A program made the position numbers and the translations under genes. Shown piece after piece: positions 1-64,000 of a stretch of 64,000 nucleotides of DNA (position 1 is its first letter; the number at the start of each line of letters is the position of its first letter). The notes beneath the pieces are model-generated. The model was not told the DNA's origin. It was given only the letters and a program-made list of their open reading frames with translations, and ran no database searches. The stretch covers positions 60,963,785-61,027,784 of the forward strand of contig OZ035997.1 of the NCBI GenBank assembly GCA_964035015.1, given 5' to 3'. This stretch comes from Corallium rubrum (taxonomy: Eukaryota; Cnidaria; Anthozoa; Scleralcyonacea; Coralliidae).

Positions 1-150
1 ACAAAACAAAGGACAATCCTTTTCAGGGTGTCTGCTGTTTTGTATTTTATTAATTTACTCAGTGGTAACCGTAATTTTTGCTATTGGTAATATAAGTTGA
101 GTTTGCCTAATTTGAAAGGACTCGTGAAATTATAATGCAAGACTTTTTAA

Positions 151-260
151 CCCTTTACTGGCCACAGTTGGCATTCGGCAACTTATTAATTTTAATCTGG
201 CTAACGCCAGACGATTTTACTCGTCAAGGGAAGAGCTCCCGGAAACGTGGCCAGTAAAGG
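151..260. mobile_element. TTAA-flanked MITE
   Basis: A 110-bp element with terminal inverted repeats (CCCTTTACTGGCCAC at the left, its complement at the right) flanked on both sides by TTAA (147-150 and 261-264). The core TAACGCCAGACGATTTTACT recurs in the TTAA MITE of each receptor spacer, although the termini differ. TTAA duplications are typical of piggyBac or Kolobok transposons; no transposase is present. Confidence 0.75.
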
Positions 261-264
261 TTAA

Positions 265-771
265 ATCTCCTTTAACGTACACGGTTAATTTCAACTGATT
301 TTGTTGAACAAACTTGGAGATATAACTGATTTTACTATGCGTGAAATTGCTGTACCTTGGTTATAACGTCAGAGACCATCTTATTTACATACCAATTAAA
401 CAAACTAGAATATTTCGGGGGACGGGGGTGGAAATACGGAGAAGTTGTAAAAGGTCTCCCCATACCAGTTAATAAGTTGTTTTTTTTAATTAGACAAACT
501 TAATCTATATACTCTCGACAGGCTACAGTTCTTGTAGTCGAAAGCTCGTCTTTAAAAGTCTTTGGTCAAAGAACGCTTCGTCTTTATTTTTAAACATGTC
601 TCTACCTGACCGCGCATCTTCCATATTTCTACTTAGTTTATATTACCAATACCCTTTAATTATGGTTTCGCCAAAATCCTACGTCAATCTCGTTTGCTGT
701 ATAGGCGTGAATGTCTACATGTCGCCCTTATTGTCAAGTTGTTACTGATTGTTCTATCCGCTTAAATTTAG
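265..771. other. Non-coding, probable myosin intron
   Basis: No convincing coding region. The preceding myosin exon (the conserved segment upstream of the SH1 helix) was sought and not found, so it should lie left of the window. The stretch ends in the acceptor AAATTTAG just before the exon at 772. Confidence 0.5.
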
Positions 772-909
772 GGAGACGAAACAAGGAAAAGGTCTCCTTC
801 GCTTGGGGCACAATTCAAGAAATCTTTAGACTTACTCATGAAGACTCTTCAAGCTTGTCATCCATTTTTTGTCAGATGTATCAAGCCAAATGAAGTCAAG
901 AAACCCTTG
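772..909 (+). CDS. Unconventional myosin (class VII-like) motor exon
   Basis: The 46-codon exon runs from an AG acceptor at 770-771 to a GT donor at 910-911, phase 0 at both ends. It begins [12 protein letters not shown], continues with the [10 protein letters not shown] segment and contains [10 protein letters not shown], the near-invariant myosin motor sequence leading to the SH1 helix. The ETRKRSP segment is characteristic of class VII myosins (MYO7A/B). It reads in phase into the exon at 2672. In the motor head this region couples nucleotide state to lever-arm movement. Only two exons are visible, so the window holds either part of a larger gene or a duplicated fragment. The class VII assignment is from remembered family sequence and less certain than the myosin call. 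Confidence 0.85.
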
Positions 910-2228
910 GTAATTCTAAAAAAAATAGTATTATAAATGTCAATCAATAACCTATATATAACTGCGGGGTGCCCCTCCGGAAATGACCTTATTACACACC
1001 ATTAGGTGCCATAGATTACTTCGGGGGCTCTGTTCAGGAACTACCTTAGCCATCAATTTGGAAATGCTTTGGCATGACCGCGAAGTAGTTATATCCAAGC
1101 CACAGGGTAAAGATCAACGAGAAGTCTACCTCGGTGTTGGTACCTTTGATGTTTTTGTCCTCATATTTCCGGCCGTGGATCTGACTTTTGCCTTAATATC
1201 ACAGTTATTTAGACGTCGTAAAATGGTTTGAAACGTTACTCTAGCAAAATACAGACTACACTTCCTAATAATTTTTTTTTTGCTCGGGGCCCGCGAGATT
1301 TACCCGCACTTCCTACCCTGTAGTTACGCCACTGCCCATCTTGTTACCAATCACAAGCCAGCTTTTGGCCAGTCACGTGTCTTGTGAGAACGAAAAGCGT
1401 ATGGGACTAATTTTAACAAAATACAAGACGCTTGGGTCGGGCGTTCACTCGAGCTACTGGCAAAGTTTGGAGGTGCTTTGGTAGAACATACTGATTGTAG
1501 TGTTATTGTAGCAATTACAAAATCGAAGCCTGAATGGTGGTAGTGGACCGAGGAAGATCAGATCGAAGGCTGAATATGGTGCATATACTTCACACTGGTA
1601 AACATCTTTGCGATCAAGACCGTTGTCAGCCACATCTGATCACTGTTAAACTGCAAAGTCACTCAGTCTTTTCGAAATCTACCAACAATGTGCAAGAACA
1701 CTTTGATCAAAAGGCAAAGCTGTTGTTTAACTTTTTGTCCAACTCCATAACTCACCGGAAGCATGAGTAATGGCGGAAGTAAAAAATGCAAAATCGCGAT
1801 GTGACACCCAAAAAAAAAGGAAAAGAAACCGAGCCAAAACCTAGACTCGGCTTACCACATTTAGCTTAGACAGTTGACAAATATTCTTAAAGCCAAAAAC
1901 AGTGAGCACGAAATGCAACTAAATCTGAACATACTGTATTTACGCGTCTTCTTTAAAGGCTAATTGTTATTGGTTCCATGTTGTATTTACATGTTTCTCG
2001 ACTTTCTAAGTGTACCAGTCAGTTCTGTGCTTACTTTATTCCACCAAACGCGGCAAGTTTTTTCAAGAAACCTATTAGTGTCACACCGAAATTTACTTTT
2101 ATTTTAACATCTTTGAAGTTTTTACTTTAGAAATTAACGAATTAGTTTCTCTGTAAAGCTTTCGCTCAAAGAATTTTTTCTATTTCTATTTTTTCTACAT
2201 CTCCGACCTGATTACACGTTACATTCCA
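910..2228. other. Intron of the myosin gene (left part)
   Basis: Starts with the GT donor at 910. Short open frames at 983-1231 and 1534-1770 resemble nothing I know and lack supporting signals. The right part of the intron is occupied by a retrotransposon 3' end. Confidence 0.6.
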
Positions 2229-2426
2229 CGAAAAACTCTCCGCTCTTCATCCGAAATTCTTCTCAACCGTGTCAATTTTAATCTACTCTCTTATGGCCAT
2301 CGATCCTTCTCCGTTGCCGCTCCTGAACTCTGGAACACTTTACTTAGAAACATCAGATCTTCCCCAAGTCTCTCTATTTTTAAATCCAAAATCAAAACAC
2401 ATCTCTTTAAGTCTGTCTTTAATTAG
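2229..2426 (+). mobile_element. 3' end of a non-LTR retrotransposon ORF (truncated copy)
   Basis: Sixty-five codons plus a stop encode the typical C-terminus of a CR1/L2/RTE-type reverse transcriptase ORF, including RSFSVAAPELWNTL and FKSKIKTHLFK. Nothing upstream extends the frame, so the copy is 5'-truncated, the usual outcome of incomplete target-primed reverse transcription. It lies in the same orientation as the myosin exons, inside their intron. Confidence 0.8.
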
Positions 2427-2489
2427 TTTTTGAGCTTTTGTAAAGCGCCTGGAGCAGACCTGGATAGGCGCTATATAAATAAATAAATA

Positions 2490-2548
<59 letters not shown>

Positions 2549-2576
2549 TACTATTATTATTATTATTATTATTATT
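2427..2576 (+). repeat. Retrotransposon 3' UTR and (TTA)n tail
   Basis: Just after the stop codon, GCGCCTGGAGCAG and GGCGCTATATAAATAAA form the small stem common at CR1/L2-type 3' ends. A long TTA trinucleotide array follows (about 2490-2576, with a few ACT variants). The array is probably the element's tail, later expanded. Confidence 0.75.
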
Positions 2577-2671
2577 CAAACGAGTTATCAGCATGTAGTC
2601 GCCAACACTTCGGTATAGAATTACACTGCGCTACTCCACACAAGTGGTAAAGTTTTAATGTTCTTTTCTAG

Positions 2672-2733
2672 ATGTTTGACCGAGAGCTCTGCTGCCGCCA
2701 ACTTCGCTATTCAGGAATGATGGAAACCATCAG
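2672..2733 (+). CDS. Unconventional myosin motor exon (next exon)
   Basis: A 62-bp exon between an acceptor (TTCTTTTCTAG) and a donor (CAG/GTACGTG). It encodes MFDRELCCRQLRYSGMMETI and then the first two bases of an Arg codon (phase 2). This is the conserved block directly after the IKPNE exon in class VII myosins, and the codon phase matches the exon ending at 909. I found no following exon (IRRAGYPIR-like) in 2734-7210, so the gene either continues through a very long intron that would contain the receptor array, or is broken here. Confidence 0.85.
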
Positions 2734-3112
2734 GTACGTGCTATGAAATATATTGTAAAATTACTCTACTGCGTATGCAATTATGTATACAATACAAGGT
2801 TTTGTTGCGAAGTATTTCTCACTTACGATTCGTTAGACTTAACGTGCTAGAGGATCCACAATATAGGTTTTTCGGGACGCGGGGTAGCGATTATTTTGAT
2901 AACAAGACACGTACGAGAAAAAAAATGGACGAGATTTGGGATTTCAAAAAATGTCGGAAAACTAGATCTATAAAAATTTTGCTTACGTGATTTGGGAAAT
3001 AAGGAGATTCGAGATTTCTTAAATAACGAAGACGTTGGCCGTACGGGGTACGAGAAGGGTAGCAAATATGGAGCGAGATTCAGGATTTAAAAAGCTGATG
3101 GACCCTCTATAA
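2734..3112. other. No gene seen
   Basis: Begins with the donor of the preceding exon. AT-rich, with overlapping short frames on both strands and no recognisable motif. The TAA at 3110-3112 is the left target duplication of the MITE that follows. Confidence 0.5.
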
Positions 3113-3722
3113 AGCCTGGTTTCCATTTGGTCGCGACCGTGTCTTAAAGTGCCTATGAAACGAAAAGTAAGTCTGTCTTATTTGAAAGAACACTTAAAAT
3201 GATATAGGGTAACATCTTTTGCAGTTTTTCGTTTCCTTGCTTCATTCTTGAGATATTTCAGTTCTTTGATATGCAAATTAAACATTTTGACGTCGCACGT
3301 GCATTACGATTGTCGAAAAGTTATATATCTTAATGCTATTGTCAAAATATAATCACTTGAAAATCTGCATGTTTAGTGTTCTGGGCGAAACACCCGCAGT
3401 TGCTTCCTTCGAATTATTTTGGTTTGATTATAGATATATAACTTTTTCGATAACTCATTACGCACATGTGACGTAAAATGTTTAATTTGCATATCAAACA
3501 AACTGAAATATCTCAAGAACCAAGCAAAGAAACGAAAAACTTTAAGATATGTTACTCTATCATTTTAAGTGTTCTTTCAAATAGGACAGAGTTAATTTTC
3601 GTTTAACGGTCACGGAACCGAAGCGTAGGGATGTGTTTATTTTGTTATAACAAAAGAAATACGTTGCAACGCTTCACTTCCGCGACCGTTAAGACACGTT
3701 GCGACCAAATGGACACCAGGCT
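3113..3722. mobile_element. 610-bp PIF/Harbinger-type foldback MITE
   Basis: Terminal inverted repeats AGCCTGGTTTCCATTTGGTC and GACCAAATGGACACCAGGCT are flanked by a 3-bp TAA duplication (3110-3112 and 3723-3725), the PIF/Harbinger signature. The complementarity continues inward for most of the length (for example AAGAACACTTAAAATGATA pairs with the TATCATTTTAAGTGTTCTT block), so the element could fold into one long hairpin. No coding capacity. Confidence 0.8.
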
Positions 3723-3724
3723 TA

Positions 3725-4053
3725 AAGCTAGATTTTTACTAGGTGTATAATAGGCCTATTGCACATGACGCTAAAAGGGTCCATCTGAAAGACAACTTCA
3801 AAGTTCCGCTATTCAACAAAGCGAATAAATCAATAAAAATTCCATTGTTTAAGAGTATTTCACGAAAATCTTTTTATGGGTGTAATAAAGAATTAGAATA
3901 GGCCTACTGTGTGCCATATTTACAGAAAAGCGAGGTAATTATGCTTTGTTATATCATTCTGCGTTTCTCAAACATTCGTAATAAGATTTTCGTGACATAG
4001 AACTACCGTGGTAATCGCCTCATATAAACAGCCCCTTAGTGGAAATCTAGCTT
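3725..4053. mobile_element. Small inverted-repeat element
   Basis: AAGCTAGATTTTTACTAGG at the left is matched by CCTTAGTGGAAATCTAGCTT at the right in inverted orientation, 329 bp apart. The termini resemble those of the adjacent element at 4058. Non-coding; no clear target duplication. Confidence 0.55.
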
Positions 4054-4057
4054 GCAT

Positions 4058-4218
4058 TTAAGCTGAATTTCCACTAGGCGTGATTAAAATATTGCGCGCT
4101 TGATTTTATTTCTTTTGTCTTGTGAGTTTTCATGTGGAACGAAGTGGAAAACTATTCAATTTGTGCAAAATAAAAGTCGAGTGCGCAACATTTTACACCT
4201 AGTGAAAATTCAGCTTAA
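4058..4218. mobile_element. Short MITE related to its left neighbour
   Basis: TTAAGCTGAATTTCCACTAG and CTAGTGAAAATTCAGCTTAA form inverted ends of a 161-bp element. Both ends carry TTAA, which may be part of the inverted repeat or a target duplication. Non-coding. Confidence 0.55.
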
Positions 4219-4590
4219 ATCAGTGAAAATTCAGGAGGTTTTTGTCGCGCATGCGACTTTGTGCAATTACATTTTCGTCCCGAGCTCTCAGTTGGAACAG
4301 GTCCAGTTGAGAGGCCACAAGATAAAAGAGGGCGATCGCAAAACGTCCATCTGGCTTAAAGCCGGTTTTCCACTAGGCGATTTTTTTCGTGCAAATCGAT
4401 TTTGTATTGTTAGAATTGAATGAATTTCTAATTTGTGAAATTAAAAAGAAAAAGTCGGTTCGCGCGAAAAGGGTTGCCTATTGGAAAATTGTTTTAGAGC
4501 GCGGAGGAAAGAGGGTGAAGAATTGGGGAAAAAACTGCGGGTGTGAAAAAAGTTTACTTGTGAGAAGGATATAAAGTGGAAACACATTGA
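4219..4590. other. No gene; partial terminal-repeat copy
   Basis: Contains another TTCCACTAGGCGA-type terminus near 4368 with no clear right-hand partner, so it looks like a broken copy of the MITE family to its left. The open frame through 4100-4423 crosses two MITE ends and is not credible as a gene. Confidence 0.45.
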
Positions 4591-4593
4591 ATC

Positions 4594-4985
4594 CCTCGTT
4601 TGCGCGATATTTTAGTTTGTTTGATGTGGAAAAATTAAATATCTTGACGTCAACGTGCATAATGAGTTAACTAAGAAGGCTATATATCTTTGCTATATAT
4701 CAAGCATGATCAAAAAAGGTTCTACATGTTTGGTGTTGTTGGAGAAACACATGCACCCACACGCTTCCTTCAAAGTAATTTGGTTTGATAATAGGAAAGA
4801 TATATACTTCTCCGATAACATTATGCACATGTGACGTCAAGATGTTTAATTTCCATATCAAACAAACAAATGTATTAACAATGGAAGCAAGGAAGCGAAG
4901 AACTGACGTTTCTTTGACGTTTCTTTGTCATTTTAATTGTTCCTTTAAATAAGACGGACTTAATTTTTGCTTAATGCACTTTAAA
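4594..4985. mobile_element. Decayed relative of the 3113-3722 foldback MITE
   Basis: Shares several internal blocks with the foldback at 3113-3722: AAATCTTGACGTC-like arms, a central TTGGTTTGAT segment, CACATGTGACGT, and an arm ending in TATCAAACAAAC. The outer termini are not recognisable. Its right end passes into sequence shared with all later receptor spacers (GACTTAATTTT..GCTTAATG), so this junction lies close to the left edge of the array. Confidence 0.5.
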
Positions 4986-5639
4986 CCACAGTCGGCAAAA
5001 CAAGATATGTTTAAATTTTACACGTCCCATTGAAGTTGCAAATGAAGTTGCACCATGGAAAATATTGATCAGTTGATGAGCCACGTAAGAAACCTTGAGG
5101 GCAGCTTGCAGACTTAAAGTTCTTGGCAATATGTTTAATTGATCATCAAGTTTATAATTTCAGCTATGTTGCTTAAATTAATCCAGAATGCGGCAATCAT
5201 GACGTAGATTTCTAACTCCTTTTTTAATTTCACATAAACATATTGAATTATCAACGCCGTTTGATTTCAGCAGAATTTTCCACTCACCTACAATTAAGTT
5301 TGGATTTAAGTTCTTTGATTCTTACTTTAATCTTTATAATCTCATGTAATCCAGGATTAAAGGTAGTTTTAAATCCGTAAACAGGACATCACGGGAAAAA
5401 TTTAGATCAATTATATGTAACGAGTATATCTGAAAATACGTTTTAAGAGCAAACTGATCAAGTTTAACAGTTCAAGTATTAAATAAACACAACAATTTGG
5501 CAATCCTTGTCTTTACATTATCTCCCATCTTGTTTGCTTGGCAACCGTTTTAAAAGTACCTCCATTTACAGCATATGGTCCATTTATGACTGTTTCCGGA
5601 GATTCTTTCTAAGATTAAGTATTAGACTAAGTGCATGGA

Positions 5640-5655
5640 ACGATGTAACACAGTT
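5640..5655. other. Empty site for the 5S-derived SINE
   Basis: Unit 1 reads GAACGATGTAACACAG without interruption. In the flanks of copies 2 to 6 the same place reads GAACAATGT, then about 350 bp of SINE, then TAACACAG. Unit 1 thus keeps the pre-insertion state. Confidence 0.75.
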
Positions 5656-6396
5656 TTCTTTTTTTAACTATCATTTCCTAACGGCTGCAAACGATAATAG
5701 GTTTTATACACATCATGTCTCTTAATGACGTATCAGCTGATTGTAAGAATCCTTAAAGGAAGCTTACAAACATCAAGGCCTTGGCAATATCACTCTAATA
5801 AATGTGATGTCTAAGACCTCTTTCAAGGGCCATGCAATTAATTACGTGAGGCGAGTTGGCCCGGCCTGACTCGTCTGATTAGGATTTTACTGTGGGTTTT
5901 AAACTCGTCATAAACTAAATTTCAAAAAAAAAAAATTTCTTCTAATATTTGCTACGAGCCCCCATTCAGCTGACACTAAAAGCTCATTTGACAATTGCTA
6001 TTGTTAAGAAACTTTATTAAACAGACACTATAGGTCATATAGGTCATATAGAAAGCATCGGTTAAAAAAGCGATCAATTCAAAAACTTTCGCAGGAAGCG
6101 CTATTAAGGAAATTATCTATTGTCTCCGATCAAAGCCTTCTCCATTTTTATGTACAGCTATTCTATTTCTATGCTCGAAGCATCAGTTTTCGTTATCAAA
6201 ACTATTCTTGGCAGTTTTCTACCTTTTCACTTTGCTTTATTCACAATGAAGTATAGCCTAGTTTCGTTATATATTTCACTCACCCACGTGGAAATATGTC
6301 TGTATTAAACAACTTTTTTTAACAGTTGATTTTGGACGGAGAAGTTCAAGTTCGAGTTTTATTCACATTAGAAGGAGAAACTATTTACAAGAGAGA

Positions 6397-7030
6397 ATAT
6401 ACTAATATTTTTTTTGTATATGATATAAATTATAATTACAGGGAAAGAATATGTGGAGTACAGAGAACAAAGTAGCGTAAGCTTTCGAGTTGTTCTCTGC
6501 TCATATTTTAGTTCAATAAAATAGATGCCGACTGAGCTAATAATTAATTACTCAGTTCCCTCGCGGTCACCCCCAGTGCCATAAAAGGCACTAGGGAATG
6601 AATGTGAACCTCCAGAAGGATAACAAACACTATACATACTACATATGATATATCAATTACAATTAAACTTAAATTTACGTATAATAAGAATTTTCACAAT
6701 GAAATAAGTAATAACACGCAATAAAGACAAGAAAAGAGTGGAAAAACAAACAAAAAAAAATAAAACGGGAGAGAATTACGTCACGGTGGTCTTAGTGATA
6801 TGTGTATAATGACAGTTCCAAGGAGTTGCACTTGGGATTTGAATATACTCGTTATGCATCTTGATAGGATGAAAGGTAGTATTTACACGGCATGTGTTAC
6901 TCTAGTAAAATGTTTGATGTCTTAGTGTAACTTAAAAATCTACGTCATGTTTGTCCTAGTATAGTAATTCTGTCTTATGATTCAAGCAGCATGACTGAAT
7001 TTACCTACTGACCAGACATCACGTTCATTA
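6397..7030. other. Insertion specific to unit 1
   Basis: Other units run directly from TTACAAGAGAGGATTCATTAG into the receptor proximal flank. Unit 1 has about 0.63 kb between ACAAGAGA and CATTAGCCATTAGTC. The insert is AT-rich and contains an imperfect stem (GAGAACAAAGTAGC / GAGTTGTTCTC). No coding capacity or family recognised. Confidence 0.5.
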
Positions 7031-7210
7031 GCCATTAGTCAAGAGTGATATTTAATTATCCTTCCCCATTTGTTATAATGAGAAAGATTTATTAAACATT
7101 AAACATTAAACATAGTGAAGACTTTGATCTATATCTGTAAACACTTCAAATATAATATTCTTACGTAGGTGCAACTTATTTAAGAAACAAAATGTGTAAT
7201 ATCGAAACAT

Positions 7211-10200
7211 ATGGTATTTTGCAGCCGTTGGAACATGAAGGTTTTTAACAACACTGCTATGAGAAACTTTGTTACATTGTTCCAATTAGTCTTAATACTT
7301 AGTTTGTCATTTGGTGAAACTCGAACTTCAAGGCGGTTGGTGGACAACGTCGAAAGAAAAAGATATAGCGCAACTGTTGAGGGTTTTTTGTATGGTTCTT
7401 TTAAGCGAAGTAAAGTGCTTAATACGACTCGGAGAACAGCAACGTCATGGAATGATTTCTGGTTGCGAGCGACAACTTCTAGTAGGAATAGAAACAATTT
7501 AAATACAGAACATGAAATTGTTTTGCATTATTCAAAGGGTGAAACAACCAAAGGAAAAGAGATAGACAGTCAGCACTATCGTTCACCATTGATAGTAAGC
7601 CGTCGCAACGAAGTTGAAGGAGTGAAGCAAATGAACATTAAGCTAAGAGCTGCAAGAAATCTCGACGATCATGAAGAGAATAAGACAGACGAACCAGTCT
7701 TACCTGTATGTCCTGCAGAAGTGTCGTGCCATGCTAATTGTTGGAGTCGTTTCAACAAACCCTCAACTAACCAAAGACTTAAATGTCATTGCGATCCTTA
7801 CTGCAACTTCTTTAACGATTGTTGTGCCGACAATGAACGATATTGTGGGAAGGGACAGTTGGTTTCTGATCCGATAGATCAAAACCTGTTTTCTTGCGCT
7901 TGGCTATCTAATATTAAAAATATTGAAAAAGTGTGGTTCGTGAGCAAATGTCCTGAGAACTTTGAACCTAAGGAACTATCATTGAAGTGTCAAAATGTTC
8001 CAGAGCGATTGAGCGGACACGACATTCGCAGTAACATTCCTGTGATCGGCGAGAATAATGTGTTATTCCGAAATGAATATTGCGCCCGCTGTAATCGCGT
8101 TAAAGTGCTAGAATACTTTGGTCTTACTATTTCCTGTTCCGTCCTGCCACCTTCATCCATAACTACAATCGAAGGAATGGTAGCGTTCGCTTTGAAATTT
8201 TGTGAACCTGGGAGCATTGCTATTTTCAAAAAGAAACATCAACGTGCGCATAATTGTAACACAAAATTCAGGATTGTACGATCGTGTCCCGAAAAACATA
8301 TATACCAACACGATTGCACCAATGGTCCCGTCGGGCTGGTCGAAGATTATCGCCGATATTCCATAATATACAGAAACATCTGGTGTAGTTATTGTTGGAA
8401 TGTATCAAAAAAGGAACTACATTGTAGTTTCTTTCGCACACCTCCGTGGATACGTCCCCGTACCCGCAGTGGTGGTATAAGTATAACTCCATCCCTGTCT
8501 CTTGCAATGGATCTTTCGAGTGATAACCGGCATAGTTCGCGCCTCGAAGTTTTATGTCCCAACTACGACCCTTACCTTGAATTATGCCGCGCTCCCCTTG
8601 ATGTCATACCGCCAGTGGAAGATTTTCTCGATAAATATCTGGTGGTAATCTGGCTCAAGACTGAAGACCCAAATTTCTCTATAACCACTGCTAACTTCTT
8701 GTCTTCTCTGAAAACTGTTTTTAATATCAATAGTTCGCAAGTGTCGAACATCAGCGTTACCAAATACATGTCGTACAAGAAATATCCGATAATCTACTTG
8801 TACTCCTTGGTTAGTTTTGAGTTGTCTCTGACAAACGAGGAAACATTGCGTTTAGCAAAAGAAAACCGAACTAAAATAATTGACACTCAACAGTCCAACT
8901 TATTCCCTCTAAAGAATGGATCTTGGAGTTTCCCACTTAGAAACCTCTTGGTTTTCTCCCGAGAATTTGACATAGTTATATACTCGAATGATACTCTCAG
9001 GAATGCTACATTCACAGTATTTAAAACCTCGTCTCGTCAACTGGCGTGCATTCGAAAACGGACATATCCTCCCGGTGATTACACTAAACTAGAAAACGAC
9101 CAATATTTTATCAAATCGACAGGGAAAACATTCGGTAAAAAGAAGGTGTTTTCCGAGTCCAGTAATTCAAAGACCCGAAAAACTATTTTTATTTGCGAAA
9201 AGGTTGTTTTTACGAACTGCGAAGGAGAACGAATCGTCCTAAAGCCAGAGGAATACAAAAAGTTTATGAATCTCAGCATACTCTATAACAGAACAAACGT
9301 AAGGTATGATTTCGGGGAGTATGACTTAGAAAATGGAGCGGTCATGGTATGTGGGCACGATTTGCAGCTGCGTGATTCGAAAGTCCCAGTTGAAAATCAA
9401 GACAGTACACAACTTTATCTAACGTATTTAACATGGATTGGGTTTCTTATATCCATGATCTCTTCATTTCTTGTCATTCAAACCTACGCTATTTTCTCCG
9501 AACTTCGTCGTCTTCCTGGGAAAAACATTTTAAGTTTGGCCGTGTCGTTGTTCCTAGTGCAACTTCTTTGGCTGAGTGCGGTTGGTCGACCTCGTCCGGC
9601 CCTCGTCTGTCACGTGACCGCAGTTGTCGAGCACTACCTGTTCCTCGTGTCATTCGTCGCCATGGCAACGATTGCGTATCACACACATTCCGTGTTCGCG
9701 AGCAAGGTGGTATCGAGAGACGAATCTCTGGCGAGCGAAAACAAGAAGTTCCTCATGTTCTCGACCATTGTTTGGGGTTTTCCCGCCATTTTTGTCATCG
9801 CGTGCGCGGTGATAGATGACCAGGATGTTTACGATATTTACGTGAACGATAGATTGCAGATATGTTGGTTCAAAACTAAAGAAGCCCAGGAGTATTTGTT
9901 TGTCCTTCCAGTCGGTTTAATCTTGGCTTTCAACGTGATATTCTTCATTCGTACCGTGGTTGTCATTCAGCGCCAACGTTCTGAAAGCTCTGTATTAACT
10001 GCGTTGTCTCGTCAACGACCAAGAACCATGTTGTGGATATACCTCAAGCTCTCCACCTTGATGGGCTTCAGTTGGCTCTTCGGCTTGATGGATGTGCTGA
10101 TAGACTCGACCCAAGTCTTCTCGTATCTGGTCGTGATTTTTGCATCATTTCAAGGTCTTTACATGGCCGTCGCTTTTCTTTGCAACAAACGTATTTTAAA

Positions 10201-10309
10201 GATGTATAAGAAATTAGCTACAAGGAAGAGAGGTGGCAGACCGAAAGCTAGTCGTGATTGCAGAAGTAATTTAAGCAAGTATAGTCGCACAAGGGAAACT
10301 AGATTGTAG
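7211..10309 (+). CDS. SMB-domain family B GPCR, copy 1 (intact)
   Basis: A single-exon 1,032-codon receptor. The likely start is Met9 (7235): a hydrophobic stretch (about residues 19-35) then acts as signal peptide. Residues 173-212 form a somatomedin-B domain with cysteines at 173, 177, 192, 194, 198, 204, 205 and 212, the same spacing as in vitronectin. A long Cys-rich, glycosylatable ectodomain with CSYCWNVS follows. Seven helices span about 738-990; family B marks are LPGKN after TM1, C800 at TM3, CW at 885-886 in ECL2 and MGFSWLFG in TM6. No canonical GPS cleavage motif is visible, so it resembles Methuselah-type rather than cleaved adhesion receptors. The tail is short and basic. Presumably it signals through G proteins at the cell surface; the ligand is unknown. 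Copy 1 represents a subtype (EDYRRYS, PPWIRP loop) distinct from copies 2-6. Confidence 0.85.
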   Translation: MVFCSRWNMKVFNNTAMRNFVTLFQLVLILSLSFGETRTSRRLVDNVERKRYSATVEGFLYGSFKRSKVLNTTRRTATSWNDFWLRATTSSRNRNNLNTEHEIVLHYSKGETTKGKEIDSQHYRSPLIVSRRNEVEGVKQMNIKLRAARNLDDHEENKTDEPVLPVCPAEVSCHANCWSRFNKPSTNQRLKCHCDPYCNFFNDCCADNERYCGKGQLVSDPIDQNLFSCAWLSNIKNIEKVWFVSKCPENFEPKELSLKCQNVPERLSGHDIRSNIPVIGENNVLFRNEYCARCNRVKVLEYFGLTISCSVLPPSSITTIEGMVAFALKFCEPGSIAIFKKKHQRAHNCNTKFRIVRSCPEKHIYQHDCTNGPVGLVEDYRRYSIIYRNIWCSYCWNVSKKELHCSFFRTPPWIRPRTRSGGISITPSLSLAMDLSSDNRHSSRLEVLCPNYDPYLELCRAPLDVIPPVEDFLDKYLVVIWLKTEDPNFSITTANFLSSLKTVFNINSSQVSNISVTKYMSYKKYPIIYLYSLVSFELSLTNEETLRLAKENRTKIIDTQQSNLFPLKNGSWSFPLRNLLVFSREFDIVIYSNDTLRNATFTVFKTSSRQLACIRKRTYPPGDYTKLENDQYFIKSTGKTFGKKKVFSESSNSKTRKTIFICEKVVFTNCEGERIVLKPEEYKKFMNLSILYNRTNVRYDFGEYDLENGAVMVCGHDLQLRDSKVPVENQDSTQLYLTYLTWIGFLISMISSFLVIQTYAIFSELRRLPGKNILSLAVSLFLVQLLWLSAVGRPRPALVCHVTAVVEHYLFLVSFVAMATIAYHTHSVFASKVVSRDESLASENKKFLMFSTIVWGFPAIFVIACAVIDDQDVYDIYVNDRLQICWFKTKEAQEYLFVLPVGLILAFNVIFFIRTVVVIQRQRSESSVLTALSRQRPRTMLWIYLKLSTLMGFSWLFGLMDVLIDSTQVFSYLVVIFASFQGLYMAVAFLCNKRILKMYKKLATRKRGGRPKASRDCRSNLSKYSRTRETRL

Positions 10310-10453
10310 TTGTGAGAGTATCATCATCTGTCTTGGTTATCTTTTGTAATCTGCATGAGTTCTAATATTTAAGAAACTGAAATCTCGTATAAAAAAGTAA
10401 AGTGCTGCCGCGTAGTGAGTATTTTGGATAGAGCAAGGTGAAAACGTGGAAAG

Positions 10454-10570
10454 CTGTTGAGATTTTTAGTTACGAAATACCGACGTTTCGAGCAGAGCCT
10501 TTTCTAAAGTGAAATGTGATGAAGGACTCCGCTCGAAACGTCAATGTTTCATTACTAAAAATCTCGGCAG
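10454..10570. repeat. 117-bp hairpin in receptor 3' flank (spacer 1)
   Basis: About 40-nt arms: CTGTTGAGATTTTTAG ... GACGTTTCGAGC on the left and GCTCGAAACGTC ... CTAAAAATCTCGGCAG on the right, with a short loop. It lies about 150 bp after the receptor stop. The arm motif also appears in the foldback element at 50438-50881. Confidence 0.75.
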
Positions 10571-10821
10571 TTCACCACCTTATCACTTTCCTGAATCCCC
10601 GTATTTATAACTTGAGAAAATTGAACAAATGCTCTAAGTCAAGACTTTCTGCTACATGTGATTTAAGTACGATAGTAACAACTGTAGTATTCACTAAAAT
10701 TGAAATAACCAAATACTCTAGCATATAAGTATGTACACCAATTCACATGCGTCTAAAGAAAATTGGATTGGCTCCAATTAATCGGATTGTGTGAATAGGC
10801 CTTTAAACCTATCTGAATTAA

Positions 10822-10915
10822 CCCTCTCAACCCTGAAATGCTTTTAGTGTTTTACTCTGGATAACGCCAAACGATTTTACTCGTCATTGTATGGAGGCCG
10901 CTCGGGTTGACAGGG
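10822..10915. mobile_element. TTAA MITE (spacer 1)
   Basis: Termini CCCTCTCAACCC and GGGTTGACAGGG, flanked by TTAA at 10818-10821 and 10916-10919. The core (TAACGCCAAACGATTTTACT) is nearly that of the element at 151-260. Confidence 0.75.
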
Positions 10916-12510
10916 TTAAAGACCTATAGGCACTTATCATGGTGCACGGCGCTTTGTTAGTTTTGATTGACCCAAGCAACCCGGATGCAAATGGCATAAA
11001 AGTGGTCCTCGTTTTACTATAATGTCGTCGCATGCGTTGGTCGGATTGTATTGGAAATAGAAGGCGAGGATAGCGAGAGTATTTGCTTAGCCAATAACCT
11101 CATCGAAACTCTAGAGGTAATAATCCTCTTGCTTTAGACACTAAACCCTGTAGACAGGTAAAAATGACTTTGTTCAACTTAATTAATAAATAGAATACAA
11201 TATTATCAACTAGTAGTTCGTTAATGCTTTTATATATTGCAAAGAGGTCAATAACCCCGTGTTATTATTAAGATTATAATGGATCAAATGCATCACAGTA
11301 ATGGACCTATTCGATCACCAATAGCGGCGCCATCTTGAATTCGCAGTGCTAGAAATGTGATCGCATAGTATTGAGACACAATGAAGTAAACATTTGGCTT
11401 TTCGAAAAATAACTGACTTTATAAAACGGTATATTTAGTCGAAAAAACGTGATGAAAATACAAATTCTCTCGAAATTCATCAACTACCAATCACATTTCT
11501 TCTACTAACACTAAGTTTCCACTGAGCAAGCGAAATGAAAATCGAAGCTGACAAGCCGAAACATGTTTTGCGTTTGTTTTGCCGAATTAAAGAGAGAAAA
11601 TTAAAAAAAAAACCTTTAAATAAGAAAGACTTAATTTTCGCTTAATGTTCTTTAAACCACACTCGACAAAACAAGATATGTTTAAATTTTACACATCCTA
11701 TTTCTCAAATGAAGTCGCACCATGAAAAATATTGTTCAGCTGATTAGTCCCGTAAGAAGCCTTGAGGGCAGCTTGCAGACTTAAAGGCCTTGGCAATATC
11801 ACTTTAATAAACTTGCATGATGTTTGATCATATATAATTTCAGCTATGTTGCTTCAATTAATCCAAAATGCGGTTATCATGACGTAGATTTCTAACTCCT
11901 TTTTAAATTCCACATCAAACATATTGAATTATCCACGCCGTTTGATTTCAGCAGAATTTTCCACGCACCTACAATGAAGGTTGGATTGCAAGAACACCTT
12001 CTTGTATACCCTGTCATAAACAATTGTCGCTTTGACTACTATGACGTTCTTCGTCCACTATCAATTGTTATCAGGAGATCTTTAAAGGGAACTGGCAATA
12101 CCCTAATACCAAATGGAAGATAACTCGTGGAACGGCAGTGGAAGGCATTTTACAACTTTTTCGTATATATATGTTTCTTCGTTTTCAAGATATTTCAATG
12201 ACCTGATAATAACTGATAATAATTTAAGAATATCTGGTGTGTTTACAGAATAATAATGAATAATTGAAATCCTAAGTGGAAACTCCTTAAAACTGTCATA
12301 CACGAACGCGACTATATTGAACTGAGACTAATAATTGTGACGTTCTCAGTCCAAAGTTAATTAAACGCTGTGGCCGACTAAAAGTAGTACCGAATGTCCG
12401 ACGGGAAGTTTCCGAACATTTCCGAGTACTTTGAAAATGGTGGACAAAACTTGTCTATTTTCAATCTCTAGCATGCAGTTTAGCTTTCTTATGTTCTCTT
12501 TGTTTTCTAA

Positions 12511-12755
12511 CGTCTGTATTCTAAAAGCTCACTCACACTCAATGAGTGGCCCCTCACACTCAATAAGTGCAACTCAACACTCAATAAGTCTCCATTCACC
12601 CTCGCTGAGTAGTGAGAATGAGACTACACTCACTCTCTAACCATTCAACTGAATGGTTAGAGAGTGAGTGTAGTCTCATACTCAGTGTGGGTCTTATTGA
12701 GTGTGAGGGGCCACTCATTGAGTGTGAGTGTGAATGAGCTTTTAGAATACAGGCG
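12511..12755. repeat. Long palindrome (spacer 1)
   Basis: The two arms of about 120 bp are near-perfect inverted copies, from GTATTCTAAAAGCTCACTCA to its complement, meeting at ACCATTCAACTGAATGGT. The arms are built from CACTCAATGAGTG / CACTCAATAAG blocks. Probably a foldback transposon carried along with the unit. His/Ser-rich frames across it are a by-product. Confidence 0.8.
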
Positions 12756-13089
12756 TAAGAAGCCAAAAGATAAATGAAACTAACGTAAATTCTTCTATCC
12801 TTCATTCTTACTTTAATCTCATGTAATCAAGTATTAAACTTAGTTTTAAATCCGCAAACATGCAAGACATCACGAGAAAAATTTTATCAATTATATGTAT
12901 CGAGTATATCTGAAAATACGTTAAGAGCAAACTGATCAAGTTTCAAACAGTTCAAATATTAAATAAACCTCCCATCTTGTTTGCTTGGCAACCGTTTTAG
13001 AAGTACATCCATTTACAGCATATGATCCAATTACGAGTGTTTTCGAAGATTCTTTCGAAGATTAAGTATTAGACTATGTGGAACAATGT

Positions 13090-13440
13090 GAAGGGTAAAG
13101 GACTAGGGGCTAACCATCCTTACTTGCAGGTAGCGGCTGAATTGCGAAGGACGCAGATCAACGTGGCCGTGTCGAGGCATATCAGAGGCGCTCCAGGCGG
13201 CCGCCATACGACACAGTTCAGACCACAGATCACAACTAAGATGTTATAGGTGTTGATTTTATGAAGGGATGAAAACCGGAGAACCCGACGAAAAACCCTC
13301 GAAGCACAGGAGAGCTAGATCAACTACAACTCTACTCACATGAGTTCCAAGCGCGACAACGGGGTCATTCCCAAGCGGTCACCCATCCAAGTACCAACCC
13401 CGTCTAACCGGGCTTAACGTTTTAGTGAGAGGCAGCGCGC
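13090..13440 (-). mobile_element. 5S rRNA-derived SINE (spacer 1)
   Basis: On the minus strand the element starts near 13440 with a 5S-like head of about 105 bp: GTTAAGC, then GGTTGGTACTTGGATGGGTG and ACCGCTTGGGAA match the 3' half of 5S rRNA including box C of the internal promoter. The body (TCGGGTTCTCCGGTTTTCAT) is a SINE-type sequence I associate with invertebrate genomes. A SINE3-like, pol III-transcribed retroposon is the best reading. Confidence 0.7.
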
Positions 13441-14320
13441 TAACACAGTTTTCTTTTTTTGACTATCCTAACGACCGAAAAAGATAATAGGTATAGGTTT
13501 TACACATATGGTCTCATATCTCTTAATGACGAAGTTGCACCATGCAAATATTGATCAGCTGATTATAGCCACGTAAGAATCCTTAAAGAAAGCTTACAAA
13601 CTTGAAGGCCTTCCTAATATCACTTTAATAAATGCGATGTCTAAGATCTATTTTAAGGGCCATTCAATTACGTGGGGCGAGTTAGCCTGACTCATCTGAT
13701 TGGGATCTTACTCTGGGTTTTAAGCTCGTCATAAACTAAATTTCCAAAAAGAATATTTCTTCTAATATTTACTATATAACAAACCCCCATTCAACTGACA
13801 CTAAAAGCTCATTTGTTATTATTCAAAAACTTTATTAAACAGGCACTAGGTCATATAGAAAGCATCGGTTAAAAAGCGATCAATTCATAAAATTTTGCAG
13901 GAAGCGCTATTAAGTAAATTATCTATTGTCTCCGATCAAAGCCTACTCTATTTTTGTGTACAGCTATTCTATTTCTACGCTCGAAGCGTCAGTATTTCGT
14001 TATCAAAACTATTCTTCGCAGTTCACCACCTTTTCACTTTCGTTTATTCACAATGAAGTATAGTTTCGTTATATTCTTCAGTATACCCACATGAAAATAT
14101 GCCTGTATTATACAGCTTCTTTTAACAGTTGATTTTGGACGGAGAAGTTCAAGTTCAAGTTTTATTCACATTAGAAGGAGAAACTATTTACAAGAGAGGA
14201 TTCATTAGTCATTATAGTCAAGAGTGATATTGAAGACTTTTATGCATATCTTTAAACACTTCAAATATTCTTGCCTAGGTGCAACTTATTTAAGAAACAC
14301 GATGTGTAATATCGAAACAT

Positions 14321-16630
14321 ATGGTATTTTGCTGCCGTTGGAACATGAAGGTTTTTAAAAACACTGCTCTGACAAACTGCGTTACATTGTGCCAACTAGT
14401 CTTAATACTTAGTTTCTCATGTGGTGAAACCCGAACTTCAAGGCGTCTGGTGGACAACATCGAAAGAAACAGATATAGCCCAACTGTTGAGGGTTTTTTG
14501 TATTCTTTTAAGCGAAGTAAAGCGAGAACTGCAACGGCATGGAATGATTTCTGGTTACGAGCGACAGCTAGTACGAAGAAAAACAATTTAAATACAGATT
14601 ATGAAATTGTTTTGCATTATTCAAAGGGTGAAACAACCAAAGGAAAAGAGATAGACAACAAGCACTATCCATTACTGGAAAATTCGGCGAGTAATCCGAA
14701 TCGTTCACCATTGATAGTAAACGGTCGCAACGAATTCCAAGGAGAGAAACAAATGAACATTAAGCTAAGGCCTGCAAGAAGTGTCCATGATCATGAAGAC
14801 AATAAGACAGACGAACCAGTCCTATCTGTATGTCCTGCAGAAGTGTCGTGCCGTGCTAATTGTTGGAGTCGTTTCAACAAACCCGCATCTAACCGAACAC
14901 TTAAATGTCATTGCGATCCTTACTGCAACTTCTTTAACGATTGTTGTGCCGACAATGAACGATATTGTGGGAAGGGACAGTCGGTTTCTGATCCGATAGG
15001 TCAAAAACTGTTTTCTTGCGCTTATCTATCTAGTATGCAAAATGACGTTTGGTTTGTGAGCAAATGTCCTGATAACTTCCAACCTAAGGAATTATCCTTA
15101 AAGTGTCAAAATATTCCAAGGCGATTGAGTGGACACGACATTCGTAGTCACGTTCCTGTGATTGGCGAAAATAATGTGTTATTCCGAAATGAATATTGCG
15201 CACGCTGTAATCGTGTTAAAGTGCTAGAATACTTTGGTCTTAATATTTCCTGTTCCGTCCTGCCACCTTCATTCATAACTACAATCGAAGGAATGGTAGC
15301 GTTCGCTTTGAAATTTTGTCAACCTAGGAGCATTGCTATTTTTAGAAAGAACCATCAACGTGTGCATAATTGTTTACCGCCTTTTTCAAACAAAAAATTT
15401 AAGGTTGTGCGATCCTGTCCAGGAGAACATATATACCAACACAATTGCACCAATGGTCCCGTCGGGCTCGTCGAAGACCGTGGCGGAGATTCCATAAGAT
15501 ACAGAAACATCTGGTGTAGTTATTGTTGGAATGTATCAAAAGAGGACCTACATTGTAGTTTCTTTAACACGCGTCAGGAGGATGGAGGGCTTGGTGGGAA
15601 TCCACATGTTTTTCCAACTCCACCCCTGTCTCTTGCAATGGATATTTCGAGTGATAACCGGCATAGTTGGCACCTGGAAGTTTCATGTCCCAACTACGAC
15701 CCTTACCTTGAATTATGCCGGGCTCCTCTTGATGTCATACCGCCAGTGGACGATTTTCTCGATAAATATCTAGTCGTAGTGTGGCTCAAGACTGAACACC
15801 CAAATTTCGTTATTACTACTGGAAAGTTCTTGTCTTCTCTGAAAACTGTTTTTAATATCAATAGTTCGCAAGTGTCGAACATAAAAGTTTCCAACTGCTT
15901 TAGCGAATATCTGAGAACCTACTTGTACTCCTTGGTTAGTTATGAGTTGTCTCTGACAAGCGAGGAAACATTGCGTTTAGCAAAAGAAAACGGAACTAAA
16001 ATAATTGACACTCAACAGTCCAACTTATTTTCTCTAAAGAACGGATCTTCGAGTATCCCAGAAACCTCTTGTTTTTCTCTCGAGAATTTAACATAGTTAT
16101 ATACTCGAGTGATATTCCCAGGATATTCACAGTATTTAAAACCTCGTCTCGTCAACTGGCGTGCATTCGAAAACGGACATATCTTCCCGGTGATTATACT
16201 AAACTAGAAAACGACCAATATTTTATCAAATCGACAGGGAAAACATTCGGTAAAAAGGAAGTGTTTTCCGAGTCTAGTAACTCAAAGGCCCGAAAAACTA
16301 TTTTTATTTGCGAAAAGGTTGTTTTTACGAACTGCGAAGGAAAACGAATCGTCCTAAAGCCTGAAGAATACATAAAGTTTAGGAATCTCAGCATATTATA
16401 TAACAGAACAAACGTAAGGTATGATTTCGGGGAGTATGATTTAGAAAGTGGAGCGGTCCTGGTGTGTGGGCACGATTTCCAGCTGCGTGATTCGAAAGTC
16501 CCAGTAGAAATTCAAAACGGTACACAACTGTATCTAACGTATTTAACATGGATTGGGTTTCTTATATCCATGATCTCTTTATTTCTTGTCATTCAAACCT
16601 ACGCTATTTTCTCCGAACTTCGTCGTCTTC
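14321..16630 (+). pseudogene. SMB-domain GPCR copy 2, 5' part (broken)
   Basis: Encodes signal peptide, SMB domain and ectodomain almost identical to copy 3. A 4-bp deletion at 16060/16061 (CCCAGAAACC against CCCACTTAGAAACC in the other copies) shifts the frame and ends translation at 16096. The original frame resumes at 16069 and runs through TM1, where the retrotransposon inserts after 16630 in the TM1-TM2 linker (SELRRL). Two independent lesions make this a clear pseudogene; how recent they are is suggested by near-identity to copy 3 elsewhere. Confidence 0.9.
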
Positions 16631-19600
16631 ATTCGTGCGCGTGCATTAATTGTGACTGAACGTGAAATCAAGATGGCTGGTCATGCTCTCTTTGCTCTCT
16701 GGCTATTTTTCAGTTTGTTTACTTGGTTTCCGTCTGTAAACAACTCAAATAGTAACTCCCTGAGTTGGTGGAACCAACTGAATTTTAACCGTCGCTACTG
16801 TCTAATCCAAGATTATAAAATTCGAAATTTAAATCGCTATGTTCGCTTTCGATCTAGAAGTTATTCTCGTCAGAGATCAAGCTACTATAACAATTCCTGT
16901 GCCACTAGACAGCTATTACTATTGAAACTCTCTGGAGATGTAGAATCTAATCCAGGCCCAATACTGAAGGGGTCATCGAACTCGAATAGAAACTCTGGTA
17001 AATCGCGTTGTGCGAGCTGTCTTAAACTCACAAGAATAAATCAAGATAGCATCCAATGTTCTTCTTGTTTCGAAAAGTTTCATCTAAAATGTACGGGAAT
17101 GACTGCAACAGAACTTCTCTCTTTCCGAGAGCTTTCACAAAGAATATGGTACTGCACTCCTTGTAGCCTGCCGCAGTTTTCTGATAGCTTTTTCAGCGAG
17201 TCCTTCGAACAAAGCTCTACAAGTACTGATCTGACGACTCAACTGAGTTACTCTGCAAGTCCTGTGACTTTACCCACTGACTGGTTTAACATTCATATAA
17301 ACGACTACTTCAAAAATAATGTTAAGATTGCTCATCTTAATATCAACAGCATTTTTAACAAAATAGACGAGGTACTTGATTTATTAAATAAATGTCAGTT
17401 TGACATATTGTTTATCGCCGAAACCAAGATCGATGACTCAGTACCAAATTCATTTCTCGCCCACCCGCAATACCGTGTTCTACGCCAGGATAGGAAGAAG
17501 GGTGCTGGTGGTATATTAGTGTACGTGCGATCCAATATTAGAGTTTATCGGCGAAAAAAGTTGGAACCGGTTGCAATTGAATCGATATGTCTAGACGTTA
17601 AGGGTTGTGGTGACTCCTGGTTCTTAGTGTGCGCGTGCTACCGTTCACCAAGTAAATGCAAAATCACCGAATTTGTTTCGTCGTGTTCTGCTGCAGCCGA
17701 ACAAATGTATGCCAAACGAAAGGAAATAATATTTATTGGAGATTTCAACATGAACATGCTAACGGATACTGATAATAGTCAAGGACCTGATAAGAATTTG
17801 TCTAGTTTTTGCGATCAATTTTGTTTGTCTAATACAATCGAGGAACCAACTCGAGTGACAGCTTCAACAAAAACCTTGCTAGACGTCATTCTCGTTTCAC
17901 ACCCTGATCGATTTGCTTCAAGCGGTACATTACAGCTTGGAATCAGCGATCATGACTTAGTTTTCATTGTCAGGAAGCAAAAACTACCAAAGCCCAAGGC
18001 ACGAATTATCGAATACAGGTCATTTAAGAAACTTGACCAGGCATCTTTTCTATCAGATCTCAGAAACATCCCATGGGATAATGCCTACTCCTTTGAAAAC
18101 ATTGATGACATTTGGCCCCACTGGGCGAACTTGCTGACGGAAGTGGTTAATAAACACGTCCCGATTAAGCGTACGCGTTTACGATTCAATCAACTACCCT
18201 GGATTAACCCAAATATTCAAAAAGAAATGCGTTTGAGGAACCGCCTATATAAAAAATTCCGGTGTACTCGCGATAATGAAAATTGGAACATCTACAAAAT
18301 TCAAAGAAACAAAGTAACAGCTATGAAAAGACAGAATATTAAAAACTATTGTTTTGACGCGGCGACTGACCCATCACCCAGTTCTGTTGGATCATTCTGG
18401 AAAAAAATGAAACCATTACTACCCGGTGGCAAGACAAATACTAGTGCTAACAATATCCACCTGATTGAAGATGGAAAAGTTGTCTCTGATCCTAGTACGG
18501 TTTTTAATGAATACTTTTCGACTCCAGTTATCAGTGAGCCTGTATTGAGTCTGTCTGTGGAGAATTTTGAATGTCACCCAAGTGTTGCATCAATCAGAAG
18601 TAAATGTTTCAATCTGGATATGTCGTTTGAGCCAGTCAGCTCTGACTACGTAGGCAACCTTCTGGCTGGCCTGAATATAAAAAAATCATGTGGCCCCGAT
18701 GGTTTTTCACCAAAGATACTCAAGATTGCTGCACCGGTTATTGTTTTCCCACTGACGAAGTTGTTCAACTACTGTATTGAGTCTTCCCAGTGGCCTAAGC
18801 AGTGGAAATTAAGTAACGTATCACCTGCATACAAGAAAGAAGAAGAGACGATTAAATTGAACTACCGCCCGATTAGTATCCTGTCTACCATACCCAAATT
18901 GTTCGAGAAAGTGAAGTATGATCAACTATATATTAAATTCTCATCTATCTTCTCGGATAATATGTCCGGCTTTCTCCGCGGCCACTCTTGCTGCACTGCA
19001 TTATTAAAATTAACTGATGATTGGCGCTCGGATCCTGATCAGAGAAAGGACATTGGCATCGTGGCTGTTGACTTATCAAAAGCATTTGATTCGATTTGTC
19101 ACAATCTACTCTTGGCAAAACTGAAAGCATATGGCTTACGGGATTCTGCTGTTAGTTTGATTCAGTCGTATCTATCACATAGACATCAACGGGTCAAATG
19201 TAATGGAGTCTACTCAGACTGGCTACCAGTTCGCTGTGGTGTACCTCAAGGTAGTCTGTTAGGTCCATTGCTCTTCAACATATTTATTAACGACGTCAGT
19301 GACTCAGTCAATATCTCTTCATTACGACTTTATGCGGACGACACTACTCAGTATACGGCTAACGCGTGCCCCACATCTCTCCAATTTACAGTTAACCAGG
19401 ACGTAAAAATATTGAGCGACTGGTTTAATGAGAACTTCTTGCAAGTTAACGCTTCCAAGACACAGGCTATGACTTTGGGTAAATCGTTACACAATTATGA
19501 GTTTTCCATTGGCGCAAAGAAGATTGAGATTGAGCCAACACTCAAGATACTTGGTGTAACCCTGGATAAGACGCTATCGTACAAGCCCCACGTCACCAAC

Positions 19601-20420
19601 ATGTTAAAGAAAGCATACTCGAAGATTGCTGCTTTGCGCAGGATCAAGCGTCTTGTTCCGTCTACAACGATGATTACACTCTACAAAAGCTATATACTAC
19701 CACACTTGGAATACTGTTCACCAATCCTTCTAGGAATATCTAAAGCACTAAACACTAAGTTGGAAAACGTTAACTTCTATGCATTAAGAACTCTATTAAA
19801 TTTAGGATCCACTATAAAATACGACACCTGTCTATCTATCGCTAATATGGTCTCGCTAGAGCAGAGAAGATTTGAACAATCACTTATATTATTCTTTAAA
19901 TGTTTCAAGATGCAAGGTCCAAGTTATATTTCTGATCTTTTTACTCCTCGACTTACACCTTATAACCTACGTAGTTCCGGTCTCAATGTTAATCAACCTA
20001 CTTATAATAATCTATATATGCATAACTCGTTTATTTATATTATATCACATATCTGGAACCAACTACCAACTGCTGCTAAATCTTCTACTTCTATGTCTGA
20101 ATTTCGTTCCCAAATTAAGGGAATGAGTTTTTCCGGCTGCCAATGCAACAGGTGCTTATAGACCGTACTGTGTAATTGAATTACTATTATTATTGTAATA
20201 TCTTCATAATTATCTATATTGCTCTGTATAACTTATTTTTAAGCCTAGTTTATAACTGTTATTGTTATACCTATTTATTACTTGTAATTTATTTATTTAC
20301 ATTTATTTTAATGGTCGAGCGTTTGTAACACGAGCCTCTGGCTCGGGAGAATGGGCAACCACTCCCCACGTCCATCGACAATAAATAAATATTGTATTGT
20401 ATTGTATTGTATTGTATTGT
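16631..20420 (+). mobile_element. CR1/L2-like non-LTR retrotransposon, apparently full coding length
   Basis: Interrupts receptor copy 2. The flanks share GTCTTC (16625-16630 and 20419-20424), a 4-6 bp target duplication; part of it may belong to the tail. The element has a 42-bp 5' leader, one long ORF, a 257-bp 3' UTR with a small stem (ACGAGCCTCTGGCTCG) and a terminal (ATTGT)6 array at 20391-20420. Short pentanucleotide tails instead of poly(A) are typical of CR1/L2-type elements. Copy 3, otherwise nearly identical to copy 2, lacks it, so the insertion is younger than that duplication. Confidence 0.9.
16673..20161 (+). CDS. Retrotransposon polyprotein: 2A motif, PHD finger, endonuclease, reverse transcriptase
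   Basis: An uninterrupted 1,162-codon ORF; the first in-element ATG is at 16673 (the frame is open further left only through receptor sequence). Residues 1-20 are hydrophobic, like a signal sequence. Residues 86-96 read LSGDVESNPGP, a canonical 2A motif where the ribosome can skip the Gly95-Pro96 bond, splitting a basic N-terminal peptide from the rest. Residues 113-164 form a C4HC3 PHD finger (C113, C116, C129, C132, H137, C140, C161, C164). An APE-type endonuclease follows (about 217-430: E250 in AETKID, D357 in GDFNMN, SDHD at 425-428). The reverse transcriptase has D800 in VDLSKAFDS, GVPQGS at 856 and YADD at 887-890. All catalytic residues seen are present, so it may be active or very recently so. 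Confidence 0.92.
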   Translation: MAGHALFALWLFFSLFTWFPSVNNSNSNSLSWWNQLNFNRRYCLIQDYKIRNLNRYVRFRSRSYSRQRSSYYNNSCATRQLLLLKLSGDVESNPGPILKGSSNSNRNSGKSRCASCLKLTRINQDSIQCSSCFEKFHLKCTGMTATELLSFRELSQRIWYCTPCSLPQFSDSFFSESFEQSSTSTDLTTQLSYSASPVTLPTDWFNIHINDYFKNNVKIAHLNINSIFNKIDEVLDLLNKCQFDILFIAETKIDDSVPNSFLAHPQYRVLRQDRKKGAGGILVYVRSNIRVYRRKKLEPVAIESICLDVKGCGDSWFLVCACYRSPSKCKITEFVSSCSAAAEQMYAKRKEIIFIGDFNMNMLTDTDNSQGPDKNLSSFCDQFCLSNTIEEPTRVTASTKTLLDVILVSHPDRFASSGTLQLGISDHDLVFIVRKQKLPKPKARIIEYRSFKKLDQASFLSDLRNIPWDNAYSFENIDDIWPHWANLLTEVVNKHVPIKRTRLRFNQLPWINPNIQKEMRLRNRLYKKFRCTRDNENWNIYKIQRNKVTAMKRQNIKNYCFDAATDPSPSSVGSFWKKMKPLLPGGKTNTSANNIHLIEDGKVVSDPSTVFNEYFSTPVISEPVLSLSVENFECHPSVASIRSKCFNLDMSFEPVSSDYVGNLLAGLNIKKSCGPDGFSPKILKIAAPVIVFPLTKLFNYCIESSQWPKQWKLSNVSPAYKKEEETIKLNYRPISILSTIPKLFEKVKYDQLYIKFSSIFSDNMSGFLRGHSCCTALLKLTDDWRSDPDQRKDIGIVAVDLSKAFDSICHNLLLAKLKAYGLRDSAVSLIQSYLSHRHQRVKCNGVYSDWLPVRCGVPQGSLLGPLLFNIFINDVSDSVNISSLRLYADDTTQYTANACPTSLQFTVNQDVKILSDWFNENFLQVNASKTQAMTLGKSLHNYEFSIGAKKIEIEPTLKILGVTLDKTLSYKPHVTNMLKKAYSKIAALRRIKRLVPSTTMITLYKSYILPHLEYCSPILLGISKALNTKLENVNFYALRTLLNLGSTIKYDTCLSIANMVSLEQRRFEQSLILFFKCFKMQGPSYISDLFTPRLTPYNLRSSGLNVNQPTYNNLYMHNSFIYIISHIWNQLPTAAKSSTSMSEFRSQIKGMSFSGCQCNRCL

Positions 20421-21218
20421 CTTCCTGGGAAAAACATTTTAAGTTTGGCCATGTCGTTGTTCCTAGTGCAACTTCTGTGGCTGACTGCGGTTGGTCGACC
20501 TCGTCCGGCATTCGTCTGTCATTTGACCGCAGTTGTAGAGCACTACCTATTCCTCGTGTCATTCGTCGCCATGGCAACGATTGCGTATCACACATATTCT
20601 GTGTTTGCGAGCAAGGTGGTATCGAGAGACGAATCTCTGGCCAGCGAGAACAAGAAGTTCCTCAGGTTCTCGACCATTGTTTGGGGTTTTCCCGCCATTT
20701 TTGTCATCGCGTGCGCGGTGATAGATGACCAGGATGTTTACGATATTTACGTGAACGATAGATTGCAGATATGTTGGTTCAAAACTAAAGAAGCCCAGGA
20801 GTATATGTTTGTCCTTCCAGTCGGTTTAATCTTGGCTTTCAACGTGATATTCTTCATTCGTACCGTGGTTGTCATTCAGCGCCAACGTTCTGAAAGCTCT
20901 GTATTAACTGCGTCGTCTCATCAACGACCAAGAACCATGTTCTGGATATACCTCAAGCTCTCCACCTTGATGGGCTTCAGTTGGCTCTTCGGCTTGATGG
21001 ATATGCTGATAGACTCGACCCAAGTCTTCTCGTATCTGGTCGTGATTTTTGCATCATTTCAAGGTCTTTACATGGCCGTCGCTTTTCTTTGGAACAAACG
21101 CACTTTAAAGATGTATAAGAAATTAGCTACAAGCAAGAGAGGTGGCCGACCGAAAGCTAGTCGTGATTGCAGAAGTAATTTAAGCAAGTATAGTCGCACA
21201 AGGGAAACTAGATTGTAG
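20421..21218 (+). pseudogene. SMB-domain GPCR copy 2, 3' part
   Basis: Resumes in the TM1-TM2 linker directly after the retrotransposon tail and encodes TM2 to the C-terminus, ending in the same stop as other copies. The frame runs back into the ATTGT tail (an ATG at 20397), but the product would lack the ectodomain and TM1 and is unlikely to be a receptor. Confidence 0.9.
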
Positions 21219-21362
21219 TTGTGAGAGTATCATCATCTGTCTTGGTTATCTTTTGTAATCTGCACGAGTTCTAATATTTAAGAAACTGAAATCTCGTATA
21301 AAAAAGTAAAGTGCTGCCGCGTAGTGAGTATTTTGGATAGAGCAAGGTGAAAACGTGGTCAG

Positions 21363-21479
21363 CTGTTGAGATTTTTAGTTACGAAATACCGACGTTTCAA
21401 GCGGAGCCTTTTTTAAAGTGAAATGTGATGAAGGGCTCCGCTCGAAACGTCAATGTTTCATTACTAAAAATCTCGGCAG
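21363..21479. repeat. 117-bp hairpin (spacer 2)
   Basis: Same arms as in spacer 1; the loop-proximal bases read GACGTTTCAAGCGGAGCC on the left arm, one mismatch to the right arm. Confidence 0.7.
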
Positions 21480-21730
21480 TTTACCACCTTATCACTTTCC
21501 TGAATCCCCGTATTTATAACTTGAGAAAATTGAACAAATGCTCTAAGTCAAGACTTTCTGCTGCATGTGATTTAAGTACGATAGTAACAACTGTAGTATT
21601 CACTGAAATTGAAATAACCAAATACTCTAGCGTATAAGTATATACACCAATTCACATGCGTCTAAAGAAAATTGGATTGGCTCCAATTAATCGGACTGTG
21701 TGAATAGGCCTTTAAACCTATCTGAATTAA

Positions 21731-21824
21731 CCTTCTCAACCCTGAATTGCTTTTAGTGTTTTACTCTGGCTAACGCCAAACGATTTTACTCGTCATTGCA
21801 TTGAGGACGCTCGGGTTGACAGGG
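21731..21824. mobile_element. TTAA MITE (spacer 2)
   Basis: Flanked by TTAA at 21727-21730 and 21825-21828; the left terminus has one change (CCTTCTCAACCC). Confidence 0.7.
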
Positions 21825-23412
21825 TTAAAGGCCTATAGGCACTTATCATGGTGCACGGCGCTTTGTTAGTTTTGATTGACCCAAGCAACCCGGATGCAAA
21901 TGGCATAAAAGTGGTCCTCGTTTTACTATAATGTCGTCGCATGCGTTGGTCGGATTTTATTGGAAGTAGAAGGCGCGGGTAGCGAGAGTATTTGCGTAGC
22001 CAATAACCCCATCGAAACTCTAGAGGTAATAATCCTCTTGCTTTAGACACTAAACACTGTAGACAGGTAAAAATGACTTTGTTCGACTTAATTAAAAATA
22101 GAATACAATATTATCAACTAGTAGTTCGTTAATGCTTTTATATATTGCAAAGAGGTCAATAACCCCGTGTTATTATTAAGATTATAAGGGATCAAATGCA
22201 CCACAGTAATGGACCTATTCACCAATAGCGGCGCCATCTTGAATTCGCAGTGCTAGAAATGTGATCGCATAGTATTGAGACACAATGAAGTAAACATTTG
22301 GCTTTTCGAAAAATAACTGACTTTATAAAACGGTATATTTAGTCGAAAAAACTTGATTAATTCTCTCGAAATTCATCAACTACCAATCACATTTCTTCTA
22401 CTAACATTTTGATGACGTTTCCACTGAGCAAGCGAAATGAAAATCGAAGCTGACAAGCCGAAACATGTTTTGCGTTTGTTTTGCCGAATTAAAGAGAGAA
22501 AATTAAAAAAAAAAACTTTAAATAAGAAAGACTTAATTTTCGCTTAATGTTCTTTAAACCACACTCGACAAAACAAGATATGTTTAAATTTTACACATCC
22601 TATTTCTCAAATGAAGTCGCACCATGAAAAATATTGTTCAGCTGATTAGTCCCGTAAGAAGCCTTGAGGGCAGCTTGCAGACTTAAAGGCCTTGGCAATA
22701 TCACTTTAATAAACTTGCATGATGTTTGATCATATATAATTTCAGCTATGTTGCTTCAATTAATCCAAAATGCGGTTATCATGACGTAGATTTCTAACTC
22801 CTTTTTTAATTCCACATCAAACATATTGAATTATCCACGCCTTTTGATTCCAGCAGAATTTTCCACGCACCTACAATGAAGGTTGGATTGCAAGAACACC
22901 TTCTTGTATACCCTGTCATAAACAATTGTCGCTTTGACTACTATGACGTTCTTCGTCCACTATCAATTGTTATCAGGAGATCTTTAAAGGGAACTGGCAA
23001 TACCCTAATACTAAATGGAAGATAACTCGTGGAACGGCAGTGGAAGGCATTTTACAACTTTTTCGTATATATATGTTTCTTCGTTTTCAAGATATTTCAA
23101 TGACCTGATAATAACTGATAATGATTTAAGAATATCTGGTGTGTTTACAGAATAATAATGAATAATTGAAATCCTAAGTGGAAACTCCTTAAAACTGTCA
23201 TACACGAACGCGACTATATTGAACTGAGACTAATAATTGTGACGTTCTCAGTCCAAAGTTAATTAAACGCTGTGGCCGACTAAATGTAGTACCGAATGTC
23301 CGACGGGAACTTTCCGAACATTTCCGAGTACTTTGAAAATGGTGGACAAAACTTGTCTAGTTTCAATCTCTAGCATGCAGTTTAGCTTTCTTATGTTCTC
23401 TTTGTTTTCTAA

Positions 23413-23657
23413 CGCCTGTATTCTAAAAGCTCACTCACACTCAATGAGTGGCCCCTCACACTCAATAAGTGCAACTCAACACTCAATAAGTCTCCATTCA
23501 CCCTCGCTGAGTAGTGAGAATGAGACTACACTCACTCTCTAACCATTCAACTGAATGGTTAGAGAGTGAGTGTAGTCTCATACTCAGTGTGGGTCTTATT
23601 GAGTGTGAGGGGCCACTCATTGAGTGTGAGTGCGAATGAGCTTTTAGAATACAGGCG
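23413..23657. repeat. Long palindrome (spacer 2)
   Basis: Inverted arms from CGCCTGTATTCTAAAAGC to its exact complement; centre ACCATTCAACTGAATGGT. Confidence 0.8.
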
Positions 23658-23991
23658 TAAGAAGCCAAAAGATAAATGAAACTAACATAAAGTCTTCTGT
23701 TCCTTCATTCTTACTTTAATCTTATGCAGTCAAGGATTAAACTTAGTTTTAAATCCGTAAACATGCAAGACATCACGAGAAAAATTTTATCAATTATATG
23801 TATCGAGTGTATCTGAAAATACGTTTAAGAGGAAACTGATCAAGTTTAACAGTTCAAATATTAAATAAATCTCCCATCGTGTTTGCTTGGCAACCGTTTT
23901 AGAAGTACATCCATTTACAGCATATGATCCATTTACGACTGTTTTCGAAGATTCTTTCGAAGATTAAGTATTAGACTATGTGGAACAATGT

Positions 23992-24338
23992 GAAGGGTAA
24001 AGGACTAGGGGCTAATCATCCTTACTTGCAGGCAGCGGCTGAATTGCGAAGAACGCAGATCAACGTGGCCGTGTCGAGGCATATCAAAGGCGCTCCAGGC
24101 AGCCGCCATACGACACAGTTCAGACCACAGATCACAACTAAGATGTTATAGGTGTTGATTTTATGAAGGGATGAAAACCGGAGAACCCGACGAAAAACCC
24201 TCGAAGCACAGGAGATATCAACTACAACACTACTCACATGAGTTCCAAGCGCGACAACGGGGTCATTCCCAAGCGGTCACCCATCCAAGTACTAACCCCG
24301 TCTAACCGGGCTTAACGTTTTAGTGAGAGGCAGCGCGC
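23992..24338 (-). mobile_element. 5S rRNA-derived SINE (spacer 2)
   Basis: Same insertion point and orientation as in spacer 1, so inherited by duplication of the unit. The 5S-like head is at the right end; a 4-bp difference (GAGATATC against GAGAGCTAGATC) separates this copy from spacers 1 and 3. Confidence 0.7.
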
Positions 24339-25219
24339 TAACACAGTTTTCTTTTTTTGACTATCCTAACGACCGAAAAAGATAATAGGTATAGGTTTTA
24401 CATATATGGTCTCATATCTCTTAATGACGAAGTTGCACCATGCAAATATTGATCAGCTGATTATAGCCACGTAAGAATCCTTAAAGAAAGCTTACAAACT
24501 TGAAGGCCTTCCTAATATCACTTTAATAAATGCGATGTCTAAGATCTATTTTAAGGGCCATTCAATTACGTGGGGCGAGTTAGCCTGACTCATCTGATTG
24601 GGATCTTACTCTGGGTTTTAAGCTCGTCATAAACTAAATTTCCAAAAAGAATATTTCTTCTAATATTTACTATATAACAAACCCCCATTCAACTGACACT
24701 AAAAGCTCATTTGTTATTATTCAAAAACTTTATTAAACAGGCACTAGGTCATATAGAAAGCATCGGTTAAAAAGCGATCAATTCATAAAATTTTGCAGGA
24801 AGCGCTATTAAGTAAATTATCTATTGTCTCCGATCAAAGCCTACTCTATTTTTGTGTACAGCTATTCTATTTCTACGCTCGAAGCGTCAGTATTTCGTTA
24901 TCAAAACTATTCTTCGCAGTTCACCACCTTTTCACTTTTGTTTATTCACAATGAAGTTTTTGTTTCGTTATATTCTTCAGTATACCCATATGAAAATATG
25001 CCTGTATTATACAGCTTCTTTTAACAGTTGATTTTGGACGGAGAACTTCAAGTTCAAGTTTTATTCACATTAGAAGGAGAAACTATTTACAAGAGAGGAT
25101 TCATTAGTCATTATAGTCAAGAGTAATATTGAAGACTTTTATGCATATCTTTAAACACTTCAAATATTCTTGCCTAGGTGCAACTTATTTAAGAAACACG
25201 ATGTGTAATATCGAAACAT

Positions 25220-28200
25220 ATGGTATTTTGCTGCCGTTGGAACATGAAGGTTTTTAAAAACACTGCTCTGACAAACTGCGTTACATTGTGCCAACTAGTC
25301 TTAATACTTAGTTTCTCATGTGGTGAAACCCGAACTTCAAGGCGTCTGGTGGACAACATCGAAAGAAACAGATATAGCCCAACTGTTGAGGGTTTTTTGT
25401 ATTCTTTTAAGCGAAGTAAAGCGAGAACTGCAACGGCATGGAATGATTTCTGGTTACGAGCGACAGCTAGTACGAAGAAAAACAATTTAAATACAGATTA
25501 TGAAATTGTTTTGCATTATTCAAAGGGTGAAACAACCAAAGGAAAAGAGATAGACAACAAGCACTATCCATTACTGGAAAATTCGGCGAGTAATCCGAAT
25601 CGTTCACCATTGATAGTAAACGGTCGCAACGAATTCCAAGGAGAGAAACAAATGAACATTAAGCTAAGGCCTGCAAGAAGTGTCCATGATCATGAAGACA
25701 ATAAGACAGACGAACCAGTCCTATCTGTATGTCCTGCAGAAGTGTCGTGCCGTGCTAATTGTTGGAGTCGTTTCAACAAACCCGCATCTAACCGAACACT
25801 TAAATGTCATTGCGATCCTTACTGCAACTTCTTTAACGATTGTTGTGCCGACAATGAACGATATTGTGGGAAGGGACAGTCGGTTTCTGATCCGATAGGT
25901 CAAAAACTGTTTTCTTGCGCTTATCCATCTAGTATGCAAAATGACGTTTGGTTTGTGAGCAAATGTCCTGATAACTTCCAACCTAAGGAATTATCCTTAA
26001 AGTGTCAAAATATTCCAAGGCGATTGAGTGGACACGACATTCGTAGTCACGTTCCTGTGATTGGCGAAAATAATGTGTTATTCCGAAATGAATATTGCGC
26101 ACGCTGTAATCGTGTTAAAGTGCTAGAATACTTTGGTCTTAATATTTCCTGTTCCGTCCTGCCACCTTCATTCATAACTACAATCGAAGGAATGGTAGCG
26201 TTCGCTTTGAAATTTTGTCAACCTAGGAGCATTGCTATTTTTAGAAAGAACCATCAACGTGTGCATAATTGTTCATCACCTTTTTCAAACAAAAAATTTA
26301 AGGTTGTACGATCCTGTCCAGGAGAACATATATACCAACACAATTGCACCAATGGTCCCGTCGGGCTCGTCGAAGACCGTGGCGGAGATTCCATAAGATA
26401 CAGAAACATCTGGTGTAGTTATTGTTGGAATGTATCAAAAGAGGACCTACATTGTAGTTTCACACGTCAGGAGGATGGTGGAGGGCTTGGTGGGAATCCA
26501 TATGGTTTTGGAACTCCACCCCTGTCTCTTGCAATGGATATTTCGAGTGATAACCGGCATAGTTCGCACCTCGAAGTTTCATGTCCCAACTACGACCCTT
26601 ACCTTGAATTATGCCGGGCTCCTCTTGATGTCATACCGCCAGTGGACGATTTTCTCGATAAATATCTGGTGGTAGTGTGGCTCAAGACTGAACACCCAAA
26701 TTTCTTTATAACTACTGGAAAGTTCTTGTCTTCTCTGAAAACTGTTTTTAATTTCAATAGTTCGCAAGTGTCGAACATTAAAGTTTCCAACTACTTTAGC
26801 GAATATCTGTACTTGTACTCCTTGGTTAGTTATGAGTTGTCTCTGACAAGCGAGGAAACATTGCGTTTAGCAGAAGAAAACGGGACTAAAATAATTGACA
26901 CTCAACAGTCCAACTTATTTTCTCTAAAGAACGGATCTTCGAGTATCCCACTTAGAAACCTCTTGTTTTTCTCTCGAGAATTTGACATAGTTATATACTC
27001 GAGTGATATTCCCAGGATATTCCCAGTATTTAAAACCTCGTCTCGTCAACTGGCGTGCATTCGAAAACGGACATATCTTCCCGGTGATTATACTAAACTA
27101 GAAAACGACCAATATTTTATCAAATCGACAGGGAAAACATTCGGTAAAAAGGAAGTGTTTTCCGAGTCTAGTAACTCAAAGGCCCGAAAAACTATTTTTA
27201 TTTGCGAAAAGGTTGTTTTTACGAACTGCGAAGGAAAACGAATCGTCCTAAAGCCTGAAGAATACATAAAGTTTAGGAATCTCAGCATATTATATAACAG
27301 AACAAACGTAAGGTATGATTTCGGGGAGTATGATTTAGAAAGTGGAGCGGTCGTGGTGTGTGGGCACGATTTCCAGCTGCGTGATTCGAAAGTCCCAGTA
27401 GAAATTCAAAACGGTACACAACTGTATCCAACGTATTTAACATGGATTGGGTTTCTTATATCCATGATCTCTTTATTTCTTGTCATTCAAACCTACGCTA
27501 TTTTCTCCGAACTTCGTCGTCTTCCTGGGAAAAACATTTTAAGTTTGGCCATGTCGTTGTTCCTAGTGCAACTTCTGTGGCTGACTGCGGTTGGTCGACC
27601 TCGTCCGGCATTCGTCTGTCATTTGACCGCAGTTGTAGAGCACTACCTATTCCTCGTGTCATTCGTCGCCATGGCAACGATTGCGTATCACACATATTCT
27701 GTGTTTGCGAGCAAGGTGGTATCGAGAGACGAATCTCTGGCCAGCGAGAACAAGAAGTTCCTCAGGTTCTCGACCATTGTTTGGGGTTTTCCCGCCATTT
27801 TTGTCATCGCGTGCGCGGTGATAGATGACCAGGATGTTTACGATATTTACGTGAACGATAGATTGCAGATATGTTGGTTCAAAACTAAAGAAGCCCAGGA
27901 GTATATGTTTGTCCTTCCAGTCGGTTTAATCTTGGCTTTCAACGTGATATTCTTCATTCGTACCGTGGTTGTCATTCAGCGCCAACGTTCTGAAAGCTCT
28001 GTATTAACTGCGTCGTCTCATCAACGACCAAGAACCATGTTCTGGATATACCTCAAGCTCTTCACCTTGATGGGCTTCAGTTGGCTCTTCGGCTTGATGG
28101 ATATGCTGATAGACTCGACCCAAGTCTTCTCGTATCTGGTCGTGATTTTTGCATCATTTCAAGGTCTTTACATGGCCGTCGCTTTTCTTTGGAACAAACG

Positions 28201-28318
28201 CACTTTAAAGATGTATAAGAAATTAGCTACAAGCAAGAGAGGTGGCCGACCGAAAGCTAGTCGTGATTGCAGAAGTAATTTAAGCAAGTATAGTCGCACA
28301 AGGGAAACTAGATTGTAG
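25220..28318 (+). CDS. SMB-domain family B GPCR, copy 3 (intact)
   Basis: Open for 1,032 codons with all parts described for copy 1: signal peptide, eight-cysteine SMB domain (SCRANC ... CHCDPYC ... DCC), Cys-rich ectodomain and seven helices with LPGKN, CW and MGFSWLFG. It shares nearly every codon with pseudogene copy 2. The ectodomain loop after CWNVSKEDLHCSF is Gly-rich and two residues shorter than in copy 2 (TRQEDGGGLGGNPYGFGTPP), and NYFSEYLYLYS lacks residues present in copies 2 and 4. The tail is unchanged. Start probably at the second in-frame ATG (25244). Signalling receptor by family; ligand unknown. Confidence 0.85.
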   Translation: MVFCCRWNMKVFKNTALTNCVTLCQLVLILSFSCGETRTSRRLVDNIERNRYSPTVEGFLYSFKRSKARTATAWNDFWLRATASTKKNNLNTDYEIVLHYSKGETTKGKEIDNKHYPLLENSASNPNRSPLIVNGRNEFQGEKQMNIKLRPARSVHDHEDNKTDEPVLSVCPAEVSCRANCWSRFNKPASNRTLKCHCDPYCNFFNDCCADNERYCGKGQSVSDPIGQKLFSCAYPSSMQNDVWFVSKCPDNFQPKELSLKCQNIPRRLSGHDIRSHVPVIGENNVLFRNEYCARCNRVKVLEYFGLNISCSVLPPSFITTIEGMVAFALKFCQPRSIAIFRKNHQRVHNCSSPFSNKKFKVVRSCPGEHIYQHNCTNGPVGLVEDRGGDSIRYRNIWCSYCWNVSKEDLHCSFTRQEDGGGLGGNPYGFGTPPLSLAMDISSDNRHSSHLEVSCPNYDPYLELCRAPLDVIPPVDDFLDKYLVVVWLKTEHPNFFITTGKFLSSLKTVFNFNSSQVSNIKVSNYFSEYLYLYSLVSYELSLTSEETLRLAEENGTKIIDTQQSNLFSLKNGSSSIPLRNLLFFSREFDIVIYSSDIPRIFPVFKTSSRQLACIRKRTYLPGDYTKLENDQYFIKSTGKTFGKKEVFSESSNSKARKTIFICEKVVFTNCEGKRIVLKPEEYIKFRNLSILYNRTNVRYDFGEYDLESGAVVVCGHDFQLRDSKVPVEIQNGTQLYPTYLTWIGFLISMISLFLVIQTYAIFSELRRLPGKNILSLAMSLFLVQLLWLTAVGRPRPAFVCHLTAVVEHYLFLVSFVAMATIAYHTYSVFASKVVSRDESLASENKKFLRFSTIVWGFPAIFVIACAVIDDQDVYDIYVNDRLQICWFKTKEAQEYMFVLPVGLILAFNVIFFIRTVVVIQRQRSESSVLTASSHQRPRTMFWIYLKLFTLMGFSWLFGLMDMLIDSTQVFSYLVVIFASFQGLYMAVAFLWNKRTLKMYKKLATSKRGGRPKASRDCRSNLSKYSRTRETRL

Positions 28319-28462
28319 TTGTGAGAGTATCATCATCTGTCTTGGTTATCTTTTGTAATCTGCACGAGTTCTAATATTTAAGAAACTGAAATCTCGTATA
28401 AAAAAGTAAAGTGCTGCCGCGTAGTGAGTATTTTGGATAGAGCAAGGTGAAAACGTGGTCAG

Positions 28463-28579
28463 CTGTTGAGATTTTTAGTTACGAAATACCGACGTTTCAA
28501 GCGGAGCCTTTTTTAAAGTGAAATGTGATGAAGGGCTCCGCTCGAAACGTCAATGTTTCATTACTAAAAATCTCGGCAG
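28463..28579. repeat. 117-bp hairpin (spacer 3)
   Basis: Identical to the spacer 2 hairpin. Confidence 0.7.
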
Positions 28580-28830
28580 TTTACCACCTTATCACTTTCC
28601 TGAATCCCCGTATTTATAACTTGAGAAAATTGAACAAATGCTCTAAGTCAAGACTTTCTGCTGCATGTGATTTAAGTACGATAGTAACAACTGTAGTATT
28701 CACTGAAATTGAAATAACCAAATACTCTAGCGTATAAGTATATACACCAATTCACATGCGTCTAAAGAAAATTGGATTGGCTCCAATTAATCGGACTGTG
28801 TGAATAGGCCTTTAAACCTATCTGAATTAA

Positions 28831-28924
28831 CCTTCTCAACCCTGAATTGCTTTTAGTGTTTTACTCTGGCTAACGCCAAACGATTTTACTCGTCATTGCA
28901 TTGAGGACGCTCGGGTTGACAGGG
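28831..28924. mobile_element. TTAA MITE (spacer 3)
   Basis: TTAA at 28827-28830 and 28925-28928; same sequence as spacer 2. Confidence 0.7.
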
Positions 28925-30508
28925 TTAAAGGCCTATAGGCACTTATCATGGTGCACGGCGCTTTGTTAGTTTTGATTGACCCAAGCAACCCGGATGCAAA
29001 TGGCATAAAAGTGGTCCTCGTTTTACTATAATGTCGTCGCATGCGTTGGTCGGATTTTATTGGAAGTAGAAGGCGCGGGTAGCGAGAGTATTTGCGTAGC
29101 CAATAACCCCATCGAAACTCTAGAGGTAATAATCCTCTTGCTTTAGACACTAAACACTGTAGACAGGTAAAAATGACTTTGTTCGACTTAATTAAAAATA
29201 GAATACAATATTATCAACTAGTAGTTCGTTAATGCTTTTATATATTGCAAAGAGGTCAATAACCCCGTGTTATTATTAAGATTATAAGGGATCAAATGCA
29301 CCACAGTAATGGACCTATTCACCAATAGCGGCGCCATCTTGAATTCGCAGTGCTAGAAATGTGATCGCATAGTATTGAGACACAATGAAGTAAACATTTG
29401 GCTTTTCGAAAAATAACTGACTTTATAAAACGGTATATTTAGTCGAAAAAACTTGATTAATTCTCTCGAAATTCATCAACTACCAATCACATTTCTTCTA
29501 CTAACATTTTGATGACGTTTCCACTGAGCAAGCGAAATGAAAATCGAAGCTGGCAAGCCGAAACATGTTTTGCGTTTGTTTTGCCGAATTAAAGAGAGAA
29601 AATTAAAAAAAAAACCTTTAAATAAGAAAGACTTAATTTTCCCTTAATGTTCTTTAAACCACACTCGACAAAACAAGATATGTTTAAATTTTACACATCC
29701 TATTTCTCAAATGAAGTCACACCATGAAAAATATTGTTCAGCTGATTAGTCCCGTAAGAAGCCTTGAGGGCAGCTTGCAGACTTAAAGGCCTTGGCAATA
29801 TCACTTTAATAAACTTGCATGATGTTTGATCATATATAATTTCAGCTATGTTGCTTCAATTAATCCAAAATGCGGTTATCATGACGTAGATTTCTAACTC
29901 CTTTTTTAATTCCACATCAAACATATTGAATTATCCACGCCGTTTGATTCCAGCAGAATTTTCCACGCACCTACAATGAAGGTTGGATTGCAAGAACACC
30001 TTCTTGTATACCCTGTCATAAACAATTGTCGCTTTGACTACTATGACGTTCTTCGTCCACTATCAATTGTTATCAGGAGATCTTTAAAGGGAACTGGCAA
30101 TACCCTAATACTAAATGGAAGATAACTCGTGGAACGGCAGTGGAAGGCATTTTACAACTTTTTCGTATATGTTTCTTCGTTTTCAAGATATTTCAATGAC
30201 CTGATAATAACTGATAATGATTTAAGAATATCTGGTGTGTTTACAGAATAATAATGAATAATTGAAATCCTAAGTGGAAACTCCTTAAAACTGTCATACA
30301 CGAACGCGACTATATTGAACTGAGACTAATAATTGTGACGTTCTCAGTCCAAAGTTAATTAAACGCTGTGGCCGACTAAAAGTAGTACCGAATGTCCGAC
30401 GGGAAGTTTCCGAACATTTCCGAGTACTTTGAAAATGGTGGACAAAACTTGTCTATTTTCAATCTCTAGCATGCAGTTTAGCTTTCTTATGTTCTCTTTG
30501 TTTTCTAA

Positions 30509-30753
30509 CGTCTGTATTCTAAAAGCTCACTCACACTCAATGAGTGGCCCCTCACACTCAATAAGTGCAACTCAACACTCAATAAGTCTCCATTCACCCT
30601 CGCTGAGTAGTGAGAATGAGACTACACTCACTCTCTAACCATTCAACTGAATGGTTAGAGAGTGAGTGTAGTCTCATACTCAGTGTGGGTCTTATTGAGT
30701 GTGAGGGGCCACTCATTGAGTGTGAGTGTGAATGAGCTTTTAGAATACAGGCG
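30509..30753. repeat. Long palindrome (spacer 3)
   Basis: Carries the CGTCTGTATT left-end variant also seen in spacer 1, otherwise the same inverted arms. Confidence 0.8.
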
Positions 30754-31087
30754 TAAGAAGCCAAAAGATAAATGAAACTAACGTAAATTCTTCTATCCTT
30801 CATTCTTACTTTAATCTCATGTAATCAAGTATTAAACTTAGTTTTAAATCCGCAAACATGCAAGACATCACGAGAAAAATTTTATCAATTATATGTATCG
30901 AGTATATCTGAAAATACGTTAAGAGCAAACTGATCAAGTTTCAAACAGTTCAAATATTAAATAAACCTCCCATCTTGTTTGCTTGGCAACCGTTTTAGAA
31001 GTACATCCATTTACAGCATATGATCCAATTACGACTGTTTTCGAAGATTCTTTCGAAGATTAAGTATTAGACTATGTGGAACAATGT

Positions 31088-31438
31088 GAAGGGTAAAGGA
31101 CTAGGGGCTAACCATCCTTACTTGCAGGTAGCGGCTGAATTGCGAAGGACGCAGATCAACGTGGCCGTGTCGAGGCATATCAGAGGCGCTCCAGGCGGCC
31201 GCCATACGACACAGTTCAGACCACAGATCACAACTAAGATGTTATAGGTGTTGATTTTATGAAGGGATGAAAACCGGAGAACCCGACGAAAAACCCTCGA
31301 AGCACAGGAGAGCTAGATCAACTACAACTCTACTCACATGAGTTCCAAGCGCGACAACGGGGTCATTCCCAAGCGGTCACCCATCCAAGTACCAACCCCG
31401 TCTAACCGGGCTTAACGTTTTAGTGAGAGGCAGCGCGC
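31088..31438 (-). mobile_element. 5S rRNA-derived SINE (spacer 3)
   Basis: Matches the spacer 1 SINE, including the GAGAGCTAGATC variant and GTACCAACCCCG in the 5S-like head. Confidence 0.7.
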
Positions 31439-32316
31439 TAACACAGTTTTCTTTTTTTGACTATCCTAACGACCGAAAAAGATAATAGGTATAGGTTTTA
31501 CACATATGGTCTCATATCTCTTAATGACGAAGTTGCACCATGCAAATATTGATCAGCTGATTATAGCCACGTAAGAATCCTTAAAGAAAGCTTACAAACT
31601 TGAAGGCCTTGGTAATATCACTTTAATGAATATGATGTCTAAGATCTCTTTTAAGGGCCATTCAATTACGTGGGGCGAGTTGGCCTGACTCATCTGATTG
31701 GGATCTTACTCTGGGTTTTAAGCTCGTCATAAACTAAATTTCCAAAAAGAATATTTCTTCTAATATTTACTGTATAACAAACCCCCATTCAACTGACACT
31801 AAAAGCTCATTTGTTATTATTCAAAAACTTTATTAAACAGGCACTAGGTCATATAGAAAGCATCGGTTAAAAAGCGATCAATTCATAAGATTTTGCAGGA
31901 AGCGCTATTAAGTAAATTATCTATTGTCTCCGATCAAAGCCTACTCTATTTTTGTGTTACAGCTATTCTATTTCTACGATCGAAGCGTCAGTATTTCGTT
32001 ATCAAAACTATTCTTCGCAGTTCACCACCTTTTCACTTTTGTTTATTCACAATGAAGTATAGTTTCGTTATATTCTTCAGTATACCCACATGAAAATATG
32101 CCTGTATTATACAGCTTCTTTTAACAGTTGATTTTGGACGGAGAAGTCCAAGTTCAAATTTTATTCACATTAGAAGGGAAACTATTTACAAGAGAGGATT
32201 CATTAGTCATTAGTCAAGAGTGATATTGAAGACTTTTATGCATATCTTTAAACACTTCAAATATCCTTACCTAGGTGCAACTTATTTAAGAAACACGATG
32301 TGTAATATCGAAACAT

Positions 32317-35300
32317 ATGGTATTTTGCTGCCGTTGGAACATGAAGGTTTTTAACAACACTGCTATGACAAACTGCGTTACATTCTGCCAACTAGTCTTA
32401 ATACTTAGTTTCTCATGTGGTGAAACCCGAAGTTCAAGCCGTCTGGTGGACAACATCGAAAGAAACAGATATAGCCCAACTGTTGAGGGTTTTTTGTATT
32501 CTTTTAAGCGAAGTAAAGTGAGAACTGCAACGGCATGGAATGATTTCTGGTTACGAGCGACAGCTAATAGTAAAAAGAAAAACAATTTAAATACAGATTA
32601 TGAAATTGTTTTGCATTATTCAAAGGGGGAAACATCCAAAGGAAAAGAGATAGACAACAAGCACTATCCATTACTGGAAAATTCGGCGAGTAATCCGAAT
32701 CGTTCACCATTGATAGTAAACAATCGCAACGAATTCCAAGGAGAGAAGCAAATGAACATTAAGCTAAGAGCTGCAAGAAGTGTCCATGATCATGAAGACA
32801 ATAAGACAGACGAACCAGTCCTATCTATATGTCCTGCAGAAGTGTCGTGCCATGCTAATTGTTGGAGTCGTTTCAACAAACCCGCATCTAACCGAACACT
32901 TAAATGTCATTGCGATCCTTACTGCAACTTCTTTAACGATTGTTGTGCCGACAATGAACGATATTGTGGGAAGGGACAGTCGGTTTCTGATCCGATAGAT
33001 CAAAAACTGTTTTCTTGCGCTTATCTATCTAGTATGCAAAATGACGTTTGGTTTGTGAGCAAATGTCCTGATAACTTCCAACCTAAGGAATTATCCTTAA
33101 AGTGTCAAAATATTTCAAGGCGATTGAGTGGACACGACATTCGTAGTCACGTTCCTGTGATTGGCGAAAATAATGTGTTATTCCGAAATGAATATTGCGC
33201 ACGCTGTAATCGTGTTAAAGTGCTAGAATACTTTGGTCTTAATATTTCCTGTTTCGTCCTGCCACCTTCATTCATAACTACAATCGAAGGAATGGTGGCG
33301 TTCGCTTTAAAATTTTGTGAACCTAGGAACATTGCTATTTTTAGAAAGAACCATCAACGTGTGCATAATTGTTTACCGCCTTTTTCAAACAAAAAATTTA
33401 AGGTTGTGCGATCCTGTCCAGGAGAACATATATACCAACACAATTGCACCAATGGTCCCGTCGGGCTCGTCGAAGACCGTGGCGGAGATTCCATAAGATA
33501 CAGAAACATCTGGTGTAGTTATTGTTGGAATGTATCAAAAGAGGACCTACATTGTAGTTTCTTTAACACGGGTCAGGAGGATGGAGGGCTTGGTGGGAAT
33601 CCACATGTTTTTCCAACTCCACCCCTGTCTCTTGCAATGGATATTTCGAGTGATAAGCGGCATAGTTGGCACCTCGAAGTTTCATGTCCCAACTACGACC
33701 CTTACCTTGAATTATGCCGGGCTCCTCTTGATGTCATACCGCCAGTGGACGATTTTCTCGATAAATATCTAGTCGTAGTGTGGCTCAAGACTGAACACCC
33801 AAATTTCGTTATTACTACTGGAAAGTTCTTGTCTTCTCTGAAAACTGTTTTTAATATCAATAGTTCGCAAGTGTCGAACATAAAAGTTTCCAACTACTTT
33901 AGCGAATATCTGAGAACCTACTTGTACTCCTTGGTTAGTTATGAGTTGTCTCTGACAAGCGAGGAAACATTGCGTTTAGCAAAAGAAAACCGAACTAAAA
34001 TAATTGACACTCAACAGTCCAACTTATTTCCTCTAAAGAATGGATCTTCGAGTATCCCACTTAGAAACCTCTTGTTTTTCTCTCGAGAATTTGACATAGT
34101 TATATACTCGAGTGATATTCCCAGGATATTCACAGTATTTAAAACCTCGTCTCGCCAACTGGCGTGCATTCGAAAACGGACATATCTTCCCGGTGATTAT
34201 ACTAAACTGGAAAACGACCAATATTTTATCAAATCGACAGGGAAAACATTCGGTAAAAAGGAAGTGTTTTCCGAGTCTAGTAACTCAAAGGCCCGAAAAA
34301 CTATTTTTATTTGCGAAAAGGTTGTTTTTACGAACTGCGAAGGAAAACGAATCGTCCTAAAGCCTGAAGAATACATAAAGTTTAGGAATCTCAGCATATT
34401 ATATAACAGAACAAACGTAAGGTATGATTTCGGGGAGTATGATTTAGAAAGTGGAGCGGTCCTGGTGTGTGGGCACGATTTCCAGCTGCGTGATTCGAAA
34501 GTCCCAGTAGAAATTCAAAACGGTACACAACTTTATCTAACGTATTTAACATGGTTTGGGTTTCTTATATCCATGATCTCTTTATTTCTTGTCATTCAAA
34601 CCTACGCTATTTTCTCCGAACTTCGTCGTCTTCCTGGGAAAAACATTTTAAGTTTGGCCATGTCGTTGTTCCTAGTGCAACTTCTGTGGCTGACTGCGGT
34701 TGGTCGACCTCGTCCGGCATTCGTCTGTCATTTGACCGCAGTTGTAGAGCACTACCTATTCCTCGTGTCATTCGTCGCCATGGCAACGATTGCGTATCAC
34801 ACATATTCTGTTTTTGCGAGCAAGGTGGTATCGAGAGACGAATCTCTGGCCAGCGAGAACAAGAACTTCCTCAGGTTCTCGACCACTGTTTGGGGTTTTC
34901 CCGCCATTTTTGTCATCGCGTGCGCGGTGATAGATGACCAGGATGTTTACGATATTTACGTGAACGATAGATTGCAGATATGTTGGTTCAAAACTAAAGA
35001 AGCCCAGGAGTATATGTTTGTCCTTCCAGTCGGTTTAATCTTGGCTTTCAACGTGATATTCTTCATTCGTACCGTGGTTGTCATTCAGCGCCAACGTTCT
35101 GAAAGCTCTGTATTAACTGCGTCATCTCATCAACGACCAAGAACCATGTTCTGGATATACCTCAAGCTCTCCACCTTGATGGGGTTCAGTTGGCTCTTCG
35201 GCTTTATGGATATGCTGATAGACTCGACCCAAGTCTTCTCGTATCTGGTCGGGATTTTTGCATCATTTCAAGGTCTTTACATGGCCGTCGCTTTTCTTTG

Positions 35301-35427
35301 GAACAAACGCACTTTAAAGATGTATAAGAAATTAGCTACAAGGAAGAGAGGTGGCCGACCGAAAGCTAGTCGTGATTCCAGAAGTAATTTAAGCAAGTAT
35401 AGTCGCACAAGGGAAACTAGATTGTAG
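32317..35427 (+). CDS. SMB-domain family B GPCR, copy 4 (intact)
   Basis: Open for 1,036 codons, the longest copy. The domain order and SMB cysteine spacing match copy 1. Subtype features are shared with copies 2 and 3: DRGGDSIRYR, KVSNYFSEYLRTY and a Gly-rich loop (NTGQEDGGLGGNPHVFPTPP). Distinct residues include SSSRLVDN near the N-terminus, an extra Lys (NSKKKNN), STTVWGF in TM4, VGIFASFQG in TM7 and RDSRSN in the tail, where most copies have RDCRSN. No lesions seen. The second in-frame ATG (32341) gives the better signal peptide. Ligand unknown. Confidence 0.85.
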   Translation: MVFCCRWNMKVFNNTAMTNCVTFCQLVLILSFSCGETRSSSRLVDNIERNRYSPTVEGFLYSFKRSKVRTATAWNDFWLRATANSKKKNNLNTDYEIVLHYSKGETSKGKEIDNKHYPLLENSASNPNRSPLIVNNRNEFQGEKQMNIKLRAARSVHDHEDNKTDEPVLSICPAEVSCHANCWSRFNKPASNRTLKCHCDPYCNFFNDCCADNERYCGKGQSVSDPIDQKLFSCAYLSSMQNDVWFVSKCPDNFQPKELSLKCQNISRRLSGHDIRSHVPVIGENNVLFRNEYCARCNRVKVLEYFGLNISCFVLPPSFITTIEGMVAFALKFCEPRNIAIFRKNHQRVHNCLPPFSNKKFKVVRSCPGEHIYQHNCTNGPVGLVEDRGGDSIRYRNIWCSYCWNVSKEDLHCSFFNTGQEDGGLGGNPHVFPTPPLSLAMDISSDKRHSWHLEVSCPNYDPYLELCRAPLDVIPPVDDFLDKYLVVVWLKTEHPNFVITTGKFLSSLKTVFNINSSQVSNIKVSNYFSEYLRTYLYSLVSYELSLTSEETLRLAKENRTKIIDTQQSNLFPLKNGSSSIPLRNLLFFSREFDIVIYSSDIPRIFTVFKTSSRQLACIRKRTYLPGDYTKLENDQYFIKSTGKTFGKKEVFSESSNSKARKTIFICEKVVFTNCEGKRIVLKPEEYIKFRNLSILYNRTNVRYDFGEYDLESGAVLVCGHDFQLRDSKVPVEIQNGTQLYLTYLTWFGFLISMISLFLVIQTYAIFSELRRLPGKNILSLAMSLFLVQLLWLTAVGRPRPAFVCHLTAVVEHYLFLVSFVAMATIAYHTYSVFASKVVSRDESLASENKNFLRFSTTVWGFPAIFVIACAVIDDQDVYDIYVNDRLQICWFKTKEAQEYMFVLPVGLILAFNVIFFIRTVVVIQRQRSESSVLTASSHQRPRTMFWIYLKLSTLMGFSWLFGFMDMLIDSTQVFSYLVGIFASFQGLYMAVAFLWNKRTLKMYKKLATRKRGGRPKASRDSRSNLSKYSRTRETRL

Positions 35428-35571
35428 TTGTGAGAGTATCATCGTCTGTCTTGGTTATCTTTTGTAATCTGCATGAGTTCTAATATTTAAGAAACTGAAA
35501 TCTCGTATAAAAAAGTAAAGTGCTGCGGCGTAGTGAGTATTTTGGATAGAGCAAGGTGAAAACGTGGAAAG

Positions 35572-35689
35572 CTGTTGAGATTTTTAGTTACGAAATACCG
35601 ACGTTTCGAGCAGAGCCTTTTTCTAAAGTGAAATGTGATGCAGGACTCCGCTCGAAACGTCAATGTTTCATTACTAAAAATCTCGGCAG
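35572..35689. repeat. Hairpin with ACGTTTCGAGC stem (spacer 4)
   Basis: Same arms; one extra T in the loop relative to spacer 1. Confidence 0.7.
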
Positions 35690-35940
35690 TTTACCACCTT
35701 ATCACTTTCCTGAATCCCCGTATTTATAACTTGAGAAAATTGAACAAATGCTCTAAGTCAAGACTTTCTGCTGCATGTGATTTAAGTACGATAGTAACAA
35801 CTGTAGTATTCACTGAAATTGAAATAACCAAATACTCTAGCGTATAAGTATATACACCAATTCACATGCGTCTAAAGAAAATTGGATTGGCTCCAATTAA
35901 TCGGACTGTGTGAATAGGCCGTTAAACCTATCTGAATTAA

Positions 35941-36034
35941 CCCTCTCAACCCTGAATTGCTTTTAGTGTTTTACTCTGGCTAACGCCAAACGATTTTACT
36001 CGTCATTGCACGGAGGACGCTCGGGTTGACAGGG
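35941..36034. mobile_element. TTAA MITE (spacer 4)
   Basis: TTAA at 35937-35940 and 36035-36038; termini CCCTCTCAACCC / GGGTTGACAGGG. Confidence 0.7.
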
Positions 36035-37624
36035 TTAAAGACCTATAGGCACTTATCATGGTGCACGGCGCTTTGTTAGTTTTGATTGACCCAAGCAACC
36101 CGGATGCAAATGGCATAAAAGTGGTCCTCGTTTTACTATAATGTCGTCGCATGCGTTGGTCGGATTGTATTGGAAATAGAAGGCGCGGGTAGCGAGAGTA
36201 TTTGCGTAGCCAATAACTCCATCGAAACTCTAGAGGTAATAATCCTCTTGCTTTAGACACTAAACACTGTCGACAGGTAAAAATGACTTTGTTCGACTTA
36301 AGTAAAAATAGAATACAATATTATCAACTAGTAGTTCGTTAATGCTTTTATATATTGCAAAGAGGTCAATAACCCCGTGTTATTATTAAGATTATAATGG
36401 ATCAAATGCACCACAGTAATGGACCTATTCACCAATAGCGGCGCCATCTTGAATTCGCATTGCTAGAAATGTGATCGCATAGTATTGAGACACAATGAAG
36501 TAAACATTTGGCTTTTCGAAAAATAACTGACTTTATAAAACGGTACATTTAGTCGAAAAAACTTGATTAATTCTCTCGAAATTCATCAACTACCAATCAC
36601 ATTTCTTCGACTAACATTTTGATGACGTTTCCACTGAGCAAGCGAAATGAAAATTGAAGCTGACAAGCCGAAACATGTTTTGCGTTTATTTTGCCGAATT
36701 AAAGAGAGAAAATTTAAAAAAAAAACCCTTTAAATAAGAAAGACTTAATTTTCGCTTAATGTTCTTTAAACCACACTCGACAAAACAAGATATGTTTAAA
36801 TTTTACACATCCTATTTCTCAAATGAAGTCGCACCATGAAAAATATCGTTCAGCTGATTAGTCCCGTAAGAAGCCTTGAGGGCAGCTTGCAGACTTAAAG
36901 GCCTTGGCAATATCACTTTAATAAACTTGCATGATGTTTGATCATATATAATTTCAGCTATGTTGCTTCAATTAATCCAAAATGCGGTTATCATGGCGTA
37001 GATTTCTAACTCCTTTTTTAATTCCACATCAAACATATTGAATTATCCACGCCGTTTGATTTCAGCAGAATTTTCCACGCACCTACAATGAAGGTTGGAT
37101 TGCAAGAACACCTTCTTGTATACCCTGTCATAAACAATTGTCGCTTTGACTACTATGACGTTCTTCGTCCACTATCAATTGTTATCACGAGATCTTTAAA
37201 GGGAACTGGCAATACCCTAATACTAAATGGAAGATAACTCGTGGAACGGCAGTGGAAGGCATTTTACAACTTTTTCGTATATATATGTTTCTTCGTTTTC
37301 AAGATATTTCAATGACCTGATAATAACTGATAATAATTTAAGAATATCTGGTGTGTTTACAGAATAATAATGAATAATTGAAATCCTAAGTGGAAACTCC
37401 TTAAAACTGTCATACACGAACGCGACTATATTGAACTGAGACTAATGATTGTGACGTTCTCAGTCCAAAGTTAATTAAACGCTGTGGCCGACTAAAAGTA
37501 GTACCGAATGTCCGATTGGAAGTTTCCGAACATTTCCGAGTACTTTGAAAATGATTGTCGAAACCTGTCTATTTTCAATCTCTAGCATGCAGTTTAGCTT
37601 TCTTATGTTCTCTTTGTTTTCTAA

Positions 37625-37863
37625 CGCCTGTATTCTAAAAGCTCACTCACACTCAATGAGTGGCCCCTCACACTCAATAAGTGCAACTCAACGCTCAATA
37701 AGTCTCCATTCACCCTCACTGAGTAGTGAGAATGAGACTACACTCACTCTCTAACCATTCAACTGAATGGTTAAAGAGTGAGTGTAGTCTCATACTCAGT
37801 GTGGGTCTTATTGAGTGTGAGGGGCCACTCAGTGAGTGTGAATGAGCTTTTAGAATACAGGCG
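37625..37863. repeat. Long palindrome (spacer 4)
   Basis: Right arm is 6 bp shorter (CACTCAGTGAGTGTGAATGAG), so the arms are slightly unequal. Confidence 0.75.
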
Positions 37864-38198
37864 TAAGAAGCCAAAAGATAAATGAAACTAAGATAAATTC
37901 TTCTGTTCCTTCATTCTTACTTTAATCTTATGCAGTCAAGGATTAAACTTAGTTTTAAATCCGTGAACATTGCAAGACATCACGAGAAAAATTTTATCAA
38001 TTATATGTATCGAGTATATCTGAAAATACGTTTAAGAGCAAACTGATCAAGTTTAACAGTTCAAATATTAAATAAACCACCCATCTTGTTTGCTTGGCAA
38101 CCGTTTTAGAAGTACATCCATTTACAGCATATGATCAATTTACGACTGTTTTCGAAGATTCTTTCGAAGATTAAGTATTAGACTATGTGGAACAATGT

Positions 38199-38537
38199 AA
38201 AGGATAAAGGACTAGGGGCTAATCATCCTTACTTGCAGGCAGCGGTTGAATTGCGAAGAACGCAGGTCATCGTGGCCGTGTCGAGGCATATCAAAGGCGC
38301 TCCAGGCAGCCGCCATACGACACAGTTCAGACACAGCTAAGATGTTATAGGTGTTGATTTTATGAAGGGATGAAAACTGGAGAACCCAACGAAAAACCCT
38401 CGAAGCACAGGAGAGATCAACTACAACTCTACTCACATGAGCTCCAAGCGCGACAACGGGGTCATTCCCAAACGGTCACCTATCCAAGTACTAGCCCCGT
38501 CCAACTGGGCTTAACCTTTTAGTGAGAGGCAGCGCGC
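38199..38537 (-). mobile_element. 5S rRNA-derived SINE (spacer 4)
   Basis: Same site and orientation as the others, with more substitutions, including changes inside the 5S-like head (AAACGGTCACCTATCC on the + strand), so its internal promoter is probably decayed. Confidence 0.65.
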
Positions 38538-39415
38538 TAACACAGTTTTCTTTTTTTGACTATCCTAACGACCGAAAAAGATAATAGGTATAGGTTTTAC
38601 ACATATGGTCTCATATCTCTTAATGACGAAGTTGCACCATGCAAATATTGATCAGCTGATTATAGCCACGTAAGAATCCTTAAAGAAAGCTTACAAACTT
38701 GAAGGCCTTCCTAATATCACTTTAATAAATGCGATGTCTAAGATCTATTTTAAGGGCCATTCAATTACGTGGGGCGAGTTAGCCTGACTCATCTGATTGG
38801 GATCTTACTCTGGGTTTTAAGCTCGTCATAAACTAAATTTCCAAAAAGAATATTTCTTCTAATATTTACTGTATAACAAACCCCCATTCAACTGACACTA
38901 AAAGCTCATTTGTTATTATTCAAAAACTTTATTAAACAGGCACTAGGTCATATAGAAAGCATCGGTTAAAAAGCGATCCATTCATAAAATTTTGCAGGAA
39001 GCGCTATTAAGTAAATTATCTATTGTCTCCGATCAAAGCCTTCTCTATTTTTGTGTACAGCTATTCTATTTCTACGCTCGAAGCGTCAGTATTTCGTTAT
39101 CAAAACTATTCTTCGCAGTTCACCACCTTTTCACTTTTGTTTATTCACAATGAAGTATAGTTTCGTTATATTCTTCAGTATACCCACATGAAAATATGCC
39201 TGTATTATACAGCTTCTTTTAACAGTTGATTTTGGACGGAGAAGTCCAAGTTCAAATTTTATTCACATTAGAAGGAGAAACTATTTACAAGAGAGGATTC
39301 ATTAGTCATTAGTCAAGAGTGATATTGAAGACTTTTATGCATATCTTTAAACACTTCAAATATTCTTACCTAGGTGCAACTTATTTAAGAAACACGATGT
39401 GTAATATCGAAACAT

Positions 39416-42400
39416 ATGGTATTTTGCTGCCGTTGGAACATGAAGGTTTTTAACAACACTGCTCTGACAAACTGCGTTACATTGTTCCAACTAGTCTTAG
39501 TACTTAGTTTCTCATGTGGTGAAACCCGAACTTCAAGGCGTCTGGTGGACAACATCGAAAGAAACAGATATAGTCCAACTGTTGAGGGTTTTTTGTATTC
39601 TTTTAAGCGAAGTAAAGCGAGAACTGCAACGGCATGGAATGATTTCTGGTTACGAGGCACAGCTAGTACGAAGAAAAACAATTTAAATACAGATTATGAA
39701 ATTGTTTTGCATTATTCAAAGGGTGAAACAACCAAAGGAAAAGAGATACACAACAAGCACTATCCATTACTGGAAAATTCGGCGAGTAATCCGAATCGTT
39801 CACCATTGATAGTAAACAGTCGCAACGAATTCCAAGGAGAGAAGCAAATGAACATTAAGCTAAGGCCTGCAAGAAGTGTCCATGATCATGAAGACAATAA
39901 GACAGACGAACCAGTCCTATCTGTATGTCCTGCAGAAGTGTCGTGCCATGCTAATTGTTGGAGTCGTTTCAACAAACCCGCATCTAACCGAACACTTAAA
40001 TGTCATTGCGATCCTTATTGCAACTTCTTTAACGATTGTTGTGCCGACAATGAACGATATTGTGGGAAGGGACAGTCGGTTTCTGATCCGATAGGTCAAA
40101 AACTGTTTTCTTGCGCTTATCTATCTAGTATGCAAAATGACGTTTGGTTTGTGAGCAAATGTCCTGATAACTTCGAACCTAAGGAATTATCCTTAAAGTG
40201 TCAAAATATTCCAAGGCGATTGAGTGGACACGACATTCGTAGTCACGTTCCTGTGATTGGCGAAAATAATGTGTTATTCCGAAATGAATATTGCGCACGC
40301 TGTAATCGTGTTAAAGTGCTAGAATACTTTGGTCTTAATATTTCCTGTTTCGTCCTGCCACCTTCATTCATAACTACAATAGAAGGAATGGTAGCGTTCG
40401 CTTTGAAGTTTTGTGAACCTAGGAGCATTGCTATTTTTAGAAAGAACCATCAACGTGTCCATAATTGCTCATCACCTTTTTCAAACAAAAAATTTAAGGT
40501 TGTACGATCCTGTCCAGGAGAACATATATACCAACACAATTGCACCAATGGTCCCGTCGGGCTCGTCGAAGACCGTGGCGGAGATTCCATAAGATACAGA
40601 AACATCTGGTGTAGTTATTGTTGGAATGTATCAAAAGAGGACCTACATTGTAGTTTCTTTAACACGCGTCATGGTGGAGGGCTTGGTGGGCCTGGTGGAA
40701 ATCCATATGTTTTTGCAACTCCACCCCTGTCTCTTGCAATGGATCTTTCGAGTGATAAGCGGCATAGTTGGCACCTCGAAGTTTCATGTCCCGACTACGA
40801 CCCTTACCTTGAATTATGCCGGGCTCCTCTTGATGTCATACCGCCAGTGGACGATTTTCTCGATAAATATCTAGTCGTAGTGTGGCTCAAGACTGAACAC
40901 CCAAATTTCGTTATTACTACTGGAAAGTTCTTGTCTTCTCTGAAAACTGTTTTTAATATCAATAGTTCGCAAGTGTCGAACATAAAAGTTTCCAACTACT
41001 TTAAAGTGTCAAAATGTTCCAGAGCGATTGAGCGGACACGACATTCGTAGTAACATTCCTGTGATCGGCGAGAATAATGTGTTATTCCGAAATGAATATT
41101 GCGCGCGCTGTAATCGCGTTAAAGTGCTAGAATACTTTGGTCTTAATATTTCCTGTTCCGTCCTGCCACCTTCATCCATAACTACAATCGAAGGAATGGT
41201 AGCGTTCACTGTGAAATTTTGTGAACCTGGGAGCATTGCTATTTTCAAAAAGAAACATCAACGTGCGCATAATTGTAACACAAAATTCAGGATTGTACGA
41301 TCGTGTCCCGAAAAACATATACACCAACACAATTGCACCAATGGTCCCGTCGGCCTGGTCGAAGATTATCGCCGATATTCCATAATATACAGAAACATCT
41401 GGTGTAGTTATTGTTGGAATGTATCAAAAAAGGAACTACATTGTAGTTTCTTTGACACACCTCCGTGGATGCGTCCCGCTGGTGGTATAAGTATAACTCC
41501 ATCCCTGTCTCTTGCAATGGATGTTTCGAGTGATAGCCGGCATAGTTCGCGCCTCGAAGTTTCATGTCCCAACTACGACCCTTACCTTGAATTATGCCGC
41601 GCTCCCCTTGATGTCATACCCCCCTTGATGTCATACCGCCAGTGGAAGATTTTCTCGATAAATATCTGGTGGTAATCTGGCTCAAGACTGAACACCCAAA
41701 TTTCTCTATAACTACTGCTAACTTCTTGTCTTCTCTGAAAACTGTTTTTAATATCAGTAGTTTGCAAGTTTCGAACATAAGCGTTACCAAATACATGTCG
41801 TACAAGAAATATCCGATAAGCTACTTGTACTCCTTGGTTAGTTTTGAGTTGTCTCTGACAAACGAGGAAACATTGCGTTTAGCAAAAGAAAACGGAACTA
41901 AAATAATTGACACTCAACAGTCCAACTTATTCCCTCTAAAGAATGGATCTTGGAGTTTCCCACTTAGAAACCTCTTGTTTCTCTCTCGAGAATTTGACAT
42001 AGTTATACACTCGAATGATACTCTCGGGAATGCTACATTCACAGTATTTAAAACATCGTTTCGTCAACTGGCGTGCATTCGAAAGCGGACATATCTTCCC
42101 GATGATTACACTAAACTAGAAAACGACCAATATTTTATCAAATCGACAGGGAAAACATTCGGTAAAAAGAAGGTGTTTTCCGAGTCCAGTAATTCAAAGA
42201 CCCGAAAAACTATTTTTATTTGCGAAAAGGTTGTTTTCACGAACTGCGAAGGAGAACGAATCGTCCTAAAGCCAGAGGAATACAAAAAGTTTAAGAATCT
42301 CAGCATATTATATAACAGAACAAACGTAAGGTATGATTTCGGGGAGTATGACTTAGAAAACGGAGCGGTCGTGGTGTGTGGGCACGATTTCCAGCTGCGT

Positions 42401-43336
42401 GATTCGAAAGTCCCAGTAGAAAATCAGAACACTGCACAACTTTATCTAACGTATTTAACATTGAATGGGTTTCTTATATCCATGATCTCTTTATTTCTTG
42501 TCATTCAAACCTACGCTATTTTCTCCGAACTTCGTCGTCTTCCTGGGAAAAACATTTTAAGTTTGGCCGTGTCGCTGTTCCTAGTGCAACTTCTGTGGGT
42601 GACTGCGGTTGGTCGACCTCGTCCGGCACTCGTTTGTCATGTCACCGCAGTTGTCGAGCACTACCTATTCCTCGTGTCATTCGTCGCCATGGCAACGATT
42701 GCGTACCACACATATTCTGTGTTCGCGAGCAAGGTAGTATCGAGAGACGAATCTCTGGCGAGCGAGAACAAGAAGTTCTTCAGGTTCTCGGCCATTGTTT
42801 GGGGTTTTCCCGCCATTTTTGTCATCGCGTGCGCGGTAATAGATGACCAGGATGTTTACGATATTTACGTGAACGATAGATTGCAGATATGTTGGTTCAA
42901 AACTAAAGAAGCCCAGGAGTATATGTTTGTCCTTCCAGTCGGTTTAATCTTGGCTTTCAACGTGATATTCTTCATTCGTACCGTGGTTGTCATTCAGCGC
43001 CAACGTTCTGAAAGCTCTGTATTAACTGCGTCGTCTTATCAACGACCAAGAACCATGTTCTGGATATACCTCAAGCTCTCCACCTTGATGGGCTTCAGTT
43101 GGCTCTTCGGCTTGATGGATGTGCTGATAGACTCGACCCAAGTCTTCTCGTATCTGGTCGTGATTTTTGCATCATTTCAAGGTCTTTACATGGCCGTCGC
43201 TTTTCTTTGCAACAAACGTATTTTAAAGATGTATAAGAAATTAGCTACAAGGAAGAGAGGTGGCAGACCGAAAGCTAGTCGTGATTGCAGAAGTAATTTA
43301 AGCAAGTATAGTCGCACAAGGGAAACTAGATTGTAG
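39416..43336 (+). pseudogene. SMB-domain GPCR copy 5, chimeric with internal duplication
   Basis: The 5' part (39416 to about 41003) is a copy 2/4-like receptor up to KVSNYF. It then jumps back about 270 codons: at about 41004 the sequence re-enters at the CQNVPERLSGHD region and continues in the copy 1 subtype (EDYRRYS, PPWMRP, TKYMSYKKYP) to the C-terminus. The result repeats about 810 bp of ectodomain and explains the 7.9-kb spacing to copy 6. The junction is out of frame (stop just after it). A 17-bp tandem duplication (CCCCTTGATGTCATACC, about 41603-41636) adds a second frameshift. TM1-TM7 remain open (41642-43336). This is the expected product of misaligned recombination between two subtypes. 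Confidence 0.88.
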
Positions 43337-43480
43337 TTGTGAGAGTATCATCATCTGTCTTGGTTATCTTTTGTAATCTGCATGAGTTCTAATATTTAAG
43401 AAAGTGAAATCTCGTATAAAAAAGTAAAGTGCTGCCGCGTAGTGAGTATTTTGGATAGAGCAAGGTGAAAACGTGGTCAG

Positions 43481-43597
43481 CTGTTGAGATTTTTAGTTAC
43501 GACATACCGACGTTTCGAGCAGAGCCTTTTCTAAAGTGAAATGTGATGAAGGGCTCCGCTCGAAACGTCAATGTTTCATTACTAAAAATCTCGGCAG
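43481..43597. repeat. 117-bp hairpin (spacer 5)
   Basis: Same arms; left arm reads TACGACATACCGACG. Confidence 0.7.
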
Positions 43598-43848
43598 TTC
43601 ACCACCTTATCACTTTCCTGAATCCCCGTATTTATAACTTGAGAAAATTGAACAAATGCTCTAAGTCAAGACTTTCTGCTACATGTGATTTAAGTACGAT
43701 AGTAACAACTGTAGTATTCACTAAAATTGAAATAACCAAATACTCTAGCATATAAGTATGTACACCAATTCACATGCGTCTAAAGAAAATTGGATTGGCT
43801 CCAATTAATCGGATTGTGTGAATAGGCCTTTAAAGCTATCTGAATTAA

Positions 43849-43943
43849 CCCTCTCAACCCTGAATTGCTTTTAGTGTTTTACTCTGGCTAACGCCAAACG
43901 ATTTTACTCGTCATTGCATGGAGGACGCTCGGGGTTGACAGGG
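43849..43943. mobile_element. TTAA MITE (spacer 5)
   Basis: TTAA at 43845-43848 and 43944-43947; one extra G in the right terminus. Confidence 0.7.
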
Positions 43944-45534
43944 TTAAAGACCTATAGGCACTTATCATGGTGCACGGCGCTTTGTTAGTTTTGGTTGACC
44001 CAAGCAACCCGGATGCAAATGGCATAAAAGTGGTCCTCGTTTTACTATAATGTCGTCGCATGCATTGGTCGGATTGTATTGGAAATAGAAGGCGCGGGTA
44101 GCGAGAGTATTTGCGTAGCCAATAACCCCATCGAAACTCTAGAGGTAAAAATCCTCTTGCTTTAGACACTAAACACTGTAGACAGGTAAAAATGACTTTG
44201 TTCGACTTAATTAATAAATAGAATACAATATTATCAACTAGTAGTTCGTTAATGCTTTTATATATTGCAAAGAGGTCAATAACCCCGTGTTATTATTAAG
44301 ATTATAATGGATCAAATGCATCACAGTAATGGACCTATTCACCAATAGCGGCGCCATCTTGAATTCGCAGTGCTGGAAATGTGATCGCATAGTATTGAGA
44401 CACAATGAAGTAAACATTTGGCTTTTCGAAAAATAACTGACTTTATAAAACGGTACATTTAGTCGAAAAAACTTGATTAATTCTCTCGAAATTCATCAAC
44501 TACCAATCACATTTCTTCTACTAACATTTTGATGACGTTTCCACTGAGCAAGCGAAATGAAAATCGAAGCTGACAAGCCGAAACATGTTTTGCGTTTGTT
44601 TTGCCGAATTAAAGAGAGAAAATTAAAAAAAAAAACCCTTTAAATAAGAAAGACTTAATTTTCGCTTAATGTTCTTTAAACCACACTCGACAAAACAAGA
44701 TATGTTTAAATTTTACACATCCTATTTCTCAAATGAAGTCGCACCATGAAAAATATTGTTCAGCTGATTAGTCCCGTAAGAAGCCTTGAGGGCAGCTTGC
44801 AGACTTAAAGGCCTTGCCAATATCACTTTAATAAACTTGCGTGATGTTTGATCATATATAATTTCAGCTATGTTGCTTCAATTAATCCAAAATGCGGTTA
44901 TCATGACGTAGATTTCTAACTCCTTTTTTAATTCCACATCAAACATATTGAATTATCCACGCCGTTTGATTTCAGCAGAATTTTCCACGCACCTACAATG
45001 AAGGTTGGATTGCAAGAACACCTTCTTGTATACTCTGTCATAAACAATTGTCGCTTTGACTACTATGACGTTCTTCGTCCACTATCAATTGTTATCAGGA
45101 GATCTTTAAAGGGAACTGGCAATACCCTAATACTAAATGGAAGATAACTCGTGGAACGGCAGTGGAAGGCATTTTACAACTTTTTCGTATATATATGTTT
45201 CTTCGTTTTCAAGATATTTCAATGACCTGATAATAACTGATAATAATTTAAGAATATCTGGTGTGTTTACAGAATAATAATGAATAATTGAAATCCTAAG
45301 TGGAAACTCCTTAAAACTGTCATACACGAACGCGACTATATTGAACTGAGACTAATAATTGTGACGTTCTCAGTCCAAAGTTAATTAAACGCTGTGGCCG
45401 ACTAAAAGTAGTACCGAATGTCCGACGGGAAGTTTCCGAACATTTCCGAGTACTTTGAAAATGGTGGACAAAACTTGTCTATTTTCAATCTCTAGCATGC
45501 AGTTTAGCTTTCTTATGTTCTCTTTGTTTTCTAA

Positions 45535-45779
45535 CGCCTGTATTCTAAAAGCTCACTCACACTCAATGAGTGGCCCCTCACACTCAGTAAGTGCAACTCA
45601 ACACTCAATAAGTCTCTATTCACCCTCACTGAGTAGTGAGAATGAGACTACACTCACTCTCTAACCATTCAACTGAATGGTTAAAGAGTGAGTGTAGTCT
45701 CATACTCAGTGTGGGTCTTAATGAGTGTGAGGGGCCACTCATTGAGTGTGAGTGCGAATGAGCTTTTAGAATACAGGCG
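45535..45779. repeat. Long palindrome (spacer 5)
   Basis: Inverted arms as in spacer 2, with a few substitutions (CTCAGTAAG on the left, TTAATGAG on the right). Confidence 0.8.
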
Positions 45780-46111
45780 TAAGAAGCCAAAAGATAAATG
45801 AAACTAACATTAATTCTTCTGTCCTTCATTCTTACTTTAATCTCATGTAATCAAGTATTAAACTTAGTTTTAAATCCGCAAACATGCAAGACATCACGAG
45901 AAAAATTTTATCAATTATATGTATCGAGTATATCTGAAAATACGTTAAGAGCAAACTGATCAAGTTTAACAGTTCAAATATTAAATAAACCTCCCATCTT
46001 GTTTGCTTGGCAACCGTTTTAGAAGTACATCCATTTACAGCATATGATCCATTTACGACTGTTTTCGAAGATTCTTTCGAAGATTAAGTATTAGACTATG
46101 TGGAACAATGT

Positions 46112-46458
46112 GAAGGGTAAAGGACTAGGGGCTAATCATCCTTACTTGCAGGTAGCCGCTGAATTGCGAAGAACGCAGATCAACGTGGCCGTGTCGAGGC
46201 ATATCAGAGGCGCTCCAGGCAGCCGCCATACGACACAGTTCAGACCACGGATCACAACTAAGATGTTATAGGTGTTGATTTTATGAAGGGATGAAAACCG
46301 GAGAACCCGACGAGAAACCCTCGAAGCACAGGAGAGATCAACTACAACTCTACTCACATGAGTTCCAAGCGCGACAACGGGGTCATTCCCAAGCGGTCAC
46401 CCATCCAAGTACTAACCCCGTCTAACCGGGCTTAACGTTTTAGTGAGAGGCGGCGCGC
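46112..46458 (-). mobile_element. 5S rRNA-derived SINE (spacer 5)
   Basis: Same insertion as in spacers 1-4; head reads as in spacer 2. Confidence 0.7.
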
Positions 46459-47327
46459 TAACACAGTTTTCTTTTTTTGACTATCCTAACGACCGAAAAA
46501 GATAATAGGTATAGGTTTTACACTAATGGTCTCTTATCTCTTATTGACGAAGTTGCACCATGCAAATATTGATCAGCTGATTATAGCCACGTAAGAATCC
46601 TTAAAGGAAGCTTACAAACTTTAAGGCCTTCCTTTAATAAATGCGATGTCTAAGATCTATTTTAAGGGCCATTTAATTACGTGGGGCGAGTTGGCCTGAC
46701 TCATCTGATTGGGATCTTACTCTGGGTTTTAAGCTCGTCATAAACTAAATTTCCAAAAAGAATATTTCTTCTAATATTTACTGTATAACAAACCCCCATT
46801 CAACTGACACTAAAAGCTCATTTGTTATTATTCAAAAACTTTATTAAACAGGCACTAGGTCATATAGAAAGCATCGGTTAAAAAGCGATCCATTCATAAA
46901 ATTTTGCAGGAAGCGCTATTAAGTAAATTATCTATTGTCTCCGATCAAAGCCTTCTCTATTTTTGTGTACAGCTATTCTATTTCTACGCTCGAAGCGTCA
47001 GTATTTCGTTATCAAAACTATTCTTCGCAGTTCACCACCTTTTCACTTTTGTTTATTCACAATGAAGTATAGTTTCGTTATATTCTTCAGTATACCCACA
47101 TGAAAATATGCCTGTATTATACAGCTTCTTTTAACAGTTGATTTTGGACGGAGAAGTCCAAGTTCAAATTTTATTCACATTAGAAGGAGAAACTATTTAC
47201 AAGAGAGGATTCATTAGTCATTAGTCAAGAGTGATATTGAAGACTTTTATGCATATCTTTAAACACTTCAAATATTCTTACCTAGGTGCAACTTATTTAA
47301 GAAACACGATGTGTAATATCGAAACAT

Positions 47328-50300
47328 ATGGTATTTTGCTGCCGTTGGAACATGAAGGTTTTTAACAACACTGCTCTGACAAACTGCGTTACATTGTTCC
47401 AACTAGTCTTAGTACTTAGTTTCTCATGTGGTGAAACCCGAACTTCAAGGCGTCTGGTGGACAACATCGAAAGAAACAGATATAGTCCAACTGTTGAGGG
47501 TTTTTTGTATTCTTTTAAGCGAAGTAAAGCGAGAACTGCAACGGCATGGAATGATTTCTGGTTACGAGGCACAGCTAGTACGAAGAAAAACAATTTAAAT
47601 ACAGATTATGAAATTGTTTTGCATTATTCAAAGTGAAACAACCAAAGGAAAAGAGATACACAACAAGCACTATCCATTACTGGAAAATTCGGCGAGTAAT
47701 CCGAATCGTTCACCATTGATAGTAAACAGTCGCAACGAATTCCAAGGAGAGAAGCAAATGAACATTAAGCTAAGGCCTGCAAGAAGTGTCCATGATCATG
47801 AAGACAATAAGACAGACGAACCAGTCCTATCTGTATGTCCTGCAGAAGTGTCGTGCCATGCTAATTGTTGGAGTCGTTTCAACAAACCCGCATCTAACCG
47901 AACACTTAAATGTCATTGCGATCCTTATTGCAACTTCTTTAACGATTGTTGTGCCGACAATGAACGATATTGTGGGAAGGGGCAGTCGGTTTCTGATCCG
48001 ATAGGTCAAAAACTGTTTTCTTGCGCTTATCTATCTAGTATGCAAAATGACGTTTGGTTTGTGAGCAAATGTCCTGATAACTTCCAACCTAAGGAATTAT
48101 CCTTAAAGTGTCAAAATATTCCAAGGCGATTGAGTGGACACGACATTCGTAGTCACGTTCCTGTGATTGGCGAAAATAATGTGTTATTCCGAAATGAATA
48201 TTGCGCACGCTGTAACCGTGTTAAAGTGCTAGAATACTTTGGTCTTAATATTTCCTGTTCCGTCCTGCCACCTTCATTCATAACTACAATAGAAGGAATG
48301 GTAGCGTTCGCTTTGAAGTTTTGTGAACCTAGGAGCATTGCTATTTTTAGAAAGAACCATCAACGTGTCCATAATTGTTCATCACCTTTTTCAAACAAAA
48401 AATTTAAGGTTGTACGATCCTGTCCAGGAGAACATATATACCAACACAATTGCACCAATGGTCCCGTCGGGCTCGTCGAAGACCGTGGCGGAGATTCCAT
48501 AAGATACAGAAACATCTGGTGTAGTTATTGTTGGAATGTATCAAAAGAGGACCTACATTGTAGTTTCTTTAACACGCGTCATGGTGGAGGGCTTGGTGGG
48601 CCTGGTGGAAATCCATATGTTTTTGCAACTACACCCCTGCCTCTTGCAATGGATCTTTCGAGTGATAAGCGGCATAGTTGGCACCTCGAAGTTTCATGTC
48701 CCGACTACGACCCTTACCTTGAATTATGCCGGGCTCCTCTTGATGTCATACCGCCAGTGGACGATTTTCTTGATAAATATCTAGTCGTAGTGTGGCTCAA
48801 GACTGACACCCAAATTTCGTTATTACTACTGGAAAGTTCTTGTCTTCTCTGAAAACTGTTTTTAATATCAATAGTTCGCAAGTGTCGAACATAAAAGTTT
48901 CCAACTACTTTAGCGAATATCTGAGAACCTACTTGTACTCCTTGGTTAGTTATGAGTTGTCTCTGACAAGCGAGGAAACATTGCGTTTAGCAAAAGAAAA
49001 CCGAACTAAAATAATTGACACTCAACAGTCCAACTTATTTCCTCTAAAGAATGGATCTTCGAGTATCCCACTTAGAAACCTCTTGTTTTTCTCTCGAGAA
49101 TTTGACATAGTTATATACTCGAGTGATATTCCCAGGATATTCACAGTATTTAAAACCTCGTCTCGCCAACTGGCGTGCATTCGAAAACGGACATATCTTC
49201 CCGGTGATTATACTAAACTGGAAAACGACCAATATTTTATCAAATCGACAGGGAAAACATTCGGTAAAAAGGAAGTGTTTTCCGAGTCTAGTAACTCAAA
49301 GACCCGAAAAACTATTTTTATTTGCGAAAAGGTTGTTTTTACGAACTGCGAAGGAAAACGAATCGTCCTAAAGCCTGAAGAATACATAAAGTTTAGGAAT
49401 CTCAGCATATTATATAACAGAACAAACGTAAGGTATGATTTCGGGGAGTATGACTTAGAAAATGGAGCGGTCGTGGTGTGTGGGCACGATTTCCAGCTGC
49501 GTGATTCGAAAGTCCCAGTAGAAAATCAAAACGGTACACAACTTTATCTAACGTATTTAACATGGTTTGGGTTTCTTATATCCATGATCTCGTTATTTCT
49601 TCTCATTCAAACCTACGCTATTTTCTCCGAACTTCGTCGTCTTCCTGGGAAAAACATTTTAAGTTTGGCCGTGTCATTGTTCCTAGTGCAACTTCTGTGG
49701 GTGACTGCAGTTGGTCGACCTCGTCCGGCACTCGTCTGTCGTGTGACCGCAGTTGTAGAGCACTACCTGTTCCTCGTGTCATTCGTCGCCATGGCAACGA
49801 TTGCGTATCACACACATTCCGTGTTCGCGAGCAAGGTGGTATCGAGAGACGAATCTCTGGCGAGCGAAAACAAGAAGTTCCTCAGGTTCTCGACCATTGT
49901 TTGGGGTTTTCCCGCCATTTTTGTCATCGCGTGCGCGGTGATAGATGACCAGGACGTTTACGATATTTACGTGAACGATAGATTGCAGATATGTTGGTTC
50001 AAAACTAAAGAAGCCCAGGAGTATATGTTTGTCCTTCCAGTCGGTTTAATCTTGGCTTTCAACGTGATATTCTTCATTCGTACCGTGGTTGTCATTCAGC
50101 GCCAACGTTCTGAAAGCTCTGTATTAACTGCGTCGTCTCATGAACGACCAAGAACCATGTTCTGGATATACCTCAAGCTCTCCACCTTGATGGGCTTCAG
50201 TTGGCTCTTCGGATTTATGGATGTGCTGATAGACTCGACCCCAGTCTTCTCGTATCTGGTCGTGGTTTTTGCATCATTTCAAGGTCTTTACTTGTCCGTC

Positions 50301-50438
50301 GCTTTTCTTTGGAACAAACGCATTTTAAAGATGTATAAGAAATTAGCTACAAGCAAGAGAAGAGACAGTTCGAAAACTAGTCCTGCTTACCGAAGTAATT
50401 TAAGCAAGTATAGTCGCACAAGGGAAACTAGGTTGTAA
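47328..50438 (+). pseudogene. SMB-domain GPCR copy 6 (two frameshifts)
   Basis: The 5' half is almost identical to copy 5. A 2-bp deletion near 47633 (AAAGTGAAAC against AAAGGGTGAAAC) and a 1-bp deletion near 48806 (ACTGACACCC against ACTGAACACCC) break the frame. The three open pieces are 47328-47636, 47608-48852 and 48840-50438. The last piece encodes the end of the ectodomain and all seven helices. Its tail differs from every other copy (SKRRDSSKTSPAYRSN) and the stop is TAA, created beside a foldback element insertion. Probably a young pseudogene; sequencing error should be excluded since the lesions are small. Confidence 0.82.
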
Positions 50439-50881
50439 TATAGTAAGGTTAGATATACTGCCGAAAAAGAGAACGTAGGAGTCTAACGTTTCGAGCGAAG
50501 GCCCTTCGTCAGAGAGAAACGTAAAGAGTGTAAGCGATGAGCTTATATACGAAAGGTAATCATGGGACCAAAAATAAACCAATCAGATAAAATGACAATT
50601 ACAAATTGATAATGAGATGTTATTTTGATTTGATTGGCTAATTTTGCGCATCTCATTATCAATTTGTTATTGTCATTTTATCTGATTGGCTTATTTTTGG
50701 TCACATGATTAGCTTTCGTATAATAAGCTCATTGTTTGTTTACACTCTTTACGTTTCTCTCTGACGAAGGGCCTTCGCTCGAAACGTTAGACTACTACGT
50801 TCTCTGTTTCGGCAGTATATCTAACTTTACTACATTTCGATTGTTATTTCTAAACTGCCTACGTAGCACGCTACTTTTATT
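50438..50881. mobile_element. Foldback element at the stop codon of copy 6
   Basis: Long inverted arms (AAGGTTAGATATACTGCCG ... to CGGCAGTATATCTAACTTT) containing ACGTTTCGAGCGAAGGCCC. The 13-bp receptor sequence AAACTAG(A/G)TTGTA is present on both sides (50425-50437 and 50882-50894), so insertion made a 13-bp duplication across the stop codon. An asymmetric 54-bp tail (to CTTTTATT) follows the right arm. A long duplication plus tail fits L1-type target-primed insertion better than a cut-and-paste transposon. Confidence 0.75.
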
Positions 50882-51214
50882 AAACTAGATTGTAGTTGTG
50901 CGAGTATCATCTTTCTGGTTATCTCTTGTAATCTGAGTTCTAATATTTAAGAAACTGAAATCTCGTATAAAAAGGTAAAGTGCTGCAGCTTATAGAGTGT
51001 TTTTGATAGAGCAAGGTGAAAACGTGATGGCGTTTCGTGCGGAGCCTTTACTAGAGTAAAATGTGATGAAGGCCTCCGCTCGAGACGTCAATATTTTGTT
51101 ACGAAAAATCTCGGCAATTTACCGTCTTATTACTTTGCTGAAACCCCGTCTTTATAACTTAAGAACAAATTGTCTAAGTCAAGGCTTTCTGCTGCATGTG
51201 ATTTAAGTACGATA
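50882..51214. repeat. Receptor 3' flank of unit 6
   Basis: Continuation of the standard 3' flank, including a degraded hairpin (GGCGTTTCGTGCGGAGCC ... CTCCGCTCGAGACGTC, about 51029-51118). It breaks at 51214 in the TA of ACGATAGTAACAAC, where the CACTG element inserts. Confidence 0.7.
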
Positions 51215-51640
51215 CACTGTTAATTCTTGGGTGCTGAAACAACTCCAAAAGTGGAGTGAAAAAAAAAGGTACAGAACCACTCCACTTTTGGAGTACTTTT
51301 CACTTCACTTTTTGCACTCCACATGTGGAGTGAAATTCACTCCAGGAGTGGAGTGGAAATAACTCCACGAATGGAGTGGAAATAACTCCAATGTTTGGTG
51401 TTGAAATAACTCTCTCATACTGGAGTGGAAATTACTCCAAAAATGGAGTTGAAATAACTCCACAGTTTGGTGTTGAAACAACTCTCTCATGCTGGAGTGA
51501 AATTCACTCCAGAACCAAACATCAATCTCAGCTAGTGTATGTATAACAACAACCCAAGTACAAAATACATCCAAAAAATATTTAATAGCTAAAACATACA
51601 CAAAATATATCATATAGAAATGACTATAATACTATATACA

Positions 51641-51810
51641 CAGGCCCGCAGAGAGGGGGAGGGGGGGGGGGGGGGCAGGGGGGCAATTTGCCTTGGGCCC
51701 CCAAGTAAGAGGGCCCCCCTAAAATCCCAAAGTGGTCGTCACTCTCACGTCATCAGGGGCCCCCAATCAGTGTTTTGCCCCGGGCCCCACAAAACCTCTC
51801 AGTGGCCCTG
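51641..51810. mobile_element. Nested hAT MITE
   Basis: Termini CAGGCCCGCAGAGAGG and CCTCTCAGTGGCCCTG with a perfect 8-bp duplication TATATACA (51633-51640, 51811-51818), the hAT hallmark. The interior is a G-run and GGGCCCCC blocks. It sits within the 4.1-kb element and is therefore younger than it. Confidence 0.8.
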
Positions 51811-51914
51811 TATATACACTAACAGAAACTATACAAATAATAATCTAACCTAACAAAATCTTACAATCCATACTGATAACAAACCATGGAATAAACTAAC
51901 ATATTAGTTTTAGT

Positions 51915-52193
51915 TTACTCGAGTTCTTTCATAAATTTTTGCAAAGCTACCCGCATAGCCTCAAGAAACAAGTAAATATTTCTGGCCTTTAGTGGGTTCT
52001 CTATATTAAAAATATAGTAAGTACCCATTAGGAGCACAAGTGCCATTGGTAACCCCACACTTGTCCCACTTAGTTTGGCCACCAATTTCCCCCCTGCAAC
52101 AATGTAAAGAGGGTCAATGTCATTGATTTCCCCTGCCCCCACTAGCCTGGAGAAAACAGACTCCTTAATGGCCTTGTCGACTGATTCATTCTC
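51915..52193 (-). CDS. Terminal exon of a host-like gene inside the transposon
   Basis: On the minus strand a strong acceptor (CTTTTCCAG) precedes an open exon of 92 codons ending in a stop: ENESVDKAIKESVFSRLVG, then MALVLLMGTYYIFNIENPLK, closing with FMKELE. The pattern of an aliphatic block followed by YxFNIxxP resembles the C-terminal block of a large family of poorly characterised metazoan proteins, some SAM-domain (SAMD3-like). That resemblance is from memory and weak. The upstream exon at 52593-52678 joins in phase. Confidence 0.5.
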   Translation of the reverse strand, partial: ENESVDKAIKESVFSRLVGAGEINDIDPLYIVAGGKLVAKLSGTSVGLPMALVLLMGTYYIFNIENPLKARNIYLFLEAMRVALQKFMKELE

Positions 52194-52592
52194 CTGGAAA
52201 AGAAAAAAATAGCATATAACCATTACTATCAACCATGTCCCAAAGATAATGACACATTTTTACCATGTAATAATGTATAGTTACACACAACATTTTCAAC
52301 ATTTGTAAGTTTGAACAAGGCTGGCAATAAGTGCTGTAACTCATTACACCTGTTACAGGGGAAGGCTGCTTATTGATCTAGATATCACAACTTTAGTTTT
52401 ATTTCTATTATTTAATGTATTGTATATATGAAATGAAAATGTTAGCTCCAATCAGGATTTGATGCTGCTGGATTAGAAAAGGGACGACTAATGAACCCTG
52501 CTATAATTAACAAAAATTGCTTGCGCATTAGTTCACCTTTCTGTTTTTATGTAATTTGTCGCTAGTTACTTGAAATGTTACATGTTACTTAC

Positions 52593-52678
52593 GGAACAAA
52601 TTTTGATTACAGCACTTTCCTGGCTACGCTCCTTCAGTAGAGTAGGCAGAGCAATTACTGAAGCTGAACCTTCAATTT
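52593..52678 (-). CDS. Penultimate exon of the same gene
   Basis: An 86-bp minus-strand exon between acceptor CTACAACAG and donor TCC/GTAAGTAAC. It encodes IEGSASVIALPTLLKERS then QESAVIKICS, and its last codon is complete, which matches the phase-0 start of the exon at 52193. Function unknown. Confidence 0.45.
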
Positions 52679-52865
52679 CTGTTGTAGGAGATATAAGAAA
52701 GTTTTCAGTGCAATTTCAATATAAAATTATGCATACATACATTACTGTTATGAATTACAGTAAAGTGTGTAACTTGGTGATATCAAAACATGTAGACAGA
52801 AACAGGGCATTTAACACTGTACACAATAACAATTAAAGAAGTGGCTGAGTGGAACTTCTTTAAAG

Positions 52866-53200
52866 TGCCTATATCATCCTCAGGGTCTTTACATATTTGT
52901 AATATTTAGAACATTCTGAGAAGAAATGCAATACAGTATATCTTCTCAGGGAAAAACGTCATCTTCACGGATTTACTGGATGTTAAAGTTACTGGACATG
53001 ACGTCAAACTAGGATTTTTTGTGTCTGGAAACAAAAGAAAACTAATTTGCAAATCCTACTTTGACGTCATGTCCAGCAACATTAACAGCGAAAAAGTCGA
53101 TGAAGATGAAGTCTTTGCTGAGGAAGTTGCACTGCATTTCTTCTCAGAATGTTCCATATATTACAAATTATATGTAAAATCCCTGAGGATGATATAGGCA
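52866..53200. repeat. Foldback element in the transposon
   Basis: Arms TGCCTATATCATCCTCAGG / CCTGAGGATGATATAGGCA continue inward through GAACATTCTGAGAAGAAATG and ACATGACGTCAAA, forming a 335-bp imperfect palindrome. Non-coding. Confidence 0.65.
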
Positions 53201-53392
53201 TGGGGTAAGATTCTGGGTATATTACAAGTAATATTTGGCATTTTTGCATTTTTCGCAACTGGTCCCGGTTTGGTCTTAAAATGTATATATTCCAACACTC
53301 AAAATTTTTCTTCACCATAAATCCTTAGAACATGTAGATTAATCGAGTGAAATGCCAAATATTACTTGTAATATACCCAGAATCTTACCCCG
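53201..53392. repeat. Second, adjoining foldback
   Basis: GGGGTAAGATTCTGGGTATA ... and its complement ending CTTACCCC form arms of about 40 bp. Directly abuts the preceding foldback. Confidence 0.65.
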
Positions 53393-53442
53393 GCATTACC
53401 ACCACTATATATACAGAACTCGTGACTAGGCTCTCGGCAATG

Positions 53443-53482
53443 GCCTCCGTAGCTCAGTGGTCAGAGCACTGCACTAGATATC
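53443..53482 (+). other. tRNA 5'-half-like fragment
   Basis: CCTCCGTAGCTCAGTGGTC and AGAGCACTGCACTAG look like the acceptor strand, D-arm (box A) and anticodon stem start of a tRNA, but no T-arm follows. Probably a truncated tRNA-derived SINE head, not a working tRNA gene. Confidence 0.45.
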
Positions 53483-53677
53483 AACATAGGAATAGATCAT
53501 TATGTCATTACTCAATAAATAAACTACTAGTATATGAATTAAGCTTATTAAGGATTTTACTTACCAATATAAAATAGCAAGTTGAATTGAATGGCTGAAC
53601 ACAGCTGAACAAGGTAACTCTACCCTATGCACTAGAAAACAAGAGAAAATAATATATGAAATGAATACAGTGTAAGC

Positions 53678-53682
<5 letters not shown>

Positions 53683-53708
<26 letters not shown>

Positions 53709-53709
53709 A
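53683..53709. repeat. (CA)n microsatellite
   Basis: About 13 CA units within the 4.1-kb transposon. Confidence 0.9.
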
Positions 53710-54139
53710 CATACTGTTAGTCTGTTAACAACAATTTAAATATTTCACAGTGATGATGAATTCTGCCAGTGATTCAGTGAAAATACACTAATCACAAATA
53801 ACTTTTACCTCAAAATCTGAATGCTTTAGTTTTACATAAGATAATCCTTATCATGAAAGCAACGGTGGCTAAAGAATGGCAAAAAAGATAGAATGATTTG
53901 AGAGTTTGTTAGGAACAACAATCGACTATAAAATTGAGAAGAGATTCCAGCCGCCATATGTTCACGAGGCAAAAGATGATGACTTAATACCAAACATTGA
54001 TTTCATCTACACTAACTTCAGTATAAAATGGTTTGTATTGGACAATCAAACAGGAAATTTGACAACGAGAGCCAGAGAAAATTTCACATTACAATAAATA
54101 GGACAATAGAAAACAAACGATAAATACTCAATCTCTTAC

Positions 54140-54340
54140 CTTGTTCGTAGCCTCGTGGCTCGTGCGAGAGAAGCTTCTAGGACTTCCTTGGTTCAACTGG
54201 ATTTTCATCGCTTAGTTAAATCTTTCCGTAAGGACATGTTACTTCGGTGAGGACTGTCTGCCTGATCTCTTCGCAAACAAAGTCTTTTATTACCAAAATT
54301 TTCCATAGCTTGGATCTCAAAAGCCAAATGAATTTCACAC
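54140..54340 (-). other. Possible first exon of the gene inside the transposon
   Basis: On the minus strand a good donor (CAAG/GTAAGAGATT) ends at 54140. The sequence before it has a short frame (MENFGNKRLCLRRDQ...) that stops before the donor, so it would be a 5' untranslated exon or belong to another frame. The right limit is a guess. Confidence 0.25.
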
Positions 54341-54827
54341 GTAGCGCGCTGAGATGAGAATCGAAAGTGAAATGACGCTATCCCAAGTATCAATGCGCGC
54401 TCGCTACCCGCGCGGTTTCGTGGCTGCATGCGCCTGGGTACGACACTGGTCCCATAGGATTCACATCTATGGGTCACATATGGCAATAGTTACCATAGAA
54501 TTTCTATTTCCTATAGGAATTTTTAATTCCAATAGGAATTCATATAGGATCCTATAGGAATTTTTCGTAAGGGAAACTTGTTTAAAATAAAGTGCCATAA
54601 ATGTAAATAGTGATAACAATAAGACTTAATTTATGGAGAGTAACACATTGCAAGATCATAATATGGTCATAAGTTATGTAAGTTGTGTGCATTTTATTAT
54701 TTGTAATATATATTACATGTGTTTTAGAATGCAGCAAAGGGACAGCCTGTCAAAAATGAGTAATTCTTAATTGTAAAAAGTGGAATCACTTCAGAGCACA
54801 GTACTAATTTCTATTAGAAAATGCTAG

Positions 54828-54830
<3 letters not shown>

Positions 54831-54883
<53 letters not shown>

Positions 54884-54884
54884 T
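54831..54884. repeat. (TA)n microsatellite
   Basis: About 27 TA units. Confidence 0.9.
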
Positions 54885-55291
54885 CTGTATAAATATGTTA
54901 TTCTATCAAATTGCAGTTGTATATGCCCGGTAACATCATAAATCATGCAGTTCTTTGTAACCCAATATTGGAGTAATCATGCACTCCACAAAGGAGTTAT
55001 AACAACACCACTTGGTAGACTCATTTTCACTCCATCAATTTAACTCCAAAACAGGAGTCGTTTCCACTCTACATAGGAGTAGAAACAACTCCACAAATAT
55101 ATGGTGAAGTGGAGTGATTTTCAAAAGAGTGAAAACAACTCCAAAAATAGCTTGTAACAAACTTCACTCCAGACTGGAGTTATTTCAACTCCAATAATGG
55201 AGTCAAATCAACTCTAAATATTTCACTCCACTCTTGGGAGTGGTTTCAACACCACCTCTGGAGTTGTTTCAGCTCCCAAGAATTAACAGTG

Positions 55292-55954
55292 TAGTAACAA
55301 CGGAAGTATTCACTAAAATTGAAATAACCATGTACTCTAGTATATAAGTGTATCCACTAAATCACATGCGCCTAAAGGAAAGTTGGCTCCAATTATTCGG
55401 ATTGTGTGAATAGGCCTTAAAAGCTATCTGAATTAACCCTCTCAATTCTGCATTCCGTTTTAGTATTTTAGTACAGGTTATTTTGAGGCGACGAGGGATA
55501 TGTGATTTATTCACATGGCGAGGTTGACAGGATTTCATAAGATAAGGAGTGGTGCGGGGGATATTAGACGGGACGATTAGCGGAGAATATTATAGCGAGG
55601 AATGGTAGAGGGGAATATTAGAGGGGAATATTAATCTATTGTTTTGCCCGGGGCTATTGAATATATTCCCCTAAAAGAAGAAAGGAAACCGAGGCATGTG
55701 AAAAATAACTCTGATTAACGCCAGGCGATTTTACTCGTCATTGGGAGGCCGCTCGGGTTGACAGGGTTAAAGACCGATAGGCACTTATCATGGTGCACGG
55801 CGCATTGTTAGATTTGATTGACCCAAGTAGCCCGGATGCGAATGGCATAAAAGTGGTCCTCGTTTTACTATAACGTCGTCGCATGCGTTGGTCGGATTGT
55901 ATTGGAAATACAAGGCGAGGATAGCGAGAGTATTTGCTTAGCCAATAACCTCAT
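55292..55954. repeat. Resumed receptor 3' flank of unit 6, with a modified TTAA MITE
   Basis: Continues at TAGTAACAAC exactly where the flank broke at 51214. The TTAA MITE here (55437-55766, TTAA on both sides) is 330 bp rather than 94 because of an insertion containing repeated GGGGAATATTA. Homology to other spacers stops near 55954 after CCAATAACCTCAT, at the reverse transcriptase remnant. Confidence 0.7.
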
Positions 55955-56661
55955 AACATATTCTGTGCGGAGTTTGGGTAGTTGAATCAAACATGAAGCA
56001 TTCCTTGTACCATAATTATGCGCATTTATCTGAAAATAATTTTCAAGATTCTTACATACGTTTCCGACCAAGGACGTTTTAACTAATACGCAAGCTCTTC
56101 TCTTAATTACATTTTCAATTCGAAATATCTTTAAATCACAATGGTTGGAAGAACTGATGATGGACGTTGCTCTATCATGAAAACGGATTGACTTTTGACT
56201 TTGTGTTACTGTGAGATTAAGATTTGTTAACCCACCATATGTAAGGATTGGCACAATCATAGCTTGGTAAATGGTTTTTGCTGAAGGTACATTGAGGTAT
56301 TGCCTGATTTTGGCCAGTAATCGAAGACGTCCCATAGCTCGACCAAAATTCCGATTCAGATTTAGAGATGTGTCAATTTCAATTCCAAGGACCTGTAAGT
56401 TGATTTAGTTTCGATCTTCTCATAACCATACATAATATTCAACGATTTTGCTGCTTAGAATTTTGCTGCTCATCATTGGCTAGCTATCAGAAAATTCAGT
56501 TTTGTCATATACAATTTGGGATCGATTGAACAAATAATCTTTAAACCATTCCAACTCTAAATCTGCAATTCCATATTTTGATAATTTCGTTATTAACTTG
56601 CTGTGTCCTAATTTATCAAACGCTTTACTTAGGCCGATAAATTCGATAAATACTGCACCCA

Positions 56662-58809
56662 CACTGTTAATTCCAAGGAGTTAATTTGACTCCAAAAGTG
56701 GAGTTAAAAAAAACGTAACAGAATAACTCCTTTTCTGGAGTTATTTTTTACTCCAAAATTTAACTCCTTTTTCGGAGTAAGTGTAACTCCAAAACTGGAG
56801 TAACAATAACTCCGAGAGGCGTAGATATTACTCCAGAATTGGAGTAAAAAGTACTCCAGAATTGGATCAAAAAGAGCAATAATTTGACTCAGAAGTGGTC
56901 CAGGTGTACAAATAAACACACCAGATAACTCCTTTTGTGGAGTTATATTTATTTACACTGGAAGACAAATTTCACAAATGAATACAAACACAAATTGGTT
57001 GAAAACGTTTTATTCGATAGATTATATGGCTTGCACTTGTCTTATATATAAAGTTTGTTATATATATACTCAGCCTATGTATATATAAAATATTAATCAT
57101 ATGCAGTTAATATATGCATTTGTAAGAAAAGTTCTCTTCAGTGCTCGTCACCACTCACCGTAGGACTCTTGTAAGTTCTCCAAATTATCGAGATCGTGGT
57201 TCCCTACCATGTATTTATCCAGCACATATTTCTGGAGTTGTCGTACACGTACTCGAAGCATATGTTCCTTGTTGCGAATATTTATATAATAACAATAATC
57301 AACAATTGACAGGAATCTTCGAAGAAAAGCATTTATCGTTCAATTATTTAGTTTATTGTTGATACTCCCTCAATCCTTTGAAGTGACAGACTCCAATAGT
57401 CAAGTTATGCAAATTTAATAACTTCAGTGCGAATAATCCCGTACCATATATTAATTAATCTGGCAAGTCGTCGTCTCGTTCGCTAGTCTTTGCTGGAAAG
57501 ACTCGATGCTGTCGTCGTTGTGTCCGAACTCGACGAGTTATTCAACAACTATAGCCTTTCTCTGCGGAGTTTTAATTGTTGGGGGAATTATTAGTGTAAA
57601 AGGCTAAAAGCTTCTGTCGATAACACTGCCGTTGTCTCGTTCGCTAGTCTTCGATGAAAAAGATTAACTCCAATCAATGCGGTCCTTGTTGTGTATCCGA
57701 GATATTCAGCGATAGAACAAATGATTCCTTTGCGGAGTTTGTCGATGAAACTTTAAAAATGTTAGTTATTAAAATAAAAAATCTCATCTTGTCGACAACG
57801 GTGAAGCTAATTGGTATATTATCATGAGCTGTGTCATGAGCGAGATCAACCGTGACTGCCGAAGAAGATCAAAATTTGCGATTTCTGCTTGGTTGAGCCC
57901 CGAGTGGACCTATGCGAAGACAGTACTGTTTGTTAATTGTTTTTCTTCGCATGCAGAGGTCCGCACGGGGCTTAACCAATCAGGAATTGCAAATGTTGAA
58001 CCTCTTCAGCAAACAAGCTATACGGTTACTCCCGTTCATAACCAAGCGTTGTCGATAAGAAAATATTTTATCCCAATTACAGTTTTAAAGATTCAACGAC
58101 AAACTTAATAAACGGCTGTAGAGTTTTAAAACAACGAAATACCGATGTATAGAAGAAAACCCTTCAACGAAGTAAACCGTCACATTATTGAACGACGTTT
58201 TAAATGATTGAAATAAAATATTGCCGTTTCCAGCGGCGCCATTCAATTCTTCACAAAAATCAACAAAGTAGCAAGGTGAGACAACTATCTCCGGCCCGCG
58301 ACTATTGTTACTCCAAGTTAAGTCAAACAAGGATGACACTTTTATACAATGCCGTCAATACACCATACATTCTTCTCAACTCTTTTTAAAATTTGAAATT
58401 TTATCCAACGCACCGCGTAGGTAGCACTCAACTTCTGAACTCAAAGCTAAACCAACATGCTGCGAATTATCTTCTCATTTGGAGTTAAATTCAGCTCCAT
58501 CATTCAAGATCAAATTTAACTCCATTATTAAGAGTAATTTTTAACTCCATCAGACCAAGGAGTTAAATTCTCAAAAACAACTCCTGGAGTAGAATAATGT
58601 ACTAGTCTTACTCTAATGTTGGAGTTATTTCAACTCCCTTGATGGAGTTAAAATAACTTGACATGGAGTAAAATGAAAGGTAACTCCTTAGTTGGAGTTA
58701 AATTAACTCCGTTATTGGAGTCAAAAAAACTCTGAAATTTTTACTCTACCAAAAGGAGTTATTTTTACTCCCTTGATGGAGTTAAAATAACCCCTTGAAA
58801 TTAACAGTG
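56662..58809. mobile_element. 2.1-kb CACTG-ended transposon inside the reverse transcriptase
   Basis: Ends CACTGTTAATTCCAAGGAG and CCTTGAAATTAACAGTG are related to those of the 4.1-kb element, with the same ACTCC / GGAGT-rich subterminal zones (about 56662-56950 and 58480-58809). CA flanks both sides (56660-56661, 58810-58811). Removing the element and one CA joins the flanking codons in frame as NLV / GAVFIEF, so a 2-bp duplication is well supported. The interior (56950-58480) has no recognised gene. Confidence 0.75.
57850..58012. repeat. Foldback within the 2.1-kb transposon
   Basis: Arms CAAAATTTGCGATTTCTGCT ... GAGCCCCGAGTGGACC and GGTCCGCACGGGGCTTAACC ... GCAAATGTTGA are inverted with a few mismatches. 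Confidence 0.55.
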
Positions 58810-59231
58810 CACCAAATTTTTCTTATCCACTTCCCTCTGAATATTGTCCATAAATAATACAACAGGCAAGTTCAGTAGATCGATTTTTTCTAAAGCCAAA
58901 TTAGTTGTCGTGAAGTAGATTATTGGTTTCAAGATAATTTGACAGTTGTCTCTGGGTATGATGGATATAGGTCGATAGTTTTGTACATCTCCCCGAGGAA
59001 CTTTTTTATGTATAGGAATCACTTTTGTTGATTTGCCTTCGATTGGATATACGCCAGTTTCAAAAGACATGTTTATCAGATAAGTCAATCTTTTAGAACG
59101 AAGGGGGAATATTATCCAAACCAGAGGATTTTTTATTCTTTCATAAGGTCAGTTCATTTTCCACAACCCCTGCTGTAACATTGTTAAATTTGAAAGTATT
59201 TTGTGTATTTTCAATCTCTATAGCGTGCAGT

Positions 59232-59369
59232 TTGAGAGTGGGTGTAGTCTCATACTCAGTGCATGAGGGTGAGTGGAGACTCGTTGACTGTTGAGTTGCA
59301 CTTAGTGAGTGTGAGGGGTCACTCATTGAGTGTGAGTGGGAGTGTGAGTGCGCTTTTAGAATACAGGCG
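59232..59369. repeat. Half palindrome (before copy 7)
   Basis: Only the right arm of the ~245-bp palindrome is present, from GAGAGTGGGTGTAGTCTC to TTTTAGAATACAGGCG, with its own variants. The left arm is missing, so either this is the ancestral single arm or one arm was deleted. Confidence 0.65.
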
Positions 59370-60400
59370 TAAGAAGCCAAAAGATAAATGCAACTAACGT
59401 AAATTCTCTTCTTTGATTCTTACTTAAATCTCATCTAGTTAAGGATTAAAGCTAGTTTTAAATCCGCAAACAGGACATCACGAGAAATATTTAGATCAAT
59501 TATATGTAACGTGTATATCTGAAAATACGTTTAAGAGCAAACTGATCAAGTTTAATAGTTCAAATAATAAATAAGCCAAACAATTTGGCAATCTCCTTCT
59601 CTTTACGTTACCTCCCATCTTGTTTGCTTGGCAACCGTTTTTGAAGTACCTCCAGTTACGCATATGGTCCATTCACGACTGTTTTCGAAGATTCTTTCCA
59701 AGATTAAGTATTAGCCTAGGTTGAACGATATAAAGGACTGGGGGGCTAATCATCCTTACTTGCAGCCGCGTAAGAATCCTTAAAGGGAATTTACAAACTT
59801 GAAGGCCTTGGTAATATCAGTTTAATAAATGTGATGTCTAAGATCTCCTTTAAGGGCCACTCAATACTCATCTGATTGGGATCTTACTGTGGGTTTTAAG
59901 CTCGTCATAAACTAAATTTCCAAAAAGAATATTTCTTCTAATATTTACTGTATAACGAACCCCCATTCAACTGACACTAAAAGCTCATTTGGCCATTGTT
60001 ATTATTCAGAAACTTTATTAAACAGGCATCAAAACCTACCCTATTTTTGTGTACAGCTATTCTATTTCTACGCTCGAAGCGTCAGTATTTCGTTATCAAA
60101 ACTATTCTTCGCAGTTCACCACCTTTTCACTTTTGTTTATTCACAATGAAGTATAGTTTCGTTATATTCTTCAGTATACACACATGAAAATACGCCTGTA
60201 TTATACAGCTTCTTTTAACAGTTGATTTTGGACGGAGAAGTTCAAATTCAAGTTTCAAGTTTTATTCACATTAGAAAGGGAGAAATTATTTACAAGAGAG
60301 GATTCATTAGTCAGTCAAGAGTAATATTGAAGACTTTTATGCATATCTGTAAACACTTCAAATATCCTTACCTTGGTGCAACTTATTTAAGAAACACGAT
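59370..60400. repeat. 5' flank of array unit 7
   Basis: Aligns with the other receptor 5' flanks but lacks the SINE: the sequence runs from CATCCTTACTTGCAG straight to CCGCGTAAGAATCC. Because about 15 bp of SINE-side sequence remains (GGGGGCTAATCATCCTTAC), this is a deletion of an existing SINE rather than an empty site. No gene seen. Confidence 0.65.
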
Positions 60401-63400
60401 GTGCAATATCGAAACATGGTATTTTGCTGCCGTTGGAACATGAAGGTTTTTTACAACACTGCTATGACAAACTTCGTTACATTGTGCCAGCTAGTCTTAA
60501 TACTTAGTTTCTCATGTGGTGAAACCCGAACTTCAAGGCGTCTTGTGGACGACGTCGAAAGAAACAGATATAGCCCAACTGTTGAGCGTTTTTTGTATTG
60601 TTCTTTTAAGCGAAGTAAAGTGGGAACTGCAACGGCATGGAATGATTTCTGGTTACGAGCGACAGCTAGTAGTACGAAGAGAAACAATTTAAATACAGAC
60701 CATGAAACTGTTTTGCATTATTCAAAGGGTGAAACAACCAAAGGAAAAGAGATAGACAACAGGCACTATCCATTACTGGAAAATTCGGCGAGTAATCCGA
60801 ATCGTTCACCATTGATAGTAAACAATCGCAACGAAGTCCAAGGAGAGAAACAAATGAACATTAAGCTAAGAGCTGCAAGAAGTGTCGATCATCATGAAGA
60901 GACAGACGAACCAGTCCTACCTGTATGTCCTGCAGAAGTGTCGTGCCTTGCTAATTGTTGCAGTCATTTCAACAAACTCTCAACTGTCCAAAGACTTAAA
61001 TGTCATTGCGATCCTTACTGCAACTTCTTTAACGATTGTTGTGCCGACAATGAACGATATTGTGGGAAGGGACAGTTGGTTTCTGATCTGATAGATCAAA
61101 AACTGTTTTCTTGCGCTTTGCTATCTAATATTAAAAATATTAAAAAAGTGTGGTTCGTGAGCAAATGTCCTGAGAACTTTGAACCTAAGGAACTATCATT
61201 GAAGTGTCAAAATGTTCCAAGGCGATTGAGTGGACACGACATTCGTAGTCACGTTCCTGTGATTGGCGAGAATAATGTGTTATTCCGAAATGAATATTGC
61301 GCACGCTGTAATCGTGTTAAAGTGCTAGAATACTTTGGTCTTAATATTTCCTGTTCCGTCCTGCCACCTTCATCCATAACTACAATCGAAGGAATGGTAG
61401 CGTTCGCTTTAAAATTTTGTGAACCTGTGAGCATTGCTATTTTTAAAAAGAGCCATCAACGTGCGCATAATTGTTTACCACCTATTTTAAACAAAAAATT
61501 TAGGGTTGTACGATCTTGTCCAGGAGAACATATATACCAACACAATTGCACCAATGGTCCCGTCGGGCTGGTCGAGGACCGTCCCGGAGATTCCATAAGA
61601 TACAGAAACATCTGGTGTAGTTATTGTTGGAATGTAACAAAAGAGGACCTACACTGTAGTTTCTTTAACACACATCTGGGGCATGGTGTTGGTATATATT
61701 TTTTTGAAACTCCACCCCTGTCTCTTGCAATGGATCTTTCGAGTGATAAGCGGCATAGTTCGCACCTCGAAGTTTCATGTCCCAACTACGGGGCTCCTCT
61801 TGATGTCATACCGCCAGTGGACGATTTTCTCGATAAATATCTGGTGGTAGTATGGCTCAAAAGTGAACACCCAAATTTCTTTATAACTACTGGAAAGTTC
61901 TTGTCTTCTCTGAAAACTGTTTTTAATATCAATAGTTCGCAAGTGTCGAACATAAACGTTTCCAAATACTTTAACAAATATACGAAAATCTACTTGTACT
62001 CCTTGGTTAGTTTTGAGTTGTCTCTGACAAGCGAGGAAACATTGCGTTTAGCAAAAGAAAACCGAACTAAAATAATTGACACCCAACAGTCCAACTTATT
62101 TCCTCTAAAGAATGGATCTTCGAGTATCCCACTTAGAAACCTCTTGTTTTTCTCTCGAGAATTTGACATAGTTATATACTCGAATGATACTCTCAGGAAT
62201 GCTACATTCACAGTATTTAAAACCTCGTCTCGTCAACTGGCGTGCATTCAAAAATGGACATATCCTCCCGGTGATTACACTATACTAGAAAACGACCAAT
62301 ATTTTATCAAATCGACTGGGAAAACATTCGATAAAAAGGAAGTGTTTTCCGAGTCTAGTAACTCAAGCACCCGAAAAACTATTTTTATTTGCGAAAAGGT
62401 TGTTTTTACGAACTGCGAAGGAAAACGAATCGTCCTAAAGCCTGAAGAATACAAAAAGTTTAGGAATCTCAGCATACTCTACAACAGAACAAACGTAAGG
62501 TATGATTTTGGGGAGTATGACTTAGAAAATGGAGCGGTCATGGTGTGTGGGCACTATTTGCAGCTGCGTGATTCGAAAGTCCCAGTTGAAAATCAAAACA
62601 GTACACAACTTTATCTAACGTATTTAACATGGATTGGGTTTCTTATATCCATGATCTCTTTATTTCTTGTCATTCAAACCTACGCTATTTTCTCCGAACT
62701 TCGTCGTCTTTCTGGGAAAAACATTTTAAGTTTGGCCGTGTCGTTGTTCCTAGTGCAACTTCTTTGGCTGAGTGCGGTTGGTCGACCTCGTCCGGCCCTC
62801 GTCTGTCACGTGACCGCAGTTGTCGAGCACTACCTGTTCGTCGTGTCATTCGTCGCCATGGCAACGATTGCGTATCACACACATTCCGTGTTCGCGAGCA
62901 AGGTGGTATCGAGAGACGAATCTCTGGCGAGCGAAAACAAGAAGTTCCTCATGTTCTCGACCATTGTTTGGGGTTTTCCCGCCATTTTTGTCATCGCGTG
63001 CGCGGTGATAGATGACCATGATGTTTACGATATTTACGTGAACGATAGATTGCAGATATGTTGGTTCAAAACTAAAGAAGCCCAGGAGTATTTGTTTGTC
63101 CTTCCAGTCGGTTTAATCTTGGCTTTCAACGTGATATTCTTCATTCGTACCGTGGTTGTCATTCAGCGCCGACGTTCTGAAAGCTCTGTATTAACTGCGT
63201 CGTCTCATCAACGACCAAGAACCATGTTCTGGATATACCTCAAGCTCTCCACCTTGATGGGGTTCAGTTGGCTCTTCGGATTTATGGATGTGCTGATAGA
63301 CTCGACCCAAGTCTTCTCGTATCTGGTCGTGATTTTTGCATCATTTCAAGGTCTTTACTTGGCCGTCGCTTTTCTTTGGAACAAACGCATTTTAAAGATG

Positions 63401-63505
63401 TATAAGAAATTAGCTACAAGGAAGAGAGGTGGCAGACCGAAAGCTAGTCGTGATTGCAGAAGTAATTTAAGCAAGTCTAGTGGCACAAGTGAAACTAGAT
63501 GGTAG
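60401..63505 (+). CDS. SMB-domain family B GPCR, copy 7 (intact)
   Basis: Open for 1,034 codons; the first ATG here lies 15 bp upstream of the usual one, and the third in-frame ATG (60440) matches the likely start of the other copies. Domain order, SMB cysteine spacing and 7TM motifs are retained. Mixed character: the N-terminal and TM parts resemble copy 1 (NIKNIKKVWF, LWLSAVGRPRPALVC), the middle resembles copies 2-4. Two oddities: the stretch PNYDPYLELCRAP is shortened to PNYGAP, an in-frame 21-bp loss that removes a cysteine conserved elsewhere, and the tail ends SSGTSETRW. The Gly-rich loop is unique (THLGHGVGIYFFETPP). Likely functional if that cysteine is not essential. Confidence 0.83.
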   Translation: MQYRNMVFCCRWNMKVFYNTAMTNFVTLCQLVLILSFSCGETRTSRRLVDDVERNRYSPTVERFLYCSFKRSKVGTATAWNDFWLRATASSTKRNNLNTDHETVLHYSKGETTKGKEIDNRHYPLLENSASNPNRSPLIVNNRNEVQGEKQMNIKLRAARSVDHHEETDEPVLPVCPAEVSCLANCCSHFNKLSTVQRLKCHCDPYCNFFNDCCADNERYCGKGQLVSDLIDQKLFSCALLSNIKNIKKVWFVSKCPENFEPKELSLKCQNVPRRLSGHDIRSHVPVIGENNVLFRNEYCARCNRVKVLEYFGLNISCSVLPPSSITTIEGMVAFALKFCEPVSIAIFKKSHQRAHNCLPPILNKKFRVVRSCPGEHIYQHNCTNGPVGLVEDRPGDSIRYRNIWCSYCWNVTKEDLHCSFFNTHLGHGVGIYFFETPPLSLAMDLSSDKRHSSHLEVSCPNYGAPLDVIPPVDDFLDKYLVVVWLKSEHPNFFITTGKFLSSLKTVFNINSSQVSNINVSKYFNKYTKIYLYSLVSFELSLTSEETLRLAKENRTKIIDTQQSNLFPLKNGSSSIPLRNLLFFSREFDIVIYSNDTLRNATFTVFKTSSRQLACIQKWTYPPGDYTILENDQYFIKSTGKTFDKKEVFSESSNSSTRKTIFICEKVVFTNCEGKRIVLKPEEYKKFRNLSILYNRTNVRYDFGEYDLENGAVMVCGHYLQLRDSKVPVENQNSTQLYLTYLTWIGFLISMISLFLVIQTYAIFSELRRLSGKNILSLAVSLFLVQLLWLSAVGRPRPALVCHVTAVVEHYLFVVSFVAMATIAYHTHSVFASKVVSRDESLASENKKFLMFSTIVWGFPAIFVIACAVIDDHDVYDIYVNDRLQICWFKTKEAQEYLFVLPVGLILAFNVIFFIRTVVVIQRRRSESSVLTASSHQRPRTMFWIYLKLSTLMGFSWLFGFMDVLIDSTQVFSYLVVIFASFQGLYLAVAFLWNKRILKMYKKLATRKRGGRPKASRDCRSNLSKSSGTSETRW

Positions 63506-63825
63506 TTGTGCGAGTATCATCATCTGTCTTGGTTATCCCTTGTAATCTGAGTTCTAATATTTAAGAAACTGAAATCTCGTTGAAAAAACTAAAGTGCTGC
63601 AGCGTAGGGAATTTTTTTGATAGAGCAAGGTGAAAACGTGGTAAGCTGTTGAAATTTTTAGTAATGAAATACCAACGTTTCGAGCAGAGCCTTTACTAGA
63701 GTAAAGTGTGATGAAGGGCTCCACTCGAAACGTCAATGTTTTGTTACGAAATATCTTGGCAGTTTACCGCCTTATTACTTTGCTGAAACCCCGTCTTTGT
63801 AACTTAAGAAGAACAAATTGTCTAA
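63506..63825. repeat. 3' flank of unit 7
   Basis: Standard receptor 3' flank, including the ACGTTTCGAGC hairpin at about 63646-63762. It matches the unit 6 flank more closely than spacers 1-5 (AACTTAAGAA..AACAAATTGTC). It breaks at about 63825. Confidence 0.7.
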
Positions 63826-64000
63826 AGCCCCGGTCAAACGAGGATGATAGCTGATGAGAGTTGACCATGAGAGTTGACGAGAGTTGTAGGATTTACTGCG
63901 CGTAGCAGGGAGACTAGGGACGAATTTCGAGGTAAACAAAGTACTAAACTCTCATCAACTCTCATATGCCAACTCTCATGACCGGTCAAACGAGCAAAAA
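63826..64000. repeat. Partial repeat element at window end
   Basis: Starts CCCCGGTCAAACGAGGATG and contains GAGAGTTGA direct repeats that are mirrored by TCAACTCTCAT near the right end; CCGGTCAAACGAG recurs at 63982. It interrupts the receptor flank, so is probably a MITE; the right end may lie beyond the window. Confidence 0.5.

Follow-up and report, generated by a model that had tools for sequence, protein, structure and literature searches.

A 64,000-nucleotide stretch of the Corallium rubrum genome, referred to here as the window, contains a young and probably complete LINE with a single open reading frame (ORF), an APE-type endonuclease and a probable affiliation to the L2/CR1 lineage. 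The ORF appears to give rise to two proteins by way of a 2A (StopGo) site, which would free the enzyme from an N-terminal leader; we assign a probability of roughly 85% to this reading. The sequence gives good support to a predicted 2A/StopGo site that is preceded by a hydrophobic and basic leader and followed by a protein with PHD finger, endonuclease and reverse transcriptase (PHD-EN-RT).

The open reading frame and its predicted StopGo tract

The ORF (16673..20161, + strand) starts with an AUG in strong context (AAGATGG) and encodes 1162 amino acids. Its 1162 codons include no stop, as the sequence-only reading had stated in calling the ORF intact, and the chance of a frame of this length staying open is about 1e-32 by base composition. 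LSGDVESNPGP occupies residues 86-96, and within it the octamer DVESNPGP (residues 89-96, nt 16937-16960) fits D[VI]ExNPGP and also, in frame, the core octamer (D/G/C/N)(V/I)ExNPGP. Both the position of the motif and its match to the D-V-E-x-N-P-G-P consensus had been given correctly by the sequence-only reading, whose span of 16673-16960 equals leader plus octamer exactly. In the six frames of the 64-kb window the only NPGP is the one at residues 93-96 of the ORF, and residue composition leads one to expect about 3.4e-5 D[VI]ExNPGP sites across all six of these frames and 1.2e-6 within the ORF. The tract as a whole, LLLLKLSGDVESNPGP, comprises residues 81-96 (16913..16960, + strand), with the predicted break between nucleotides 16957 and 16958 (Gly95/Pro96).

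The quality of a 2A tract depends on its upstream context in addition to the octamer. Here the octamer is preceded by the six residues LLKLSG and has D at p12 and S at p15. The available text of a 2026 study on nearly 10,000 viral StopGo sites describes L-rich upstream motifs (numbers 2 and 6) that have (A/S/C)G at their end, ahead of a D at p12, and are associated with S at p15; motif 6 was active when tested in vitro (PMC12846837). Compared with this description by eye, without MEME/FIMO or the authors' matrices, LLKLSG together with D at p12 and S at p15 fits the L-rich StopGo class. At the codon level, no match to the pattern GDVExNPGP (x as WSN codons) was found in the viral sequence collection viral_contigs.

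PHD finger, endonuclease and reverse transcriptase

The PHD finger, the APE-type endonuclease and the reverse transcriptase follow one another in one protein, and all three lie downstream of the 2A site. The PHD finger (residues 112-165; 17006..17167, + strand) is identified by Pfam and is Pygopus-like by its matches to solved sequences. With the first 180 residues as query, Pfam reports a PHD at residues 113-164 with 24.4 bits against a cut-off of 24; with the whole protein as query the score is 21.3 bits and falls under the cut-off, which counts against the favored reading. Residues 97-180 match seven solved sequences at E up to 0.01, every one of them a Pygopus PHD finger with an E value between 1.2e-5 and 4.5e-5, and CTGMT is common to the PHD of the ORF and Pygopus in the alignments shown. 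The earlier assignment of a PHD finger close to the motif is thus borne out by Pfam and by seven of seven Pygopus matches, albeit with a marginal Pfam score. The endonuclease (residues 222-430; 17336..17962, + strand; Pfam Exo_endo_phos at 222-427) contains LNINSI, AETK, GDFN and SDHD, and the reverse transcriptase (residues 728-964; 18854..19564, + strand; Pfam RVT_1) has YADD at residue 887. We take these five motifs to be catalytic landmarks of the endonuclease and the reverse transcriptase.

No in-frame methionine occurs between Met1 and Met143, and the latter is located inside the PHD finger. Leaky scanning can therefore not yield a leaderless protein with a complete PHD; such a PHD-EN-RT protein would arise only by StopGo or by proteolysis, which gives the 2A a clear job, namely freeing the enzyme from residues 1-95. 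According to the mechanism we propose, the nascent tract LLLLKLSGDVESNPG would act inside the exit tunnel of the ribosome, no bond would form between Gly95 and Pro96, and the leader of 95 residues would be released. The ribosome would then resume at Pro96 to synthesize a PHD-EN-RT protein of 1067 residues (about 121 kDa), and the enzyme, freed of the hydrophobic leader, could reach the nucleus for target-primed reverse transcription.

Searches with the protein gave no pattern match in viral_contigs. For residues 216-1162, ten stretches of prokaryotic sequence (genome_contigs) matched the pattern, none of which encodes a relative. Seven phage records were found, all below 60% identity and with matches within residues 669-1043, as well as 995 plasmid records, all below 60% identity and none covering 80% of the query; among the 20 plasmid records listed, 18 bear the name group II intron reverse transcriptase/maturase, one is called RNA-directed DNA polymerase and one is unnamed. 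None of these matches bears on the 2A.

Boundaries of the element and its insertion into a receptor gene array

The non-LTR element is about 3.79 kb long (16631..20418, + strand, ends accurate to one base on each side). It is bordered by a target-site duplication, GTCTTC, at 16625..16630 and 20419..20424 (+ strand), the length of which we give as 4-6 bp because the outer bases could be the element's own. The ORF is followed by a 3' UTR (20162..20389, + strand) and a (TATTG)6 tail (20390..20419, + strand), whose last base is possibly part of the target duplication. Neither long direct repeats at the two ends of the element nor a second copy within the 64-kb window were found. The fold of the 3' UTR, with stem-loops predicted at 20332-20366, has a z of -1.96, with 9 of 200 shuffles folding equally well, and the fold of the 5' region is unremarkable (z -1.14; 30 of 200 shuffles). 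As the former is marginal and the latter unremarkable, no RNA structure is claimed; Rfam at gathering thresholds gave no match within 16000-21500.

Genes that encode a somatomedin B and a secretin-type seven-helix domain are arrayed in tandem along the window, as indicated by its repeats and by Pfam scans of two units, and one of these units is interrupted by the LINE. Seven receptor units lie between 7184 and 63505, with starts at 7184, 14294, 25193, 32290, 39389, about 46.2-47.6 kb and 60353; leaving the LINE out of account, the first five are spaced by about 7.1 kb. In four units a single frame of 1041-1050 codons is open throughout, and the remaining ones are interrupted, frameshifted or partly duplicated (39389-43336). 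The site is empty in all six other units, where the joined flanks with one GTCTTC match at 95.8-100% over 167 bp; the match to the empty site at 27434-27600 is 100% over 167 bp, and the unit at 60353 has one base changed within the site. Compared with the next unit, the receptor half on the 3' side of the insert shows a single difference in 798 bases, and the half located 5' is 98.2% identical over 2344 aligned positions. These near-identical halves and the open ORF indicate that the insertion is recent. Similarly, the target duplication, the six empty sites and the open frame of 1162 codons point to a recent, coding-competent copy. A further likeness concerns ZfL2-1, the zebrafish L2 LINE, for which target duplications of about 5 bp are described in the accessible parts of PMC3905857, PMC4245944 and PMC4176376 (5 bp in PMC4245944). 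The length of the duplication thus agrees with an L2-type element but would be no proof of it. The element is young, of the non-LTR type and equipped with one ORF, and probably belongs to the L2/CR1 lineage.

Some features of the array are recorded separately. At 16009-16100, upstream of the insertion, the interrupted receptor unit shifts frame, unlike the four intact units, and its disruption may be unrelated to the LINE. The apparent remains of another LINE ORF2 are located at 55868-59148 on the - strand, where tblastn aligns two short stretches with the RT region at 38 and 40% identity and Pfam reports RVT_1 in just one of the three pieces scanned, at an E value of 0.019, below the cut-off. 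An array of 23/72-bp repeats with the core TGGAGTGGAAATAACTCC occupies 51326-51511, and arrays of smaller extent that contain ACTCC and/or GGAG words are located at 56829-56874, 58487-58552 and 58681-58732.

The leader peptide

The leader predicted to be released by StopGo consists of 95 residues (16673..16957, + strand). By Kyte-Doolittle hydropathy, residues 5-19 (16685..16729, + strand) form a hydrophobic segment that is signal- or anchor-like. They represent the top 15-residue window of the whole protein (1.97), residues 6-16 are its second-best 11-residue window, and the 19-residue mean of the segment is 1.56. Tiles of the same protein were equally hydrophobic in 0 of 223 cases at 15 residues and in 3 of 223 at 11 residues, and random N-termini of the same composition in 280 and 298 of 20,000, respectively. 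Near the N-terminus, the maximal 11-residue mean reaches 2.54-2.68 in four of the seven receptor units compared to 2.41 in the LINE leader, a yardstick for which 45 residues were scanned in the receptor units and 25 in the leader. The hydrophobic N-terminus is real and only modestly unusual, and the leader may be called signal-like by its hydropathy only.

An arginine-rich basic segment covers residues 48-69 (16814..16879, + strand). The net charge is +7 over residues 50-69; of the 14 twenty-residue windows that reach this value, ten are located elsewhere in the protein. The +10 of residues 36-80 is reached by 30 of 1117 windows of 45 residues, the leader's own counted. Thus, of the two properties that the sequence-only reading had assigned to the leader, the signal-like N-terminus stands as far as the best 15-residue window is concerned and is weakened by the 280 random N-termini that equal it, and the very basic segment holds with its +7 but is matched by similar stretches elsewhere in the protein. 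N-x-S sequons are present at residues 23 and 73. A PHROGs search of the leader gave no match.

It might be argued that the leader is a cytosolic tract, disposable or RNA-binding, the hydrophobic segment of which never meets SRP, so that skipping merely separates the enzyme from it. To this reading, which the modest hydrophobicity and the lack of K or R among the first ten residues would suit, we give somewhat less than an even chance, since the segment is the most hydrophobic 15-residue window, sits at the very N-terminus and precedes a polar stretch that contains a sequon.

The anatomy of the leader alone also prompts the suggestion, tentative and on the whole unlikely, that it is a minimal stand-in for an ORF1 protein, in which a membrane segment and an arginine-rich RNA-binding tract would gather the RNA of the element at the ER. 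In the same suggestion, and with just as little confidence, at least one leader would be produced per reverse transcriptase molecule, and the PHD-EN-RT protein would move to the nucleus, guided by its Pygopus-like histone reader. The ORF1 protein of ZfL2-1 has an arginine-rich motif and an esterase that binds membranes (PMC3905857, in the part available), and these two features, as discussed for that protein, resemble the arginine-rich tract and the putative membrane segment of the leader. In contrast, the ORF1 protein of ZfL2-1 is separate from the ORF2 protein and has a coiled coil in addition to the esterase. No mention of a PHD or a 2A was found in the accessible descriptions of ZfL2-1 (PMC3905857, PMC4245944, PMC4176376).

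The 5' UTR of this copy (16631..16672, + strand) comprises 42 nt that are open in frame with the ORF (14 codons), and thus a longer master copy may begin its protein upstream of this ATG. The copy might accordingly be 5' truncated, in which case the master element would have a longer ORF or an ORF1 further upstream, and the hydrophobic segment would be internal. Truncation would be in keeping with the behavior of ZfL2-1, which inserts at full length in just 2 of 33 cases in a DT40 cell assay according to the accessible part of PMC4245944. However, the junction lies just 42 nt ahead of an ATG in strong context that opens a signal-like segment, and single-ORF PHD elements are, in the available text of PMC4120745, already a described class; we therefore regard a truncated copy as quite unlikely.

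Discussion

The two-protein reading of the ORF places the element among APE-type LINEs with a 2A. Odon 2013 is said to have found 2A sites with in-frame D[VI]ExNPGP in non-LTR elements of the APE type, and reportedly linked them to single-ORF elements of the clades Rex1, Crack, L2, L2A, CR1 and Ingi. They reportedly share with the present element an in-frame D[VI]ExNPGP site in addition to the APE endonuclease and the reverse transcriptase. Literature searches turned up no paper describing a signal-like leader in front of a LINE 2A, a result whose scope does not take in Odon 2013 or Luke 2014 ('Lost in translation').

Single-ORF LINEs with one N-terminal PHD have been described as type IIIA, comprising L2 subgroup 4 and CR1 subgroup 6, and the accessible text suggests that such elements may be full length, having either reverted to a single ORF or become parasites of other elements (PMC4120745). 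Like this copy, they have a single ORF with one PHD before the endonuclease. The best structural match of the L2 subgroup 4 PHD is Pygopus 2vpb_A, and Pygopus chains match the element described here as well; in the table of the same study 2vpb_A is also top for four other subgroups, and the entry for CR1 subgroup 6 is 1wep_A. We found no mention of a 2A in the available description of type IIIA in PMC4120745. A 2A directly before the PHD would turn a type IIIA ORF into a two-protein unit.

How efficiently the site would be skipped may depend on the leader. Certain sequences that precede a 2A are inhibitory to skipping if an N-terminal signal draws them into the translocon; ribosome and translocon together span 65-70 residues, and the inhibitory sequences are located 28-48 residues from the peptidyl-transferase centre (PMC2978324, available part). 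In the ORF described here this zone would correspond to residues 47-67, the arginine-rich segment, and skipping could thus be less efficient in cells than it is in lysate. Provided that the leader is a true signal, entry into the ER channel would precede skipping, and the efficiencies in cells and in lysate may differ.

The sequence-only reading had further invoked dual targeting as a precedent. This precedent exists for sea-urchin NLR proteins, in which the dual-targeting 2A is a 26-residue N-terminal sequence, but it had been conflated with the 2As of retrotransposons, which, like those of viruses, the accessible text of PMC4981915 terms internal, and the geometry differs. Common to both are a 2A in the N-terminal region and signal-like hydrophobicity. 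The sea-urchin NLRs, however, are cellular immune genes in which the 2A is the signal, whereas here the octamer at residues 89-96 is separated from the segment at residues 5-19 by about 75 residues, and the 2A sequence of this ORF is not itself an N-terminal signal. In the NLR proteins, skipping would release a 2A signal that is still inside the ribosome. Located some 75 residues ahead of the skip site, the hydrophobic segment of the LINE should be out of the ribosome well before skipping occurs, and the NLR mechanism would therefore not transfer unchanged.

Regulated dual targeting of the LINE protein, in which skipping is incomplete and part of the PHD-EN-RT protein becomes secretory via the leader while the rest is cytosolic or nuclear, is improbable in our view. 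It would make use of the hydrophobic N-terminus and of the two sequons; the principle has been shown for SpNLR2A6 with in vitro skipping of about 80% (PMC4981915, available part), and canonical octapeptides, too, sometimes skip incompletely, as stated in the accessible text of PMC12846837. Beyond the differing position of the signal, a secreted reverse transcriptase would be without obvious use to a nuclear retrotransposon. Finally, that the motif is a product of chance or a dead relic is hardly credible, even though the evidence for our explanation consists of the sequence of one copy, given the 1.2e-6 sites expected in the ORF, the fitting upstream class, the open ORF and the fresh insertion.

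As 2A sites in APE-type LINEs are already known, the putative two-protein element of C. rubrum seems to be a further good example of a described phenomenon, not a novel mechanism. Should the leader indeed substitute for an ORF1 protein, this would explain how a LINE with one ORF manages without a separate ORF1. The spacing can be put to the test, as the arginine-rich residues 48-69 would be in the inhibitory zone of PMC2978324, as described in its available part, at the moment of skipping. Since its ORF is intact and its junctions are clean when compared with the six empty sites, the copy offers a convenient natural construct with which to ask why 2A sites have been adopted by LINEs, be it to part the enzyme from an ORF1-like leader or to govern the destination of the enzyme.
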